Shown in pieces: positions 1-64,000 of a stretch of 64,000 bases of DNA (position 1 is the first letter of the stretch; each line of letters begins with the position of its first letter). Position numbers and translations under genes: made by a program. The stretch covers positions 62,001 to 126,000 of the forward strand of contig JAEEQW010000005.1 in NCBI GenBank assembly GCA_016285515.1, written 5' to 3'. The notes beneath the pieces were generated by a model that was not told the origin of the DNA, did no database searches, and was given only the letters and a program-made list of their open reading frames with translations. Source of the stretch: Bacteroidales bacterium (lineage in GTDB: Bacteria; Bacteroidota; Bacteroidia; Bacteroidales; BM520).

Positions 1-162
1 TGCAACATGACCGGTAAGTCCTGACCTATAGCCCATTTCCTTTCTGACGGGGTCAAGGATAATACCGGATTTGCCGTCCCACAATGCATCACGCACCTCA
101 TCCAGAGTCGTGCCAAGACACGAATATATTCCCATTCCGGTAATAACTACTTTTCTATTCAT
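1..162 (-). CDS. beta-ketoacyl-ACP synthase, N-terminal fragment (runs off the window edge)
   Basis: Reverse-strand translation MNRKVVITGMGIYSCLGTTLDEVRDALWDGKSGIILDPVRKEMGYRSGLTGHVA, a typical KS N-terminus; downstream of a FabG-like gene. Confidence 0.8.
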   Translation of the reverse strand, partial: MNRKVVITGMGIYSCLGTTLDEVRDALWDGKSGIILDPVRKEMGYRSGLTGHVA

Positions 163-176
163 TTGGCGTTTTATTA

Positions 177-923
177 TTAAGTATAAAGACCTCCGTTGAC
201 TGAAATCACCTCACCCGTGATATACGAAGCTTTGTCAGACGCAAGAAATCCCACTATCTCGGCAACTTCATCCGGTGTTCCGAAACGACCCAAAGGTATC
301 GATTTCTTCAGTTCCTCCTCGTCAAGACCTTTAGTCATATCAGTTGCAATAAAACCCGGAGCAACAGCATTGACTGTGATTCTGCGCGGACCAACCTCAA
401 GCGCAAGAGCCTTAGTGGCACCAATAATCGCTGCCTTTGCAGCTGAGTAGTTAACCTGACCAGGCAAACCTTTCAGACCTGACAGCGAAGCAATATTGAC
501 GACACGCCCTTTGCGATGCATCATCATATCCTTTATCACACGTCTCGTAATATAGAAAAAACTGTTCAAGTTAGTGTTAATCACGTTGTTCCACTGAGCA
601 TCATCCATCAGCACCATAACATTGTCCATCCTTATACCAGCATTATTTACAAGCACGGAAATATATCCGTCCGGATGCATAACACTCCATTGCTCCAAAG
701 CTTCAGTTATCTTGTCAGGCTTTGACACGTCACACTGCATAAGTTCAGCTTCTCCACCTACATCCTTAATCTCTTCAAGCGTCTGTTCCGCAGCCTCCTT
801 ATTGCTGTTATAATTAATAATCACAGGATACCCCATGGATGCAAGCTTCAGACTTACCGCCCTGCCTATTCCGCGGGAACCTCCTGTAACAAGTGCATAT
901 TCCTTATTATTACTGTTTCTCAT
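177..923 (-). CDS. 3-oxoacyl-ACP reductase-like SDR (FabG family)
   Basis: TGGSRGIG cofactor motif, NNAG, YSAAK catalytic motif, C-terminal SVNGGLYT. Confidence 0.9.
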   Translation of the reverse strand: MRNSNNKEYALVTGGSRGIGRAVSLKLASMGYPVIINYNSNKEAAEQTLEEIKDVGGEAELMQCDVSKPDKITEALEQWSVMHPDGYISVLVNNAGIRMDNVMVLMDDAQWNNVINTNLNSFFYITRRVIKDMMMHRKGRVVNIASLSGLKGLPGQVNYSAAKAAIIGATKALALEVGPRRITVNAVAPGFIATDMTKGLDEEELKKSIPLGRFGTPDEVAEIVGFLASDKASYITGEVISVNGGLYT

Positions 924-940
924 CTCTAAACGCTATAATT

Positions 941-949
941 GCAAAAATA
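941..949 (-). promoter_or_regulatory. -7 element upstream of fabG-like gene
   Basis: gcaaaaata = TATTTTTGC on the minus strand (Bacteroidota TAnnTTTGY). Confidence 0.55.
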
Positions 950-955
950 ATCAAT

Positions 956-2020
956 TTATACTATCTGCTGATCCTTTTTATTCTGCTTGTTTCTGCGATA
1001 GGAATTCTTCTTCCATAACGACTTGGCATATTCCTGCATGTCTGCCGCCTCATCAACCTCATCAATTATTTCAAGTCCGGCAATGGTTTCGATAATGTCC
1101 TCAAGCGTGACTATCCCTTGGAAACTGCCGTATTCATTGATAATCACACATATATGTTCCTTATTTCGCATAAGAGCTTCCCATATATCGCTTATAGGAG
1201 TCTTTTCCGAAAATGACGAAATATCACGTTTGATTTCCGAAAGGCGCATATAGAATTGATCTTTGGCAACAAGTTCAAGGACTTCATTACGAAGGACATA
1301 GCCAGTAATATACTCATCATTTTCCCTATAAAGGAGGATACGCGAATGATGATGGAATGACTGATTATTGAAGAAATTCTTCAAAGTCATTGATTCAGAA
1401 GCCATTGCAGCGACAACGCGCGGTGTCATAATCTCTTCCGCCAAAATATCGTCGAGACGGATGATATTCTGAATAACCTCCCTCTCATCCTCTTCAAAAA
1501 CGCCCTCTTCCTCACCGACATCAACCATTGCGGATACTTCCTCACGCGAAACTGAATATTCTGAATCTTCCTTGGCAAAAAGTTTAGTTATCCATTCCGC
1601 TATAATAACCAACGGATAAGTAATGAATATCATTAATTTGATAGTATTCGCGGCAAATGGGGTCAATCTGCGCCAATAGTTCGCACCAATCGTCTTCGGA
1701 ATGATCTCCGAAAAGACAAGTATCAAGACCGTAATAATTGCTGAAGCAATGCCTACAGCTTTATTACCAAACAGATTGCCCACCTCTCCACCAATCACAA
1801 CAGCCCCCATAGTATTAACTATAGTGTTGAGAATCAATATAGAGGACAAAGGTCGGTCAATATTCAGCTTGAACTTTTTAAGTCTTATGGCACTCTTGTC
1901 CCCTTCATCCTCCTTCATTGTCAGATATGAGATGGGAGTTGAAAGCAATGTCGATTCCAATAAAGAGCACAGGAACGAAATACCAATTGTAAAGATGACA
2001 AGTAGAATGAGAGTTGTCAT
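956..2020 (-). CDS. CNNM/CorC-type (hemolysin-family) transmembrane protein with CBS domains
   Basis: DUF21 transmembrane N-terminus, EDEREVIQNIIRLDDILAEEIMTPR motif, tandem CBS region with IVTLEDIIETI. Confidence 0.85.
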   Translation of the reverse strand: MTTLILLVIFTIGISFLCSLLESTLLSTPISYLTMKEDEGDKSAIRLKKFKLNIDRPLSSILILNTIVNTMGAVVIGGEVGNLFGNKAVGIASAIITVLILVFSEIIPKTIGANYWRRLTPFAANTIKLMIFITYPLVIIAEWITKLFAKEDSEYSVSREEVSAMVDVGEEEGVFEEDEREVIQNIIRLDDILAEEIMTPRVVAAMASESMTLKNFFNNQSFHHHSRILLYRENDEYITGYVLRNEVLELVAKDQFYMRLSEIKRDISSFSEKTPISDIWEALMRNKEHICVIINEYGSFQGIVTLEDIIETIAGLEIIDEVDEAADMQEYAKSLWKKNSYRRNKQNKKDQQIV

Positions 2021-2063
2021 TCGATTTCAGAAATTTTTTGCAAAAGTAGTAAAAAAAACGGAA

Positions 2064-3878
2064 TTATATTTCATATCCAGCATATTGTGTCATATATAAT
2101 TCATAATATCTGCCCTTCGCAGCAAGCAATGCATCATGACTGCCGCTTTCGACGATTCTGCCCTTATCCATAACAACAATCAAATCAGCATCCCGTATAG
2201 TAGACAGGCGATGCGCGATTATAATACTCGTGCGGTTTTTCATGATTTCCGTCATTGCATCCTGAATGTTCTTTTCAGTGAGGGTATCAACACTTGATGT
2301 GGCCTCATCAAGAATGAGAATCCTTGGATCGGCAACAAATGCTCGTGCAATGGCAAGCAGCTGACGCTGTCCCTGACTGATATTGCTGCCCGAAGGACTC
2401 AGAACGGTGTCAATACCGTCAGGAAGAGCTGCTATCATTTCATCGCAGTGACTTGCCTTTATTGCAGCATCAATCTCTTTCCGGGTTGCATCCTCACGAC
2501 CATACTTCAGATTATTGTAGATAGTATCAGCAAAAAGCACAGTTTCCTGCAATACTATAGCCATTTTGCGACGAAGTTCCTTCAACGGAATATCATGGAT
2601 TTCCTTACCGTCAATGCTTATACGTCCGCTGTCAGGGTCATAAAAACGCATCAGCAGATTAACAATCGTAGTCTTTCCGCAGCCTGTCGAGCCGACAAGA
2701 GCTATTTTCTTACCAGAAGCAATACTTAAGTTAAAATCATAAATTATCTGTTTGTCAGGCGTATATGAGAAATTAATATTTTCAAATTTCACATCACCCA
2801 CAACATCACCCATAGGTGCGGTACCGGAAAGATTTTCCTTAGGTTCATCCAATATCCTGAACACACGTTCCGCACCGGCTATGGCGGTTTGCAGACTGCC
2901 GTATATCTGGGCAAGTTCGTTTATAGGACGGCTGAACTGCTTAGCGTAAACGATAAATGCTGAGATAACGCCGATTGAAATCAATCCGTTAATTGCAAAA
3001 TAGCCACCAAACGCCGCAATAATCACAAATCCGATATTTCCTATACTGTTCATCACAGGCCCCATGATACCGGCAAGAGTGTCAGCCTTGATACCCGATT
3101 TAGTCAGCAAATCGGATGATCTGTTGAAATCCTCGATGGTTGTTTTCTGATAGTTATAAGCCACAATAGTCTTATATCCGGTCACAGTTTCCTCAACGAT
3201 ACCGTTAAGGGCTCCGAGGTTTGTCTGTTTCAGACGGGAATATTTTCTTATTTTACCCGACATCATCTTAGTTGCTATCAGCGTGAAAATCACAGTAGTA
3301 AAACTCAGCAGAGCCAACTGCCAACAGTATATGAGCATTATGACAACAGTGCCGATTATAGTCAGAACACCTGAGAACAGAGACACTATTGACTGAGAAA
3401 CGGTATTTGACACATTTTCTATATCATTCGACATACGACTCATCAGGTCACCGTGCGAATGGCTGTCGATAAATCCTATAGGCAAATCAATGATATGGTT
3501 GAAGAGTTTGCCTCTCATTTTTCTTACTATACGTTGGCTGAGGTAAGCGCTCAGACGACTTTGGAAAAGATTTCCGATGCCGTTGAGCAAGTAAGTCACC
3601 AGCATTACAATGAGGATAACTATGAGATTACCTTCACGAGTTCCGGAAATGATATCTATTGCATTACTCTGGAGACTTGGAGCAATTATACCTAAAGCAG
3701 TACTTAAGATAACAGTGAATAACATCCAGAATAACAGCATTTTCTCTGTGGAAAAATACTCCATAAGCCTCTTCAGGGTTGCTCCTGCATTCTCAGGTTT
3801 TTCGACTTCGGCAAAACGTCCTGGACCGCCTCTGCGTCCAAGTTCCATTTGAGAGTATTTGGTATTATTGCCAGCCAT
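2064..3878 (-). CDS. ABC exporter half-transporter (TMD-NBD), subunit with consensus Walker B/H-loop
   Basis: Walker A GSTGCGKTT, Walker B ILILDEATS, H-loop IIAHRLST, variant signature SQGQRQ. Confidence 0.93.
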   Translation of the reverse strand: MAGNNTKYSQMELGRRGGPGRFAEVEKPENAGATLKRLMEYFSTEKMLLFWMLFTVILSTALGIIAPSLQSNAIDIISGTREGNLIVILIVMLVTYLLNGIGNLFQSRLSAYLSQRIVRKMRGKLFNHIIDLPIGFIDSHSHGDLMSRMSNDIENVSNTVSQSIVSLFSGVLTIIGTVVIMLIYCWQLALLSFTTVIFTLIATKMMSGKIRKYSRLKQTNLGALNGIVEETVTGYKTIVAYNYQKTTIEDFNRSSDLLTKSGIKADTLAGIMGPVMNSIGNIGFVIIAAFGGYFAINGLISIGVISAFIVYAKQFSRPINELAQIYGSLQTAIAGAERVFRILDEPKENLSGTAPMGDVVGDVKFENINFSYTPDKQIIYDFNLSIASGKKIALVGSTGCGKTTIVNLLMRFYDPDSGRISIDGKEIHDIPLKELRRKMAIVLQETVLFADTIYNNLKYGREDATRKEIDAAIKASHCDEMIAALPDGIDTVLSPSGSNISQGQRQLLAIARAFVADPRILILDEATSSVDTLTEKNIQDAMTEIMKNRTSIIIAHRLSTIRDADLIVVMDKGRIVESGSHDALLAAKGRYYELYMTQYAGYEI

Positions 3879-5611
3879 TATTCATCAACTCCTTTCCCCA
3901 TCTGTGATTCGTAAATGTCCTGATAGATGGAACATTTTTTCATCAGTTCAGCATGAGTGCCTGTGTCAGCGATGGTGCCATGATCCATCACTATTATGCG
4001 GTCGGCATTTTTCACTGATGCTATTTTCTGTGCAACGATGATTTTCGTCACGTCAGCCTTTTCCTTGTTGAGAGCTTTATAAAGATTAGCCTCGGTTTTC
4101 AGGTCAAGGGCGCTGGTGGCGTCATCAAAGATGAGAATATTGGCATACTTGAGGACCGCTCTTGCAATAGCTATTCTTTGACGCTGGCCACCGCTAAGAT
4201 TCGTACCCTGCGCATTGACCATCGTCATATATTTGTCAGGCATCTGTTCAATAAAATCCGCAGCCTGTGCTATTTTAGCAGCTTTCATTATCTCCTCCTC
4301 GGTAGCCTGCGGCTCGCCCCATCTGATATTCTCATGAATGGTCTTGTTGAAAAGCTCACTCTTCTGAAGAGCTATGGCCACTTTCTCACGAAGAGCTTCC
4401 TGAGTGTAATCACGAACATTTATACCGTCAATCAGCACCTCGCCTTCAGTGACATCATAAAAACGCGGAATCAAGTTGACCAACGTGGATTTGCCGCAGC
4501 CGGTCGAACCGACTATTGCGACTGTTTCGCCCGGGTTAACAGTAAGATTTATATTCTTAAGGATTGGCGTTTCAGTCCCCGGATAAGCAAAAGACACATT
4601 GTTGAAATCGAGACGCCCCTTAGCAAGACTGATATCAGTGGCAGTGCCGTCGGGCAGTGCTGTCGTTGTGTTAAGGACTTCTCTGATACGCTTCCATGAA
4701 GCCATACCTCTTGTAATAGTCTGAAACAGCATCAAGAGCATCAGTATTCCGTACAGCAATTGTGTTGTATACGTGATTGCCGCCATGATGTTGCCGGGTG
4801 ACGAAACGCCCGAAGCCACATCAAAAGAACCCACATACAGAATAACCACAACAGCGATGTTCATAAAGATGAACATAACCGGAAACATATATGATAACAA
4901 TATCAGAACGCTCAACTGTGTACCAATCAGTTCCTCGTTGGCCTTTCCAAAACGGGTCTTTTCATAAAGTTCACGCACACAAGCCTTTATGATGCGGATG
5001 CCAGTAATATCCTCCTGCATTATCTGGTTCACGTTATCCAACTGTGCCTGCAATTTTGTGAACAGCGGCCCGGCCTTTCGCAGACAGACTATCATGAAAC
5101 CTATAACGAAAGGCAATGTGCACAACACTATAAAACTGTATTTCGGATTCAGGCTGAACAGGAAATACAAACTGCCGAAAGTGAGCAATCCGGTCCTTAT
5201 CAATCCTCTTATAAACTGTGCCACCATTCTCTCAGTCTGAGTTATGTCATTGGTGACACGAGTGACAAGTGACCCAGTCGTAAACTCGTCAGTCTGCTGG
5301 AACGACAATCCCATAATGCGTTTGAAAGCGTCTTTGCGGATGCTGTTGCCTACGTTTTGACTGGAAATGTTAACACAGATACTGTTTGAGGCACCACAAA
5401 CACAGCCGATAAACACCAAAATCACCATCCGGAGTCCATATTTCAGAATGAGCTGCATATCGCCCACTCCACCATTGTTGACCCCGAGCACACCATCATC
5501 AACGATGGCGCTCATCAACTTCGGCTGTGCCAAATCCACAAACACCTCGCCTGTCATGAATATGACAGCGGCTATTGCAAGAGGAAGATACTTCCTAATA
5601 TATTTCCACAT
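3878..5611 (-). CDS. ABC exporter half-transporter (TMD-NBD), degenerate-site subunit
   Basis: Walker A GSTGCGKST, signature LSGGQRQR, Walker B FDDATS, H-loop position VAQK; abuts the downstream partner. Confidence 0.93.
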   Translation of the reverse strand: MWKYIRKYLPLAIAAVIFMTGEVFVDLAQPKLMSAIVDDGVLGVNNGGVGDMQLILKYGLRMVILVFIGCVCGASNSICVNISSQNVGNSIRKDAFKRIMGLSFQQTDEFTTGSLVTRVTNDITQTERMVAQFIRGLIRTGLLTFGSLYFLFSLNPKYSFIVLCTLPFVIGFMIVCLRKAGPLFTKLQAQLDNVNQIMQEDITGIRIIKACVRELYEKTRFGKANEELIGTQLSVLILLSYMFPVMFIFMNIAVVVILYVGSFDVASGVSSPGNIMAAITYTTQLLYGILMLLMLFQTITRGMASWKRIREVLNTTTALPDGTATDISLAKGRLDFNNVSFAYPGTETPILKNINLTVNPGETVAIVGSTGCGKSTLVNLIPRFYDVTEGEVLIDGINVRDYTQEALREKVAIALQKSELFNKTIHENIRWGEPQATEEEIMKAAKIAQAADFIEQMPDKYMTMVNAQGTNLSGGQRQRIAIARAVLKYANILIFDDATSALDLKTEANLYKALNKEKADVTKIIVAQKIASVKNADRIIVMDHGTIADTGTHAELMKKCSIYQDIYESQMGKGVDE

Positions 5612-5630
5612 GCACTATTAATCAGCTTAA

Positions 5631-7427
5631 TTATTCCTTTGTCTGATAATAGATTTCGCGGCAGATGCTGTCGTATTTCTGATATACAACTTTACGCTTC
5701 AGTTTAAGTGTCTGTGAAAGTTCACCAGTACTAATGTCCCAAACGTCAGGGACTAATCTGAAACGTTTAATTTTCTCATGATCTGCCAATGACTCATTAA
5801 CCTTGTCAACTTCCTTTTGTATGACATCAATGACATCCTGGGATTTGGTCATTTCCTCACGGGTGGAAGGTACCTGTTTGTTCTGACTTTGCAAATAATC
5901 CCCGATTTTCTTGAGACTAGGTACTATGATTGCAGAAACAAACTTCTCATTTTCACCGATAACCATCAAATTATCAATAAATTCTGAAGTCTTAAGTTTA
6001 TTTTCGATAACCTGCGGTGCAATGTATTTGCCTAATGACAGTTTGAATATCTCCTTTTTTCTGTCGGTAATCTTAAGATATTCACCCTGGCTGTCTTTTA
6101 CCATAGTGCCAATGTCGCCCGTATGGAACCAGCCGTCCTCATCTATGACCTCCTTCGTTAATGCTTCGTCCTTGTAATATCCTTTCATTACACATGGACC
6201 TTTGGTGAGTATTTCACCGTCTTCAGCAAATTTCACCTGAACGGTAGGCAGAATAACGCCTACGCAACCGAACTTGATAATATTTCTTCTGGGGTGATTG
6301 ACAGCAATCACAGGTGATGTTTCCGTAAGTCCATAACCTTCATACACTCTGACTTTTGCAGCAGTAAACAGACGTATTACCTTTTCAGGGATAGATGACC
6401 CGCCGGAGACAACGGTCATTTCATCCTTACCAGACAATGCTTCTCTCCATTTGCTATAAACCAACTTGTCAGCAATGCTGATTTTAAATCTATAGAAAGG
6501 ATTTTTATTGTAATGGTCATATTTGGTGGCCTCATCAAAAGCCCAGTAATAAATTTTCTTCTTTATTCCGGTCTGATTCTTCCCTGCCTGATACAACTTG
6601 TCGTACATCATCTCGAAAACGCGCGGAACTGCACAGAAGCCATCGGCATGCATATCGTGCATATCCTTGCCTATGGTAGCCAAACTCTTCGCATAATAGT
6701 GGCTTACACCCATAAATTGATAATGGTAATTAACAGTTCTTTCATACACATGACATAACGGCAAGAAACTCAGCATCTTAGCATGATAGTCAAGCAGCTG
6801 GTAGTCACGGACTATAGGATAAAAGTTGTTGCAGATGTTTTTGTGTGTGAGCATCACGCCCTTTGACCGACCTGTTGTACCTGACGTATATATAATGGTA
6901 GCGGTGTCATCGGTTGAAATATTTTTTCTGTTATTCTCGATGGTTGCAGCCCATTTTTCACGGCTCTGTTCACCGATTTTAATTATTTCATCCATATTGG
7001 CAACACCTTCTATTTTATCAACGCTATAGACAAGAGGATGCTGGGCCACTTCTGGGAATACCGGAGCAACATGTTTATAGATAGCTTCGGTACCTATAAT
7101 AATGCACTTGCAATCGCAATGGTTGAGTATATATTCAAATTCGAGTTTATTCAACGTGGGATATACAGGTACATGAATCATGTGGGCAAGCATAATTCCC
7201 ATGTCAAAGAAATTCCATGCAGGGCGGTTGTTCATTATGGTTACAATCTTGTCGCCCTCAACTAATCCTATTTCCAGTAATGCGGATGCAATGATATGTG
7301 AATAATTCACATAATCCTTTATGCTGTATGTCTTCCAGCCATCTCCTTCGCGTTCTGCAAAGAAGTCAGGTTTTTCATATTTTGATGATATTTCATCCAA
7401 AATATCAAATATTCGAGTTGGTACCAT
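5631..7427 (-). CDS. AMP-dependent synthetase, long-chain fatty acid-CoA ligase family
   Basis: YTSGTTGRSKGVMLTHKN, YGLTETSP, GWFHTGDIG, DRKKEIFKLSLGKYIAP motifs. Confidence 0.93.
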   Translation of the reverse strand: MVPTRIFDILDEISSKYEKPDFFAEREGDGWKTYSIKDYVNYSHIIASALLEIGLVEGDKIVTIMNNRPAWNFFDMGIMLAHMIHVPVYPTLNKLEFEYILNHCDCKCIIIGTEAIYKHVAPVFPEVAQHPLVYSVDKIEGVANMDEIIKIGEQSREKWAATIENNRKNISTDDTATIIYTSGTTGRSKGVMLTHKNICNNFYPIVRDYQLLDYHAKMLSFLPLCHVYERTVNYHYQFMGVSHYYAKSLATIGKDMHDMHADGFCAVPRVFEMMYDKLYQAGKNQTGIKKKIYYWAFDEATKYDHYNKNPFYRFKISIADKLVYSKWREALSGKDEMTVVSGGSSIPEKVIRLFTAAKVRVYEGYGLTETSPVIAVNHPRRNIIKFGCVGVILPTVQVKFAEDGEILTKGPCVMKGYYKDEALTKEVIDEDGWFHTGDIGTMVKDSQGEYLKITDRKKEIFKLSLGKYIAPQVIENKLKTSEFIDNLMVIGENEKFVSAIIVPSLKKIGDYLQSQNKQVPSTREEMTKSQDVIDVIQKEVDKVNESLADHEKIKRFRLVPDVWDISTGELSQTLKLKRKVVYQKYDSICREIYYQTKE

Positions 7428-7459
7428 ATTTTATTAATTCATATACATTCTTTTTCGCT

Positions 7460-7490
7460 GCAAATATAATATTTTTTCTATTACTTTTGC
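7460..7490. promoter_or_regulatory. divergent -7 elements for the acyl-CoA ligase (-) and nicotinamidase operon (+)
   Basis: gcaaatata (TATATTTGC, -) at 7460-7468 and TACTTTTGC (+) at 7482-7490. Confidence 0.6.
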
Positions 7491-7546
7491 ACCGTTAAAA
7501 AAATGAGTTAACAGAAACATAAACAGAAACAATAATTGACAAAAAA

Positions 7547-8245
7547 ATGAAAAACAATCTTTTCGCAATCATGGTACTCGCATCTCTCGTCACCACATTT
7601 GCCGGCTGTGGCAACAAGAAGACAAAACAAACTGAAACTGCCGGTCAGAATACGGTTCAGCAAGTCCAAAACCAACGTCTGCTCATTATCGTTGACCCAC
7701 AGATTGACTTCACGACAGGCAGCCTGGCTGTAGCAAAAGGACCCGAATCAATGGATCGCTTAGCTGTTGCCATCAACAATGGTGCATGGAAGAAATATGA
7801 CATGATTATCGTCACACAGGACTGCCACCCAGCAAACCATTGTTCTTTCATCGAACAGGGCGGTGTATTCCCTCCTCACTGTGTTGCCGGAACCGAAGGC
7901 ATGAATGTATATCCTAACCTTGCAGTTGCCCTTGATTCAATCAACGGCATAAGCGTCACATATCTTACCAAAGGTGAAAAGGCCGACAAGGAAGAGTTCT
8001 CTATCTTCCAAAGTGAGACAAACGGTCCAAATCTCAAGGAAATCATCACTTCCACACCATTTGAAGGAGTTGACATCTGCGGAATCGCATCCGACTACTG
8101 TGTCTTTGAAACCCTGAAAGACCTTCTGGCATTCTATCCCGCAGAAAAAGTCCGCATCGTTGACAACTGCATAGCATCTGTTTCAGATGACCAGAAGCTC
8201 GTTGACTTCATGAGCGATAATCATGTCGTTACCATCCAGTTCTGA
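7547..8245 (+). CDS. nicotinamidase/isochorismatase-family hydrolase, predicted lipoprotein
   Basis: N-terminal signal with lipobox-like LVTTFAGC; VDPQIDF, TQDCHPANHCSF, FPPHCVAGT, TKG and CGIASDYCV motifs. Confidence 0.85.
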   Translation: MKNNLFAIMVLASLVTTFAGCGNKKTKQTETAGQNTVQQVQNQRLLIIVDPQIDFTTGSLAVAKGPESMDRLAVAINNGAWKKYDMIIVTQDCHPANHCSFIEQGGVFPPHCVAGTEGMNVYPNLAVALDSINGISVTYLTKGEKADKEEFSIFQSETNGPNLKEIITSTPFEGVDICGIASDYCVFETLKDLLAFYPAEKVRIVDNCIASVSDDQKLVDFMSDNHVVTIQF

Positions 8246-8259
8246 CTATACCAAATGAG

Positions 8260-9279
8260 ATGGGCAAATTCTTAGAGTATTGCAGACACAAGGACGTTGA
8301 CCTTACAGCAAAAGCTTATTTCATTGATGCCCTTGGAGCCATGGCGCTGGGACTTTTTGCATCCCTGCTCATCGGCACTATATTTCAGACCCTGGGTGAC
8401 CAATTAGGCATCGGAGTCTTCGTCACCATAGCCTCATACGCAAAACAGGCCACAGGAGCAGCTATTGGCATAGCCATAGCATCTACCCTGCGATGCAAAG
8501 GACTGCTGTTATACAGCACTATTGCCGTCGGCATTGCCGGAAACACACTCGGCGGACCGCTTGGTGCATACATAGCTGTCCTCGTCGCCGTAGAACTCGG
8601 CAAGATGGTCTATAAGGAAACACCCGTTGACATTCTGGTAACTCCCACTGTAGTCATCGTCTCCGGAGTTCTGGTTGCAATAGCCCTCGGCCCCGGCATT
8701 GACAAGATTATGACCGCTCTTGGCACATTCATCGAAAACGCCACCGAAATGCGACCGTTCATAATGGGTGTCATCGTCTCTGTAGTCATAGGAATGGTTC
8801 TGACTCTGCCAATCAGTTCAGCCGCAATATGCCTAGCCATCGGGCTCGGCGGTCTTGCAGGAGGAGCCGCCACTGCAGGATGCTGCGCTCAGATGATAGG
8901 CTTTGCTGTGATAAGCTTCAAGGAAAACCGTTGGGCAGGACTTGTTGCACAAGGGCTTGGCACCTCAATGCTGCAGATGCCTAATATTGTCCGGCATCCG
9001 CAAATATGGATTCCGCCGACACTCGCTGCAGCTATCACCGGACCGCTTTCCACCTGTGTCTTCCATCTCGAAAATATCCCAATAGGCTCCGGCATGGGCA
9101 CCTGCGGACTTGTAGGTCCAATAGGCATATATACTGCCATGTCCGACGGCGGCACAATGATGTGGACTGGACTGGTTCTCGTCTGCTTCGTCATTCCAGC
9201 AGTACTGTCATGGATATTCAGCGAAATAATGCGAAAGTCGGGATGGATTAAGACAGGATACCTTAAGATTGAATGCTGA
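8260..9279 (+). CDS. PTS EIIC_2-type integral membrane protein (stand-alone)
   Basis: Multi-pass hydrophobic protein with Gly-rich segments typical of PTS transporter subunit IIC (EIIC_2); no EIIA/EIIB partner visible. Confidence 0.7.
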   Translation: MGKFLEYCRHKDVDLTAKAYFIDALGAMALGLFASLLIGTIFQTLGDQLGIGVFVTIASYAKQATGAAIGIAIASTLRCKGLLLYSTIAVGIAGNTLGGPLGAYIAVLVAVELGKMVYKETPVDILVTPTVVIVSGVLVAIALGPGIDKIMTALGTFIENATEMRPFIMGVIVSVVIGMVLTLPISSAAICLAIGLGGLAGGAATAGCCAQMIGFAVISFKENRWAGLVAQGLGTSMLQMPNIVRHPQIWIPPTLAAAITGPLSTCVFHLENIPIGSGMGTCGLVGPIGIYTAMSDGGTMMWTGLVLVCFVIPAVLSWIFSEIMRKSGWIKTGYLKIEC

Positions 9280-9302
9280 AACGGTTCGTTAAACTTAACA
9301 TC

Positions 9303-11975
9303 ATGAAAAAAATAATACCCGTAATTACCACTTTGCTGCTGTCACTCACTTTATCAGCACAAGTCATAAACCATCCATACAATCCTAAGGCTGATGAAGA
9401 CGCCGTCGTCACTTTCGGCAATGCACGTTTTACAGTTCTCACGCCAAGACTGATACGCCTCGAATGGAGCGAGAATGGCATATTCGAAGACAATGCGACA
9501 TTAGGCGTCGTCAACAGAAACCTTCCGGTACCAAAATTTACGGTTAAGATTATCGGCAAAGCACTTACCATAAAAACCGAATACTTAACTCTGAATTACA
9601 AGGGAAATGAACAATTCTCCGATGATAACACTTCGGTTTTTTTCATGATGAATGGCAAAAAAGCCAAATGGACTCCTGACATGCCGCAAACAGGAAACCT
9701 TCTCGGCACAACGCGCACCCTCGACGGTTTCAAGGGTACAAAAACCCGCGAGCCTTACGACATGGGCGTCGCCTCCCGCGACGGATGGGCTGTCATAGAC
9801 GAAAGCTCACGACACCTTATCATTGACGATGACTCCGACTGGCAACAATGGGTGGCGCCACGAGAACAGGCTAATGTCCAGGACCTGTACCTCTTTGTCT
9901 ATGGACATGACTACAAAGCAGCTGTCAGCGATTTCATCAAAATAGGCGGCAATATTCCTCTGCCTCCGAAATATATGTTCGGCTACTGGTGGTCACGCTA
10001 CTGGATGTACACCGACAACGAATTCATCGACCTTGCCAAAGAAATCAAATCATACGACATTCCCATTGATGTGATGATAATCGATATGGACTGGCATGAA
10101 ACATGGCTTCACGGCAAAGAATACGTCAGAGACACTTTTGGAATGCTCATCGGATGGACCGGTTACACATGGCAGAAAGACCTGTTTCCAAATCCCGAGA
10201 ACTTTCTCCATGAACTCCATGACCTCAATCTGAAAACTGCTCTTAACCTCCACCCTGCTTCCGGTATCAGACCCTTTGAAGACTGCTACGACCGTTTCAT
10301 AAAGGATTATACATCAAGGACAGGCAATTATGACGGTCCGAAAGGCTTTATTGACGAGAATGGCAACAAATGCTCCGTCCGTTTTCGCATCTCCGACCGT
10401 GACTGGGCTGACGCATATTTCAACTCTGTAATCCATCCCCTGCAGGACATGGGAGTTGATTTTTGGTGGCTTGACTGGCAGCAATACAGTTACTGCTATT
10501 ACATGAAGGGCCTCAGCAACACATTCTGGCTCAACCACACTTTCTTCAATGACAAAGTACGCCCAAACACCAGTCATGGCAAAAAGGCTCCAAGACCGGT
10601 CATATATCACCGCTGGGGAGGCATTGGCAGCCACCGATACCAAGTCGGATTCTCCGGCGACACATACGACAACTGGGAAGTGCTGGCATATCTGCCATAC
10701 TTCACCTCCACCGCATCGAACGTCGGCTATGGCTACTGGGGGCACGATATAGGCGGCCACTGTCAGGCAACAGAACACCCGACAAACCCTGAAATGTTTA
10801 CCCGATGGCTCCAATACGGCGTATTTACACCAATATTCAAAACACATTCCACCAAATCGTCCTACATTGAAAGACGCATCTGGAGATTCCCTGACTACTT
10901 TGAAACCATGCGTGATGCAATACGACTCCGCTATTCTCTCTCCCCTTATATTTATAATGCCGCACGACAAACATTCGACACGGGCATATCAATGTGCCGT
11001 CCAATGTATTACGACTATCCTGAGAATGAAGAAGCATACACTTTCAAGGAACAAAACATGTTCGGCGATGACATCCTTTCAGTTGCCCTCTGCCAACCAG
11101 CCGATTCATCCACAAATCTTACCGAAAGAATCGTATGGTTCCCGGCAGGCGACAATTGGTACGACATGGCTACCGGTATGATGTATGAAGGAGGAACTAT
11201 CGACACCCTCCACTATACAATTAACGAAAACCCTTACTATGTGAAAGCCGGCTCCATCATTCCTATGGCTTCCAAAGAAATCAGGAACCTGCAGGAACCA
11301 AGCAATGAAATCTGCCTGGTTGTTATCCCAGGCAACGGCTCATCTGAAATGACACTGTATGACGATGACGGAATATCACAACTATACGAGTCTGATTTCA
11401 CTACAACCAAAATCGTCAAAAACTCTGATTCAAACTGCCTGACTATGAACATATATCCACGTGAAGGACATTTTGACGGCATGGACACAAATCGTCATTT
11501 CAGAATCGTTGTCGAAGGCAACTTCGCCCCCGAGAAAATAACAGTCAACGGCAAGGATTACCCTTATTCACGCTTCGCTGAAGATAATACATGGACATAC
11601 GATGGCAAAGACATGGCAACTGTAATCTGTCTTCCTGAAACCTCCGCATCCCAACAAATCGACATCAAATGCCAATATGATGCCGAGAAAACAAAATACC
11701 AAGAAATAATATACGGTAAAAAAGGAATTGTAAAGCGTATGTCTGAACTTTGCAATGAATTCAAATTATTGTATCTCAGTAACATATCGAGTATGTCTAT
11801 ACCACCGCTTGAATACATGAGAATAGTGCAGACAAGCAGCTATATTACCGAAGACCCACAGAATGCCGTCAAATATCTTGAGAACATAGACATTGAAAGT
11901 ATGAAGAATGCCCTTGAAAGACTTGAAATTCCTCAGACTTTCAAGGATAAAGTTATCGCTCAGTCAGAATTGTAA
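9303..11975 (+). CDS. glycoside hydrolase family 31 (secreted)
   Basis: Signal peptide MKKIIPVITTLLLSLTLSAQ from the ATG at 9303; GVDFWWLDWQQ and FSGDTYDNW catalytic regions, GYWGHDIGG. Confidence 0.9.
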   Translation: MKKIIPVITTLLLSLTLSAQVINHPYNPKADEDAVVTFGNARFTVLTPRLIRLEWSENGIFEDNATLGVVNRNLPVPKFTVKIIGKALTIKTEYLTLNYKGNEQFSDDNTSVFFMMNGKKAKWTPDMPQTGNLLGTTRTLDGFKGTKTREPYDMGVASRDGWAVIDESSRHLIIDDDSDWQQWVAPREQANVQDLYLFVYGHDYKAAVSDFIKIGGNIPLPPKYMFGYWWSRYWMYTDNEFIDLAKEIKSYDIPIDVMIIDMDWHETWLHGKEYVRDTFGMLIGWTGYTWQKDLFPNPENFLHELHDLNLKTALNLHPASGIRPFEDCYDRFIKDYTSRTGNYDGPKGFIDENGNKCSVRFRISDRDWADAYFNSVIHPLQDMGVDFWWLDWQQYSYCYYMKGLSNTFWLNHTFFNDKVRPNTSHGKKAPRPVIYHRWGGIGSHRYQVGFSGDTYDNWEVLAYLPYFTSTASNVGYGYWGHDIGGHCQATEHPTNPEMFTRWLQYGVFTPIFKTHSTKSSYIERRIWRFPDYFETMRDAIRLRYSLSPYIYNAARQTFDTGISMCRPMYYDYPENEEAYTFKEQNMFGDDILSVALCQPADSSTNLTERIVWFPAGDNWYDMATGMMYEGGTIDTLHYTINENPYYVKAGSIIPMASKEIRNLQEPSNEICLVVIPGNGSSEMTLYDDDGISQLYESDFTTTKIVKNSDSNCLTMNIYPREGHFDGMDTNRHFRIVVEGNFAPEKITVNGKDYPYSRFAEDNTWTYDGKDMATVICLPETSASQQIDIKCQYDAEKTKYQEIIYGKKGIVKRMSELCNEFKLLYLSNISSMSIPPLEYMRIVQTSSYITEDPQNAVKYLENIDIESMKNALERLEIPQTFKDKVIAQSEL

Positions 11976-12042
11976 TTTGCAGTTTTGATTCGCCAATATT
12001 TGTTTCCCATCGGACATCATCATACGGGAAAATAACAACTGT

Positions 12043-14106
12043 TTATTGGGTTATAACAGAAAAATCGCCTATTTGAATGTAGGATGATTTCGGCAATTTC
12101 CTTTCGGCAACAAATTTGACTCTTTTTCCAGTAACCGGCGCAAACTCTACGACCTGCTCAACTGGATTGTTGTCTATGTTGTCAAACATTCCTTCACATA
12201 TCAGCTTATTATCAACATAAAAGCGATAATTTGTAGCATGACCTGTCGCATCCCGTCCCTGAGCTGGCAGCATTCTGAAACCGCTGATGTTCTGTTCTTC
12301 CTTGAATTCAAGACAAATCACGGCATCATTCAGAGGAAAAGACACTGTTGAATATCCATTACCATCAAACAATCTTGCAACTCCGTCAACAGGTTTTATT
12401 ACGGCAAAATGATTATATGGCAAATCAAACTCCTTGACACTCAATGCGCTGAATTTATTAGTTAAAGTATCAACTGAAACGGCTTTCACTATACCCTTTC
12501 CATCTAATACGAATTCCCCCCTATATATTTCCGATGACAAATCAGGTTCTGAGCCATCGGTTGTATAATATACTGCAGCATCAACATCTGATGCAGTGAT
12601 ATACACATTATTGCTGAAATCACGATAAATGACCGGTTCTGTCAACAGGGCCGGAGCGAAATATGCTTCAATGTTGTTGACACATAATGGGCCTTTGGCC
12701 TCATCAAAACAAACCACAAGTTTATCCACCTCAACCGTCTTGAATCTCACAATACGTTTGTAACCTATTGTAGTTGTGGAGTCCAAGGAAATTATCTCAA
12801 CTTGTTGTTTACCGTTTTGTCCCTCCAAATGAAACTTGCTCACACGTTGTCCGAGCGGTATATATTCCTGAAGTACCACACGGTTAAGTTTGGTGGGTTT
12901 GCTAAAATTGAAAGTGACCTTTCCTTCTGTAATGCCGTCTTCGGTAGCCCAGTAAGTGTCCCATTTGTCATCATTGAGATTGGAGACTGAAAATCTTCTT
13001 CCACGCACATTGTCAGCCATGGCTTTGGCATTTTTCAGAAGATTGTCCTTAAATTCCCCTAAAAGGGCATTATGCCATTCCATAATTATTGTCGAATCCT
13101 GAGGGTGAATCTTTCCACTAAGGCCGACAGGAAAATTGAGCAGGAGATTGGCATTATGCCCTACGCTGTTGTAATATATGTCCATAAGTCGGGCAAGACT
13201 CTTAACCTGGTGGTCTTCGCGGGCATGATAGAACCAGCCGGGGCGTATGGACACGTCAACTTCGGCAGGAAGCCATTCAGTTCCCTCTGACGAACCGTAA
13301 TGCATATACGAATAATTGTCAAATTTATCCTTGCATGTCGGGCACCAGTCAGTGCATCCGGCCCAACCGCCTTCATTTCCAACCCAGCGTATTGTCGGCA
13401 CAGTGCCGCCGAAAATCATGGCATCAGGATTGCGTTTCAAGATTGTGTCCCGTGCGCGCTCATAATCATAGTATGTGTTGGCATCAATCTTACGCACCTC
13501 ATTTGTCCCGCCATAATAGCCGTCACCGCCGTTAGCCCCATCAAACCAAAACTCGAATAGAGGCCCGTAATTACCTGACAATTCGTTAATTTGACCATGA
13601 TATGTCTCACGATAGCCGTCACGACCATATTCGGGATTATTGCGATCCCATGGCGACAGATAAAGTCCGAATTTGAGGCAGTATTTCCGACATGCCTCCG
13701 AGAGTTCCTTCACCATGTCACCATTACCATTTTTATAAGGCGACTTGCTGATATTATATTCTGTTGTCTCGGTTGGCCACAGACAAAACCCGTCATGATG
13801 CTTTGCAGTAAGAATAACTGCCTTCATACCTGCCGCTTTCATTGTGCGCACCCACTGTTCACAATCAAGTTCCTGCGGATTGAAAGTCTCTGGCGAAGTA
13901 TTGCCGAAACCCCATTCCATGTCATTGAAGGTATTCAGTCCGAAATGAACGAAAGCGTATGTCTCAAGTTTCTGCCATTCAATCTGACTTTGGGTAGGTA
14001 TCGGATATACAGGCTTCGGAGGCTCTTTGGTTCCCGAGCAGGATGAAACAAACAATGCAGTAGCAAGAAGTATATAGATTTTACTGCCAAAGAATGTCAT
14101 TCTCAT
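12043..14106 (-). CDS. alpha-L-fucosidase, GH29 family, lipoprotein with C-terminal F5/8-type region
   Basis: Lipobox LFVSSC; KHHDGFCLWPT, LFEFWFDGANG, C-terminal beta-sandwich-like region. Confidence 0.9.
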   Translation of the reverse strand: MRMTFFGSKIYILLATALFVSSCSGTKEPPKPVYPIPTQSQIEWQKLETYAFVHFGLNTFNDMEWGFGNTSPETFNPQELDCEQWVRTMKAAGMKAVILTAKHHDGFCLWPTETTEYNISKSPYKNGNGDMVKELSEACRKYCLKFGLYLSPWDRNNPEYGRDGYRETYHGQINELSGNYGPLFEFWFDGANGGDGYYGGTNEVRKIDANTYYDYERARDTILKRNPDAMIFGGTVPTIRWVGNEGGWAGCTDWCPTCKDKFDNYSYMHYGSSEGTEWLPAEVDVSIRPGWFYHAREDHQVKSLARLMDIYYNSVGHNANLLLNFPVGLSGKIHPQDSTIIMEWHNALLGEFKDNLLKNAKAMADNVRGRRFSVSNLNDDKWDTYWATEDGITEGKVTFNFSKPTKLNRVVLQEYIPLGQRVSKFHLEGQNGKQQVEIISLDSTTTIGYKRIVRFKTVEVDKLVVCFDEAKGPLCVNNIEAYFAPALLTEPVIYRDFSNNVYITASDVDAAVYYTTDGSEPDLSSEIYRGEFVLDGKGIVKAVSVDTLTNKFSALSVKEFDLPYNHFAVIKPVDGVARLFDGNGYSTVSFPLNDAVICLEFKEEQNISGFRMLPAQGRDATGHATNYRFYVDNKLICEGMFDNIDNNPVEQVVEFAPVTGKRVKFVAERKLPKSSYIQIGDFSVITQ

Positions 14107-14252
14107 AATTTATTATTTAGATAATCATTTTTATGCGGCGAAGATACAACAAAAAAAGGATATGCAACCATTGCAACATCTGTAAACATATACACTATGA
14201 CATTTTGTCATTATGCATATAAAACAGCTATATTTCAATAGTTTTAATATGT

Positions 14253-14296
14253 TTACAAATGTATTACAAATGTAAAGTGTTATGTTACATATGTAA
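14253..14296. promoter_or_regulatory. three-copy palindromic operator-like array
   Basis: TTACAAATGTAT (14253-14264), TTACAAATGTAA (14264-14275), TTACATATGTAA (14285-14296). Confidence 0.6.
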
Positions 14297-14350
14297 AACA
14301 ACGGGAGTTTCGGAAAAAAGATTTACATTTGCCAGACAAATTATTCTGCC

Positions 14351-15319
14351 ATGAGTTCAAGATATAAAATCATAATTGTAGTTGCAGCATTTCTTACAAT
14401 GCACATCACTACCCCACTCAAAGCGCAGATACAGGAGCTCGTCCCATACGGAGATTTTGAGCAGTGGGTCGTGCATGATGTGAAGGAGAGCAGGATTATT
14501 GGAGGCAAGACAGAACGTTTATATGAGATAGACGCGACTGACACTCTTGAGGTCAATACCCCATTCACCCCCAAAAAAGGCAGCATCTGGGCGACGTCGA
14601 ATGCATACGCAAAAATTGCAGGCATAACCAAGGCAAGTGTAACCGTATATCCGGAACAAGGCATTCACGGGTACTGTGCCAAGCTCACCACCCAATATGC
14701 CGAATGCAAGGTATTAGGTATTGTCAACATTAAAGTATTGGTTTCAGGATGTCTGTATTGGGGCTATATGCCTGAGCCAATAACAGGCGCAAGCAATCCG
14801 TACGGCAGAATGAACTGGGGCATCCCCTATACAAAACACCCTAAATATTTCGTGTTGGACTATAAATCAAGTATGCCTAACAAAGGCACCATCACAAAAT
14901 GCAATGTCACATCCGAATCAGCACGCCCTGGCAATGACGAACAGGAAGTGATGTTCATTCTGCAAAACCGACATGAAGGTGCTGACGGCAAAATCTACGC
15001 CACACGTGTCGGAACCGCCATCTATCATATCACCGATGCCACTGACGACTGGGTGGAAGACTATCATATCCCCGTCATCTACGGTGATGCACGCAAATCA
15101 CCCCATTTCAAACCATACATGGACTTAGGGCCGATGAAGGACAACATATACGGACTCAACAGCAAAGGTGAAAACGTCGAAATCATCGAGAATGCCTGGG
15201 GTGACGAAAACACACCAGTCACACACGCCGTGCTTAAAATAACAGCTTCCATCCAGGAAGCCTACTCCGGCACAATCGGCAACACCTTATGGATTGACAA
15301 TGTAAAGTTGGAATACTGA
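14351..15319 (+). CDS. secreted PCMD-domain-like (putative carbohydrate metabolism domain) protein
   Basis: Signal peptide; GDFEQW start, Y-G-D-A and terminal LWIDNVKLEY resembling PCMD proteins. Confidence 0.55.
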   Translation: MSSRYKIIIVVAAFLTMHITTPLKAQIQELVPYGDFEQWVVHDVKESRIIGGKTERLYEIDATDTLEVNTPFTPKKGSIWATSNAYAKIAGITKASVTVYPEQGIHGYCAKLTTQYAECKVLGIVNIKVLVSGCLYWGYMPEPITGASNPYGRMNWGIPYTKHPKYFVLDYKSSMPNKGTITKCNVTSESARPGNDEQEVMFILQNRHEGADGKIYATRVGTAIYHITDATDDWVEDYHIPVIYGDARKSPHFKPYMDLGPMKDNIYGLNSKGENVEIIENAWGDENTPVTHAVLKITASIQEAYSGTIGNTLWIDNVKLEY

Positions 15320-15349
15320 TGAGCGACTAAAGGAGTGAATCACGAAAAA

Positions 15350-15841
15350 TCAAAACGCCACCTTGAAAAACTGATATGTGAGGTACCCTGAGGTAATCAG
15401 TTTCAGTACTGTACCGAACAAAATCCCTAAAAATGCTCCAAATGCTGACTTGAAAGCGACATCCGAGCGTTTGCCGTTTATCAGTTCTCCTAATAATGCA
15501 CCGACAAACGGACCGAGAATAACTCCGGTCGCGCCAAAAAAGAATCCTGCTATCAATCCGATTGCAGCACCCCATGTACCTGCCTTTGAACCACCTGTCA
15601 ACCTTGTGGAAAACACTGAAAACAAATTGTCCAGCACTGTGACTGCCAGCACCACAAACAGCATAACCCACATGAATTCATTTGAAAACGGATGCTTCGA
15701 CCACTGAAGGAGAAGAAGCGCAATATATGAAATGGGCGGTCCGGCTATTCCTGGAACCACACAGCCTATCAAACCTATAACAATCAATATTATTCCAAAA
15801 ATTACAGCTACCATGTCACGCCATATTGCATCAGATATCAC
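15350..15841 (-). CDS. DUF456 family membrane protein
   Basis: GxxGxxxPGxxGPPISY, FFFGATGVILGPFVGALLGEL repeated glycine motifs. Confidence 0.8.
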   Translation of the reverse strand: MISDAIWRDMVAVIFGIILIVIGLIGCVVPGIAGPPISYIALLLLQWSKHPFSNEFMWVMLFVVLAVTVLDNLFSVFSTRLTGGSKAGTWGAAIGLIAGFFFGATGVILGPFVGALLGELINGKRSDVAFKSAFGAFLGILFGTVLKLITSGYLTYQFFKVAF

Positions 15842-15934
15842 CTTCCAAAAATCACGACAAAATTATAAAAAAACATTTAATTTTGCGGTTTGACAGAAAA
15901 CAATCGAAAAAACACTGTCACATCACATATCAAT

Positions 15935-16813
15935 ATGAAAATCAGCGACATACTAACAAACAAGAAAACTTTTTCATTTGAGGTATTTCCTCCAAATCCC
16001 AACAACAGCAAAATTGATGAAATCTTTTCAACCATAGACCAGCTTCAGCAATACCGTCCTGATTTCATAAGTGTGACTTTTAAATCAACTGGTGACTACA
16101 GCCAAAACACAATAGACCTCGCAAGCTATATCAAAAAGAATACATCGGCAGAGCCTTTAGTTCATCTTACCTGCGGTGCCTTAGACAAAAAAAACGTGGA
16201 CAGTCTGACCGAAAAACTTGAAAATGAGCACCTTGAAAACATTATGGCACTAAGAGGCGACAAACCTGACAACTATACGGATGACTTTTTGAAATACTTC
16301 AGACACGCATCCGAACTTATGGAATATATCAACAAAAAACATGATTTTTGTCTGGCAGGCGCATGTTATCCCGAAGGGCATATCGAATGTGAAAGCCTAT
16401 ATGATGACCTCGCAAACCTCAAGAAAAAGCAGGATATGGGCGCATCATTCTTCATCACACAGGCATTTTACGACAACAACTACTACTACCGTCTCGTAAG
16501 GGCGGCACACAAAATGGGAATAACCAAACCAATTATTCCCGGCATCATGCCCCTGACTAATGTGAAACTGTTCGGTAAAATAATCAATATGGCCGGCGCA
16601 TCTATTCCGTTTGAACTGAGAATACTGTTTGACAGATTCAAGGACAACAAAAAGGCGATGGAAGAAATCGGCATCGCCTACAGCGTACACCAGGTCCTTG
16701 AACTTCTTGCCAATGATGCCGACGGAATCCACATCTATACCATGAACAAAGCCTGGATAGCCGGTGAAATCTACAGACGAATCAACAATGTCATCGAAAA
16801 AGAACTGAGATAA
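15935..16813 (+). CDS. metF: methylenetetrahydrofolate reductase
   Basis: FSFEVFPP, LTCGALD, IMALRGDKP, YPEGH, FFITQAFYD motifs; ATG at 15935 lies downstream of the -7 element at 15878-15886. Confidence 0.9.
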   Translation: MKISDILTNKKTFSFEVFPPNPNNSKIDEIFSTIDQLQQYRPDFISVTFKSTGDYSQNTIDLASYIKKNTSAEPLVHLTCGALDKKNVDSLTEKLENEHLENIMALRGDKPDNYTDDFLKYFRHASELMEYINKKHDFCLAGACYPEGHIECESLYDDLANLKKKQDMGASFFITQAFYDNNYYYRLVRAAHKMGITKPIIPGIMPLTNVKLFGKIINMAGASIPFELRILFDRFKDNKKAMEEIGIAYSVHQVLELLANDADGIHIYTMNKAWIAGEIYRRINNVIEKELR

Positions 16814-16819
16814 CGACGG

Positions 16820-17422
16820 ATGAGACAGGAAATTCTGAAAAATCTTGGGTATTCTGCCGAATCAACCGCAGATTCAACAACCATTCAACTGATTGACCAG
16901 GCAATAGAAGAAATACAGTCAATTTCAGAATTCAAATACATCTATGCCTATTATGACAAGCCTTTGGGGTTCATGGTAGAAAACGAAGCCTATCTCGATT
17001 ATCTGAATAAATCAAGCGGATTCCTGCTATGTGCCACGACTTTGGGAATACAAATTGACAGATACACAAAACGTCTGCAAATCAACAATATGCAGTATGC
17101 TGTCATCTTTGATGCTGCAGCAAGCATATATCTTGTACACAAAGCCGACGAGTATGAGCGTAATCTGCCATACCGCAACATTTCGTGGCGTTTCTGTCCA
17201 GGATACTCAGGCACACCGTTGGCCGACAACATCACAATAGCACACCTGCTAAAGGCCGAAAAAATAGGGATATCATTCACGGAAACAAATCTGATGATAC
17301 CAATGAAGTCGATGATAGGAATAGTTAAAATTGGTGGCAACAGGAGAAAGAGCTGCAAAGGGTGCATAATAAACGACAACTGCAATTATCGTAAAAGAGG
17401 AACAACATGTTACAAAAATTAG
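16820..17422 (+). CDS. stand-alone B12-dependent methionine synthase activation domain protein
   Basis: SWRFCPGYSG (RxxxGY motif), MIPMKSMIGIVKI, C-terminal Cys cluster CKGCIINDNCNYRKRGTTC. Confidence 0.85.
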   Translation: MRQEILKNLGYSAESTADSTTIQLIDQAIEEIQSISEFKYIYAYYDKPLGFMVENEAYLDYLNKSSGFLLCATTLGIQIDRYTKRLQINNMQYAVIFDAAASIYLVHKADEYERNLPYRNISWRFCPGYSGTPLADNITIAHLLKAEKIGISFTETNLMIPMKSMIGIVKIGGNRRKSCKGCIINDNCNYRKRGTTCYKN

Positions 17423-19731
17423 GAAAACAGGTAATGATATTCGACGGTGCATTCGGCACTGAATTGGAGAAGCGCGGCATCATGGCCAAAATGCCTGAAA
17501 TGCTGAACATTACAAACAAGGAAGCCATCGCCGAAATACACAAGAGCTATATTGACGCCGGCTGTGATTTCATCACAACCAACACCTTCGGCGCAAACAA
17601 AATAAAAATGGGTGATGCAAACCTTAGGGAAGTGATAACAGCAGCGATAGAATTGGCAAAAAGACACCGTACCTCACAATATGTAATGATGGACATCGGT
17701 CCTCTCGGCAAAATGCTATACCCTCTCGGAGAACTGCAGTTCGATGACGCTTACGAAGCCTTCAAGGAAATGGTCACTATAGCCAGCCCGTCAGTTGACG
17801 GTTTCATACTTGAAACATTTTCAGACCTTTATGAACTGAAATGCGCCATGCTTGCCGTAAAGGAAAACTGTAACAAGCCTGTTATCACAACCATGACTTT
17901 CGATGCCAGCGGACATACCTTGACCGGCACATCGCCACGAATCATGGCGGAACTGATGTCGGCAATGGGAGCAGATGCAATCGGTGTCAACTGTTCCTTG
18001 GGGCCAAAAGACCTTAAGCCTATTGTTGAGGAATTTCTCCAATACTGCGACAAGCCCATAATCGTACAGCCGAACAGAGGTATTCCAACCCTGAAAAACG
18101 GCAAGGCAACATACAGCCTTACAGTAGATGAATATGCCACTTATATGAATGAATTCAGGGAAAAAGGAGTGGCAGTTTTAGGCGGCTGCTGCGGCACAAA
18201 CCCTAATTTCATACGTACAATAGCCGTCAACAAGGGGCTACCGGTAACACCGCGTCAAGTCAGAAAAGAAACAATAGTAACCTCAGCCACACGTTTGGTC
18301 ACACTTGACGGAATCCGCATCTGCGGTGAAAGAATCAACCCTACCGGCAAGAAAAAACTGAAAGAAGCCATCCTGAACGAAGACTTCGAATACATATACA
18401 AAGAGGCCATAAAACAAGAAGATGCCCATGCCGAAATCCTTGACGTAAACTTAGGAGTACCAAAGACTGATGAAGTCGGCAACATGAAAAAAGTTGTCAT
18501 GCATCTTAATGAAATCACAAGTCTGCCGCTGCAAATAGACTCTTCCAATGTCAAGGCCTTAGAAGCCGGATGCCGTTATTACAACGGTATTTGTCTCATC
18601 AACTCGGTGAACGGCAACAAAGACAGCATGGATACGATATTCCCGATTGTCAAGAAATACGGTGCCACTCTGTTGGGACTCACAATGGATGACAACGGAA
18701 TCCCAAAAACCGCCGAAGAACGTTTTGAAATTGCAGATCGCATTGTAAAAGCTGCCGAGGCTGACGGAATTGCGCGACACCGCATCATAATTGACACCCT
18801 CACGCTGACTTGCAGCGCACAACAGCCATTGGTTAAGGAAACAGTAAAGGCATTATCTTTAGTCACAAAACAACTACACGTAAAAACAGCATTAGGTGTT
18901 TCAAATGTCAGTTTCGGAATGCCGAACAGGGAACTCATCAACAGCACTTTTCTGACAATGGCATTACAAAACGGTTTAACCATGCCTATAATTAATCCGT
19001 GCAACTCAATGATGCTCAACACAATATTATCCTTTAAAGCTTTAACTGGGACATCAGCTGACATCGACAATTTCATAAACATGTCGGTAGTGCAGGATAT
19101 TGCCAAGCCTGCAGAATCGTCACAAATGACATTGCATGACGCCATAAAACGCGGTCTTAAGGAAGACAGCATAAACCTCACAAACGAAGCATTGAAGAGT
19201 ACCGACCCTATGGTAATAATCAATGAGACACTGATACCTGCCCTCAACGAGGTGGGAGATGAATTCGAGCATCAGCGCATATTCCTGCCGCAACTCATAG
19301 CCGCCTCGGAAGCCTGCAAAGAAGCTTTTGCCATCATCAAGTCAAGATTTCAGCAAACTGACAGTCATAAGGGCACAATAATATTGGCCACTGTCAAAGG
19401 CGATGTACACGACATCGGCAAGAATATCGTAAAAGTAATATTCGAGTCGTATGGTTATAAAGTAATCGACTTAGGCCGTGACACGGCAAAAGAGGTTATC
19501 AGAGATGCATATTTCAAATCCAATCCCGACATCATCGTCCTCAGTGCTTTGATGACAACAACTGTACTTTCCATGGAAGACACGATAGCCTACCTCAAGT
19601 CGGAAGGTGTCAAATGTCCGATTTATGTCGGCGGTGCAGTGCTAAACCAAATATTAGCAAAACAAATCAACGCCGACTGTTACACGAAAGACGCTCTCGA
19701 ATTTGTTGAATCGGTAGAAAAACGGAAATAA
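17407..19731 (+). CDS. metH: methionine synthase (B12-dependent) with Hcy, pterin and B12-binding domains, no activation domain
   Basis: FDGAFGTELEKRG, GGCCGT zinc ligands, GERINPTG, KGDVHDIGKNIV; the protein ends after the B12-binding domain. Confidence 0.93.
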   Translation: MLQKLGKQVMIFDGAFGTELEKRGIMAKMPEMLNITNKEAIAEIHKSYIDAGCDFITTNTFGANKIKMGDANLREVITAAIELAKRHRTSQYVMMDIGPLGKMLYPLGELQFDDAYEAFKEMVTIASPSVDGFILETFSDLYELKCAMLAVKENCNKPVITTMTFDASGHTLTGTSPRIMAELMSAMGADAIGVNCSLGPKDLKPIVEEFLQYCDKPIIVQPNRGIPTLKNGKATYSLTVDEYATYMNEFREKGVAVLGGCCGTNPNFIRTIAVNKGLPVTPRQVRKETIVTSATRLVTLDGIRICGERINPTGKKKLKEAILNEDFEYIYKEAIKQEDAHAEILDVNLGVPKTDEVGNMKKVVMHLNEITSLPLQIDSSNVKALEAGCRYYNGICLINSVNGNKDSMDTIFPIVKKYGATLLGLTMDDNGIPKTAEERFEIADRIVKAAEADGIARHRIIIDTLTLTCSAQQPLVKETVKALSLVTKQLHVKTALGVSNVSFGMPNRELINSTFLTMALQNGLTMPIINPCNSMMLNTILSFKALTGTSADIDNFINMSVVQDIAKPAESSQMTLHDAIKRGLKEDSINLTNEALKSTDPMVIINETLIPALNEVGDEFEHQRIFLPQLIAASEACKEAFAIIKSRFQQTDSHKGTIILATVKGDVHDIGKNIVKVIFESYGYKVIDLGRDTAKEVIRDAYFKSNPDIIVLSALMTTTVLSMEDTIAYLKSEGVKCPIYVGGAVLNQILAKQINADCYTKDALEFVESVEKRK

Positions 19732-19738
19732 ATTCCAG

Positions 19739-21772
19739 TTACTTCAGATATTTATCCAACCATGCTCTGAACTCTCTCTGCCAAAGAATAGAGTTCTGAG
19801 GTTTCAGCACGAAGTGGGATTCATCAGGGAAGAACAGCAGTTTGGAAGGAATGCCGAGCAGCTGGGCTGAGTTGAAAGCCTCAATACTTTGAGTATAAGG
19901 GATTCTGAAATCATTTCCGCCGGTTATTATCAATATAGGGGTATCCCAGTTGGCAACGGCAAGATGCGGCGAGAACATATAACTCTTTGGTTGAGGCACC
20001 TTCCAATAAGGTCCTTCATAGTCATGATTCACAAAGAAATACTCCTCGGTTGAGCCGTACATACTGTAAAAATCATAAATGCCGCAATGTGAAATGAAGC
20101 ATTTGAATCTCTTGTCATGATTGCCTGCAAGCCAATAAACAGAGAATCCGCCGTAACTTGCGCCAACTGCGCCAAGACGGTTTTCATCGATATAAGGTTC
20201 CTTGGAAATCACATCCACGGTCTGCAGATAATCCTTCTGATTCAATCCGCCATAATCACCGCTGATTTGGTCATTCCATTCCTGACCAAATGTAGGCAGA
20301 CCTCTGCGGTTAGGAGCCATGATGACGTATCCGCCCGCAGCCATCATCTGGAAGTTCCACCTGTAAGACCAGAACTGACTGACAGCAGACTGCGGTCCAC
20401 CTTCACAATAGAGAATGCCTGGATATTTCTGAGTCTTGTCAAAGAACGGAGGATAGATAACCCAAACAAGCATTTGCTTGCCGTCAACTGTAGTTATCCA
20501 TCTTTCCTCAACTTTGCCGAACTCAATTTCATCCATCAGTTTCTTATTGGTGAATGTAAGCTGGGTTTCCTCACCGGAGTTGATATCAATACGGAATATT
20601 TCTGTAGGACTGCACATTGATTGTTTTGCACCAATCATGACATCACCGCTTACAACATATTCGACATAGTCGTGCTGACCTTTAGTTATCTGCTTGATAC
20701 TCTCGGTTTTAACATCTATACTGTACAGTTGGTATGTGGCAAATTGCCCGCTCTTGAAAAACAATGTTTTATTATCGTCTGCCCATTGATAATCGGAGCA
20801 ACTCTGGTCGAAGCCGTCAGTTATATCGTATGCCACTCTTTTTTTTGTGTTGAATAGCATTATTCTTTCCTTATCAGCCTCAAATCCAGGTGTTTGCATA
20901 CTTCTCCAAACTATATATTCGCCATTAGGAGAATAGACCGGGTCAAAGTCATATCCTAAATTGTAAGCAGAAATGTCACGTGTGGTCTTAGCCTCAATAT
21001 CATAGAGATAAATATCTGAATTTGTGCTTAATGCGTATTCAACGCCTGTCACTTTCTTACATGCGTAAGCAATCTGTTTGCCGTCAGGGGACCAGCAGAC
21101 CTGTTCCATTCCTCCGAAAGGCTTGATAGGACAATCATAACGTTCATCCTTCATAATATCGGTGCCTTCGGTGATGTTGCCTTTTTTATCAAAGGTGGCA
21201 ATGAACAAATGGTTATAGGTATAGTCTGTCCATGCATCCCAATGACGGTAATTAAGGTCCTCAAACATTTTCACATTGACATCAGGCAAATCAGGATAAA
21301 CCTCTGTCGGGGTTTCATCGAGCTTGACACATGCGTAATAAACGATGCTGTTGCCGTCGGGTGAAAATTTGAAAGCCTCTATTCCGCCTTTGACAGTGCT
21401 TACTTGTTTTTTTGAAGTCCCGGTCATTGACATTGAGAACAGCTGCATTTCACCATTTACTGATGAGAGATAGTAAATTTTTCCATTGTTTGGATGGAAA
21501 ACACCGTTATATTCGGAAGTTTCCGACTTCGTCAAATTGACGGCTTCGCCGCCGTTCACATCAACAAGATACAAATCGCGGTTCGACTTATTGGTGCTTA
21601 TATCATAATAGGTGACCCCATAGAGGACTTTATTTCTGTCGGGTGACAACTGGATTTCACTGACACGTCCGAAGCTCCATAAATCCTCGGGTGTCATGGC
21701 TCTTTTTTGTGCATTAGTATTCACGTTGCTCATAAGTAAGATTGTGGCAATCAACAAAATAACTTTCTTCAT
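19739..21772 (-). CDS. S9-family prolyl oligopeptidase, DPP5-like, secreted
   Basis: Signal peptide; GASYGGFSVYW nucleophile, GGNDFRIPYTQS, PDESHFVLKPQN; N-terminal beta-propeller resembling Porphyromonas DPP5. Confidence 0.88.
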   Translation of the reverse strand: MKKVILLIATILLMSNVNTNAQKRAMTPEDLWSFGRVSEIQLSPDRNKVLYGVTYYDISTNKSNRDLYLVDVNGGEAVNLTKSETSEYNGVFHPNNGKIYYLSSVNGEMQLFSMSMTGTSKKQVSTVKGGIEAFKFSPDGNSIVYYACVKLDETPTEVYPDLPDVNVKMFEDLNYRHWDAWTDYTYNHLFIATFDKKGNITEGTDIMKDERYDCPIKPFGGMEQVCWSPDGKQIAYACKKVTGVEYALSTNSDIYLYDIEAKTTRDISAYNLGYDFDPVYSPNGEYIVWRSMQTPGFEADKERIMLFNTKKRVAYDITDGFDQSCSDYQWADDNKTLFFKSGQFATYQLYSIDVKTESIKQITKGQHDYVEYVVSGDVMIGAKQSMCSPTEIFRIDINSGEETQLTFTNKKLMDEIEFGKVEERWITTVDGKQMLVWVIYPPFFDKTQKYPGILYCEGGPQSAVSQFWSYRWNFQMMAAGGYVIMAPNRRGLPTFGQEWNDQISGDYGGLNQKDYLQTVDVISKEPYIDENRLGAVGASYGGFSVYWLAGNHDKRFKCFISHCGIYDFYSMYGSTEEYFFVNHDYEGPYWKVPQPKSYMFSPHLAVANWDTPILIITGGNDFRIPYTQSIEAFNSAQLLGIPSKLLFFPDESHFVLKPQNSILWQREFRAWLDKYLK

Positions 21773-21855
21773 AAAATGTTTGATTAGATTAATGTATTAT
21801 AGCCGCAAAATTAAAGAAAAAAGTATAAATTTGCAGATAATAAAATTAAAATAAG

Positions 21856-22173
21856 ATGCCATTTAATCTATTTGAAACGCGAAAGCCAAGAGAGTTCAAG
21901 CTTGAAACCAGGTATTACGATCCTGCCAAAGAGGAGGAGCTGAAGAAAAAATGGGAAGCAGAAGGCAACAAGGAGAAACTTGCAGAGCTTAGACGAAGCC
22001 GTCTGGAAGCCCAATGGAGCACTAAAAGGCGTTCTGCTGACAAAAGTGCATTGAACAGGAAAGTAATAGTTTTTGCTTTGCTTGCTGCTGCAATATTAGC
22101 TTTCATTATTCTGTTTCCATCGAAAGACACCACTACCGAAAGCAGCACTGAGCCTATAGAGTCAATTGAATAA
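21856..22173 (+). CDS. small conserved-type protein with C-terminal TM helix
   Basis: 106-codon ORF upstream of mutL; promoter -7 TAAATTTGC at 21826-21834; charged N-terminus, single TM. Confidence 0.7.
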   Translation: MPFNLFETRKPREFKLETRYYDPAKEEELKKKWEAEGNKEKLAELRRSRLEAQWSTKRRSADKSALNRKVIVFALLAAAILAFIILFPSKDTTTESSTEPIESIE

Positions 22174-22184
22174 GGGGAAAATAC

Positions 22185-24026
22185 ATGTCGGATATAGTGA
22201 AATTGCTGCCTGAGAGTGTAGCGAACCAGATTGCGGCGGGCGAAGTGGTGCAGCGTCCTGCTTCCGTAGTGAAGGAACTGATGGAAAATTCAGTCGATGC
22301 CGGTGCAACGAAAATAAAACTCGTTATCAAGGATGCCGGAAGACTACTCATACAAGTCATTGACAACGGATGCGGCATGTCTGAGACAGATGCGCGAATG
22401 AGTTTCGAGCGTCATGCCACCTCGAAACTGAGAAATGCAGACGACCTTTTCAAGATAAACACATTCGGGTTCAGAGGTGAGGCTCTGGCGTCAATAGCCG
22501 CCATCGCACAGGTAGTCATGAAAACGAGACGCAAGGAGGACGAGGTTGGAACGGCCATAACAATCGAAGGTTCCAAATTCGTTTCACAGGAAATGTGCAC
22601 TTGTGACTACGGCACATCCATTTCCGTAAAGAACATTTTCTACAATGTGCCTGCAAGGCGCAGCTTCCTGAAATCCAACACACAGGAGCTCAAACATATA
22701 ATGGAGGAATTCACCAAAGTGGCTCTTATCAATCCACATATAAGTTTCTCCATGTACAATAACGACAGCGTAGTTACCGAACTGATGTCTGAAAGCTTCA
22801 AACAAAGGATTATGAATCTCGTCAACAAGTCCTATTCCAACAAGATAATACCTGTTGAAGCCGCCACTGATACCGTCAGGATTTCAGGATTCATCGGCAA
22901 GCCGGAAACTGCCAAAAAAACTAAAAACACTGACCAGTATTTCTTCGTCAACGGAAGATACGTGAAGCATCCTTACCTCAAACATGCCATCGAATCCACA
23001 TATCAGGAACTGATCCCGGCTGACACCTACCCCATGTATTTCGTGAAGATAGACATCAATCCTGAACTTATTGATGTCAACATCCACCCTACCAAAACTG
23101 AAATCAACTTTCAGGATGCGCACATCATCTACGCCATCCTTAAATCTGCCGTAAAACATTCATTCGGACAATACAGCATGGAAGTGCCATCTTTGGACCT
23201 TGATGCGGAACCAAGCTTCATCATGACGAATGCGGACGAAAACCGTCCTATAGTCCAGCCAAAAATCAAATACGATGCTAACTACAATCCGTTTAACGGA
23301 CTGAACAATCAGCGACAACCTGCAAACGAAGACTGGAAGAGTTTTTACAATGAAATCAACACGAGGTTCGACCATTCCCAAAACGAACACATAACATTTG
23401 GCGACAAACAAACTGACAATGCCACTTTAGGGGATGAACCGACAGGACTTTTCACCGATATGGGCACCGAGTTCATTCAGTCTCGCAACCAATACATCAT
23501 CGGTACAGTCAAAAATGGCATCATCATCATAGACCAGGCAAGAGCTGATGAAAGGATAAAGTATGAAAAGCTCGTTGCACAAATGGAAAAGGGCGAGACA
23601 GCTGCCCAAACCGACATGTTTCCTGAAACCATAACCCTCAGTTATGATGAAAGCATTATCCTTGACGAATCAAAGGATGAATTCGAGAAACTTGGATTCA
23701 AATTCGGGAAGATGGGTCAGTCCAATTACGTCATAAACGCCCATCCTGCCGACATAACAACCGATGAAATCAAGTCATTCTTTGAAGATGTACTAACCAA
23801 CATAAAACATGAATACAGCAACAAATCTGTCAGCAGAATCAAAGCAATAGCAAAAGTCACTGCCAAAAAGACAGGTTTAAAGAGTGGCAAGAAGCTTTTT
23901 GTTGAGGAAATGCGACAAATTGCACAATCTTTGTCGCAATGCAGCGTTAAAGATACTGACCTTGACGGAAATCCAATCTATGTGATAATTGACATGGATG
24001 CCGTCAGCAAAATGTTTAACAATTGA
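22185..24026 (+). CDS. mutL: DNA mismatch repair protein MutL
   Basis: IAAGEVVQRPASVVKELMENSVDAGA, NGCGM, FGFRGEALASIA, VDVNIHPTKTEI. Confidence 0.98.
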   Translation: MSDIVKLLPESVANQIAAGEVVQRPASVVKELMENSVDAGATKIKLVIKDAGRLLIQVIDNGCGMSETDARMSFERHATSKLRNADDLFKINTFGFRGEALASIAAIAQVVMKTRRKEDEVGTAITIEGSKFVSQEMCTCDYGTSISVKNIFYNVPARRSFLKSNTQELKHIMEEFTKVALINPHISFSMYNNDSVVTELMSESFKQRIMNLVNKSYSNKIIPVEAATDTVRISGFIGKPETAKKTKNTDQYFFVNGRYVKHPYLKHAIESTYQELIPADTYPMYFVKIDINPELIDVNIHPTKTEINFQDAHIIYAILKSAVKHSFGQYSMEVPSLDLDAEPSFIMTNADENRPIVQPKIKYDANYNPFNGLNNQRQPANEDWKSFYNEINTRFDHSQNEHITFGDKQTDNATLGDEPTGLFTDMGTEFIQSRNQYIIGTVKNGIIIIDQARADERIKYEKLVAQMEKGETAAQTDMFPETITLSYDESIILDESKDEFEKLGFKFGKMGQSNYVINAHPADITTDEIKSFFEDVLTNIKHEYSNKSVSRIKAIAKVTAKKTGLKSGKKLFVEEMRQIAQSLSQCSVKDTDLDGNPIYVIIDMDAVSKMFNN

Positions 24027-24036
24027 CAGACATAAA

Positions 24037-24888
24037 ATGGCACAACAATATTCACCCCAACGCTTCTCCTTTTTACCTCCTGTGATAAAAAATTTACTGA
24101 TTATCAATACGTTGGTATATCTTTCCACATTTTTTTTCAGAGGACAGTTCGGCATCGAAATCAACGATTATCTCGGACTTCACTACCCCGGATCCACAGA
24201 CTTCAAGTTCTTCCAGTTCATCACATATCAGTTTGCCCATGCGTCATTCGACCATTTGTTCTTCAACATGTTTGCACTATGGATGTTCGGATACGTGGTA
24301 GAAAATATCATGGGAAGCAAGCGATTTCTAATATATTATCTTGTCTGCGGCATAGGGGCGGCTCTGACGCATTATGCGCTACAATATTTCACCCTTCACC
24401 CAACAGTTGCAGCCATTAACGCAATTTTAGCCAACCCCACACTCGAAGGCATAGTCGATTTTGCCTCCACTCACAGCTTCTCAGTCAGCCAATATTCAGG
24501 CGAAATCTGGACATCATTTCAGAATTTCCAGAACGCATTCAGGGATTTACAATTGAATCCGAATGACCACGCTGCCATGCAGACCATAGTATCCTTTTTG
24601 AGCGACTACAAAGAATACTACCTCAACCTTCCGAACATCGTTGGTGCATCAGGATGCGTATATGGTGTGCTGCTTGCATTCGGAATGCTGTTCCCAAACT
24701 CCTACGTCTATTTGTATTTTTTAGTGCCAATAAAAACAAAATGGATGATTATAGCATACATTTTGATAGAGCTTATTGACGGCGTTTTCGGCATGGGTAA
24801 AGCCAATGTTGCACACTTTGCACATCTCGGCGGAATGCTTGCCGGATTCATCATGATGAAATTGTGGAACTATAAAAAAATCGTTTAG
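24037..24888 (+). CDS. rhomboid family intramembrane serine protease
   Basis: GASGCVYG serine motif, AHFAHLGGMLAGF histidine motif; ATG at 24037 preferred over the longer ORF. Confidence 0.92.
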   Translation: MAQQYSPQRFSFLPPVIKNLLIINTLVYLSTFFFRGQFGIEINDYLGLHYPGSTDFKFFQFITYQFAHASFDHLFFNMFALWMFGYVVENIMGSKRFLIYYLVCGIGAALTHYALQYFTLHPTVAAINAILANPTLEGIVDFASTHSFSVSQYSGEIWTSFQNFQNAFRDLQLNPNDHAAMQTIVSFLSDYKEYYLNLPNIVGASGCVYGVLLAFGMLFPNSYVYLYFLVPIKTKWMIIAYILIELIDGVFGMGKANVAHFAHLGGMLAGFIMMKLWNYKKIV

Positions 24889-24891
24889 AGC

Positions 24892-25860
24892 ATGGCAGGA
24901 TTCAGTGAGCGCTGGGAGGAAGCACAAAGACGCTATCAACAGCAATACGGACAATATGGAAGACCCGATTTTTCCGAAACAATGAAGAGATTCATTAATT
25001 CAAAAGACTCTCTTTCCCGATTGATTATCATCAACATAGCCTTATGGTTGCTGATTGTCCTTATCAATGTCCTATACTTTCTGTTTCAATGGACAAAACC
25101 GGCAGGATGTTCCAATCATTTAGTATATTATCTCTCCCTTCCTTCAGGTATTGACAGCCTGATCCGCAGACCCTGGGGCATATTCACCTACATGTTTGTC
25201 CATCAGAATTTCCTGCACCTGTTTTTCAATATGATAGTCTTGTACTACAGTGGGAAGATATTTCTTAAATTCTTCAATGACAAACAATTACTTAGCACAT
25301 ACATCATAGGTGGACTTTTCGGCGCACTGTTTTATGTGGCAGGGATGAACATATTCCCCGTTTTTTCATCAACAGTCAGCACTTCTATAGCAATAGGTGC
25401 TTCGGCCTCCGTGATGGCAATACTGATAGCTGCCGCCACTTATGCTCCCGACCTTGACGTCAACTTGTTTTTCCTTACCAATATTAAATTCAAATGGATA
25501 GCAGTAATAATAATAGTTCTGGACATAATGGGAATCGCAGGTGGCAATTCAGGCGGTCATATTGCTCACCTCGGCGGTGCTCTATGGGGCTTCACATACG
25601 GACTGCTGTCAAGGAAACAAGGTGGCGATATCTTTGCAGGCATCAAAAAGAAATACCAAAAATTCCAAAGAGAACAGAAAGCCAAAGCAGAAGCCGAAAT
25701 AAAGAAAAAACAAGAGAAAAAGGCTATGGATGATGCCACCAAGAGAAAGCAGAAGGAACAGGATAAAATAGATGAAATCCTTAAAAAGGTAAGCATGTCA
25801 GGATATTCAAGCCTGACCGAAGAAGAAAAGAAATTATTGTTTTCAAAAAGCAAAAGATGA
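24892..25860 (+). CDS. rhomboid family intramembrane protease with charged C-terminal tail
   Basis: IGASASVMAILIA, GHIAHLGGALWGF; Lys/Glu-rich tail ending SGYSSLTEEEKKLLF. Confidence 0.92.
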   Translation: MAGFSERWEEAQRRYQQQYGQYGRPDFSETMKRFINSKDSLSRLIIINIALWLLIVLINVLYFLFQWTKPAGCSNHLVYYLSLPSGIDSLIRRPWGIFTYMFVHQNFLHLFFNMIVLYYSGKIFLKFFNDKQLLSTYIIGGLFGALFYVAGMNIFPVFSSTVSTSIAIGASASVMAILIAAATYAPDLDVNLFFLTNIKFKWIAVIIIVLDIMGIAGGNSGGHIAHLGGALWGFTYGLLSRKQGGDIFAGIKKKYQKFQREQKAKAEAEIKKKQEKKAMDDATKRKQKEQDKIDEILKKVSMSGYSSLTEEEKKLLFSKSKR

Positions 25861-26921
25861 AAAACAAGAAAACATCCGTCGGAAACATTATAATGTTCAT
25901 CATAAACATTGTTCTTGCAATATTGATGCTCCTATCAATATTTGCCGGACATTTCAAGCCTGATAGCCATAGGTATATCGCCTTCTTGGGACTTGGATTT
26001 CCGTACCTGTTTTTAGTCAACTTGTTGTTTTTGCTCTATTTTATTCTCAGACGCAGCAGACTATGGTTGTTTCCATTCGTCATAACACTCATCGGCATTC
26101 CTTCGGTAATGCGCATAGTCACTTACCATAAAGCGAAAGAACCAGCCGCTGACGAACTGAAGTTCGTTTCATACAATGTGAAAAATCTTTCGAACAGTAA
26201 CATATTCTTCAACAATGACTCAATTGCCGACAGAATATATGACAAACTGAATCAAGAAGATGCTGATGTGGTAATGCTTCAGGAATTTTATGCCACGCAG
26301 GAAGATAAAGACCAGATATTCGATGCATTGAAAAAGAAAACAGACACAAAATATTACATTTATACCAACTATTACTCAGGACGTAACATCTGCATGGTGA
26401 TCTTATCGAAACACAAGCTGATGAACGCCAAAAGCATCCGTGACAACAAAAAAAGCTACGCATTATACTGTGATATGATATATAATGATGACACTCTTCG
26501 ACTCATCAACACTCACCTCCAGTCTCTTTATATTGACTTATCCAATTATCAGTCAGTTAATTCCAAAGACATAATTAATAGTCTGAACATATTCGAGAAA
26601 TTGGCAAAGGCTTTCGATGCACGACAATATCAGACAGACTTACTTGTGGAACTGATAAAGTCAACGCCATATAAGACAATATTATGCGGAGATTTCAATG
26701 ACACACCAAATTCATACACATATCATCAGATACACAAATATCTCAATGATTCGTTTATGGAAACAGGCAATGGTTTCGGCTTCACTTTCAAGGAGTTGCC
26801 GTTGTTGCGCATAGACTATATGTTTCATTCATCAAATATCAAGGCGACATATTTCACTGTCAAGAGAGAGCAAGGCATGTCTGACCACGATTACATTGTA
26901 GGCAAATTCAGACTGAAATGA
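25857..26921 (+). CDS. endonuclease/exonuclease/phosphatase family protein with N-terminal TM helices
   Basis: SYNVKNLS, LQEFY, NTHLQS, CGDFNDTPNS, SDHDYI motifs. Confidence 0.92.
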   Translation: MKNKKTSVGNIIMFIINIVLAILMLLSIFAGHFKPDSHRYIAFLGLGFPYLFLVNLLFLLYFILRRSRLWLFPFVITLIGIPSVMRIVTYHKAKEPAADELKFVSYNVKNLSNSNIFFNNDSIADRIYDKLNQEDADVVMLQEFYATQEDKDQIFDALKKKTDTKYYIYTNYYSGRNICMVILSKHKLMNAKSIRDNKKSYALYCDMIYNDDTLRLINTHLQSLYIDLSNYQSVNSKDIINSLNIFEKLAKAFDARQYQTDLLVELIKSTPYKTILCGDFNDTPNSYTYHQIHKYLNDSFMETGNGFGFTFKELPLLRIDYMFHSSNIKATYFTVKREQGMSDHDYIVGKFRLK

Positions 26922-28936
26922 ATGAATTCATATTGAAATCGGATTACAAGCCAACCGGAGATCAGCCGGAGGCAATAAAGGAGCTGACGGAAGGGATACT
27001 CCGAGGTGACAAAGCACAAGTATTGATGGGAGTCACCGGTTCAGGCAAGACCTTTACAATGGCCAACGTCATCGCCAACGTCAACCGTCCTACCCTCATC
27101 CTCAGTCACAACAAAACCCTGGCCGCTCAGCTTTATGGCGAATTTCTGCAATATTTTCCACATAACAAAGCAGAATACTTCGTTTCATACTACGACTACT
27201 ACCAACCGGAAGCATACATACCTTCTTCAAACACATACATTGAGAAGGATTTGCAGATAAATGAAAACATTGACAAGCTAAGGCTTAGTGCCACATCAGC
27301 ATTGCTTTCAGGACGGAGAGATGTCGTTGTGGTGTCCTCAGTATCGTGTCTTTACGGCATAGGCAATCCGAATGACTTCCACAACAATACCATCAATCTG
27401 GAAGTCGGCATGCACATCACTATGACGCAGCTGTTAAACAAGTTTGTAGATGCGCTGTATTCACGTGATGAACGGGTCTTTGACAGAGGCAAATTCAGAG
27501 TCAAGGGTGACACTATCGACATTTTTCCCGCATACGCTGACGAAGCCATCAGAATAGTCTTCTTTGACGATGAAATCGAAAGTCTGGAACTCATTGAAGT
27601 TCTGACCGGTCTTACCATACAGTCGATGAAGGATACAGTCATCTATCCTGCCAATATTTTCGTGACCTCACCTGACACGATGAAGGCTGCCACCACACAG
27701 ATTCAGAGTGACCTAATCGAGCAATGCGCATATTTCAGGGAAATCGGCAAGAATTTAGAGGCCAAGAGGCTCGAAGACAGAGTGACTTTCGACCTTGAGA
27801 TGATGCGTGAACTCGGTTACTGTTCAGGTATCGAAAACTATTCAAGGTATTTTGACGGCAGAAAACCCGGAAGCCGTCCTTTCTGCCTGCTCGACTATTT
27901 TCCAAGCGATTTCCTCCTAATTATTGACGAGAGTCATGTCACAATTCCACAGATACGTGCAATGTACGGTGGTGACAGGTCGAGGAAGGAAGTGCTTGTT
28001 GAATACGGTTTCCGTCTTCCTGCAGCAATGGACAACAGACCGCTGACTTTCGATGAATTTGAGTCCATTGTCGGTCAGACAATTTACGTTAGTGCAACTC
28101 CTGCCGACTACGAGCTCAACAAATCCAACGGTGTGATAGTCGAACAAATCATAAGACCTACCGGTCTGCTTGACCCTCCTATTGAAGTCAGACCAAGTCT
28201 CAACCAGATGGACGATCTTCTTGAGGAAATCGAAATAGTGGCAAAGAAGGATGAACGCGTTCTAATCACTACCCTTACCAAAAGAATGGCGGAAGAACTT
28301 GCACAATTCCTGGCAAACAGGGGAATCCGCTGCCGTTATATCCATTCCGACATTGAGACCGTGGAACGTGTTGAAATCATGCGAGATCTTCGCTTAGGAG
28401 TCTTTGACGTGCTCATTGGTGTCAACCTGCTGCGTGAAGGTCTTGACCTGCCAGAGGTTTCGTTGGTCGCCATACTTGATGCCGACAAAGAAGGATTCCT
28501 GCGCTCAGAACGCTCACTTACACAGACAGCAGGTCGTGCAGCCCGCAACATCAACAGCAAAGTTATCATGTATGCCGACATCATAACTGAGTCGATGCAG
28601 AAAACCATCGATGAAACCAACAGGAAACGCGAGAAACAAATCGCCTATAACACTGCACATCATATAGTTCCGAAACAGATTTACAAGTCAAGGGACGAAA
28701 TACTCAATCAGACCACTCTCGCAGCCTCGTCACGTATCGAATACAACAGAGATGCGTCCATACCTCAGATTGCCAATGACCCTGTAATCAAATACATGAA
28801 CAAAAATGAACTCGACAGGGTCATCAAGGCCACCAAAAAGAAAATGGAACTTGCCGCAAAAGAACTTGACTTCATCGAAGCCGCACGTCTGCGCGATGAA
28901 CTGATAGAACTTATGAAACTTGCAATTAATGACTAA
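26918..28936 (+). CDS. uvrB: excinuclease ABC subunit B
   Basis: GVTGSGKTFTMAN, YYDYYQPEAYIP, DESHVT, GVNLLREGLDLPEVSLVAILDADKEGFLRS, C-terminal UVR motif. Confidence 0.98.
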   Translation: MNEFILKSDYKPTGDQPEAIKELTEGILRGDKAQVLMGVTGSGKTFTMANVIANVNRPTLILSHNKTLAAQLYGEFLQYFPHNKAEYFVSYYDYYQPEAYIPSSNTYIEKDLQINENIDKLRLSATSALLSGRRDVVVVSSVSCLYGIGNPNDFHNNTINLEVGMHITMTQLLNKFVDALYSRDERVFDRGKFRVKGDTIDIFPAYADEAIRIVFFDDEIESLELIEVLTGLTIQSMKDTVIYPANIFVTSPDTMKAATTQIQSDLIEQCAYFREIGKNLEAKRLEDRVTFDLEMMRELGYCSGIENYSRYFDGRKPGSRPFCLLDYFPSDFLLIIDESHVTIPQIRAMYGGDRSRKEVLVEYGFRLPAAMDNRPLTFDEFESIVGQTIYVSATPADYELNKSNGVIVEQIIRPTGLLDPPIEVRPSLNQMDDLLEEIEIVAKKDERVLITTLTKRMAEELAQFLANRGIRCRYIHSDIETVERVEIMRDLRLGVFDVLIGVNLLREGLDLPEVSLVAILDADKEGFLRSERSLTQTAGRAARNINSKVIMYADIITESMQKTIDETNRKREKQIAYNTAHHIVPKQIYKSRDEILNQTTLAASSRIEYNRDASIPQIANDPVIKYMNKNELDRVIKATKKKMELAAKELDFIEAARLRDELIELMKLAIND

Positions 28937-28946
28937 TTCCAAGAAA

Positions 28947-29420
28947 ATGAAACAAGAGCAAAATAATATAATAGAAATAAAAAACAAAAAAGCTGAGTAT
29001 CAATACTTTCTGCTGTCACAACTCGTTGCAGGAATTGTGCTCACAGGTACGGAAATAAAGTCTATCAGGGAAGGCAAAGCCAATCTCAATGACGCATATT
29101 GCACTTTCATCAACAACGAACTGTTTGTGACCAACATGCACATCACTGAATATACATTCGGCACATACAGCAATCATAATCCAAAGAGAAACAGAAAGTT
29201 ACTGCTCAACAAACGTGAACTGAGGAAATTTAAGGCACAGGTTGACGAAAAGGGACTCACCATAATCCCCGTAATGCTTTTCATCAATGAAAAAGGACTT
29301 GCAAAACTGACCATAGCAATGGCAAAGGGTAAAAAACTCTACGACAAACGCGAAAGCCTAAAGGAAAAGGAATATCAGAGAAGCAAAAAAGAAAAATCGA
29401 CATACGATGGAGACTTATAA
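28947..29420 (+). CDS. smpB: SsrA-binding protein
   Basis: ILTGTEIKSIREGKANL, NPKRNRKLLLNKREL, KLTIAMAKGKKLYDKRESLKEKE. Confidence 0.97.
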   Translation: MKQEQNNIIEIKNKKAEYQYFLLSQLVAGIVLTGTEIKSIREGKANLNDAYCTFINNELFVTNMHITEYTFGTYSNHNPKRNRKLLLNKRELRKFKAQVDEKGLTIIPVMLFINEKGLAKLTIAMAKGKKLYDKRESLKEKEYQRSKKEKSTYDGDL

Positions 29421-29507
29421 GGTGACAATATGGCATAAAAAAGACAAAGGCACACAATTTGCTCATAGAAAACCATTGTTTCAGAACCAATTTAATTATT
29501 GCATATC

Positions 29508-31427
29508 ATGAGTAATTTGGATAAAGGTCAAATACAAGTACAGACGGAAAACATATTTCCTATCATAAAGAAATTTTTATATACCGATCAGGAAATATTC
29601 CTGAGAGAGATAGTATCAAACGCCATCGACGCGACCACAAAACTGAAAAAACTCGCATCCAATGGGAATTACAATGAAGAGCTGGGAGACCTTAGTGTCA
29701 TTGTCAAACTCGACCCTAAAAAGAAAACCCTGACAGTATCCGACAGGGGCATCGGGATGACAAAAGACGAAGTCATCAAATATATCACTGAAATTGCTTT
29801 TTCCGGAGCATCGGATTTCATCTCAAAATTCAAGAATAAATCTGAAAATGAAACGAGTTCTATTATCGGTCATTTCGGCATGGGCTTCTACTCCACTTTC
29901 ATGGTTTCAGACAAGGTGGAAATTGAGACCAAGACTTACAAAAGAGGCGGTCAGACAAAGGCTGTCCATTGGGAATGCGATGGCGACATCGATTACAAAA
30001 TCGGTGAAGGGACACGTGAGGACAGAGGTACTGATATAATCCTGCACATATCCGATGACGCTTCGGAATATCTTCAGGAATACAAGATTCTCGAACTCTT
30101 GAAGAAATATTGTCGTTTCCTTCCAATTCCCATTATTTTCGGGACAGAAACTGTCACCGAGGAAATTCCAGGAGAAAAGGACGACAAAGGAAATCCTAAG
30201 ACCCAAGAGGTTACAAAGCCAAGAATCATCAATGATGTAAACCCGCTATGGAAAAAGAAACCGGCCGACCTCAAACAGGAAGATTACAACAAGTTCTATC
30301 ACGAACTCTACCCTTTACTCTATGATGACCCTCTCTTCAACGTTCATCTGAATGTGGATTTCCCGTTCAACCTTACAGGTATTCTTTATTTCCCTAAAAT
30401 CAAACGTAATGTTGAAGTACAGAAGGAAAAAATCCAACTATACAGCAATCAGGTTTTCGTCACCGACAACGTGGAAGGCATTGTGCCGGATTTCCTCACA
30501 CTGCTTCACGGTGTGCTCGATTCACCTGACATACCACTTAATGTTTCAAGAAGTTCTCTGCAGAGCGACACCAATGTAAAGAAAATATCTTCACACATTC
30601 TCAAAAAGGTTTCCGACAAACTCAGCGAGATATTCAAAGACAACCGCGAGGAATTTGAAAAGAAATGGGATGACATAAAGATATTCATTGAATACGGAAT
30701 CATTTCAGAACCGGATTTTTACGACAGAGCCATCAAATTCGCACTGTTTAAGAATGTTGACGACAAATATTTCACCTTTGACGAATACAAGGATAAAATC
30801 AAAGACCTTCAGACCGATAAGGATAAAAATATCGTTATAATCTATACCAACAGCCCTGAGGAACAATACAGTTTCATTCAGTCAGCTAAAGAAGTAGGCT
30901 ACGATATCGTGGTCCTCAATGAAATCATAGACAGCTACTACATCAACGCTCTTGAACAAAAGAACGATAAAGTCAAGTTTGTCCGCGTAGATTCTGATGT
31001 CGTTTCAAAACTCATTGACAAGGGTGAAACTTCACCGTCAAAACTCAACGATGATGAGACCAAAAAAGTAAAGGAAATTTTCGAGGGCTTACTCGACAAA
31101 AAGACATATACCGTTGAAACAGAGGCTTTAAGCGAAACCGACAATCCTGTTATGATAACAAAAAATGAATTCATGCGCAGAATGAAGGATATGTCGAGAT
31201 TAGGTGGCGGATACGGTTATATGGATGCCTTCCCTGATTCATACATCCTTAAAGTCAACGTAAATCATCCGTTGATATCGAAAATTTTCGAAAATCAGGA
31301 GACAGAGGAATCCAAACGCACGGCAGAGCAACTAATTGACCTTGCCAAATTGCAACAGAATATTCTGAAGGGAGAAAAGTTAGATGAATTTATCAAACGA
31401 TCACTTGAACTTATTAACATCAAATAA
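29508..31427 (+). CDS. htpG: molecular chaperone HtpG (Hsp90)
   Basis: FLREIVSNAIDA, DRGIGMT, GHFGMGFYSTFMV; ATG at 29508. Confidence 0.97.
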   Translation: MSNLDKGQIQVQTENIFPIIKKFLYTDQEIFLREIVSNAIDATTKLKKLASNGNYNEELGDLSVIVKLDPKKKTLTVSDRGIGMTKDEVIKYITEIAFSGASDFISKFKNKSENETSSIIGHFGMGFYSTFMVSDKVEIETKTYKRGGQTKAVHWECDGDIDYKIGEGTREDRGTDIILHISDDASEYLQEYKILELLKKYCRFLPIPIIFGTETVTEEIPGEKDDKGNPKTQEVTKPRIINDVNPLWKKKPADLKQEDYNKFYHELYPLLYDDPLFNVHLNVDFPFNLTGILYFPKIKRNVEVQKEKIQLYSNQVFVTDNVEGIVPDFLTLLHGVLDSPDIPLNVSRSSLQSDTNVKKISSHILKKVSDKLSEIFKDNREEFEKKWDDIKIFIEYGIISEPDFYDRAIKFALFKNVDDKYFTFDEYKDKIKDLQTDKDKNIVIIYTNSPEEQYSFIQSAKEVGYDIVVLNEIIDSYYINALEQKNDKVKFVRVDSDVVSKLIDKGETSPSKLNDDETKKVKEIFEGLLDKKTYTVETEALSETDNPVMITKNEFMRRMKDMSRLGGGYGYMDAFPDSYILKVNVNHPLISKIFENQETEESKRTAEQLIDLAKLQQNILKGEKLDEFIKRSLELINIK

Positions 31428-31448
31428 ACAATTTAAAATCAAAACATT

Positions 31449-32030
31449 ATGAAGAAATCATGGATTATTATCTTAGGCTTGGCAGCCTTAGTTGTCATCT
31501 GGGGTATTTCAGCGTACAATTCACTGGTACCTCTTGAAGAAAATGTTGATTCCCAATGGGCAAATGTTGAGAGTGCCTATCAGAGAAGGGCTGACCTGAT
31601 TCCTAACCTCGTAGAAACCGTAAAGGGTTATGCCGCTCATGAAAGGGAGACTTTGGAAGGTGTAATTGAAGCTCGTTCAAAAGCATCATCAGTATCAATC
31701 GACCCCACAAACCTCACTGAAGAAAATCTTGCTCAATTCCAAGCAGCACAGGACCAGCTGTCAAGTGCACTGTCAAAACTGATGGTTGTGGTTGAACGCT
31801 ATCCTGACTTGAAGGCAAACGAGAATTTCCTGCAGTTACAGTCACAACTTGAAGGCACCGAAAACAGAATCAATGTTGAAAGGAACAAATACAATGAAAT
31901 AGCAAAAACTTTCAATGCAGAAATAAGAAGATTCCCTAAAAACATTATTGCAAGTTTGTTCGGTTTCTCCAAGAAGGCTTATTTCCATTCAGAAGCAGGT
32001 GCTGAAAAAGCTCCAGAAGTACAGTTCTAA
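31449..32030 (+). CDS. LemA family protein
   Basis: YNSLVPLEENVDSQWANVESAYQRRADLIPNLVETVKGYA, SQLEGTENRINVERNKYNE. Confidence 0.96.
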   Translation: MKKSWIIILGLAALVVIWGISAYNSLVPLEENVDSQWANVESAYQRRADLIPNLVETVKGYAAHERETLEGVIEARSKASSVSIDPTNLTEENLAQFQAAQDQLSSALSKLMVVVERYPDLKANENFLQLQSQLEGTENRINVERNKYNEIAKTFNAEIRRFPKNIIASLFGFSKKAYFHSEAGAEKAPEVQF

Positions 32031-32048
32031 AGGGAGCTGCAAATAACG

Positions 32049-32092
32049 AAAAAACGATGTGTGATGGTTCGCCCTCATACATCGTTTTTTTC
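32049..32092. terminator. bidirectional rho-independent-type terminator between convergent lemA-like gene and queH
   Basis: aaaaacgatgtgtga-loop-tcatacatcgttttttt: near-perfect stem flanked by A-run and T-run. Confidence 0.8.
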
Positions 32093-32095
32093 GTC

Positions 32096-32728
32096 TCAAT
32101 CCCTCAAACCAATAGAATATTCACACCCACAGTAATTCTGACGATACAAATTAAATTTGTGTGACAATTCTATGGACTTCTTGAAGCCTTCATTTTTCTT
32201 GAAGTCAGAAAACAAATATGCAATGCCGTATTCATCGGATATTTTCCGACCGATTTCATTAATTTTCTGCGAATTTTTCAATGGACTAAGAGTGAGCGTT
32301 GTAGTGAAACAATCAAAATGATTTTCCTTTGCAGTCTGAGCTGCATGACGCAGACGGAGTTCATAGCATTTGAAACATCTTTCGCCGCCTTCGGGCAAAT
32401 TCTCCATACCTTTAACCGTCTCGTAAAACACGTCACGTTCGAAAGGCCCTTCGATGAAACCGATTTTGAATTTATCATCCGAAATATTATCATTCAGCAA
32501 ACAGATAAGACGTTGCTGCTCTGACACCCTATGTGAATATTCCTCAGGTGGATAGATGTTAGGATTATAGTAATAAACAGTTATTTTGAAATATTTCGAC
32601 AGATAATCAAGGCAATAGCTGCTACAGGGGGCACAGCAGCTATGGAGGAGCAGCGTAGGCAGCAAATTTTGAGACTGGTTGTTTTTTATTGTCTCGTCAA
32701 GGATTTTCTGGTAGTTGATTTTCTGCAT
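32096..32728 (-). CDS. queH: epoxyqueuosine reductase QueH
   Basis: LHSCCAPCSSYCLDYL, GGERCFKCYELRL, NYCGCEYSIG Cys motifs. Confidence 0.9.
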   Translation of the reverse strand: MQKINYQKILDETIKNNQSQNLLPTLLLHSCCAPCSSYCLDYLSKYFKITVYYYNPNIYPPEEYSHRVSEQQRLICLLNDNISDDKFKIGFIEGPFERDVFYETVKGMENLPEGGERCFKCYELRLRHAAQTAKENHFDCFTTTLTLSPLKNSQKINEIGRKISDEYGIAYLFSDFKKNEGFKKSIELSHKFNLYRQNYCGCEYSIGLRD

Positions 32729-32740
32729 AATAACTGGCAA

Positions 32741-32779
32741 ATAAAAAATCGGACACCATAAAGCCTATGGTATCCGATT
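32741..32779 (-). terminator. terminator downstream of rplT
   Basis: aatcggacaccata-aagcc-tatggtatccgatt hairpin; on the minus strand the stem is followed by a T-rich tract (GATTTTTTAT). Confidence 0.75.
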
Positions 32780-32800
32780 CAAATAACAACGAATGATGTT

Positions 32801-33145
32801 TTATTTAACCGTGTTTACAATTTCTTTGAATGCTTCAGGATTGTTCATGGCTAAGTCGGCAAGAACCTTGCGGCTCAGTCGGATATCCTTCTTATGAAGT
32901 TTACCCATCAATTCTGAATAAGACATGCCATTCAGACGTGCACCAGCATTGATACGCTGAATCCACAAAGACCTGAAATTGGCTTTTTTGTCTCGTCTGT
33001 CACGGTAGGCGTAAGTTTGACCTTTTTCCCAATTATTCTTGGCGACCGTCCAGACATTACCTCTTGCTCCGAACGAACCTTTAATTCTGTTGAGAATCTT
33101 TTTTCTGCGGGCTCTTGAAGCAACTGCATTTACTGATCTTGGCAT
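32801..33145 (-). CDS. rplT: 50S ribosomal protein L20
   Basis: [32 protein letters not shown]. Confidence 0.98.
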
Positions 33146-33232
33146 AATAATTCCTTTCTTTTTTATTTACTTCAGTGACAAATCAAAACGATTCATACTT
33201 AGACTGAAAATAAATTGTTAATAAATAATTGT

Positions 33233-33427
33233 TTAGATACCCAACATTGTCTTTACTGTGGCAACGTTAGCTTTGTTAACTGTAGTCATGTAACCTAAGT
33301 TACGTTTTCTTTTGTTAGTTTTCTTAGTCAGAATGTGACTGTGATAAGCATGTCTGCTTTTGATTTTGCCGGTGCCTGTAAAAGCGAAACGTTTTTTAGC
33401 AGCGGCTTTAGTTTTCATTTTTGGCAT
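33233..33427 (-). CDS. rpmI: 50S ribosomal protein L35
   Basis: [23 protein letters not shown]. Confidence 0.98.
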
Positions 33428-33465
33428 TTTCTTGAAATTTTAACAGGTTAATAAATATAATTCGT

Positions 33466-34074
33466 TTATTTCTTTTTACTGTTAGGGGCGAGAAGCATCT
33501 GCATCCTTTTGCCCTCAAGTTTAGGCATCACTTCAACTTTGCCGTATTCCTCGAGTTGGGAGGCAAATTTCAACAGCATAATTTCACCTTGGTCTTTGTA
33601 AACGATGGTCCTTCCTCTGAAAAACACCTCGACCTTGACTTTGCATCCTGATTGGAGGAAGCGCATTGCATGGTTTTTCTTGAATTCAAAATCATGTTCA
33701 TCGGTATTGGGACCCAGGCGGATTTCCTTTACTTCGACCTTCGTCTGTTTTGATTTTCTTTCCTTTTCCCTTTTCTTGATTTCATAGATAAACTTCTGAA
33801 AATCGACTATTTTACAGACCGGTGGATTGGCTGTGGCCGATATCATCACAAGGTCAAGTCCCAGATCGTCAGAAATTTTAACAGCTTCTTTGATACTGTA
33901 TATTCCCTGTTCGACATTATCGCCCACAAGTCTTACGACAGGTGCAGTTATTCTGTTATTGATAATATATTCATCCTCAATGTCTTTCTTTCTATTTGAC
34001 TGAGGCTGACGGTTATAGTTACCGTTTTCGCTGCTATTGGTATAGCCGTTTGTCTTTTTTACTTCTTCTGCCAC
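33466..34074 (-). CDS. infC: translation initiation factor IF-3 (GTG start)
   Basis: NNRITAPVVRLVGDN, PPVCKIVDFQKFIYE, KEIRLGPNTDEHDFEFK; start codon cac at 34072-34074 on + is GTG on -. Confidence 0.97.
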   Translation of the reverse strand: MAEEVKKTNGYTNSSENGNYNRQPQSNRKKDIEDEYIINNRITAPVVRLVGDNVEQGIYSIKEAVKISDDLGLDLVMISATANPPVCKIVDFQKFIYEIKKREKERKSKQTKVEVKEIRLGPNTDEHDFEFKKNHAMRFLQSGCKVKVEVFFRGRTIVYKDQGEIMLLKFASQLEEYGKVEVMPKLEGKRMQMLLAPNSKKK

Positions 34075-34093
34075 AAAAAATTAGGTTTTGTTA

Positions 34094-36037
34094 CTACTTA
34101 TTTAATTCTTTATTGATTTCGTCGTTTATTATGTTAACGAATTCATTCACAGTAAGTTTACCAAGATCTTCACCTCCGTGTTTTCTAACAGACAGAGTAC
34201 CTTCTTTTTCTTCATTTTCCCCTACAACTATAATATAAGGTATCTTTTTAACCTCTGCATCACGTATCTTTCTGCCTGTCTTTTCCGAACGAGAATCGAT
34301 TGAGCCGCGGATTCCGAGAGCGCGAAGTTCTGAAAGCATCCTGTTGGCATAATCGTTATACTTGTCACTGATAGGAAGGATTACAATCTGGTCAGGAGTC
34401 AGCCATAATGGGAAGTATCCTGCACAATGTTCAATAAGAACGGCCATAAAACGTTCGAGGGAGCCGAATGGTGCACGGTGAATCATCACCGGACGATGTT
34501 TCTGGTTATCAGTGCCGGTATATTCAAGGCCAAAACGTTCAGGGAGATTGTAGTCAACCTGAATTGTTCCCAATTGCCATTGACGACCAATTGCATCCTT
34601 GACCATAAAGTCCATCTTAGGTCCGTAAAATGCGGCCTCACCATATTCTATCTTGGTATTCATGCCTCTTTCCTCGGCAACCTCTATTATTGCTGATTCA
34701 GCTTTCTGCCAATTCTCCTCACTTCCGATATATTTGTCACGGTTTACTTTGTCACGTAAGGAAATCTGAGCGACATAGTCATTGAAGCCGAATATCCTGA
34801 ATACTTTGAGAACCATATTGATAACGGCACCGAACTCCGACTTTATCTGTTCCTGGGTACAGAAGATGTGAGCATCATCCTGTGTAAATCCGCGAACTCT
34901 CGTAAGTCCGTGCAATTCACCACTCTGCTCGTAACGATAAACTGTTCCAAATTCTGAAATTCTATAAGGAAGGTCTTTGTAAGAACGAGGTTTGGAAGCA
35001 AATATCTCGCAATGATGAGGGCAGTTCATAGGTTTGAGGAAATATTCCTCGCCCTCTTCCGGAGTAGTTATCGGGCGAAATGAATCCGCACCGTATTTCT
35101 GATAGTGACCCGATGTCTTATAAAGGTTGACATTACCTATATGAGGTGTCACAACTTCAACGTAACCAGCTTCTTTCTGGTATTTTCTCATCATTTCCTG
35201 AAGTTTGGACCTGATTTCAGCACCCTTAGGCAGCCAAATTGGAAGTCCGAGACCAACACGCGGAGAGAACATGAACAGTTCCATCTCCTTGCCTATCTTT
35301 CTATGGTCACGTTTCTTGGCTTCCTCAAGCATTTGCAAGTACTCGGTAAGGTCTTTTGCCTTCGGGAAAGTAATACCGTAAACTCTAACAAGCTGTTTGC
35401 GTTTCTCGTCACCACGCCAGTATGCGCCTGCTATGCTTATGACCTTGAAAGCCTTTATCATCGATGTGTCATGAATATGAGGTCCGCGACACAGGTCCGT
35501 GAAACTTCCTGAATCATACATCGATATGGTGCCATCCTGAAGTTCATTGATAAGTTCAAGTTTATATTCATTACCCTTCTGGGTAAAATAGTCGAGGGCT
35601 TCCTGTTTGGAGACCTCACGACGGATGAACTGGACTTTTGAACGGGCTATTTCCATGAATTTGTCTTCAATTTTCTTGAAGTCATCCTCGGAAATCTTAT
35701 AATCCATGAAATCTATATCATAGTAGAAACCATTTTCAATAGCGGGACCAATTCCAAACTTCACTCCCGGATATAACTGGCCGATGGCAGACGCCATGAT
35801 ATGTGATGAAGAATGCCACATGACATGCTTGCCTTCATCATCATTCCACGTAAGAAGTGTGACATTTGCATCATTCTTAATAGGATAATCAATAGCCACA
35901 GTATTATCATCAACCTTTGCGGCAATAATATTACGTGCGAGCCCTTCACTTATGGAAAGTGCTATCTGATAAGGAGTTACGCCTTCATCGAACTGCTTTA
36001 TGCCGCCATCAGGCAATGTAATGTTCACTTGTTTCAT
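34094..36037 (-). CDS. thrS: threonyl-tRNA synthetase
   Basis: TGS N-terminus, [47 protein letters not shown]. Confidence 0.98.
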
Positions 36038-36066
36038 ATTATTTATAACTATCTAATAATTAGCGT

Positions 36067-36075
36067 GCAAAGATA
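36067..36075 (-). promoter_or_regulatory. -7 element for thrS-infC-rpmI-rplT
   Basis: gcaaagata = TATCTTTGC on the minus strand. Confidence 0.6.
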
Positions 36076-36154
36076 GTATTTTTTTTGATTACTATCTTAA
36101 CAGCAAAAAAATTTTAATTATTATCTTTGCAATGGCATTAAAACCATCGTTATC

Positions 36155-36655
36155 ATGAACCTGAGCAAGACTTTAACCACACTGGCAATATTCCTCGGAA
36201 TAGTTTTTTCATCATCAAGCTGCGACAACGGAGAGAGTGACAATCAAGTCACTATGGGCGGCAATGTGCATTTCATCACAGAGGCGTATTATATTGATTA
36301 CGACCTTCATGAAGGCGACTATTATCAGATGGGACTTCTGTTGTATGGCATGACATCAACTGTGTCGAGCAGTCTCGTAAGCTTCCAGATGTACTCTGAT
36401 GTTGCACATGACATAGGTGACGGCAGCTACACATATTCGAGACGCAACAAGAAATTTTCATTCAACAGCGGCAGCTGGAATGTAAACGGCGGAACGCCCG
36501 TTGTAATCAACAAAGGTACAGTTGACGTACTTCACCTTGAAAACAACAAGTATCTCTTCACACTAAGCTGCGAAGATGAAAACGGATATCCAGTCACCGG
36601 AAAATTCGAAGGGGAAATGATCGAACAAAAAGTGAAATCAGAAATTGAACAGTGA
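36155..36655 (+). CDS. hypothetical lipoprotein
   Basis: Signal with SSSSC lipobox; TATCTTTGC promoter at 36122-36130. Confidence 0.75.
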   Translation: MNLSKTLTTLAIFLGIVFSSSSCDNGESDNQVTMGGNVHFITEAYYIDYDLHEGDYYQMGLLLYGMTSTVSSSLVSFQMYSDVAHDIGDGSYTYSRRNKKFSFNSGSWNVNGGTPVVINKGTVDVLHLENNKYLFTLSCEDENGYPVTGKFEGEMIEQKVKSEIEQ

Positions 36656-37909
36656 ATCCACAAACTGCTCCTTGTCGAATATCTGAAGGTCATCAATTTT
36701 CTCACCAACACCGATATACTTGACAGGAATATTGAACTCGTTGGATATTCCAAGCACCACTCCACCCTTTGCTGTACCGTCCAACTTAGTGACTGCCAGA
36801 GCATTGACATCGGTAGCTTCGGTAAACTGCTTGGTCTGTTCAATTGCATTCTGACCAGTAGAGGCATCTATGACTAAAAGTATTTCCTGTGGTGCGGAAG
36901 GAACGATTTTCTGCATCACCTTCTTTATTTTTGTAAGCTCGTTCATGAGGTTCACCTTGTTGTGAAGACGTCCCGCGGTGTCGATGATTACCACATCGGA
37001 ATGGTTGGCCTTTGCGGAAGCAATAGTGTCGTAAGCCACGGATGCAGGATCGGCACCCATTGACTGCGCAACAATATCTACTCCGGCTCTGTCAGCCCAT
37101 ATTTTCAACTGGTCAATGGCGGCGGCACGGAATGTATCGGCGGCACCAAGCATAACATTGTAACCTTGTTTTTTGAACATATTGGCGAGTTTGCCAATTG
37201 TAGTGGTCTTCCCCACTCCATTTACACCGACTACCATAATAACATACGGATCACCATTTTCAGGTGCCTCAAAATATCCGGAATCACTACCCTTGTTTTC
37301 CGCAAGCATCGACGCAACCTCTTCTTTAAGTATTCTGTTTAGCTCACTGGTATTCATATATTTATCAGTAGCAACTCTTTTCTCTATACGTTCAATGATC
37401 TGAATAGTGGTATTCGGACCGACATCGGAAAGAATGAGTGCCTCTTCAAGTTTGTCAAGGACATCATCGTCAACTTTCGACTTGCCGGCTATAGCACGTG
37501 CGAGTCGTCCGAAGACTCCTTCTTTTGTCTTCTTCAAACTCTTTTCAAGTCCCTTCTTTTCTTCCTCGGCCTGCCGTCTCTCCTCTTCAGCAAAACGTCT
37601 CTCCTCTTCAGCTTGTCGTCTCTGTTCTTCGACACGTCTTTTCTCTTCCTCAACACGTCTCTTCTCTTCTTCGGCTTGTATTATTGCAGCATCAGACTGC
37701 GGTTTCTCATCCGCAGCATGATTACTCTCGCTATCTGATTGCAGTACCTCTACGGTTTCCTTTTCAGGCTGTTGCTCTTCCACAGCCTGACTCACTTCAC
37801 CGGCTTCCTGGCTAATTTCAGCGGTTTCCTTTCTGATTTCTTCCTGTATGTTTTCAGCCTCTTTGGCTTCTTTATTTTTCTTCTTTTTAAAAAATGAAAA
37901 CAGTCCCAT
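36638..37909 (-). CDS. ftsY: signal recognition particle receptor FtsY
   Basis: [49 protein letters not shown]; start [11 protein letters not shown] at 37909. Confidence 0.97.
37550..37675 (-). repeat. 21-bp coding tandem repeat in the ftsY A-region
   Basis: Six 7-residue units [42 protein letters not shown]. Confidence 0.85.
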
Positions 37910-38037
37910 AACTTTTGCTAATTGATTAATTCGCAAAGATAAAACAAAAATTCCGAATTAAGAATTATGATTTCAGATTTGAGTATTATTTTTTGCTACT
38001 TTTGCAAAATCAAAAACAGTAATCATTTCCTACTCTT

Positions 38038-39387
38038 ATGAAAATAGCAATAATCACTTTGGGATGTTCAAAGAATATCGTTGATTCCGAGAAACTTGCA
38101 GGAATTCTTAAAAACAAGGGAATTGAGATTTCCTTTGAAAATGTAGAAAGATGCGATGCAGCTATAATCAACACTTGTGGGTTCATTCTTGATTCACAGG
38201 AAGAATCCATCGACACTATTCTCGAATGTGTCAGGATGAAAGCTGATGGGCGGAGGAAGTTGAAAAAAGTTTTCGTCTTCGGATGTCTTGTCGCGAGAAA
38301 CCGCATGGAGCTCAAACAATCAATACCCGAAGTTGACGGCTGGTACGGCATCAACGACATGGAGGCTGTAGCCAACGATATGCTTAAAGATTGTGGAATA
38401 AGAGAAAAAAGTAAGGGAAATGCAACAATGAATGATGCATGTAATGCTGTAAGGGGAAGTTTGAAACCGGTTCCGACAATCAGTCGTGAAATCTCCACCC
38501 CTAAGCATTACGCATATCTGAAGATTTCGGAAGGATGCAACAAGTTTTGTTCTTTCTGTGCTATTCCTCTCATACGCGGCAAACACATTTCCCGTCCAAA
38601 AGAAGAAATCATCAGAGAGGCGGAATTTCTTCACAGTCAAGGTGTTAAGGAGGTGATACTCATCGCTCAGGATTTGACTTTCTATGGCTCCGACAACTAT
38701 CATTCTCTCGAGTTATGCGACCTTGTCAGGAAGATTTCTGCAATAGGCTTCGATTGGATAAGGCTGCATTATGCCCATCCGAATGAAATAAACGATGACG
38801 TGCTCAACCTTTATAATGAGTTGCCAAATCTATGCAAATATCTCGACATACCGTTACAGCATATCAGCACCCCCATTCTGAAGTCGATGAAACGCAACAT
38901 CGACCGCGAAGGCACAATAGCCTTGATAAAGCACATCAGAAAGGTGGTTCCAGATATTGCCATCCGAACTGCATTCATCGTGGGCTATCCCGGAGAAACA
39001 GAGGAGCAGTATCAAGAATTAGTTGATTTTGTTAAAGACATGAAATTCGAGCGTCTCGGCGTGTTCACATTTTCTCCGGAAGAAGACACCGTTGCCAACG
39101 AACTTGAGGACGATGTCCCTGAAGATGTTAAGCAGCAGCGCAGAGAAGATTTATTGGCCATACAGCAGGACATTTCGTTGAAAAACAACGAGAAATTTGT
39201 CAACAGAACGATCAGAGTGTTAATCGATTACAAAGAGGATGACTATTTCATAGGCCGCACCGAATACGATTCGCCAGAAGTTGACAACGAAGTTGTCATC
39301 AACTCCGACAAACCACTAAAAACAGGTGAATTCTATAATGTGGAGATAACTAGCGCGGAATGTTTTGATTTAAATGGCAAGTTTTGA
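38038..39387 (+). CDS. rimO: ribosomal protein S12 methylthiotransferase RimO
   Basis: TLGCSKNIVDSE, INTCGFI, SEGCNKFCSFCAIP radical-SAM motif, TAFIVGYPGET. Confidence 0.97.
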   Translation: MKIAIITLGCSKNIVDSEKLAGILKNKGIEISFENVERCDAAIINTCGFILDSQEESIDTILECVRMKADGRRKLKKVFVFGCLVARNRMELKQSIPEVDGWYGINDMEAVANDMLKDCGIREKSKGNATMNDACNAVRGSLKPVPTISREISTPKHYAYLKISEGCNKFCSFCAIPLIRGKHISRPKEEIIREAEFLHSQGVKEVILIAQDLTFYGSDNYHSLELCDLVRKISAIGFDWIRLHYAHPNEINDDVLNLYNELPNLCKYLDIPLQHISTPILKSMKRNIDREGTIALIKHIRKVVPDIAIRTAFIVGYPGETEEQYQELVDFVKDMKFERLGVFTFSPEEDTVANELEDDVPEDVKQQRREDLLAIQQDISLKNNEKFVNRTIRVLIDYKEDDYFIGRTEYDSPEVDNEVVINSDKPLKTGEFYNVEITSAECFDLNGKF

Positions 39388-39419
39388 CAACGCCATACTA
39401 TTGTCGTGATAAAAGCCTT

Positions 39420-40283
39420 TTATCTTTTGATTTCAACAAACCTTTCGTTCTCACCTACGAGTTCGATGTTCTTGGTGTTGAAATCATAATGCAACGACAT
39501 ATCCTTTGGATATGTAACGACCTCAGGATAAACATTTTCCACATAACCGTTAAGGATATGGTCATACAAGTAATTAGCATATTTCTTAGCCACAATCTTC
39601 AAAAAAACGTCAATGTGATCGACAGTAAGTTCATCGTTCTCACTGTAATAAATAATCTCTCCATAATGATCTTTCGCAAACCACCCCTCATGATAATCAG
39701 TTATTCTGTCAGTAGCATAAAGAAGTGACATAGTATCGCCGTATGGGCAATAGCAGTCAAGCCAGATGTTGGAAGCAAATGCATTGATATAAGTATCCTT
39801 ATTATATATCAAGGTATCATTACCATCCATGCGGTTTTTCTTAATTTCACTGTATGTATCATGGACCACATCGTAATATTCATCAAATTCAAGCTGATGA
39901 ATCTCAACCATAAACCTTTTTCCTTCCCGACATTTGTTGTATTCATCGAGATGTTCAATGGTATAGACGTCAAGGTTGGTTTTGGCAAGTTCTCCAATCA
40001 GATTATCGACAAAGATACAGTTAATCAGCGTGTCATTATATTGGCTGAGGAACTGGCTCTTGGATTTAAGAAGTGCTTCTCTGTCCTTAGGACTCATATC
40101 CTCAAGACCTTTCAAATCATCGTATGACTTATGATTAGTGTATAAAATATTATCCGGACGAAGCACGAGTACAGCCAACGAGTCATGCTGACTGCTGAAA
40201 TTCCTCGCCACCTTTATATATTCTGATGTTGAGCAGGATGCAAAAAGCAAAGTTAATGAAATGAGTAAAAAAAGTTTTTTCAT
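39420..40283 (-). CDS. hypothetical lipoprotein
   Basis: MKKLFLLISLTLLFASC lipobox; no recognised family. Confidence 0.75.
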   Translation of the reverse strand: MKKLFLLISLTLLFASCSTSEYIKVARNFSSQHDSLAVLVLRPDNILYTNHKSYDDLKGLEDMSPKDREALLKSKSQFLSQYNDTLINCIFVDNLIGELAKTNLDVYTIEHLDEYNKCREGKRFMVEIHQLEFDEYYDVVHDTYSEIKKNRMDGNDTLIYNKDTYINAFASNIWLDCYCPYGDTMSLLYATDRITDYHEGWFAKDHYGEIIYYSENDELTVDHIDVFLKIVAKKYANYLYDHILNGYVENVYPEVVTYPKDMSLHYDFNTKNIELVGENERFVEIKR

Positions 40284-40400
40284 AGCACGAATTATTTGCT
40301 GCAAAAATAAACATTTTTATTCAAACATCTTTGTTATTACATCTTAATATCTTTTCGGTGACAACCTTTCTTCTGACTTTAAAGTTGTGTAAGTACGACT

Positions 40401-41321
40401 TTAGAATTTCAGACCATTATTGGCCAAAAAATCAATTTTTTCATCATCAGAAAGCGTTGCATCCACCCATATAATTTCAAAACCTTTTTTTTCCATTCTG
40501 CGGAACCATGTCATCTGTCTTTTTGAAAATTGGTGAATGGCAATATTCAATCTGTCGAACATAGTATCGTATGAAATCTCTCCGAGCACATACATGGTGA
40601 TGAACTTATATTCGAGACCGTAGCGTTTAAGTCGCTCGGAATCCACCCCACTGTCGAGAAGTTTCTGCACTTCTCCAATCATATCTTCATCTTCAAGTCT
40701 GGTTCTAAGTCTTTTAGTGATTTTTTGGCGGACAAATTCACGTTCGGCGCACAAACCAATTATTGCTTCCGGAACAACTCGTTTATCCTCATTCTCTTCA
40801 TGTTCTTCAAAGAAAGACTCAATTTCAATAGCCCTGAGCATCCTCTCACGTGTATCCAAATCAGTGTGATTATGGAGTTTTTTATTGGTTTTTCCTTTGA
40901 TTTCCAACAACATATCAACAAGTTCAGCATCAGACTTGGCGGCAAGCTGATTTCTTAAAATCATATTCTTAGGAACCTCATCAAGTCGATAATCCGCCAA
41001 CACAGCCTCAATGTACATTCCAGACCCACCACATAATATCACCTCCTTACCACGTTCGGTAATATCCTTATAAGCCGCTGTAAAATCACGTTTGAACTCA
41101 AATATATTGTATTCATATCCTGGGTCAACAATGTCAATCAAATGACACGGTATTATCTGATTGTCAACCATATAATCGCAATAGTCCTTCCCCGTTCCAA
41201 TAGTCATTCCACGATATACCTGACGTGAATCGGCACTGATTATTTCCGCATTGATTTTGTTAGCCAAATAAGATGCAAAATGTGTTTTGCCTGTGGCAGT
41301 TGGTCCTAATATTACATACAT
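40401..41321 (-). CDS. miaA: tRNA dimethylallyltransferase
   Basis: ILGPTATGKTHFA, ISADSRQVYRGMTIGTGK, GGSGMYIEAV, KRQMTWFR. Confidence 0.97.
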   Translation of the reverse strand: MYVILGPTATGKTHFASYLANKINAEIISADSRQVYRGMTIGTGKDYCDYMVDNQIIPCHLIDIVDPGYEYNIFEFKRDFTAAYKDITERGKEVILCGGSGMYIEAVLADYRLDEVPKNMILRNQLAAKSDAELVDMLLEIKGKTNKKLHNHTDLDTRERMLRAIEIESFFEEHEENEDKRVVPEAIIGLCAEREFVRQKITKRLRTRLEDEDMIGEVQKLLDSGVDSERLKRYGLEYKFITMYVLGEISYDTMFDRLNIAIHQFSKRQMTWFRRMEKKGFEIIWVDATLSDDEKIDFLANNGLKF

Positions 41322-41337
41322 GTTAAGTGTTAAAATG

Positions 41338-42465
41338 TTAGAGTGTTAGCTTATGTAATGTATCATCATGACTTTTACGGAGTTCATTCTCAACATCATA
41401 CAAATGGTCACGCTCAGCTTGTGAGACTTCAACAGAAAACGCCTCAACAGACTGTTGCCTATACCTTAAATATTGAAGTATTCGCAAGGCATCCACTTTT
41501 ACCATACAAGCATGAACGAACGCCTTTTCAGTTGTATAATTTTTTCTCAGAGGGCCCCATAAGTCTTCAGTCTTAAAGACATTCTTTAAAAAAAGTGTCA
41601 TAGGCATTTCAATATCAGCATGATACAGACAGCTGAACGAATCGAATGTCTGCTTCACCTCATCAAAAATTCGTGGATTATAGAAAGGATATGATGACCA
41701 ATCGCCGTTTAAACCTTTTATCAGAGCAGGGCCCGTTCCGAACGCCACACGGTCGGAACAACGTCCCATAGGATAGACATGGGAATCATTCCATAAAAGC
41801 ATTTCACCGCTTTTTCTGAATTTCTGAAGAAGATAGAAATCCTCTCCCGACTGACGCGGAGTTATGCCTCTGACCTTGCGATAAGATTTAACAGGGAAAG
41901 CCATTGCCGAACCGAGTGCCGTAAAGGCATACGGATTATTGATTCTAAGCATGTTAACCATATAATGGCGCATATACAGCTCATAACGAAGAATCTCTAA
42001 ATTCTGCTTCCTGTCATCGGTCAAAGGATGGTAATATGGAACGCATAAAGCTATGACATTTTTATGGCGACTGAAATTTTCCATCACTGATGAAACATAG
42101 TCATTACCAAAACCAGTATCTGCATCCATACTTATTATCAAGTCATTATCATCCGCAACTTCAGCTATCTCGTCAAACATAACTTTTCGTGCCCATCCAA
42201 CTCCGGAGTTCTTCAAAGGGAATGCCCTACCTCGCGACGATTTGTCTATAACAGTAAAATTATCATCTTTATTGTTGAGATAATCGAGAGTTTTACGATT
42301 GTCTTCAATATCGCCGGCGTGGAAAACATCTTCATGCCACTCTTCAGGATTATTCACACAGAACCAGCATTTTATATCGTTATAATCCTGACTTCCAATA
42401 TCTGAAAGCAAGCGGGGGATATTTGAAAACTCACGCAGTATGGGAATAGCGATATGGACTGTCAT
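41338..42465 (-). CDS. glycosyltransferase family 2-like protein
   Basis: IAIPILREFSNIPRLLSDI, ISMDADTGF, RQSGEDFYLLQK. Confidence 0.8.
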   Translation of the reverse strand: MTVHIAIPILREFSNIPRLLSDIGSQDYNDIKCWFCVNNPEEWHEDVFHAGDIEDNRKTLDYLNNKDDNFTVIDKSSRGRAFPLKNSGVGWARKVMFDEIAEVADDNDLIISMDADTGFGNDYVSSVMENFSRHKNVIALCVPYYHPLTDDRKQNLEILRYELYMRHYMVNMLRINNPYAFTALGSAMAFPVKSYRKVRGITPRQSGEDFYLLQKFRKSGEMLLWNDSHVYPMGRCSDRVAFGTGPALIKGLNGDWSSYPFYNPRIFDEVKQTFDSFSCLYHADIEMPMTLFLKNVFKTEDLWGPLRKNYTTEKAFVHACMVKVDALRILQYLRYRQQSVEAFSVEVSQAERDHLYDVENELRKSHDDTLHKLTL

Positions 42466-42609
42466 ATATTGGTTATGTCTTTGTTTTGTTCAACAACTGA
42501 TTCAGTTTGCAAAGTTAGCAAAAAATAATCCGATTTTTAATTTCTGATTTCATAATTCTGAATTAAAGAACTATCTTTGCAGTTTTTGGAAAAAATAAAA
42601 ATCTCATAT

Positions 42610-44775
42610 ATGAAAAGACTATTATCCATTGCTTTAATAGCATTAATGACAACTTTTCCCGTCTTAGCAAATGACGGAATGTGGCTCCCGATTCTTCTTC
42701 AGTATCTCAATGAAAAGGAGATGCAGGAGATGGGAATGAAAATCACTGCTGAGGACATTTATTCTATAAACCATGCATCGATGAAAGATGCAGTAATGCT
42801 TTTCGGTGGTGGATGCACCTGCGAGGTGGTCTCAAACAAGGGGCTTCTGCTTACGAATTATCACTGCGGCTACGGAAGCATCCAACGCCACAGTGCCATT
42901 GACCATGACTACCTTACTGACGGTTTTTGGGCAAAAGACAACAGTGAAGAACTGCCATGTCCGGGACTTACCACAAACTTAATGGTTGAAATGCGGGATG
43001 TTACCGAGCGGATAAACAATGCGGTCAACGATAAAATGACGCAGGCCGAAAGAGAAAAAGCCATTGAGGCCGAATCTCAGAAAATCATTAAGGAAGCCAC
43101 CGCAGGCACTCATTATCAAGGGTCTGTGGAATCATATTACAAAGGCAACCAGTTCTTTTTGATAATATTCGAGGAATTCAAGGATGTACGCCTCGTTGGC
43201 GCTCCCCCTTCAAATATTGGAAAATTCGGCGGTGACACCGACAACTGGATGTGGCCACGCCATACAGGTGACTTTTCTATATTCAGAATCTATGTTGACA
43301 AGGACAACAAACCTGCCGAATATTCTCCTGACAACAAGCCATACCAGCCCAAATACTATTTTAACATCAGTTTGGAAGGTGTAAACGAAGGTGATTTCAC
43401 AATGGTCTTCGGCTATCCTGCAAGAACCAACGAATACGAGCATTCGGGCTATGTGTATAACACTATTGAAGTCGAGAATCCAATAGTTATCAACATCAGA
43501 GACAAGAAACTTGCCGTGATGAAAGAATATTCGGAACAATCGCCGCAGATACGCATCCAATATGCCAACAAGATAGCCAGCATCGCCAACGGATGGAAAA
43601 AAATGATTGGCCAGTCGCTTGGTGTACAGAATGTTGACGGCATCCAAATGAAAAAAGACTACGAAAAAGCCTTCCAGCAATGGGCTAACAATTCACATAA
43701 AGAATATTCAACTATAATCCCATCATTGGAAAAATATTACAATGAGATACGCCCTTACAGAAAGACTCTAAGGTACATTTCAGAAGCTGGTATAGGCACT
43801 GAAATAATTTCATTCTCAGGTAATTACACAAAACTGATTACGGCTTCAAAAGCTGACAAGCCTGACAATGAAAAGATATCCAAACTCGTTGAGACTCTTA
43901 GGAATCAGGCTAAAGCCTTCTATAAAGACTACAACAAGGACATCGACAGAAAAATCTGTCCCCAAATGCTCGAAATATTTTACAGCAATGTTGACATGAA
44001 ATTCATGCCATCATTCTTCACCACAATAAGGGACAAATACAAAGGTGATTTCGAAGCATACGCAGACTATATCTTCAAAAACTCATTGCTTAGTGACAGC
44101 ACAAAGTTATATGCATTTCTCGACAACTACAGTCCAAAGAAATACAAAACCCTCGAGAAAGACCCATGCTATGTGATTTTCACCGAAATGATAGACACCT
44201 ATGATGGTATCAGACCACAGATAGGTGAATATCAGAATAATATCGACAGCGTAATGCACTATTACATGAAAGCACAGATGGAGTTTGAAAAAGACAGAAG
44301 ATTTTATCCTGATGCCAATTTCACGTTGCGTGTCAGTTACGGAAAAGTCGAAGGCTTCAAACCAATGGATGCAGTAAGATACGATTATTTCACCACTCTT
44401 GACGGCATTATTGAAAAGGAAGACCCGAACATTTACGACTATGTTGTCGAGGACAAGCTGAAAGAATTATGGCGCAACAAAGATTACGGTCGTTATGCCG
44501 ACAAAGACGGGACCATGCACACCTGTTTCCTGGCATCCAATCACACTACTGGCGGCAATTCAGGTTCACCTGTAATCAATGCCAAAGGTGAACTTATCGG
44601 CCTCAATTTTGACCGTAATTGGCAGGGCACTATGAGCGACATCATATACGACCCGAACGTCTGCCGCAACATAATTGTCGATATACGCTATGTTCTGTTC
44701 ATTATAGACAAATTTGCCGGTGCAAGTCATCTTGTCAAGGAAATGAAAATAGCCAACTCTCAACTGTATAACTAA
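42610..44775 (+). CDS. S46 family dipeptidyl-peptidase, DPP11-like
   Basis: GGGCTCEVVSNKGLLLTNYHCGYGSIQ (catalytic His), TGGNSGSPVINAKGELIGLNFDRNWQGTMSD (catalytic Ser, Arg specificity position); signal peptide from 42610. Confidence 0.93.
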   Translation: MKRLLSIALIALMTTFPVLANDGMWLPILLQYLNEKEMQEMGMKITAEDIYSINHASMKDAVMLFGGGCTCEVVSNKGLLLTNYHCGYGSIQRHSAIDHDYLTDGFWAKDNSEELPCPGLTTNLMVEMRDVTERINNAVNDKMTQAEREKAIEAESQKIIKEATAGTHYQGSVESYYKGNQFFLIIFEEFKDVRLVGAPPSNIGKFGGDTDNWMWPRHTGDFSIFRIYVDKDNKPAEYSPDNKPYQPKYYFNISLEGVNEGDFTMVFGYPARTNEYEHSGYVYNTIEVENPIVINIRDKKLAVMKEYSEQSPQIRIQYANKIASIANGWKKMIGQSLGVQNVDGIQMKKDYEKAFQQWANNSHKEYSTIIPSLEKYYNEIRPYRKTLRYISEAGIGTEIISFSGNYTKLITASKADKPDNEKISKLVETLRNQAKAFYKDYNKDIDRKICPQMLEIFYSNVDMKFMPSFFTTIRDKYKGDFEAYADYIFKNSLLSDSTKLYAFLDNYSPKKYKTLEKDPCYVIFTEMIDTYDGIRPQIGEYQNNIDSVMHYYMKAQMEFEKDRRFYPDANFTLRVSYGKVEGFKPMDAVRYDYFTTLDGIIEKEDPNIYDYVVEDKLKELWRNKDYGRYADKDGTMHTCFLASNHTTGGNSGSPVINAKGELIGLNFDRNWQGTMSDIIYDPNVCRNIIVDIRYVLFIIDKFAGASHLVKEMKIANSQLYN

Positions 44776-44787
44776 AAACCCAATAAT

Positions 44788-46827
44788 ATGAAATCATTAC
44801 AAAAAGCAATTATGATTACAGCAATTATTTCTATTACAATAAGTTGCAACAATAATAAGAAATTCGAGCAGCCTAAGCCCGACGACAGTTTCAAATGGCA
44901 GGTTGACCAGTTCGACGACATTCGCATAATGCGTTATCAGGTTCCTGACTGGGACAGCCTTTCCCTCAATCAGAAACAATTCGTTTATTATCTATGTGAG
45001 GCTGCTTACTGGGGCAGGGACATAACTACCGACCAATATTACAAGAACAACCTTACCATACGCCGCACTCTCGAAGGGATTTACACTTCATACGAAGGCG
45101 ACAAGAACGATGCACAATGGATAGCATTTGAGAAATATCTCAAAAAAATATGGTTTGCCAACGGCATCCACCATCACTATTCAAACGACAAATTCACTCC
45201 TGAATTTACCGAAGAATACTTCAGAATGCTCATTGACAACAGCAAGAACTCGTTGGTTGCTCAGATTGGCGACAAAGAGACATTCATCGACAACTTATGC
45301 ACAATCATATTTAATCCTGCAGTTGCAGCTTCAAGAAACAATTCCTCGGCCAAAGACATAGTTGCAGAATCTGCAGTCAATTTCTACGACAATGTAACCG
45401 CCAAGGAAGTCAATGATTTCTACAACAAAATGACTGTCCCCGATCCAGAGCATCCAATATCCAAGGGGCTCAATTCAAAATTAGTCAAGGAAAACGGCAA
45501 AATAGTTGAAAAGACTTACAAACTTGACGGCTTATACGGCAATTACATAGCAAAAATAATTGAGAACCTTGAAAAGGCGAAACAGTTTGCTGAAAATGAG
45601 ATGCAGAAACACGAGATTGACCTGCTTATAGATTATTACAGAACCGGTAATTTGACCACATGGGATGAATACAATATCGTATGGGCTCAGAACACTGTGC
45701 CAACTGTAGATTACGTCAACGGTTTCATAGAAGATTACGACGATCCATTAGGACGCAAGGCAACATGGGAATCCGTCGTCAATTTCAAGGATTTCGAGGA
45801 GACCAAGGTAACAGAACTTATAAGTGCAAATGCACAATGGTTCGAGGACAACAATCCTGTTGATCCGCGTTTCAAGAAAAAAGAAGTCAAAGGCGTAAGT
45901 GCCAAGGCAATAAACTGCGTTGCTCTCGGCGGTGCCACCTACCCTTCTCCTCCTATCGGAATCAATTTGCCTAATGCCGACTGGATAAGAAAGGATTACG
46001 GTTCAAAGTCAGTGACTATCACCAACTTGACATACGCATACGACCAGGCGGCAAAGCAAGTCGGAGGCACTCTTCAGGAATTTGCCGCAGATACGGACGA
46101 AATCGAAAGAAGTAAAAAGTACGGTTATCTCACCGACAACCTTCACACCGACCTTCACGAATGTCTCGGACACGGCAGCGGACAGCTTCTTCCAGGAGTC
46201 AGCCCGACATCACTGCTTGAGAATCAGTCAACGCTGGAAGAGGCAAGAGCTGATCTTTTCGCACTTTACTACCTCGCCGACCCAAAACTACTCGAGTTGG
46301 GCCTCGTACCTGACATGGAAGCTTATAAAGCTGAGTATGACGCATATATACGCAACGGCTTAATATCACAGCTGACAAGAATCCAGCCGGGTAAAAACAT
46401 TGAGGAAGCTCACATGAGAAACCGCGCACTCATCTCTAACTGGATTTTTGAGCACGGACTTGACAACAACGTGATTTCAAAATATCAGAAAGATGGCAAG
46501 ACATACGTCAAAATTAACGAATATGAGAAAATGCGCCAGCTTATCGGACAACTCCTCGCCGAAGTCCAGAGGATCAAATCGGAAGGTGACTATAAGGCCG
46601 GCGCGGAATTAGTCAACAAATATGCCGTCAAGGTCGATCCTGTCCTCCATAAAGAGATTCTTGAAAGATACGAAAAACTTCATCTGGCTCCTTACGGTGG
46701 ATTTATCAATCCACAATTAACTCCCGAATACGACAAGGACAACAACGTCATAAACATAAAAATCAGCTATCCGGAAAATTACATTGAACAGATGCTGATG
46801 ATGAGCAAAAACTATTCCCTGTTATGA
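44788..46827 (+). CDS. dipeptidyl-peptidase III (M49 family), predicted lipoprotein
   Basis: HECLGHGSG zinc motif and EEARADL motif; N-terminal IISITISC lipobox. Confidence 0.93.
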   Translation: MKSLQKAIMITAIISITISCNNNKKFEQPKPDDSFKWQVDQFDDIRIMRYQVPDWDSLSLNQKQFVYYLCEAAYWGRDITTDQYYKNNLTIRRTLEGIYTSYEGDKNDAQWIAFEKYLKKIWFANGIHHHYSNDKFTPEFTEEYFRMLIDNSKNSLVAQIGDKETFIDNLCTIIFNPAVAASRNNSSAKDIVAESAVNFYDNVTAKEVNDFYNKMTVPDPEHPISKGLNSKLVKENGKIVEKTYKLDGLYGNYIAKIIENLEKAKQFAENEMQKHEIDLLIDYYRTGNLTTWDEYNIVWAQNTVPTVDYVNGFIEDYDDPLGRKATWESVVNFKDFEETKVTELISANAQWFEDNNPVDPRFKKKEVKGVSAKAINCVALGGATYPSPPIGINLPNADWIRKDYGSKSVTITNLTYAYDQAAKQVGGTLQEFAADTDEIERSKKYGYLTDNLHTDLHECLGHGSGQLLPGVSPTSLLENQSTLEEARADLFALYYLADPKLLELGLVPDMEAYKAEYDAYIRNGLISQLTRIQPGKNIEEAHMRNRALISNWIFEHGLDNNVISKYQKDGKTYVKINEYEKMRQLIGQLLAEVQRIKSEGDYKAGAELVNKYAVKVDPVLHKEILERYEKLHLAPYGGFINPQLTPEYDKDNNVINIKISYPENYIEQMLMMSKNYSLL

Positions 46828-47999
46828 AAGTAATTGTCACAGTTACAAACGACCTTGTCACTGATCAACGCGTTGCACGTACCTGTGATGTACTTTCCAG
46901 CATGAACGCCGATATTCTGCTTGTCGGAAGAAAACTGAAGAACAGTCTCCCTATCAAACGTGATTATCCCACAAGAAGGCTGAAACTTCTCTTCAACAAG
47001 GAATTCGCATTCTATGCCGAATACAATATTCGTCTGTTTTTCTTTCTGCTATTCCACAAATTCGATGTGCTTTTCGCAAACGACCTGGATGTGCTGATGC
47101 CTAACGTAATGGTTGCAAAACTGAAACACAAGCCGATAATCTATGACAGCCACGAATATTTTACAGGAATGCCTGAACTTGTCGGACGCGATTTCGTCAA
47201 AAAATTTTGGAAGAGAATTGAAGACAAATACATTCCAAAAGTTGATTCCATGATTACCGTGAACCAGTCGATTGCCAACACGTATCAGAAAGAATACGGC
47301 ATCGATGTTCAGGTAATCAGAAACGTTCCTATGAGTTATGAATCGAATCCTGACATCCAATATGAAGAAGTTGTAAAAGAAATTGGCAGCAAATATATCA
47401 TATACCAGGGAGCCGTGAACTTGCAACGCGGTCTTGAGGAAACAATTGCTTCCATGGAATTTGTCGAAGGATACAAATTCGTAATTGCAGGCGATGGGGA
47501 CATTCTTGATGCTCTTAAAACGATGGTTGCCTCGCTGCCATGGAAGAACAAGATAGTTTTTCTCGGACGCGTTTCACCTGCCAATCTGCGAAAGTACACG
47601 ATGTGTGCCAGTCTCGGGCTCAGTCCGGAACTTGACTGCTGTAAAAATTATCATTTCGCACTACCCAACAAATTCTTCGACTACATAAATGCCAACATCC
47701 CTGTTCTGGTTTCCAATTTGGTGGAAATGGTTAACATTGTAAATCAATACAATATCGGTGAAATCATAAAATCACATGATGCAAAGGAACTGGGAAGTCA
47801 AATCAACTCCATGCTTGCCAATAAAGAACATCTCGCCGCATACAAGGAAAACACTAAAATAGCCGCCGGACAGTTATGCTGGGAAAAGGAATCTCTGAAA
47901 CTTAAAGAAATTTTATCTGAATATGTAAGTTTTAAAACCGGCAACGTATCTGAAGAACTGCCTGAAAACCGCAGAATTATGCCAAATCAAAACAATTAG
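46824..47999 (+). CDS. glycosyltransferase (GT-B / GT4-like)
   Basis: TNDLVTDQRVARTCDVL, IYDSHEYF, YQGAVNLQRGLEETI, LGRVSPANL, NKFFDYINANIPV. Confidence 0.85.
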   Translation: MKVIVTVTNDLVTDQRVARTCDVLSSMNADILLVGRKLKNSLPIKRDYPTRRLKLLFNKEFAFYAEYNIRLFFFLLFHKFDVLFANDLDVLMPNVMVAKLKHKPIIYDSHEYFTGMPELVGRDFVKKFWKRIEDKYIPKVDSMITVNQSIANTYQKEYGIDVQVIRNVPMSYESNPDIQYEEVVKEIGSKYIIYQGAVNLQRGLEETIASMEFVEGYKFVIAGDGDILDALKTMVASLPWKNKIVFLGRVSPANLRKYTMCASLGLSPELDCCKNYHFALPNKFFDYINANIPVLVSNLVEMVNIVNQYNIGEIIKSHDAKELGSQINSMLANKEHLAAYKENTKIAAGQLCWEKESLKLKEILSEYVSFKTGNVSEELPENRRIMPNQNN

Positions 48000-48028
48000 T
48001 TAATAATCAAAATAATACATAAAATATT

Positions 48029-48964
48029 ATGAGCATAAATTTCAAGAAGAAAGAAAAACCATTTTCAAAGAACTGGATTAAATCATATTGTCTTATCATA
48101 CTTGGCTGCATGTTATTTGCAGTAGGAGATGTGATGTTTGTCAACCCCTACCGTCTTGCACCTGGCGGGACATACGGTCTTGCCAATGTCTTCAATACGC
48201 TATGGCCGTGGCGTATCAGTTACTATGCTCTCTGCATGGACATACCCCTTCTCATCATCGGCACATGGGTCTTAGGTCCGCGGTTCGGTGCAAAGACTGT
48301 TATTTCCACCATTTTGATTTCAGTCTTCGTCTGGATACTTGAAAGCACATGGGGCTATAATCCGGTCATCCACGACGGACTCATTGAGAATCCTGCTCCA
48401 GGAGAACTTGGTTTTGTTCCTGACTATTTTCTCAACACGTTAGTGGCAGGATTGATCTATGGTTTGGCCATAGGACTTATTTTCCGTGCCGGTGCAACAT
48501 CAGGCGGCAGTGACATCATAGCTATGCTCCTCAACAAAGGGGTCAAAACATCCTTGGGAACCCTTGTACTGATAGTCGATTCAACGATATCACTAACAAC
48601 ATTTATAGCATTCAAACAGGCAAGACTTCCAATTTACTCAATTCTTTTGATTGCTATAGAAAGCAAAATCATTGATATTGTGGTGGATGGAATCAAAAGT
48701 TACAAGACTGTATTTATCATTTCCGATCACATAGAGGAAATCCGACAGTTTATTATCGTTGATCTTGAGCGCGGCGGAACCTGCTTCAAAGGAACAGGGC
48801 TTTATAAAGGCAACGAAAGAGAAATGATTTACACTACCATCACGAGAAATGAATTCGTGAAGCTGAGAAGCAAAATCTACGATATAGACCCAAATGCCTT
48901 CATCAATGTCACAAACAGTTCTGAAACCATTGGGGAAGGATTCAAAGCCCTAGAGAAAGACTGA
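48029..48964 (+). CDS. YitT family (DUF161/DUF2179) membrane protein
   Basis: GDVMFVNPYRLAPGGTYGLA, FRAGATSGGSDIIA, C-terminal DUF2179-like region. Confidence 0.92.
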   Translation: MSINFKKKEKPFSKNWIKSYCLIILGCMLFAVGDVMFVNPYRLAPGGTYGLANVFNTLWPWRISYYALCMDIPLLIIGTWVLGPRFGAKTVISTILISVFVWILESTWGYNPVIHDGLIENPAPGELGFVPDYFLNTLVAGLIYGLAIGLIFRAGATSGGSDIIAMLLNKGVKTSLGTLVLIVDSTISLTTFIAFKQARLPIYSILLIAIESKIIDIVVDGIKSYKTVFIISDHIEEIRQFIIVDLERGGTCFKGTGLYKGNEREMIYTTITRNEFVKLRSKIYDIDPNAFINVTNSSETIGEGFKALEKD

Positions 48965-49010
48965 CAAATAGACAAACAGAATATATATTCGACCAAATGG
49001 AAAATCACCC

Positions 49011-49034
49011 CAGCAAATTTATATAATTTTGCTG
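49011..49034. promoter_or_regulatory. 24-nt palindrome overlapping the -7 element upstream of the DUF819 gene
   Basis: CAGCAAATTTATATAATTTTGCTG, 11 of 12 positions paired; contains TAATTTTGC (+) and TAAATTTGC (-). Confidence 0.6.
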
Positions 49035-49059
49035 TTTAATTCAAAACAAGTGATTTTTT

Positions 49060-50229
49060 ATGAAACTGATAATTATTGCTGCAATTTATTTGCTATGTCC
49101 AATCTTAATTGCATCACTTTTTGTAAGGTATAAATTTATTCAAAAGGTAGGCACTGTCATAATTGCATACGCTATAGGTATCATCATGGCTCTCACGGGC
49201 TTCATAAAGTTTGAAGACCCCGTTCAAACACAGACAATCAGCACAATACAGACATGGATAATGAACCTTTCTGTCCCTCTTGCCATCCCGCTCATGCTGT
49301 TCAGCTGTGATTTCAAATTGTGGACGAAGTCACTCCCAAAAACGTTTTTATCCCTCATTGGAGGTGTCAGTGCTGTGGTCGTAGCCATCATCTCAGCATT
49401 TTTCATATTCCGCAATCAAGGCATTGAAAACCTGAACAACGTTGCCGGAATGATGACTGGCATCTACACTGGAGGAACACTCAACTTCTATGCTTTGGGT
49501 TCAGCTCTCAAGGTAGATCCTACCATCATCACCTTCGTATATACCTTTGAAATGCTCGTTACTTTCCCGCTGATAATGTTCATTGTAGGCGGCGGATACA
49601 AATTCTTCCGCAAACTTCTGCCTTTCAAGGATGAATCCACATCCGCCGATGAAACAGAAGTCAGACTCCACGATATAGAGGATTACGGCAATATGCTTAG
49701 ACGCAGAACCCTCCCTAAAACATTGTTGGGATTACTTATCTCCATCGTATTCCTCGCCATAGGCGCCGGACTTTCATTATTAATCACCGGCAAATTACAT
49801 GAAATGATAATTATCCTCACAATAACAACTCTCGCCATTATAGCATCATTCATCAAACCAATCCGAGAACTTCCGAAGACATTCGAACTCGGAATGATTT
49901 TCATATTGATGTTCAGCATTGTTGTTGCCTCACAATTTGACATTTCCGTCGTCAACTACAAAGCTTTGCCTCTGCTATTCTTCGTTCTATACATAATGCT
50001 GATTGCTGTCACACTACACATCCTATTCTGCAAGATGACAAAGGTAAATGGTGACCTCTTCACTGTTTCAATAACCGGACTGCTTTGTTCGCCACCATTC
50101 ATTCCACCTGTAGTCAGTGCCATCGGTAACAAAAAGGTTCTCATTAGCGGAATCGTTGTCGGACTTGTGGGATATGCTATCGGCACTTATCTCGGAATTG
50201 GAATAGCATCATTACTGAGCTTATTTTAA
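49060..50229 (+). CDS. DUF819 family membrane protein
   Basis: Multi-TM; NVAGMMTGIYTGGTLNFYALG, SPPFIPPVVSAIGNKKVLISGIVVGLVGYAIGTYLG. Confidence 0.8.
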   Translation: MKLIIIAAIYLLCPILIASLFVRYKFIQKVGTVIIAYAIGIIMALTGFIKFEDPVQTQTISTIQTWIMNLSVPLAIPLMLFSCDFKLWTKSLPKTFLSLIGGVSAVVVAIISAFFIFRNQGIENLNNVAGMMTGIYTGGTLNFYALGSALKVDPTIITFVYTFEMLVTFPLIMFIVGGGYKFFRKLLPFKDESTSADETEVRLHDIEDYGNMLRRRTLPKTLLGLLISIVFLAIGAGLSLLITGKLHEMIIILTITTLAIIASFIKPIRELPKTFELGMIFILMFSIVVASQFDISVVNYKALPLLFFVLYIMLIAVTLHILFCKMTKVNGDLFTVSITGLLCSPPFIPPVVSAIGNKKVLISGIVVGLVGYAIGTYLGIGIASLLSLF

Positions 50230-50249
50230 CAAATTACATTTCAATAATT

Positions 50250-51626
50250 ATGAAAAAAAATCCACTCATTATATCATTAGCGTTATTTATCTGTGTCACA
50301 TCATTGAATGCACAGGACAAGAAAGTAAAAACAGGCTGGAATTTCGGTGCCCTGCCATGTATCAGCTATGATGCCGACCTTGGTTTCCAATACGGTGCAT
50401 TGGCCAACATTTATTATTACGGCGATGGCTCGATTTATCCGGAATACCTGCATTCCCTCTATATTGAAGCCTCAACGACCACACGTAGAAACACCATATT
50501 GCGCATATCATACGACTCCAAATATCTGATACCGAATCACGGTGTAGCAATAGATGTCACATATATGCCTGACCCTGCTTGCTCCTTCTATGGATTTGAC
50601 GGCTATAACTCTGTAGTCAATAAGGACTGGGTTACCACCGGTGACGATGATTACCAGTCAAGAGTGTTCTACAACTACAAACGCTCACTTTTCCGCGCAG
50701 TCGCCGACATTGACGGTAAAATCTACGGCAACTGGATGTGGAATCTGGGTGCAGGCGTATTCAAATACACATGCGATACCATTAACACCCCATATTTCAA
50801 CAAGAAAAGGGATGTCACAGACGAAAAATATCTTCCATACGTAAGCGGCGGCCTTTATCAGCGTTACATTGACTGGGGCTTAATTAACCCGGAAGAACAA
50901 TATGGCGGCTGGCATCCATACATCCACGCCGGTATCACATACGACAGCCGTGATTTCAGAGGCAATCCTTCGAAAGGCATTTATACAGATGCATTTATCA
51001 CCTACAATGCCGCCTTCGGCAATCAGAAAGAATACAACAATCTTATGTTGAACTTCGATTTCCGTCAATACATCACAATCATACGCAACAGGCTCACTTT
51101 TGCATATCGTCTCAGCACACAGAACCTGTTGTTGGGCGAATCACCTGTATATACACAGGCAGTGCAGAACTGTCTGATATACAAACGCGCCATGTATGAC
51201 GTGGTCGGAGGCAGCAATTCTGTCCGTGGTCTGTTACGTAACCGCGTAATGGGTGATGGATTTGCCTTTGCAAACCTGGAATTTCGTGCAAGACTTTTCA
51301 ATTTCGACATCGGGAAGCAGCATTTCTACATCGGGCTCAATCCATTCTTCGACCTTGGTATGGTAACACAGCCATATAAATTCGATGAAGCTGAAATAAC
51401 AAAAGCCATAGCCGAAAACAATATAGCCAAAGGTCTTGACGACAAGGTTGAAGACTACTTCGATTTCACAGCAAATCCTTACGGTCTTCACATGTCAGCC
51501 GGCTGCGGACTGAAGATTGCCATGAACGAAAATTTCGTTCTCTCAGTTGACTGGGCAACACCGCTCGACAAACGCGACAACTACAAGGTTTCGAATCTGT
51601 ACATAAAAGTCGGATACCTGTTCTAA
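50250..51626 (+). CDS. Omp85/BamA-like outer-membrane beta-barrel without evident POTRA domains
   Basis: Signal peptide; alternating beta pattern; VVGGSNSVRGLLRNRVMGDGFAFANLEFR resembles the L6 RG motif; C-terminal strand ends KVGYLF. Confidence 0.75.
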   Translation: MKKNPLIISLALFICVTSLNAQDKKVKTGWNFGALPCISYDADLGFQYGALANIYYYGDGSIYPEYLHSLYIEASTTTRRNTILRISYDSKYLIPNHGVAIDVTYMPDPACSFYGFDGYNSVVNKDWVTTGDDDYQSRVFYNYKRSLFRAVADIDGKIYGNWMWNLGAGVFKYTCDTINTPYFNKKRDVTDEKYLPYVSGGLYQRYIDWGLINPEEQYGGWHPYIHAGITYDSRDFRGNPSKGIYTDAFITYNAAFGNQKEYNNLMLNFDFRQYITIIRNRLTFAYRLSTQNLLLGESPVYTQAVQNCLIYKRAMYDVVGGSNSVRGLLRNRVMGDGFAFANLEFRARLFNFDIGKQHFYIGLNPFFDLGMVTQPYKFDEAEITKAIAENNIAKGLDDKVEDYFDFTANPYGLHMSAGCGLKIAMNENFVLSVDWATPLDKRDNYKVSNLYIKVGYLF

Positions 51627-51687
51627 TTGAAAACCGACAGTTGACAATTAATCAACAGGCCTTTATTTTCATCGGAACAGCCACAAC

Positions 51688-52386
51688 ATGCTGACGATAC
51701 TTTACATATATCATAGCTGTTTCGCTATGGTTAATGACAAAACGATAATTGTTTTCGACTATTGGCATGACGATGGAGCACAAACGCTGCATAAACTATT
51801 GGAACAATCCGACAAGCAGGTTTATTTCATTGCATCTCACTTTCATGGAGACCATTACAATCCGGAAATACTAAGTTGGCCGCTGAAGAAAACTCCCAAA
51901 TACCTGCTGAGTTATGACATCATTAAAAAGAAACACGTACCTGCAGAAAAAGCCGACTTTGTCATGAGACCGGGATTAGAGTATGAAGATGAAAATTTCA
52001 AGTTACGTGCATTCCGCTCCACTGACATAGGAATTTCGATGGGGATAACCCTCCCTGACGGGACAGTGCTGTTTCATGCGGGTGACCTCAACAACTGGTA
52101 TTTTACAGAAGAAGTCGACAAACTGAAAGTCACCCTGCGTCAAATGGAAGGACTTTATCTCTCAGTGGTCAGGGAAGTATCAAAAACATATCCGCGAATT
52201 AATCATCTAATGTTTCCCATCGACCCACGAATAGGACAGGAAACTCTTCGAGGTGCCCGACAATGGCTACGTGCAATCCCCACCGACAACTTCTACCCTA
52301 TGCATTATTGGGAACAATACAATGATATGGCAGAAAGTATCCTCCAACTCCGAACCGAATTCACCCACACTACTTTTGTCATCTGA
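51688..52386 (+). CDS. MBL-fold metallo-hydrolase
   Basis: ASHFHGDHYNPE metal motif, HAGDLNNW. Confidence 0.85.
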   Translation: MLTILYIYHSCFAMVNDKTIIVFDYWHDDGAQTLHKLLEQSDKQVYFIASHFHGDHYNPEILSWPLKKTPKYLLSYDIIKKKHVPAEKADFVMRPGLEYEDENFKLRAFRSTDIGISMGITLPDGTVLFHAGDLNNWYFTEEVDKLKVTLRQMEGLYLSVVREVSKTYPRINHLMFPIDPRIGQETLRGARQWLRAIPTDNFYPMHYWEQYNDMAESILQLRTEFTHTTFVI

Positions 52387-52465
52387 CTGGAGTATCACCC
52401 ATCTGCACTATCTGTTTCATCACCCTTCACATCACTTTCCACTCCAAGTTCAACACTGGCATTTA

Positions 52466-52750
52466 TCACCTATTCCTATCAATAAGTTTCCACAGCAGAT
52501 ACATCAACGCTCCCCACGCCAGGAATACAACAACATAAAAAACATACGGTAAAGACGGTGTATAAACATCCCAATCGAGTGTATTCTCATATTCGGGAAT
52601 GTCGGCATAATAGTATGCCCCAGCACCGAAATCAAGGTCTGGATTGAGACCGATTTGATGTGCCATTATATATATAGCAACAAGCAGAACCATCACCATT
52701 ACTGCAATGGTGATGATTCTGCCTGTTTTATGTTTATTAAGTTTAGTCAA
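52466..52750 (-). CDS. small membrane protein, unknown function
   Basis: Two hydrophobic segments; overlaps the preceding YeiH-type gene by 8 bp. Confidence 0.6.
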   Translation of the reverse strand: MTKLNKHKTGRIITIAVMVMVLLVAIYIMAHQIGLNPDLDFGAGAYYYADIPEYENTLDWDVYTPSLPYVFYVVVFLAWGALMYLLWKLIDRNR

Positions 52751-54101
52751 GTGGAGGTATTGGGAAGAATTTTCCTGAAAGCAGGAACCATACCATCAGT
52801 GCTGTAAGCAGGATGTTGAAACACTGGCCCACTATGTATAGCCAAAGCACTTTTCCGCCCTGCATACGAGAAATGAGGTCCTTGAAATTGGTATCAAGAC
52901 CTATTGACGTGAATGCAAGTACGAAGCACCAGTTCTTATATTGGTCAAGAACGCCGTTGATAGCCTTGACAGAATCAGGACCGGCAGTTGGCTGAACGAT
53001 GAATGAAGCAACCAATGAAGCGATAAAGAAACCTATGATGAACTTTGGGAAACGTGTCCATATTTCACCAGCACCAACTTTCTCACCTTTTTTGCGGTTG
53101 ACATTGGTTGCAAAAAAGAGAGCGACAAAGAATGCGATAAATCCTATAAGGATGTTCTGAATCATCTTCACAAGAACAGCTGACTTTTCACCAATGCTGC
53201 CACTTCCGTATGTACTGCCGGCAACAGCGACTGCGCCGGTGGAATCCACCGTACCGCCAATAAGCGAACCAGCCATTATCTCAGGAACATTCATTGCCTT
53301 TAGAATTATCGGTTCAAGCACCATCATCAAAATGGTAAATATGATTGAAATGCTGATAACCAACGAAAGATCTTCCTTTTTGCAATCGGAAGCAGCACCG
53401 GTTGCTATTGCTGCAGAAGTACCGCAGACAGATGTTGCCGATGCCATGGTAATAACCAGAGGCTTGTTGGTCATCTTGAACACCTTGGTACCAAGCCACC
53501 ACATAAACAGGATGACGATTGGGGTAACAACCCATGCGATTCCGATACCATAAAGTCCAAATTTTGCAATATTGCTGAACAGCACACTAAAACCCATTAT
53601 GACAAGTCCTGTCTTAATGTAAAACTCTGTGCGGATAGCTGGTTTGAGCCATTGAGGAACTCCAACTGTATTGGATATGAGAAGACCGACAAGAAGTGCC
53701 CAAAAAGCCCATTCCAGATAACGGTTTAAAGTGAATTCAGCACTTATCATCCTTACTATCAAAGATAAGATGAAAAGCACAATGAATGCAGGTATAAATT
53801 TGCCTATTTTTTCACCCTGAAGTTTTATCCCAATGGAAAAAAGAATGCCGAGTACGAGAAATGTACGCAAAGTCTTGACCCAGAAGACGCCACTGCTCAA
53901 CTGTTGTCCCAATGGAACAGCTTTCTTTGCGGCAGCTCCGGTGAGCTGCTCACCACATGTCCATGTTGAAAATTTGATGGCTGAAAAATCAAAAGTCTTT
54001 GTAAGCACTGCAAACATAGCAATGGCGATTACGATGAACCCCACCCAACATGCCTGCCAGTCTTCCTTCTTCCATAAATCCGATGTTTTAGTTTTTGCCA
54101 T
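52743..54101 (-). CDS. YeiH/UPF0324-type putative sulfate exporter family protein
   Basis: SATSVCGTSAAIATG, GGTVDSTGAVAVAG, FTSIGLDTNFKDL multi-TM pattern. Confidence 0.9.
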   Translation of the reverse strand: MAKTKTSDLWKKEDWQACWVGFIVIAIAMFAVLTKTFDFSAIKFSTWTCGEQLTGAAAKKAVPLGQQLSSGVFWVKTLRTFLVLGILFSIGIKLQGEKIGKFIPAFIVLFILSLIVRMISAEFTLNRYLEWAFWALLVGLLISNTVGVPQWLKPAIRTEFYIKTGLVIMGFSVLFSNIAKFGLYGIGIAWVVTPIVILFMWWLGTKVFKMTNKPLVITMASATSVCGTSAAIATGAASDCKKEDLSLVISISIIFTILMMVLEPIILKAMNVPEIMAGSLIGGTVDSTGAVAVAGSTYGSGSIGEKSAVLVKMIQNILIGFIAFFVALFFATNVNRKKGEKVGAGEIWTRFPKFIIGFFIASLVASFIVQPTAGPDSVKAINGVLDQYKNWCFVLAFTSIGLDTNFKDLISRMQGGKVLWLYIVGQCFNILLTALMVWFLLSGKFFPIPPLD

Positions 54102-54119
54102 GATAATATCCTCCTTTAT

Positions 54120-55451
54120 TTATTTCTTTTGAAAATGTCTTGAGTTAAACAACTCAGGATTGATTGTCAATGAAACGAAAGCCCACTGCGGATATCTGTA
54201 ATCACTAGTAGGATTCATGCCCTTAACCTGATATGTTTGGTCACTTGCGAAATAGTAGCTGTATCCGAAATCACACTTTACATATTTCATTATCTTCCAT
54301 GAAAAATCGATATCCACTTCAGCTCCAAGATATGAGCCTGCATCTAAAGTGTTGACAGCATCGTACTTATACGAGTTATTTGTAAGGAAAACATGACCGC
54401 AAAGCTGTGCTGACAAGTTATTGGTAATATTACCAAATGCAGTCATATAGAAATCAGAGAGTCCGTAATCCTTGATGTCTCTCCAATATTCCATGCTTCC
54501 GTTGAATGAGTGGTTGGAGCCATAAAGTTTCTGCCATGTGTGGCTTGTGCCCGAATTATCATCGGCGGAAGTGCCTGAATACATATCAGCACCTAAATTA
54601 AGGCCAAAGGAGTCAAAGAATCTGTAACGGACATTTGCTGCAAGGAGATAAGAGCTTAAATCACCAGGATAACCTAACTCAGGATTACTTTTGCCTTTTC
54701 TAAACTGATAATACCCTGTAAGTATGAATCCGAAAGGATTATCCTTGGAATTGAGTTCCAAGTTAGCTCCTGTTGTGAATCTGTGATAATTAAGCGGATC
54801 GTCAGATGTAGCAACATCATCCTGAAATCTTTCCTGAACGAAAATCGCACTTGCCTTCAGGCCTTTCTTGCCGAGACTCTTCTCAAGATGCAGGAAAGAC
54901 ATTTCCTGATAAATTTTGCTGACATCATACACCAAAGCATAATTTTTAATGGTAGCAGGATTGTTGTAAGCAAGACCCAGGTCAATCTTCAAACCTAAGT
55001 CGCGGTTGTCAAACTTATACAGTACCAAATCATGCGATTTGCCGTAATTTGTCCAACTTGACAACGAGAAAAGCCTGTTGTTGTCGTACTTGAGTCCTTG
55101 ACGACCGACTCTAATGGTTGAATATTTTCCGAACCATACTCCTGCCCACGCCTCGAAAAGTCCGAAATTACCAGTGTGTATGGATTCAGTATTGGTCTGG
55201 CCCCATACCCTTGCATCCTGAAATGTCACTTTCATATCAAGTCTGTGACTTGTAAAAGTGAAACCAATGCGTGACCTTTGAAATATAGGTATAGCAGGGT
55301 TCTGAGTATCGTATAAAGGTTTCTGAAATCCATCACGAAATTCAACTCGCGGACGAAGCTCGGCATCTATTATCAGATCCTGAGCATTTAATCCTGTATA
55401 TATCATCGACATACAGGCAACCATTAATGAAATCTTGTAAATTTTCTTCAT
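54120..55451 (-). CDS. alginate-export-type outer-membrane porin
   Basis: Signal peptide; ELRPRVEFRDGF, QRSRIGFTF, FQDARVWGQ, EAWAGVWFGKYSTIRVGRQGLKYDNNRLF. Confidence 0.82.
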   Translation of the reverse strand: MKKIYKISLMVACMSMIYTGLNAQDLIIDAELRPRVEFRDGFQKPLYDTQNPAIPIFQRSRIGFTFTSHRLDMKVTFQDARVWGQTNTESIHTGNFGLFEAWAGVWFGKYSTIRVGRQGLKYDNNRLFSLSSWTNYGKSHDLVLYKFDNRDLGLKIDLGLAYNNPATIKNYALVYDVSKIYQEMSFLHLEKSLGKKGLKASAIFVQERFQDDVATSDDPLNYHRFTTGANLELNSKDNPFGFILTGYYQFRKGKSNPELGYPGDLSSYLLAANVRYRFFDSFGLNLGADMYSGTSADDNSGTSHTWQKLYGSNHSFNGSMEYWRDIKDYGLSDFYMTAFGNITNNLSAQLCGHVFLTNNSYKYDAVNTLDAGSYLGAEVDIDFSWKIMKYVKCDFGYSYYFASDQTYQVKGMNPTSDYRYPQWAFVSLTINPELFNSRHFQKK

Positions 55452-55536
55452 CTTTTTCTATAATTTTTTCAGTTTATAAGCGAAAATATTTATGCAAAAG
55501 TACTTCATTTCAATTAGATAAAATTTTATATTTCAA

Positions 55537-55564
55537 TATAATAGACAATTATTCGTCTATTATA
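55537..55564. promoter_or_regulatory. inverted repeat in the divergent porin/PHP intergenic region
   Basis: TATAATAGAC-aattattc-GTCTATTATA, 10-bp perfect arms. Confidence 0.6.
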
Positions 55565-55668
55565 AAATGCAGTTTGTCGGTAAAAATCATTATTTCATCC
55601 ATTAAAAATTCATTATGTCTTATTTATTCATAAAATGCTAATTTTGCAGCCCGATTAAAGGAAAAGCT

Positions 55669-56490
55669 ATGAAATGCTCATATAACTACCATACACATTC
55701 ACATTACTGTGACGGCAAAGGAACATTGGAAGACTATATCAAGGAAGCAATTAAAGCAGGTCTTACCGACCTCGGCTTCTCCGGCCATGCTCCTCTTCCA
55801 TTCGACAATTCATTTTCGATTAAGGATGACCAGTATCTCGACTACTGTCATGAAGTCAACATGCTGAAAGAAAAATACTCGGGCATAATCAACATCCACC
55901 TGGGACTCGAAATAGACTACATTCCAGGCGTTCACGATGACTTCAGGCCTCTCGTGGAAAAAGGCCACCTTGATTATTTCATCGGGTCAGTCCATCTCAT
56001 CAACAGAGACCACGGAAATGACCTCTGGATGATTGACGGAAGCAAGATTGAAAGATACGATGAAGGATTCAGGCGTCTTTTCGGAGGAGACATCAAAGCA
56101 GGTGTAAAAGCATTCTATGAGCAGACAAATGAAATGATACTCAGTCAGAAACCACCGATTATAGGACATTTCAACAAGGTGGAGATGAATAACAAAAACA
56201 GATACTTTCTTCCAACTGACAAATGGTATCAAGACCTTGTCAACGAAACGTTAGACATAATCCAAAAATCAGGCTGTATCTGTGAAATCAACACCCGCGG
56301 GATATACAAGATGCGCTATTGGGATTATTATCCGTCAAAGTCAATTCTTAAACTTATGAAAGAAAGAAGAATACCTGTCATGGCAGCCTCAGATGCCCAC
56401 CATCCTTCGGAAGTCGCTCTCCTACTTGATGAAGTGCATGAATATCTCAACGAAATCGGCTACCCGAAAGAACTTATCGGATTCAATTAA
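55669..56490 (+). CDS. PHP-domain histidinol-phosphatase family protein
   Basis: YHTHSHYCDGKG, FSGHAPLP, GSVHLIN, HFNKVEM, ASDAHHPSEV. Confidence 0.88.
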   Translation: MKCSYNYHTHSHYCDGKGTLEDYIKEAIKAGLTDLGFSGHAPLPFDNSFSIKDDQYLDYCHEVNMLKEKYSGIINIHLGLEIDYIPGVHDDFRPLVEKGHLDYFIGSVHLINRDHGNDLWMIDGSKIERYDEGFRRLFGGDIKAGVKAFYEQTNEMILSQKPPIIGHFNKVEMNNKNRYFLPTDKWYQDLVNETLDIIQKSGCICEINTRGIYKMRYWDYYPSKSILKLMKERRIPVMAASDAHHPSEVALLLDEVHEYLNEIGYPKELIGFN

Positions 56491-56537
56491 TCCGCATATA
56501 TTGGGGTTTATCAAGGGCAGCAATGAAGTCCGGCACA

Positions 56538-56568
56538 GCGGAGACTTCCATGTTCCTGAAGTCTCCGC
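56538..56568. terminator. stem-loop between convergent PHP gene and rnfA; candidate terminator without a strong T-tract
   Basis: gcggagacttc / gaagtctccgc, 11-bp perfect arms with 9-nt loop. Confidence 0.55.
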
Positions 56569-56575
56569 AATCAGA

Positions 56576-57148
56576 TTATACCAATCCGGAAAATCCCATG
56601 AATGCCATGGCAAGGAGACCGGCTGTCACAAGGGCAATCGGTGTGCCTTTCATGCCTTCCGGGACATTCGCTGTCTCCATCTGCTCGCGTATGCCTGCGA
56701 AAAGAATCAGCGCGAAGGCGAAACCTACTGCAATTGAAGCGGAATACACAATACCTTCAAGGAGATTATATTCTTTTTGAATGGTCAGGATTGCGATACC
56801 GAGGACTGCACAGTTCGTTGTGATAAGCGGCAGGAAGATTCCAAGTGCCTGATACAACGGCGGAGCAATTTTCTTCAGCACAATTTCAACAATTTGCACC
56901 AATGATGCAATGACGAGAATAAACGTCAAAGTCTGCAGGAACTGCAGTCCGAAAGCATCCAACACATAATGCTGTATCAGCCAGGTAACCATGGTGGCAA
57001 GCACCATAACAAACAATACAGCAGCACTCATACCCACCGCAGTATTAACCTTCTTGGATACGCCAATAAAAGGACAAATGCCCAAAAACTGCGAAAGCAC
57101 AACATTATTGACGAAAATCGATGAGATTATAATGATTATATATTTCAT
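56576..57148 (-). CDS. rnfA: Rnf electron transport complex subunit A
   Basis: NNVVLSQFLGICPFIGVSKK, NCAVLG, RnfA hydrophobicity. Confidence 0.95.
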   Translation of the reverse strand: MKYIIIIISSIFVNNVVLSQFLGICPFIGVSKKVNTAVGMSAAVLFVMVLATMVTWLIQHYVLDAFGLQFLQTLTFILVIASLVQIVEIVLKKIAPPLYQALGIFLPLITTNCAVLGIAILTIQKEYNLLEGIVYSASIAVGFAFALILFAGIREQMETANVPEGMKGTPIALVTAGLLAMAFMGFSGLV

Positions 57149-57156
57149 AGTGTCAG

Positions 57157-57744
57157 TTATTTAAGTTTTTTCACAAGCATATTGGCAATGGCCATCAGAA
57201 ATCCAAGACATATAAAAGCGCCTGGTGCCATGATGAACATCAGTGCACCGTCACCACTGAATATCTTGTAGTTGAAAATTGACAGCGTTCCCAAGAACTC
57301 TCTTAACATGCCGAGTACTGTCAAGGCAATAGCATATCCTATTCCCATTCCAAGACCATCAATTATTGATGAGAAAACGTCATTCTTTGATGCAAAAGCC
57401 TCGGCACGTCCGAGAACGATGCAGTTGACTACAATCAGAGGAATGAACAGTCCCAATGACTCATACAAAGAAGGGATGTATGCCTGAAGCGAAAGGTCAA
57501 CAATAGTCACGAACGTGGCAATTATTACAATGAACGCAGGAATTCGAATATCATCGGAAATAAAATTTTTCAGAAGTGATATGAACATATTCGACATCGC
57601 AAGCACAAATGTGACTGCAAGTCCCATACTGAAGCCATTGATGGCTGACGTGGTCACTGCAAGTGTCGGACACGTTCCGAGCACTAATACGAGTATTGGG
57701 TTTTCTCTCAGAAGACCTTTGGAAAAGTTTTGTAGTTGGTTCAT
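57157..57744 (-). CDS. rnfE: Rnf electron transport complex subunit E
   Basis: ENPILVLVLGTCPTLAVTTSA, NCIVLGRAEAFAS. Confidence 0.96.
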   Translation of the reverse strand: MNQLQNFSKGLLRENPILVLVLGTCPTLAVTTSAINGFSMGLAVTFVLAMSNMFISLLKNFISDDIRIPAFIVIIATFVTIVDLSLQAYIPSLYESLGLFIPLIVVNCIVLGRAEAFASKNDVFSSIIDGLGMGIGYAIALTVLGMLREFLGTLSIFNYKIFSGDGALMFIMAPGAFICLGFLMAIANMLVKKLK

Positions 57745-58325
57745 TGATTGCCTCCTTTCTGGGAAAGATAAGTCTGATATGCAAGATCCATGGCACGGCA
57801 GTATGCACGCGATGAGATTGTTGCAGCCGTGATGGCATCAACATCTCCCCCGTCCTTTTTGACTTTAGGTGTGAAGGAAGAAAGGTTTTTACCAAACCAT
57901 TGCGTTATAAAATGGCTTTCGGTATCGGCCATTTTTGCACCAAGTCCCGGAGTCTCACCTTGTTTCAAAGGAACATCCTTTATGACATTGCCGTTTTCAT
58001 CAAATCCTACGATAATTTCAATATATCCGTTGAATCCATTGTTGTCGTATGATTTTACAGCAGTTCCGATGTACTCTCCATCCTTATTGAAAGCCTTGTA
58101 AAATGTAAGGCTGTCTTCGCCAATGGCTGATTTCACCTTATATTCCTCAAATCTGTCAAGTCCGGGGACAACATCGGAAATGGCCTTGTTCAACTTCGTT
58201 TCCTGCACCTTGGCAATAGGTTCCTTTGTGACGATATACACCAGTGCAAGAAGAGATGAGGTTATTGCTGCTATCAGTCCAAGGACAATAACCATATTTG
58301 GGAGTGTGGATTTAAGCTTTTGCAT
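57741..58325 (-). CDS. rnfG: Rnf electron transport complex subunit G (FMN-binding)
   Basis: TPGLGAKM, DAITAATISSRAY flavinylation-type motif; ATGA overlap with rnfE. Confidence 0.95.
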   Translation of the reverse strand: MQKLKSTLPNMVIVLGLIAAITSSLLALVYIVTKEPIAKVQETKLNKAISDVVPGLDRFEEYKVKSAIGEDSLTFYKAFNKDGEYIGTAVKSYDNNGFNGYIEIIVGFDENGNVIKDVPLKQGETPGLGAKMADTESHFITQWFGKNLSSFTPKVKKDGGDVDAITAATISSRAYCRAMDLAYQTYLSQKGGNQ

Positions 58326-59328
58326 TTTTCACCTCCTTTACTACGCCGAAACGATGAGGTTTGAAACCTCTGTTGATTAATGGAACAAATGCATTCATGA
58401 TTAATATTGCGAATGATACGCCTTCAGGGTATGACCCGAAATCTCTGATTAATATTGTCAGAAGGCCGCAGCCTGCACCGAAAACCAGCTTTCCGGCTGC
58501 TGTCATCGGTGAAGTCACCATGTCTGTTGCCATGAAAATGGCTCCCAACATCATACCACCTACAACCAGATGATAATGCGGTGCAATGAATTTTGCAGGG
58601 TTAACAAGATAAAGTATGCCGGCAAAAACGAAAGCCGAACCCAAAAAGGCTACCGGCACGTGCCATGTTATCACCTTTCTTATAAGAAGAAATATACCTC
58701 CCACCAACAAAGCGAGTGCTGAAATCTCGCCAATGGAACCACCAACTGTTCCCATAAAGTGATCCATAATGCTAAAGTTGCTGACAGCTTCGACACCACC
58801 CTGCTTTATGGCTCCCAAGAATGTAGGACCTGTAAGCGCATCTACATCCGCAGAATTGATTCCGTTAAAAAACAAGGAGCCTCTTGTTACCAAAGGTTTT
58901 GGCCACAAAGTCATCTGTACTGGAAATGATATCAGCAGGAACGCACGTCCCACCAAAGCCGGATTGAAGATATTGTTGCCGAGACCGCCGAAAGCCATCT
59001 TCGCAACACCAATGGCTATCAAAGAGCCTATAACGATGCAATACCATGGTAATGAACTTGGTACGTTGAGTCCCAGGAGTATTCCGGTAACCACTGCCGA
59101 CAAGTCGCCAAGTGTCGATTCCCTTTTCATCAGGAATTTCTCTATACACCATTCAAAGAACATACACGAAGCCACTGACAACAATAACACCTTCAGAGCG
59201 CCCCAGCCAAAACACAGCAACGACACTAATATCGCCGGAAGCAAAGCCAGGCACACATCCAGCATTATCCTACTAACAGATTCCCGCCCATGTACATGTG
59301 GTGAACCTGATACATTCAATAAACTCAT
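58312..59328 (-). CDS. rnfD: Rnf electron transport complex subunit D
   Basis: SGSPHVHG, FGGLGNNIFNPALVGRAFLLISFP, FMATDMVTSPMT, FGSYPEGVSFAILIMNAFVPLI. Confidence 0.96.
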   Translation of the reverse strand: MSLLNVSGSPHVHGRESVSRIMLDVCLALLPAILVSLLCFGWGALKVLLLSVASCMFFEWCIEKFLMKRESTLGDLSAVVTGILLGLNVPSSLPWYCIVIGSLIAIGVAKMAFGGLGNNIFNPALVGRAFLLISFPVQMTLWPKPLVTRGSLFFNGINSADVDALTGPTFLGAIKQGGVEAVSNFSIMDHFMGTVGGSIGEISALALLVGGIFLLIRKVITWHVPVAFLGSAFVFAGILYLVNPAKFIAPHYHLVVGGMMLGAIFMATDMVTSPMTAAGKLVFGAGCGLLTILIRDFGSYPEGVSFAILIMNAFVPLINRGFKPHRFGVVKEVKNAKA

Positions 59329-59333
59329 AATTA

Positions 59334-60671
59334 TTATTTCTTAATGTTTCTACTTCTAATTATTTGACCTACTGTACGTTTGCCAACTCGTATATAATCC
59401 ACAAGAGGTCGGAACGATGGACATGTGAATTGACAAGACCCGCATTCTATGCAGTCCATGACATGCGCCTCTTCAACTTTATCCCAGTTCTGCAGCTTGG
59501 AATATGAAGCAATGAGATAAGGCTCAAGCCCCATCGGACATGCGTCGAGACATTTTCCGCAACGGATACAGTTCTGTTCCTCATGTCTCTGGCTCTCCCC
59601 TTTTGTCATCATCAGAACTCCGGACGTGCCCTTTGTAACAGCGACATCAAGTGAGACAAGTGCCTTGCCCATCATAGGCCCACCACTTATCACCTTGCCG
59701 CAGTTATCATAGTCAGGATTCACTGCTTCAAGCATCTTGGAAATAGGAGTACCTGTTCGCACAAGGAAATTTGAAGGTTTTCTGACAGGGTAGCCTGTAA
59801 CAGTTACTATTCTCTCAAAAAGAGGTTGATTCTTCTGCACTGCATAATACGTGGCGTATGAAGTACCCACATTGTCAACCACACAGCCAACATCGATAGG
59901 AAGTCTGCCCGAAGGGACTTCACGACCAGTTATAGCTTTAATCAATTGTTTTTCAGCCCCCTGAGGATATTTCATCTTTAATGGAACCACTGTTATTCCT
60001 TCAACATGAGATGCTTTTTCTGTAAGCAGTTCTATCGCCTCAGGCTTATTGTTCTCTATGCCGAGGAATGCCTGATTCGTACCAAGAGCCTTCATCTGAA
60101 TCTGAATACCGACAATGATTTCATCACTATGCTCCATCATCAGCCTATAGTCGGACGTAAGGTACGGTTCACATTCCACACCATTTATGATAAGGTATTC
60201 TGCGGTTTTACCTTCAGGTATTGCATACTTCACATGGGTAGGAAATGCTGCACCGCCAAGACCGACGATACCCATTTCCTTCATCTTTGCAACTATCTGC
60301 TGCTTGTCGAGCTTGATTTCACTGACAAGCTCAGGTGAACGGTCTATGGATTCATTCCACTCATCACCCTCAACTTTAATGATTACAGTAGGGACTTTGT
60401 ATCCGCTCGCATCTATCCATTCATCGACTTTCTCGACAGTGCCCGACACGGAAGAGTGGATGTTTGCCGACATAAAACTTGAAGCTTCCGCGATAAGGTC
60501 ACCGACTTTCACCTTGTCACCCTTCTGCACCACAGCCTTAGCAGGTGCACCGAGGTGCTGATTCAGGTAGATGTATGCTATTTCAGGAATCGGGAAGGTT
60601 TCTATTGCCGCATTACGCGATATTTTATTGTCAGGTGGATGAACGCCACCTTTTTTAAAGGTTTTCAACAT
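59334..60671 (-). CDS. rnfC: Rnf electron transport complex subunit C
   Basis: GGVHPPDNK, GLGGAAFPTHVK, two 4Fe-4S motifs CIRCGKCLDACP, CIECGSCQFTCP. Confidence 0.97.
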   Translation of the reverse strand: MLKTFKKGGVHPPDNKISRNAAIETFPIPEIAYIYLNQHLGAPAKAVVQKGDKVKVGDLIAEASSFMSANIHSSVSGTVEKVDEWIDASGYKVPTVIIKVEGDEWNESIDRSPELVSEIKLDKQQIVAKMKEMGIVGLGGAAFPTHVKYAIPEGKTAEYLIINGVECEPYLTSDYRLMMEHSDEIIVGIQIQMKALGTNQAFLGIENNKPEAIELLTEKASHVEGITVVPLKMKYPQGAEKQLIKAITGREVPSGRLPIDVGCVVDNVGTSYATYYAVQKNQPLFERIVTVTGYPVRKPSNFLVRTGTPISKMLEAVNPDYDNCGKVISGGPMMGKALVSLDVAVTKGTSGVLMMTKGESQRHEEQNCIRCGKCLDACPMGLEPYLIASYSKLQNWDKVEEAHVMDCIECGSCQFTCPSFRPLVDYIRVGKRTVGQIIRSRNIKK

Positions 60672-60690
60672 GATTGGTATATTGATAAAA

Positions 60691-61554
60691 TTAATTTTCT
60701 ACATTTACAACATTCTGTGGGGTTTCAACCACTTTCTTAGGAGGGAAATTGACTGCGTGTATTGCACCTGTCGGACACTCTTCAACGCATTTTCTGCACA
60801 TTTTGCATTTGTTGAAATCAATGTACGCATGATTCTTATCAAGAGAAATAGCCTCGAACGGGCATACCTTGACACACTTTCCACAACCAATGCAGGCATT
60901 GTCGCAGTTTTTCTTTGCAACAGCACCCTTTTCAGCATTGACACACGACACGAACACTCTGCGGTTCTTAGGGCCTTTGTTTCTCAGTTCGATGATACTA
61001 CGAGGACATGCACGGGCACATGCTCCACAGCCAGTACATTTCTCGTCGTCAACGACAGGCAGACCTGTAGTCTTGTCGATTGATATCGCATCGAATTTAC
61101 ATGCACGGGTACAGTCGCCGCAACCTAAACAACCATAACGACAGCCGCTTTCGCCTGAAAACAGCGAATTAGCGTATGCACATGACTGAATGCCATCATA
61201 CTGCGACTTGGATTTGGCCGCAGCAAATGAGCCGGCACATCTGACAACTGCAACTTTCGGCACGGCAGCAACAGCCTCCACTCCAATAACGGATGCTATC
61301 TTTGTCATCACCTCATTGCCGCCGACCGGACATGAAGGTCCGTCAATATCGCCCCTTTTTACTATCGCCTCGGCTAAATTCCGACAACCAGCCAACCCGC
61401 AACCACCGCAGTTAGCACCCGGCAACAACGCAGCAACCTTACCTATTCGTTCATCTTCTTCAACCTTGAATTTCTGCGCTGTGAAATACAACAACGCAGC
61501 CGCTATCACACCTATCAAGGTGAGAGCGACAACAGCATAAATTAGGATACTCAT
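60691..61554 (-). CDS. rnfB: Rnf electron transport complex subunit B (ferredoxin)
   Basis: ALLPGANCGGCGLAGC, multiple CxxCxxCxxxC clusters. Confidence 0.97.
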   Translation of the reverse strand: MSILIYAVVALTLIGVIAAALLYFTAQKFKVEEDERIGKVAALLPGANCGGCGLAGCRNLAEAIVKRGDIDGPSCPVGGNEVMTKIASVIGVEAVAAVPKVAVVRCAGSFAAAKSKSQYDGIQSCAYANSLFSGESGCRYGCLGCGDCTRACKFDAISIDKTTGLPVVDDEKCTGCGACARACPRSIIELRNKGPKNRRVFVSCVNAEKGAVAKKNCDNACIGCGKCVKVCPFEAISLDKNHAYIDFNKCKMCRKCVEECPTGAIHAVNFPPKKVVETPQNVVNVEN

Positions 61555-61573
61555 ATATATTTGTTTTGATTTT

Positions 61574-61582
61574 GCAAATATA
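61574..61582 (-). promoter_or_regulatory. -7 element upstream of rnfB
   Basis: gcaaatata = TATATTTGC on the minus strand. Confidence 0.55.
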
Positions 61583-61713
61583 ACAATTATCTATCTATTC
61601 TTTACCCCAACCACTTGAGAATTTTTTAAAAATTTTTTTTCAAAAAAACGTATTATTTAAAAAAATGTATTACTTTTGCAACCGTTTTCAAACAACCTAT
61701 TGAAACGTCTCTT

Positions 61714-61791
61714 GGGAGTTTAGCTCAGTTGGTTTAGAGCATCTGCCTTACAAGCAGAGGGTCACAAGTTCGACTCTTGTAACTCCCACCA
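61714..61791 (+). tRNA. tRNA-Val (anticodon TAC), CCA encoded
   Basis: GGGAGTT...AACTCCC acceptor stem + A + CCA; anticodon arm TCTGC-CTTACAA-GCAGA; T-arm with TTCGA. Confidence 0.97.
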
Positions 61792-61794
61792 AAA

Positions 61795-61816
61795 AGCTGC
61801 TTAAGCAGCTTTTTTT
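61795..61816 (+). terminator. rho-independent terminator after tRNA-Val
   Basis: aagctgcttaagcagctt palindrome followed by T-run. Confidence 0.85.
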
Positions 61817-61828
61817 TGCCCCTTTATC

Positions 61829-62467
61829 TTATCTATTCAATTTGTTCACATGAAGATACCACCCTGCGACAAGAGTTATCAATAGAAACAGGATGATTAA
61901 CCATATACTGGATTTGAAAGCTAAGGTCAAAACAAGGCATATTGTTGATAATGAAGTGAATATGCGTGCCAAATTCACCTTCAGCGAATCCTCGTCATGA
62001 TTACGCTTATTGGTTCTTATATCCGAAAACATCTGAAGACACCCGAAAATAAGTACAATCATACCTAAATAAATGAAATAGCTGAAAGGTTTGTATTCTA
62101 TCAGCAACTCGCAGTTGTCGTCACCAGTCTCTGGTATAGTCTCAAATGCAATACTGCCGTTATTATATAAATAAGGTCTCCCCTCCCTAACTTTTATCAT
62201 TCTCGGATTCTCACCTATGTATTTTATGATGGCTGAAACTCTGACTGTACTTCCAAATTTATCCTTTTCCATTTCAATTATCTGAAGTTCAAGGCTGTAT
62301 GGAAGCTGTTTGACACCTGTCTTTTCCGAATAACAAATATTATTCTCAACAGATTTATAGAGTTTCATCTGATATGTTCTGTTGAAAAAAAATGACAGCA
62401 AGGCAAATATAATTATGGTCAGCTGTCCTGCATGCACACAGATGAACGATGTTCGTTTCCAGTTCAT
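61829..62467 (-). CDS. membrane protein, possibly a divergent ResB-like cytochrome c biogenesis protein
   Basis: N-terminal TM, soluble beta-rich region LPYSLELQIIEMEKDKFGS..., C-terminal TM helices FSYFIYLGMIVLIFGCLQMF; pattern similarity only. Confidence 0.4.
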   Translation of the reverse strand: MNWKRTSFICVHAGQLTIIIFALLSFFFNRTYQMKLYKSVENNICYSEKTGVKQLPYSLELQIIEMEKDKFGSTVRVSAIIKYIGENPRMIKVREGRPYLYNNGSIAFETIPETGDDNCELLIEYKPFSYFIYLGMIVLIFGCLQMFSDIRTNKRNHDEDSLKVNLARIFTSLSTICLVLTLAFKSSIWLIILFLLITLVAGWYLHVNKLNR

Positions 62468-62482
62468 AACGTAATTAGGGCA

Positions 62483-64000
62483 TTAAGAATTTGACATGTT
62501 TGATTCATCAGTCAACAAATCATCGTATATAGGGGCTGTCAGCAGAATATCATTTTCATACAGTTTGATTTTTCCATTAACTGCAAAACAATCATCCTTG
62601 CGCTTGACAAGAATCACCTGCTTGTTATCCGGCACCTTTATGTCTTTCAAAGTGTCACCGTTAGCCAGCATATCCTTTGTGAGAATCAATTCAGAGAACT
62701 CGTTGTCAAATTTGTCGTCGAGCATGTCAATTTTAATCTGACGGACATCATCATCAGCGACCTCATCAAGTTTAAGCATTTTGGCTGATTTGGCAATTGT
62801 GGAACCTTGAATGAGAAGTGATATTAGTGTGACAATAAACACTATACTGAAAATTTGTTCGGAGCCAGGAACATGATTGACGAAAGGATATGTTGCAAAC
62901 AATATCGGAGCCGCCCCTCTAAGTCCTACCCACGAAATAAATGCCTTATCGCGCCATTTGTATTCTTTCAATGATTTAAAAGGAATACCCAGCAAAACAA
63001 ATACGGCTGCTGGTCTGGCAACAGCCATCATAAATATGCTGATTAACAGTGATATAGGCACCATATACCATACATTTCTGACATCGACCAACAACCCGAG
63101 TGAAAGGAACAAGGCCATCTGAAACATCAGAGTCATACTGTCCAAAAATCTTGTGATATCCTTCTTATTGATTTCCTTATCACTGTCCGCTTTTTCTATT
63201 TTCAGAAATGTTCTGTTTATTGTGAATTTCTTCAGGAACCTGATACAGCCCTTCTCATTACCAAACACCATACCGGCAACATATACGGCAAGATATCCGT
63301 TTCCATGAACCAAATTGGTAAGTGAATATGTTAAAAATACAGCGGCAAGGACGAGCATAGGATATAAAGATTTTAAGGCTGTTTTAACCACAAATCCACT
63401 TCTCAATATTTGAATCACCATTAAACCTATTAAAAAACCAATCACACCGCCTAACACAAACTGTATGATGAACCTGACAGCGATTCCACTGTCTGCAACA
63501 ACCCCTTGATTAACAACAACGCCGATTAATGTGATGGTCAGCATATATGCAACCGGATCATTACTACCGCTTTCAAGTTCAAGCATTGGGCGCAAATTAT
63601 GTTTCAACTTAATGTTATTGCTTTTGAGAATACTGAAAACCGAAGCAGAATCAGTTGATGACATCGTTGCAGCGAGCAGAAGGGCGATGATGAGCGGAAA
63701 TTCAATATTGGTAAACTTAAATCCCGAAATCCACCATATAAATACGCCCGTCAATACTGCAGTTATCAATACCCCAAATGTTGACAGAAGAATACCGGGC
63801 AGCAGCACCGGCTTGATATCGTTGAACTTTGTTTCCATACCTCCAGTGAAAATGATGACACTCATTGCCATCAGACCAATCATCTGGACAACTTCTTCAG
63901 ACATATATGTAATACCAATCGACCTGAACCCCATCCCCAACAACAGGAATATCAAAAGTGTCGGTATGCCGAATTTTGAGCCCATATTGGACACCAAAAC
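62483..64000 (-). CDS. potassium/proton antiporter, CPA1 type with TrkA_C-like C-terminus (5' end beyond the window)
   Basis: SSTDSASVFSILK, ELESGSNDPVAYMLT, WVGLRGAAPILFATYPF; reading frame stays open at the window edge. Confidence 0.9.
   Translation of the reverse strand, partial: VLVSNMGSKFGIPTLLIFLLLGMGFRSIGITYMSEEVVQMIGLMAMSVIIFTGGMETKFNDIKPVLLPGILLSTFGVLITAVLTGVFIWWISGFKFTNIEFPLIIALLLAATMSSTDSASVFSILKSNNIKLKHNLRPMLELESGSNDPVAYMLTITLIGVVVNQGVVADSGIAVRFIIQFVLGGVIGFLIGLMVIQILRSGFVVKTALKSLYPMLVLAAVFLTYSLTNLVHGNGYLAVYVAGMVFGNEKGCIRFLKKFTINRTFLKIEKADSDKEINKKDITRFLDSMTLMFQMALFLSLGLLVDVRNVWYMVPISLLISIFMMAVARPAAVFVLLGIPFKSLKEYKWRDKAFISWVGLRGAAPILFATYPFVNHVPGSEQIFSIVFIVTLISLLIQGSTIAKSAKMLKLDEVADDDVRQIKIDMLDDKFDNEFSELILTKDMLANGDTLKDIKVPDNKQVILVKRKDDCFAVNGKIKLYENDILLTAPIYDDLLTDESNMSNS

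Follow-up and report, generated by a model that had tools for sequence, protein, structure and literature searches.

The window analysed here, a 64,000-nucleotide stretch of DNA from a gut-type Bacteroidales bacterium, carries three forward-strand genes that form one tight operon. The first, metF (15935–16813), encodes a 5,10-methylenetetrahydrofolate reductase of 292 aa counted from its ATG and matches PF02219 with an E value of 2.6e-70; the second (16820–17422) encodes a stand-alone, AdoMet-binding MetH activation protein of 200 aa, and the third (17407–19731) a MetH of 774 aa that lacks the activation domain. Only 6 bp separate the metF stop (16813) from the activator start (16820), and the activator gene overlaps metH by 16 bp (17407–17422); the open reading frames, lengths and spacings given for 15935–19731 in a first-pass annotation, made from the sequence alone, are exact to the base. 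MetF scores 274.2 bits against TIGR00676, under the cut-off of 293.7 bits, and is the sole metF match in the genome. A gene for a DUF456 membrane protein and one for an S9-type peptidase flank the operon, both on the opposite strand. No riboswitch was found at gathering scores across the whole window, where a single tRNA was the only match.

The encoded MetH comprises four Pfam domains, for homocysteine (S-methyl_trans, residues 10–273), folate (Pterin_bind, 307–529), the B12 cap (B12-binding_2, 576–645) and B12 (B12-binding, 657–758). It does end just after the B12-binding domain, as the first-pass annotation had it: the last Pfam domain stops at residue 758 of 774, and no further one is matched by the 16 residues that remain. 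Against the full-length profile TIGR02082 the protein scores 438.9 bits over positions 3–838 of 1182, below the cut-off of 1010.85. The segments NC196, GGCC261/262 and DxHxxG (D666, H668, G671) are conserved between this MetH and that of another Bacteroidales genome, G024; we take C196, C261 and C262 to be the expected Zn residues, and H668 is presumably the lower ligand of B12. With the homocysteine, folate and both B12 domains in one protein and the activation protein encoded beside it, the locus is of the split type.

The proposal that the 200-aa protein directly upstream of metH is a separate activation protein is borne out by profile and model matches to TM0269 (1j6r), a stand-alone activator of solved structure. 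The PF02965 match of the window activator covers its C-terminal third only (E 2.9e-5), at 24.1 bits against a Pfam gathering cut-off of 25, which the 95% identical activator of the family genome G002 exceeds at 26 bits with neighbours in frame; 69 of 72 aligned homologues match the family at E ≤ 0.01. A profile built from these 72 sequences finds TM0269 with an E value of 2.2e-29; for the E. coli activation domain the value is 1.8e-5. The fold predicted by AlphaFold2 (pLDDT 92) has 1j6r as its best structural match (E 9.7e-10), and every other match at E ≤ 0.001 is a MetH structure; the activation domains of the E. coli, Thermus and human enzymes are among the matches. Alongside this predicted activation-domain fold, the protein carries the RxxxGY AdoMet-binding motif as RFCPGY (residues 124–129; 17189–17206, forward strand), of which R124, P127, G128 and Y129 are kept in at least 90% of the 72 homologues. 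Taken together, the domain, profile and model matches place the split operon well beyond chance.

Within the searches that we ran, this operon is the only methionine synthase of its genome. The genome, 98% complete, contains one MetH and one PF02965 match, and the search for a full-length metH elsewhere, which the first-pass annotation had seen as a possible carrier of the function, returned no second or full-length MetH. MetE (PF01717) had no match in the eight genomes of the family, where the positive controls worked, and a MetA-type homoserine acyltransferase (PF04204) was likewise absent from all eight. MetH can be reactivated without a PF02965 domain by proteins of the RamA/RACo type (DUF4445), as in the three-part methionine synthase of Phaeobacter with its RamA-type reactivation (PMC5764234); that family, however, is unrelated to the present activator, being distantly related to the ATP-using RamA, and its domain PF14574 gave no match in the eight family genomes although the Methanosarcina acetivorans control was positive.

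From what is known of the MetH and TM0268–TM0269 families, we infer that MetH here carries out methyl transfer and is reactivated in trans in an AdoMet-dependent manner. In such a scheme, MetF would make 5-methyl-THF and the four-domain MetH would pass its methyl group via methylcobalamin to homocysteine; once cob(I)alamin was oxidised to cob(II)alamin, the 200-aa protein would dock on the B12 domain of MetH and supply AdoMet at its RxxxGY site for reductive remethylation, with a metal or Fe-S centre in its cysteine-rich tail most likely helping to dock or feed the electron donor. That the activator instead serves some other corrinoid protein strikes us as very improbable. Distant homologues (at L004, L006 and L007) do adjoin MtxC-like corrinoid proteins, but the window activator shares its last bases with metH, activators lie directly upstream in most short-MetH operons, the activator tree mirrors the MetH tree, and the MetH search of the window's genome gave no other MetH or corrinoid-protein match.

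The tail itself, C-x2-C-x5-C-x8-C (CKGCIINDNCNYRKRGTTC; residues 179–197; 17354–17410, forward strand), was first noticed as a cysteine cluster of this one protein. The cluster is real but not peculiar to this genome, being a feature of the family: a C-x2-C-x(3-5)-C core occurs in the tail of 69 of the 72 stand-alone activators. Among 14 fused activation domains, not one shows C-x2-C within the final 60 residues of the region aligned. Cysteines 179, 182 and 188 of the core equal the AdoMet-motif residues R124, G128 and Y129 in conservation, and a fourth cysteine is present in 60 of the 69 Cys-tailed activators: in 49 it follows a C-x2-C-x5-C core, in 11 it precedes an x3–x4 core, and no protein has one on both sides. 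This degree of conservation, together with the usual presence of four cysteines, suggests that the tail may plausibly be a site for a metal or an Fe-S centre. We considered the relocation of the fourth cysteine as independent evidence for such a site and set it aside: a tree built from the activators without their tail region needs merely one or two switches, and the pattern is therefore suggestive rather than independent evidence.

A stand-alone activator does not strictly need the tail. The TM0269 chain ends two residues past its last aligned position, before the cysteines and where the tail of the window activator would start, and a single small Clostridia clade (L098, L109 and L115) has lost the tail while its stand-alone activators remain directly upstream of metH, which makes this clade a natural experiment on tail function. 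One premise of the first-pass annotation needs amending here: the activator of the “Thermotoga type” that it named, TM0269, has no such tail, and the cysteine cluster thus marks the Clostridia-type activator. In the model of the window protein, the tail is the part of lowest confidence (block pLDDT 70–74).

As to its role, the tail would most likely help to bind or feed the electron donor through a metal or Fe-S centre, a reading that we hold with less confidence than the reaction scheme taken from the protein families. We further suggest, tentatively and as a possibility that we ourselves rather doubt, that the stand-alone MetH activators of anaerobes may carry an Fe-S centre of their own in the four-Cys tail, by which electrons from ferredoxin or another donor would reach cob(II)alamin. 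Were this so, the tail would constitute a built-in electron relay absent from fused MetH. It would also go some way towards explaining why activators of the Clostridia type have remained unfused and travel with metH from phylum to phylum as a self-sufficient unit. The tail may quite possibly be a Zn knuckle with a structural role, or a docking element without redox activity, and carry no electrons. Zn sites share the C-x2-C spacing, TM0269 and the fused domains manage without such a tail, and the small Clostridia clade has dispensed with it; the confinement of the tail to stand-alone activators of largely anaerobic lineages and its conservation on a par with the AdoMet motif speak against this reading, but both are compatible with Zn too. 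We found no discussion of the Cys tail of stand-alone activators in the literature searched. If the tail does hold an Fe-S centre, electron transfer during MetH reactivation in anaerobes may involve a component that has so far gone unrecognised, and it is the tail, more than the moderate finding of the operon's transfer described below, that merits experiment.

Across the eight family genomes, the three genes occur all or none. They are together in the window's genome and in G002, all three are absent from G001, G003, G004 and G005 (G003 being only 74% complete), and the sister genus (G006 and G007) has a full-length MetH and a native-type metF instead; no methionine synthase was found in three of the five genus-mates. 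Both G001 and G004 keep the DUF456 and S9 peptidase neighbours, about 1 kb apart and without the cassette, which is therefore a local difference within the genus; matches to cassette remnants in these two genomes are at chance level. The gap between the neighbours (L164:4905-5930; L163) holds a single opposite-strand ORF of about 330 aa, whose product resembles a beta-barrel protein of the outer membrane and has no homologue that we could find in the window. In an even sampling of 393 genomes across the order, only three have a MetH of the window type (E ≤ 1e-100). The short operon is held by three families of the order, and most relatives checked have a long MetH of about 1,240 aa, within a span of some 1,100–1,290 aa.

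When genomes of bacteria and archaea were scanned, the window MetH proved 72–76% identical to those of three other Bacteroidales loci (L040–L042, at least two of them from ruminants) and about 44–51% identical to those of Bacillota and others; its identity to the long MetH of the sister genus is 33%. The window, G002, L040–L042 and G114 form one clade in the MetH, activator, metF and concatenated trees, and in all four its sister is Anaerostipes plus Erysipelotrichia, with support of 99 (SH-aLRT, starred) for MetH, 99/96 (starred) for the activator, 93/80 (not starred) for metF and 100/99 (starred) for the concatenation. The operon of G024 falls apart from this clade, inside an Oscillospiraceae/Lachnospiraceae group, and uniting the two as one Bacteroidales clade is rejected (p 0.0007 for MetH, 0.0017 for the concatenation). 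The short operon therefore entered the order at least twice, the G024 copy being, on these trees, an independent transfer.

Vertical inheritance, by which the short operon would be ancestral in Bacteroidales and would have disappeared, or given way to the long MetH, in all but a few lineages, appears unlikely. Its presence in three families is in keeping with such a history, and in an AU test of MetH alone, with very distant long MetHs as outgroup, a basal position of the window clade on the long-MetH side is not rejected (p 0.23). Difficulty in placing the root on a very long branch is the probable cause of this result. The case for a nested window clade therefore comes from branch support, from the trees of the activator and of metF, and from the concatenation. 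Against an ancestral operon stand its rarity in the order-wide draw and the concordance of all three gene trees, and the placement of G024 together with the rejected joint clade does not fit a single operon inherited from a Bacteroidales ancestor.

Since all three gene trees agree with one another and with the concatenated tree, the operon most likely moved as one unit, from a Bacillota lineage near Anaerostipes/Erysipelotrichia into an ancestor of these Bacteroidales, and it now sits in a lineage without a native long MetH or a native metF; we read the direction from the fact that the short type is widespread in Bacillota but rare in the order. Composition lends this no evidence, with a GC content of 0.40–0.44 in the operon and 0.42 in the window, and such host-like values suggest that the transfer was not recent. 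The horizontal acquisition that the first-pass annotation had entertained is thus supported by three concordant trees, by a patchy distribution and by genus-mates free of the cassette, and in the phylogenies no group of Bacteroidales emerged in which the split form is universal. The alternative offered there, that this lineage lost the long MetH, is probable as well: genomes of the sister genus retain the full-length form, and our searches of three genus-mates returned no methionine synthase. Overall, we are largely confident in the composite reading of the locus as a complete operon from methyl-folate to methionine, transferred as a unit from Bacillota to an ancestor of these Bacteroidales, standing in a lineage from which the native long MetH and metF are missing, and with a putative metal or Fe-S site in the activator tail.

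Split methionine synthases are already known, and the window operon is a new case of the Clostridia-type arrangement, in a host where this is unusual. Among its closest counterparts are the metF–activator–metH operons of Anaerostipes, Longibaculum and their like (L043, L046 and L048), which have the same gene order, a short MetH and the Cys tail but belong to another phylum, with MetHs 49–50% identical to that of the window. The Thermotoga maritima pair TM0268/TM0269 (Huang et al. 2007, as cited in PMC7857596) likewise combines a MetH without the activation domain with a separate, adjacent AdoMet-binding activation protein, predicted here to share its fold with ours; in that account, however, TM0269 is the downstream gene product, whereas the window activator lies upstream of metH. 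In Bacteroides thetaiotaomicron, BT0180 and BT0249 are reported by GapMind as a split MetH pair (PMC7311316). By that literature description, with which our comparison was made, the activation domain is a separate protein in a member of the Bacteroidales, so the premise that a separate activation domain is foreign to Bacteroides does not stand; unlike the window genes, these two seem not to be adjacent, to judge by their locus numbers. The three-gene cassette would have given methionine synthesis to Bacteroidales whose close relatives have no recognisable methionine synthase, and taxonomy is therefore no guide to B12 and methionine needs in this group.

Among 80 short-MetH loci, a biased sample in that they are the best matches to our query, the activator lies directly upstream in most, and metF precedes the activator in many. 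About 17 of the 80, many of them Synergistota, have no activator within the DNA fetched, some of the contigs being short (L045, L057, L058, L059, L075, L079, L080, L082, L084, L085, L090, L093, L100, L102, L103, L106 and L108), and their reactivator may be located elsewhere or be of another type. Two Clostridia loci (L077 and L078) have near the short metH an ORF of about 600 aa similar to homocysteine-methyltransferase and MetF. The distant activator homologues of the order Bacteroidales (L004, L006 and L007) constitute a second kind of Cys-tailed activator, with only three cysteines in the tail and with methyltransferase-like genes at some of the loci; their genomes encode a long MetH as well. 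Finally, Candidatus Harpocratesius (L076; Promethearchaeota/Asgard) has metF, a Cys-tailed activator and a short metH in the same order as the window.
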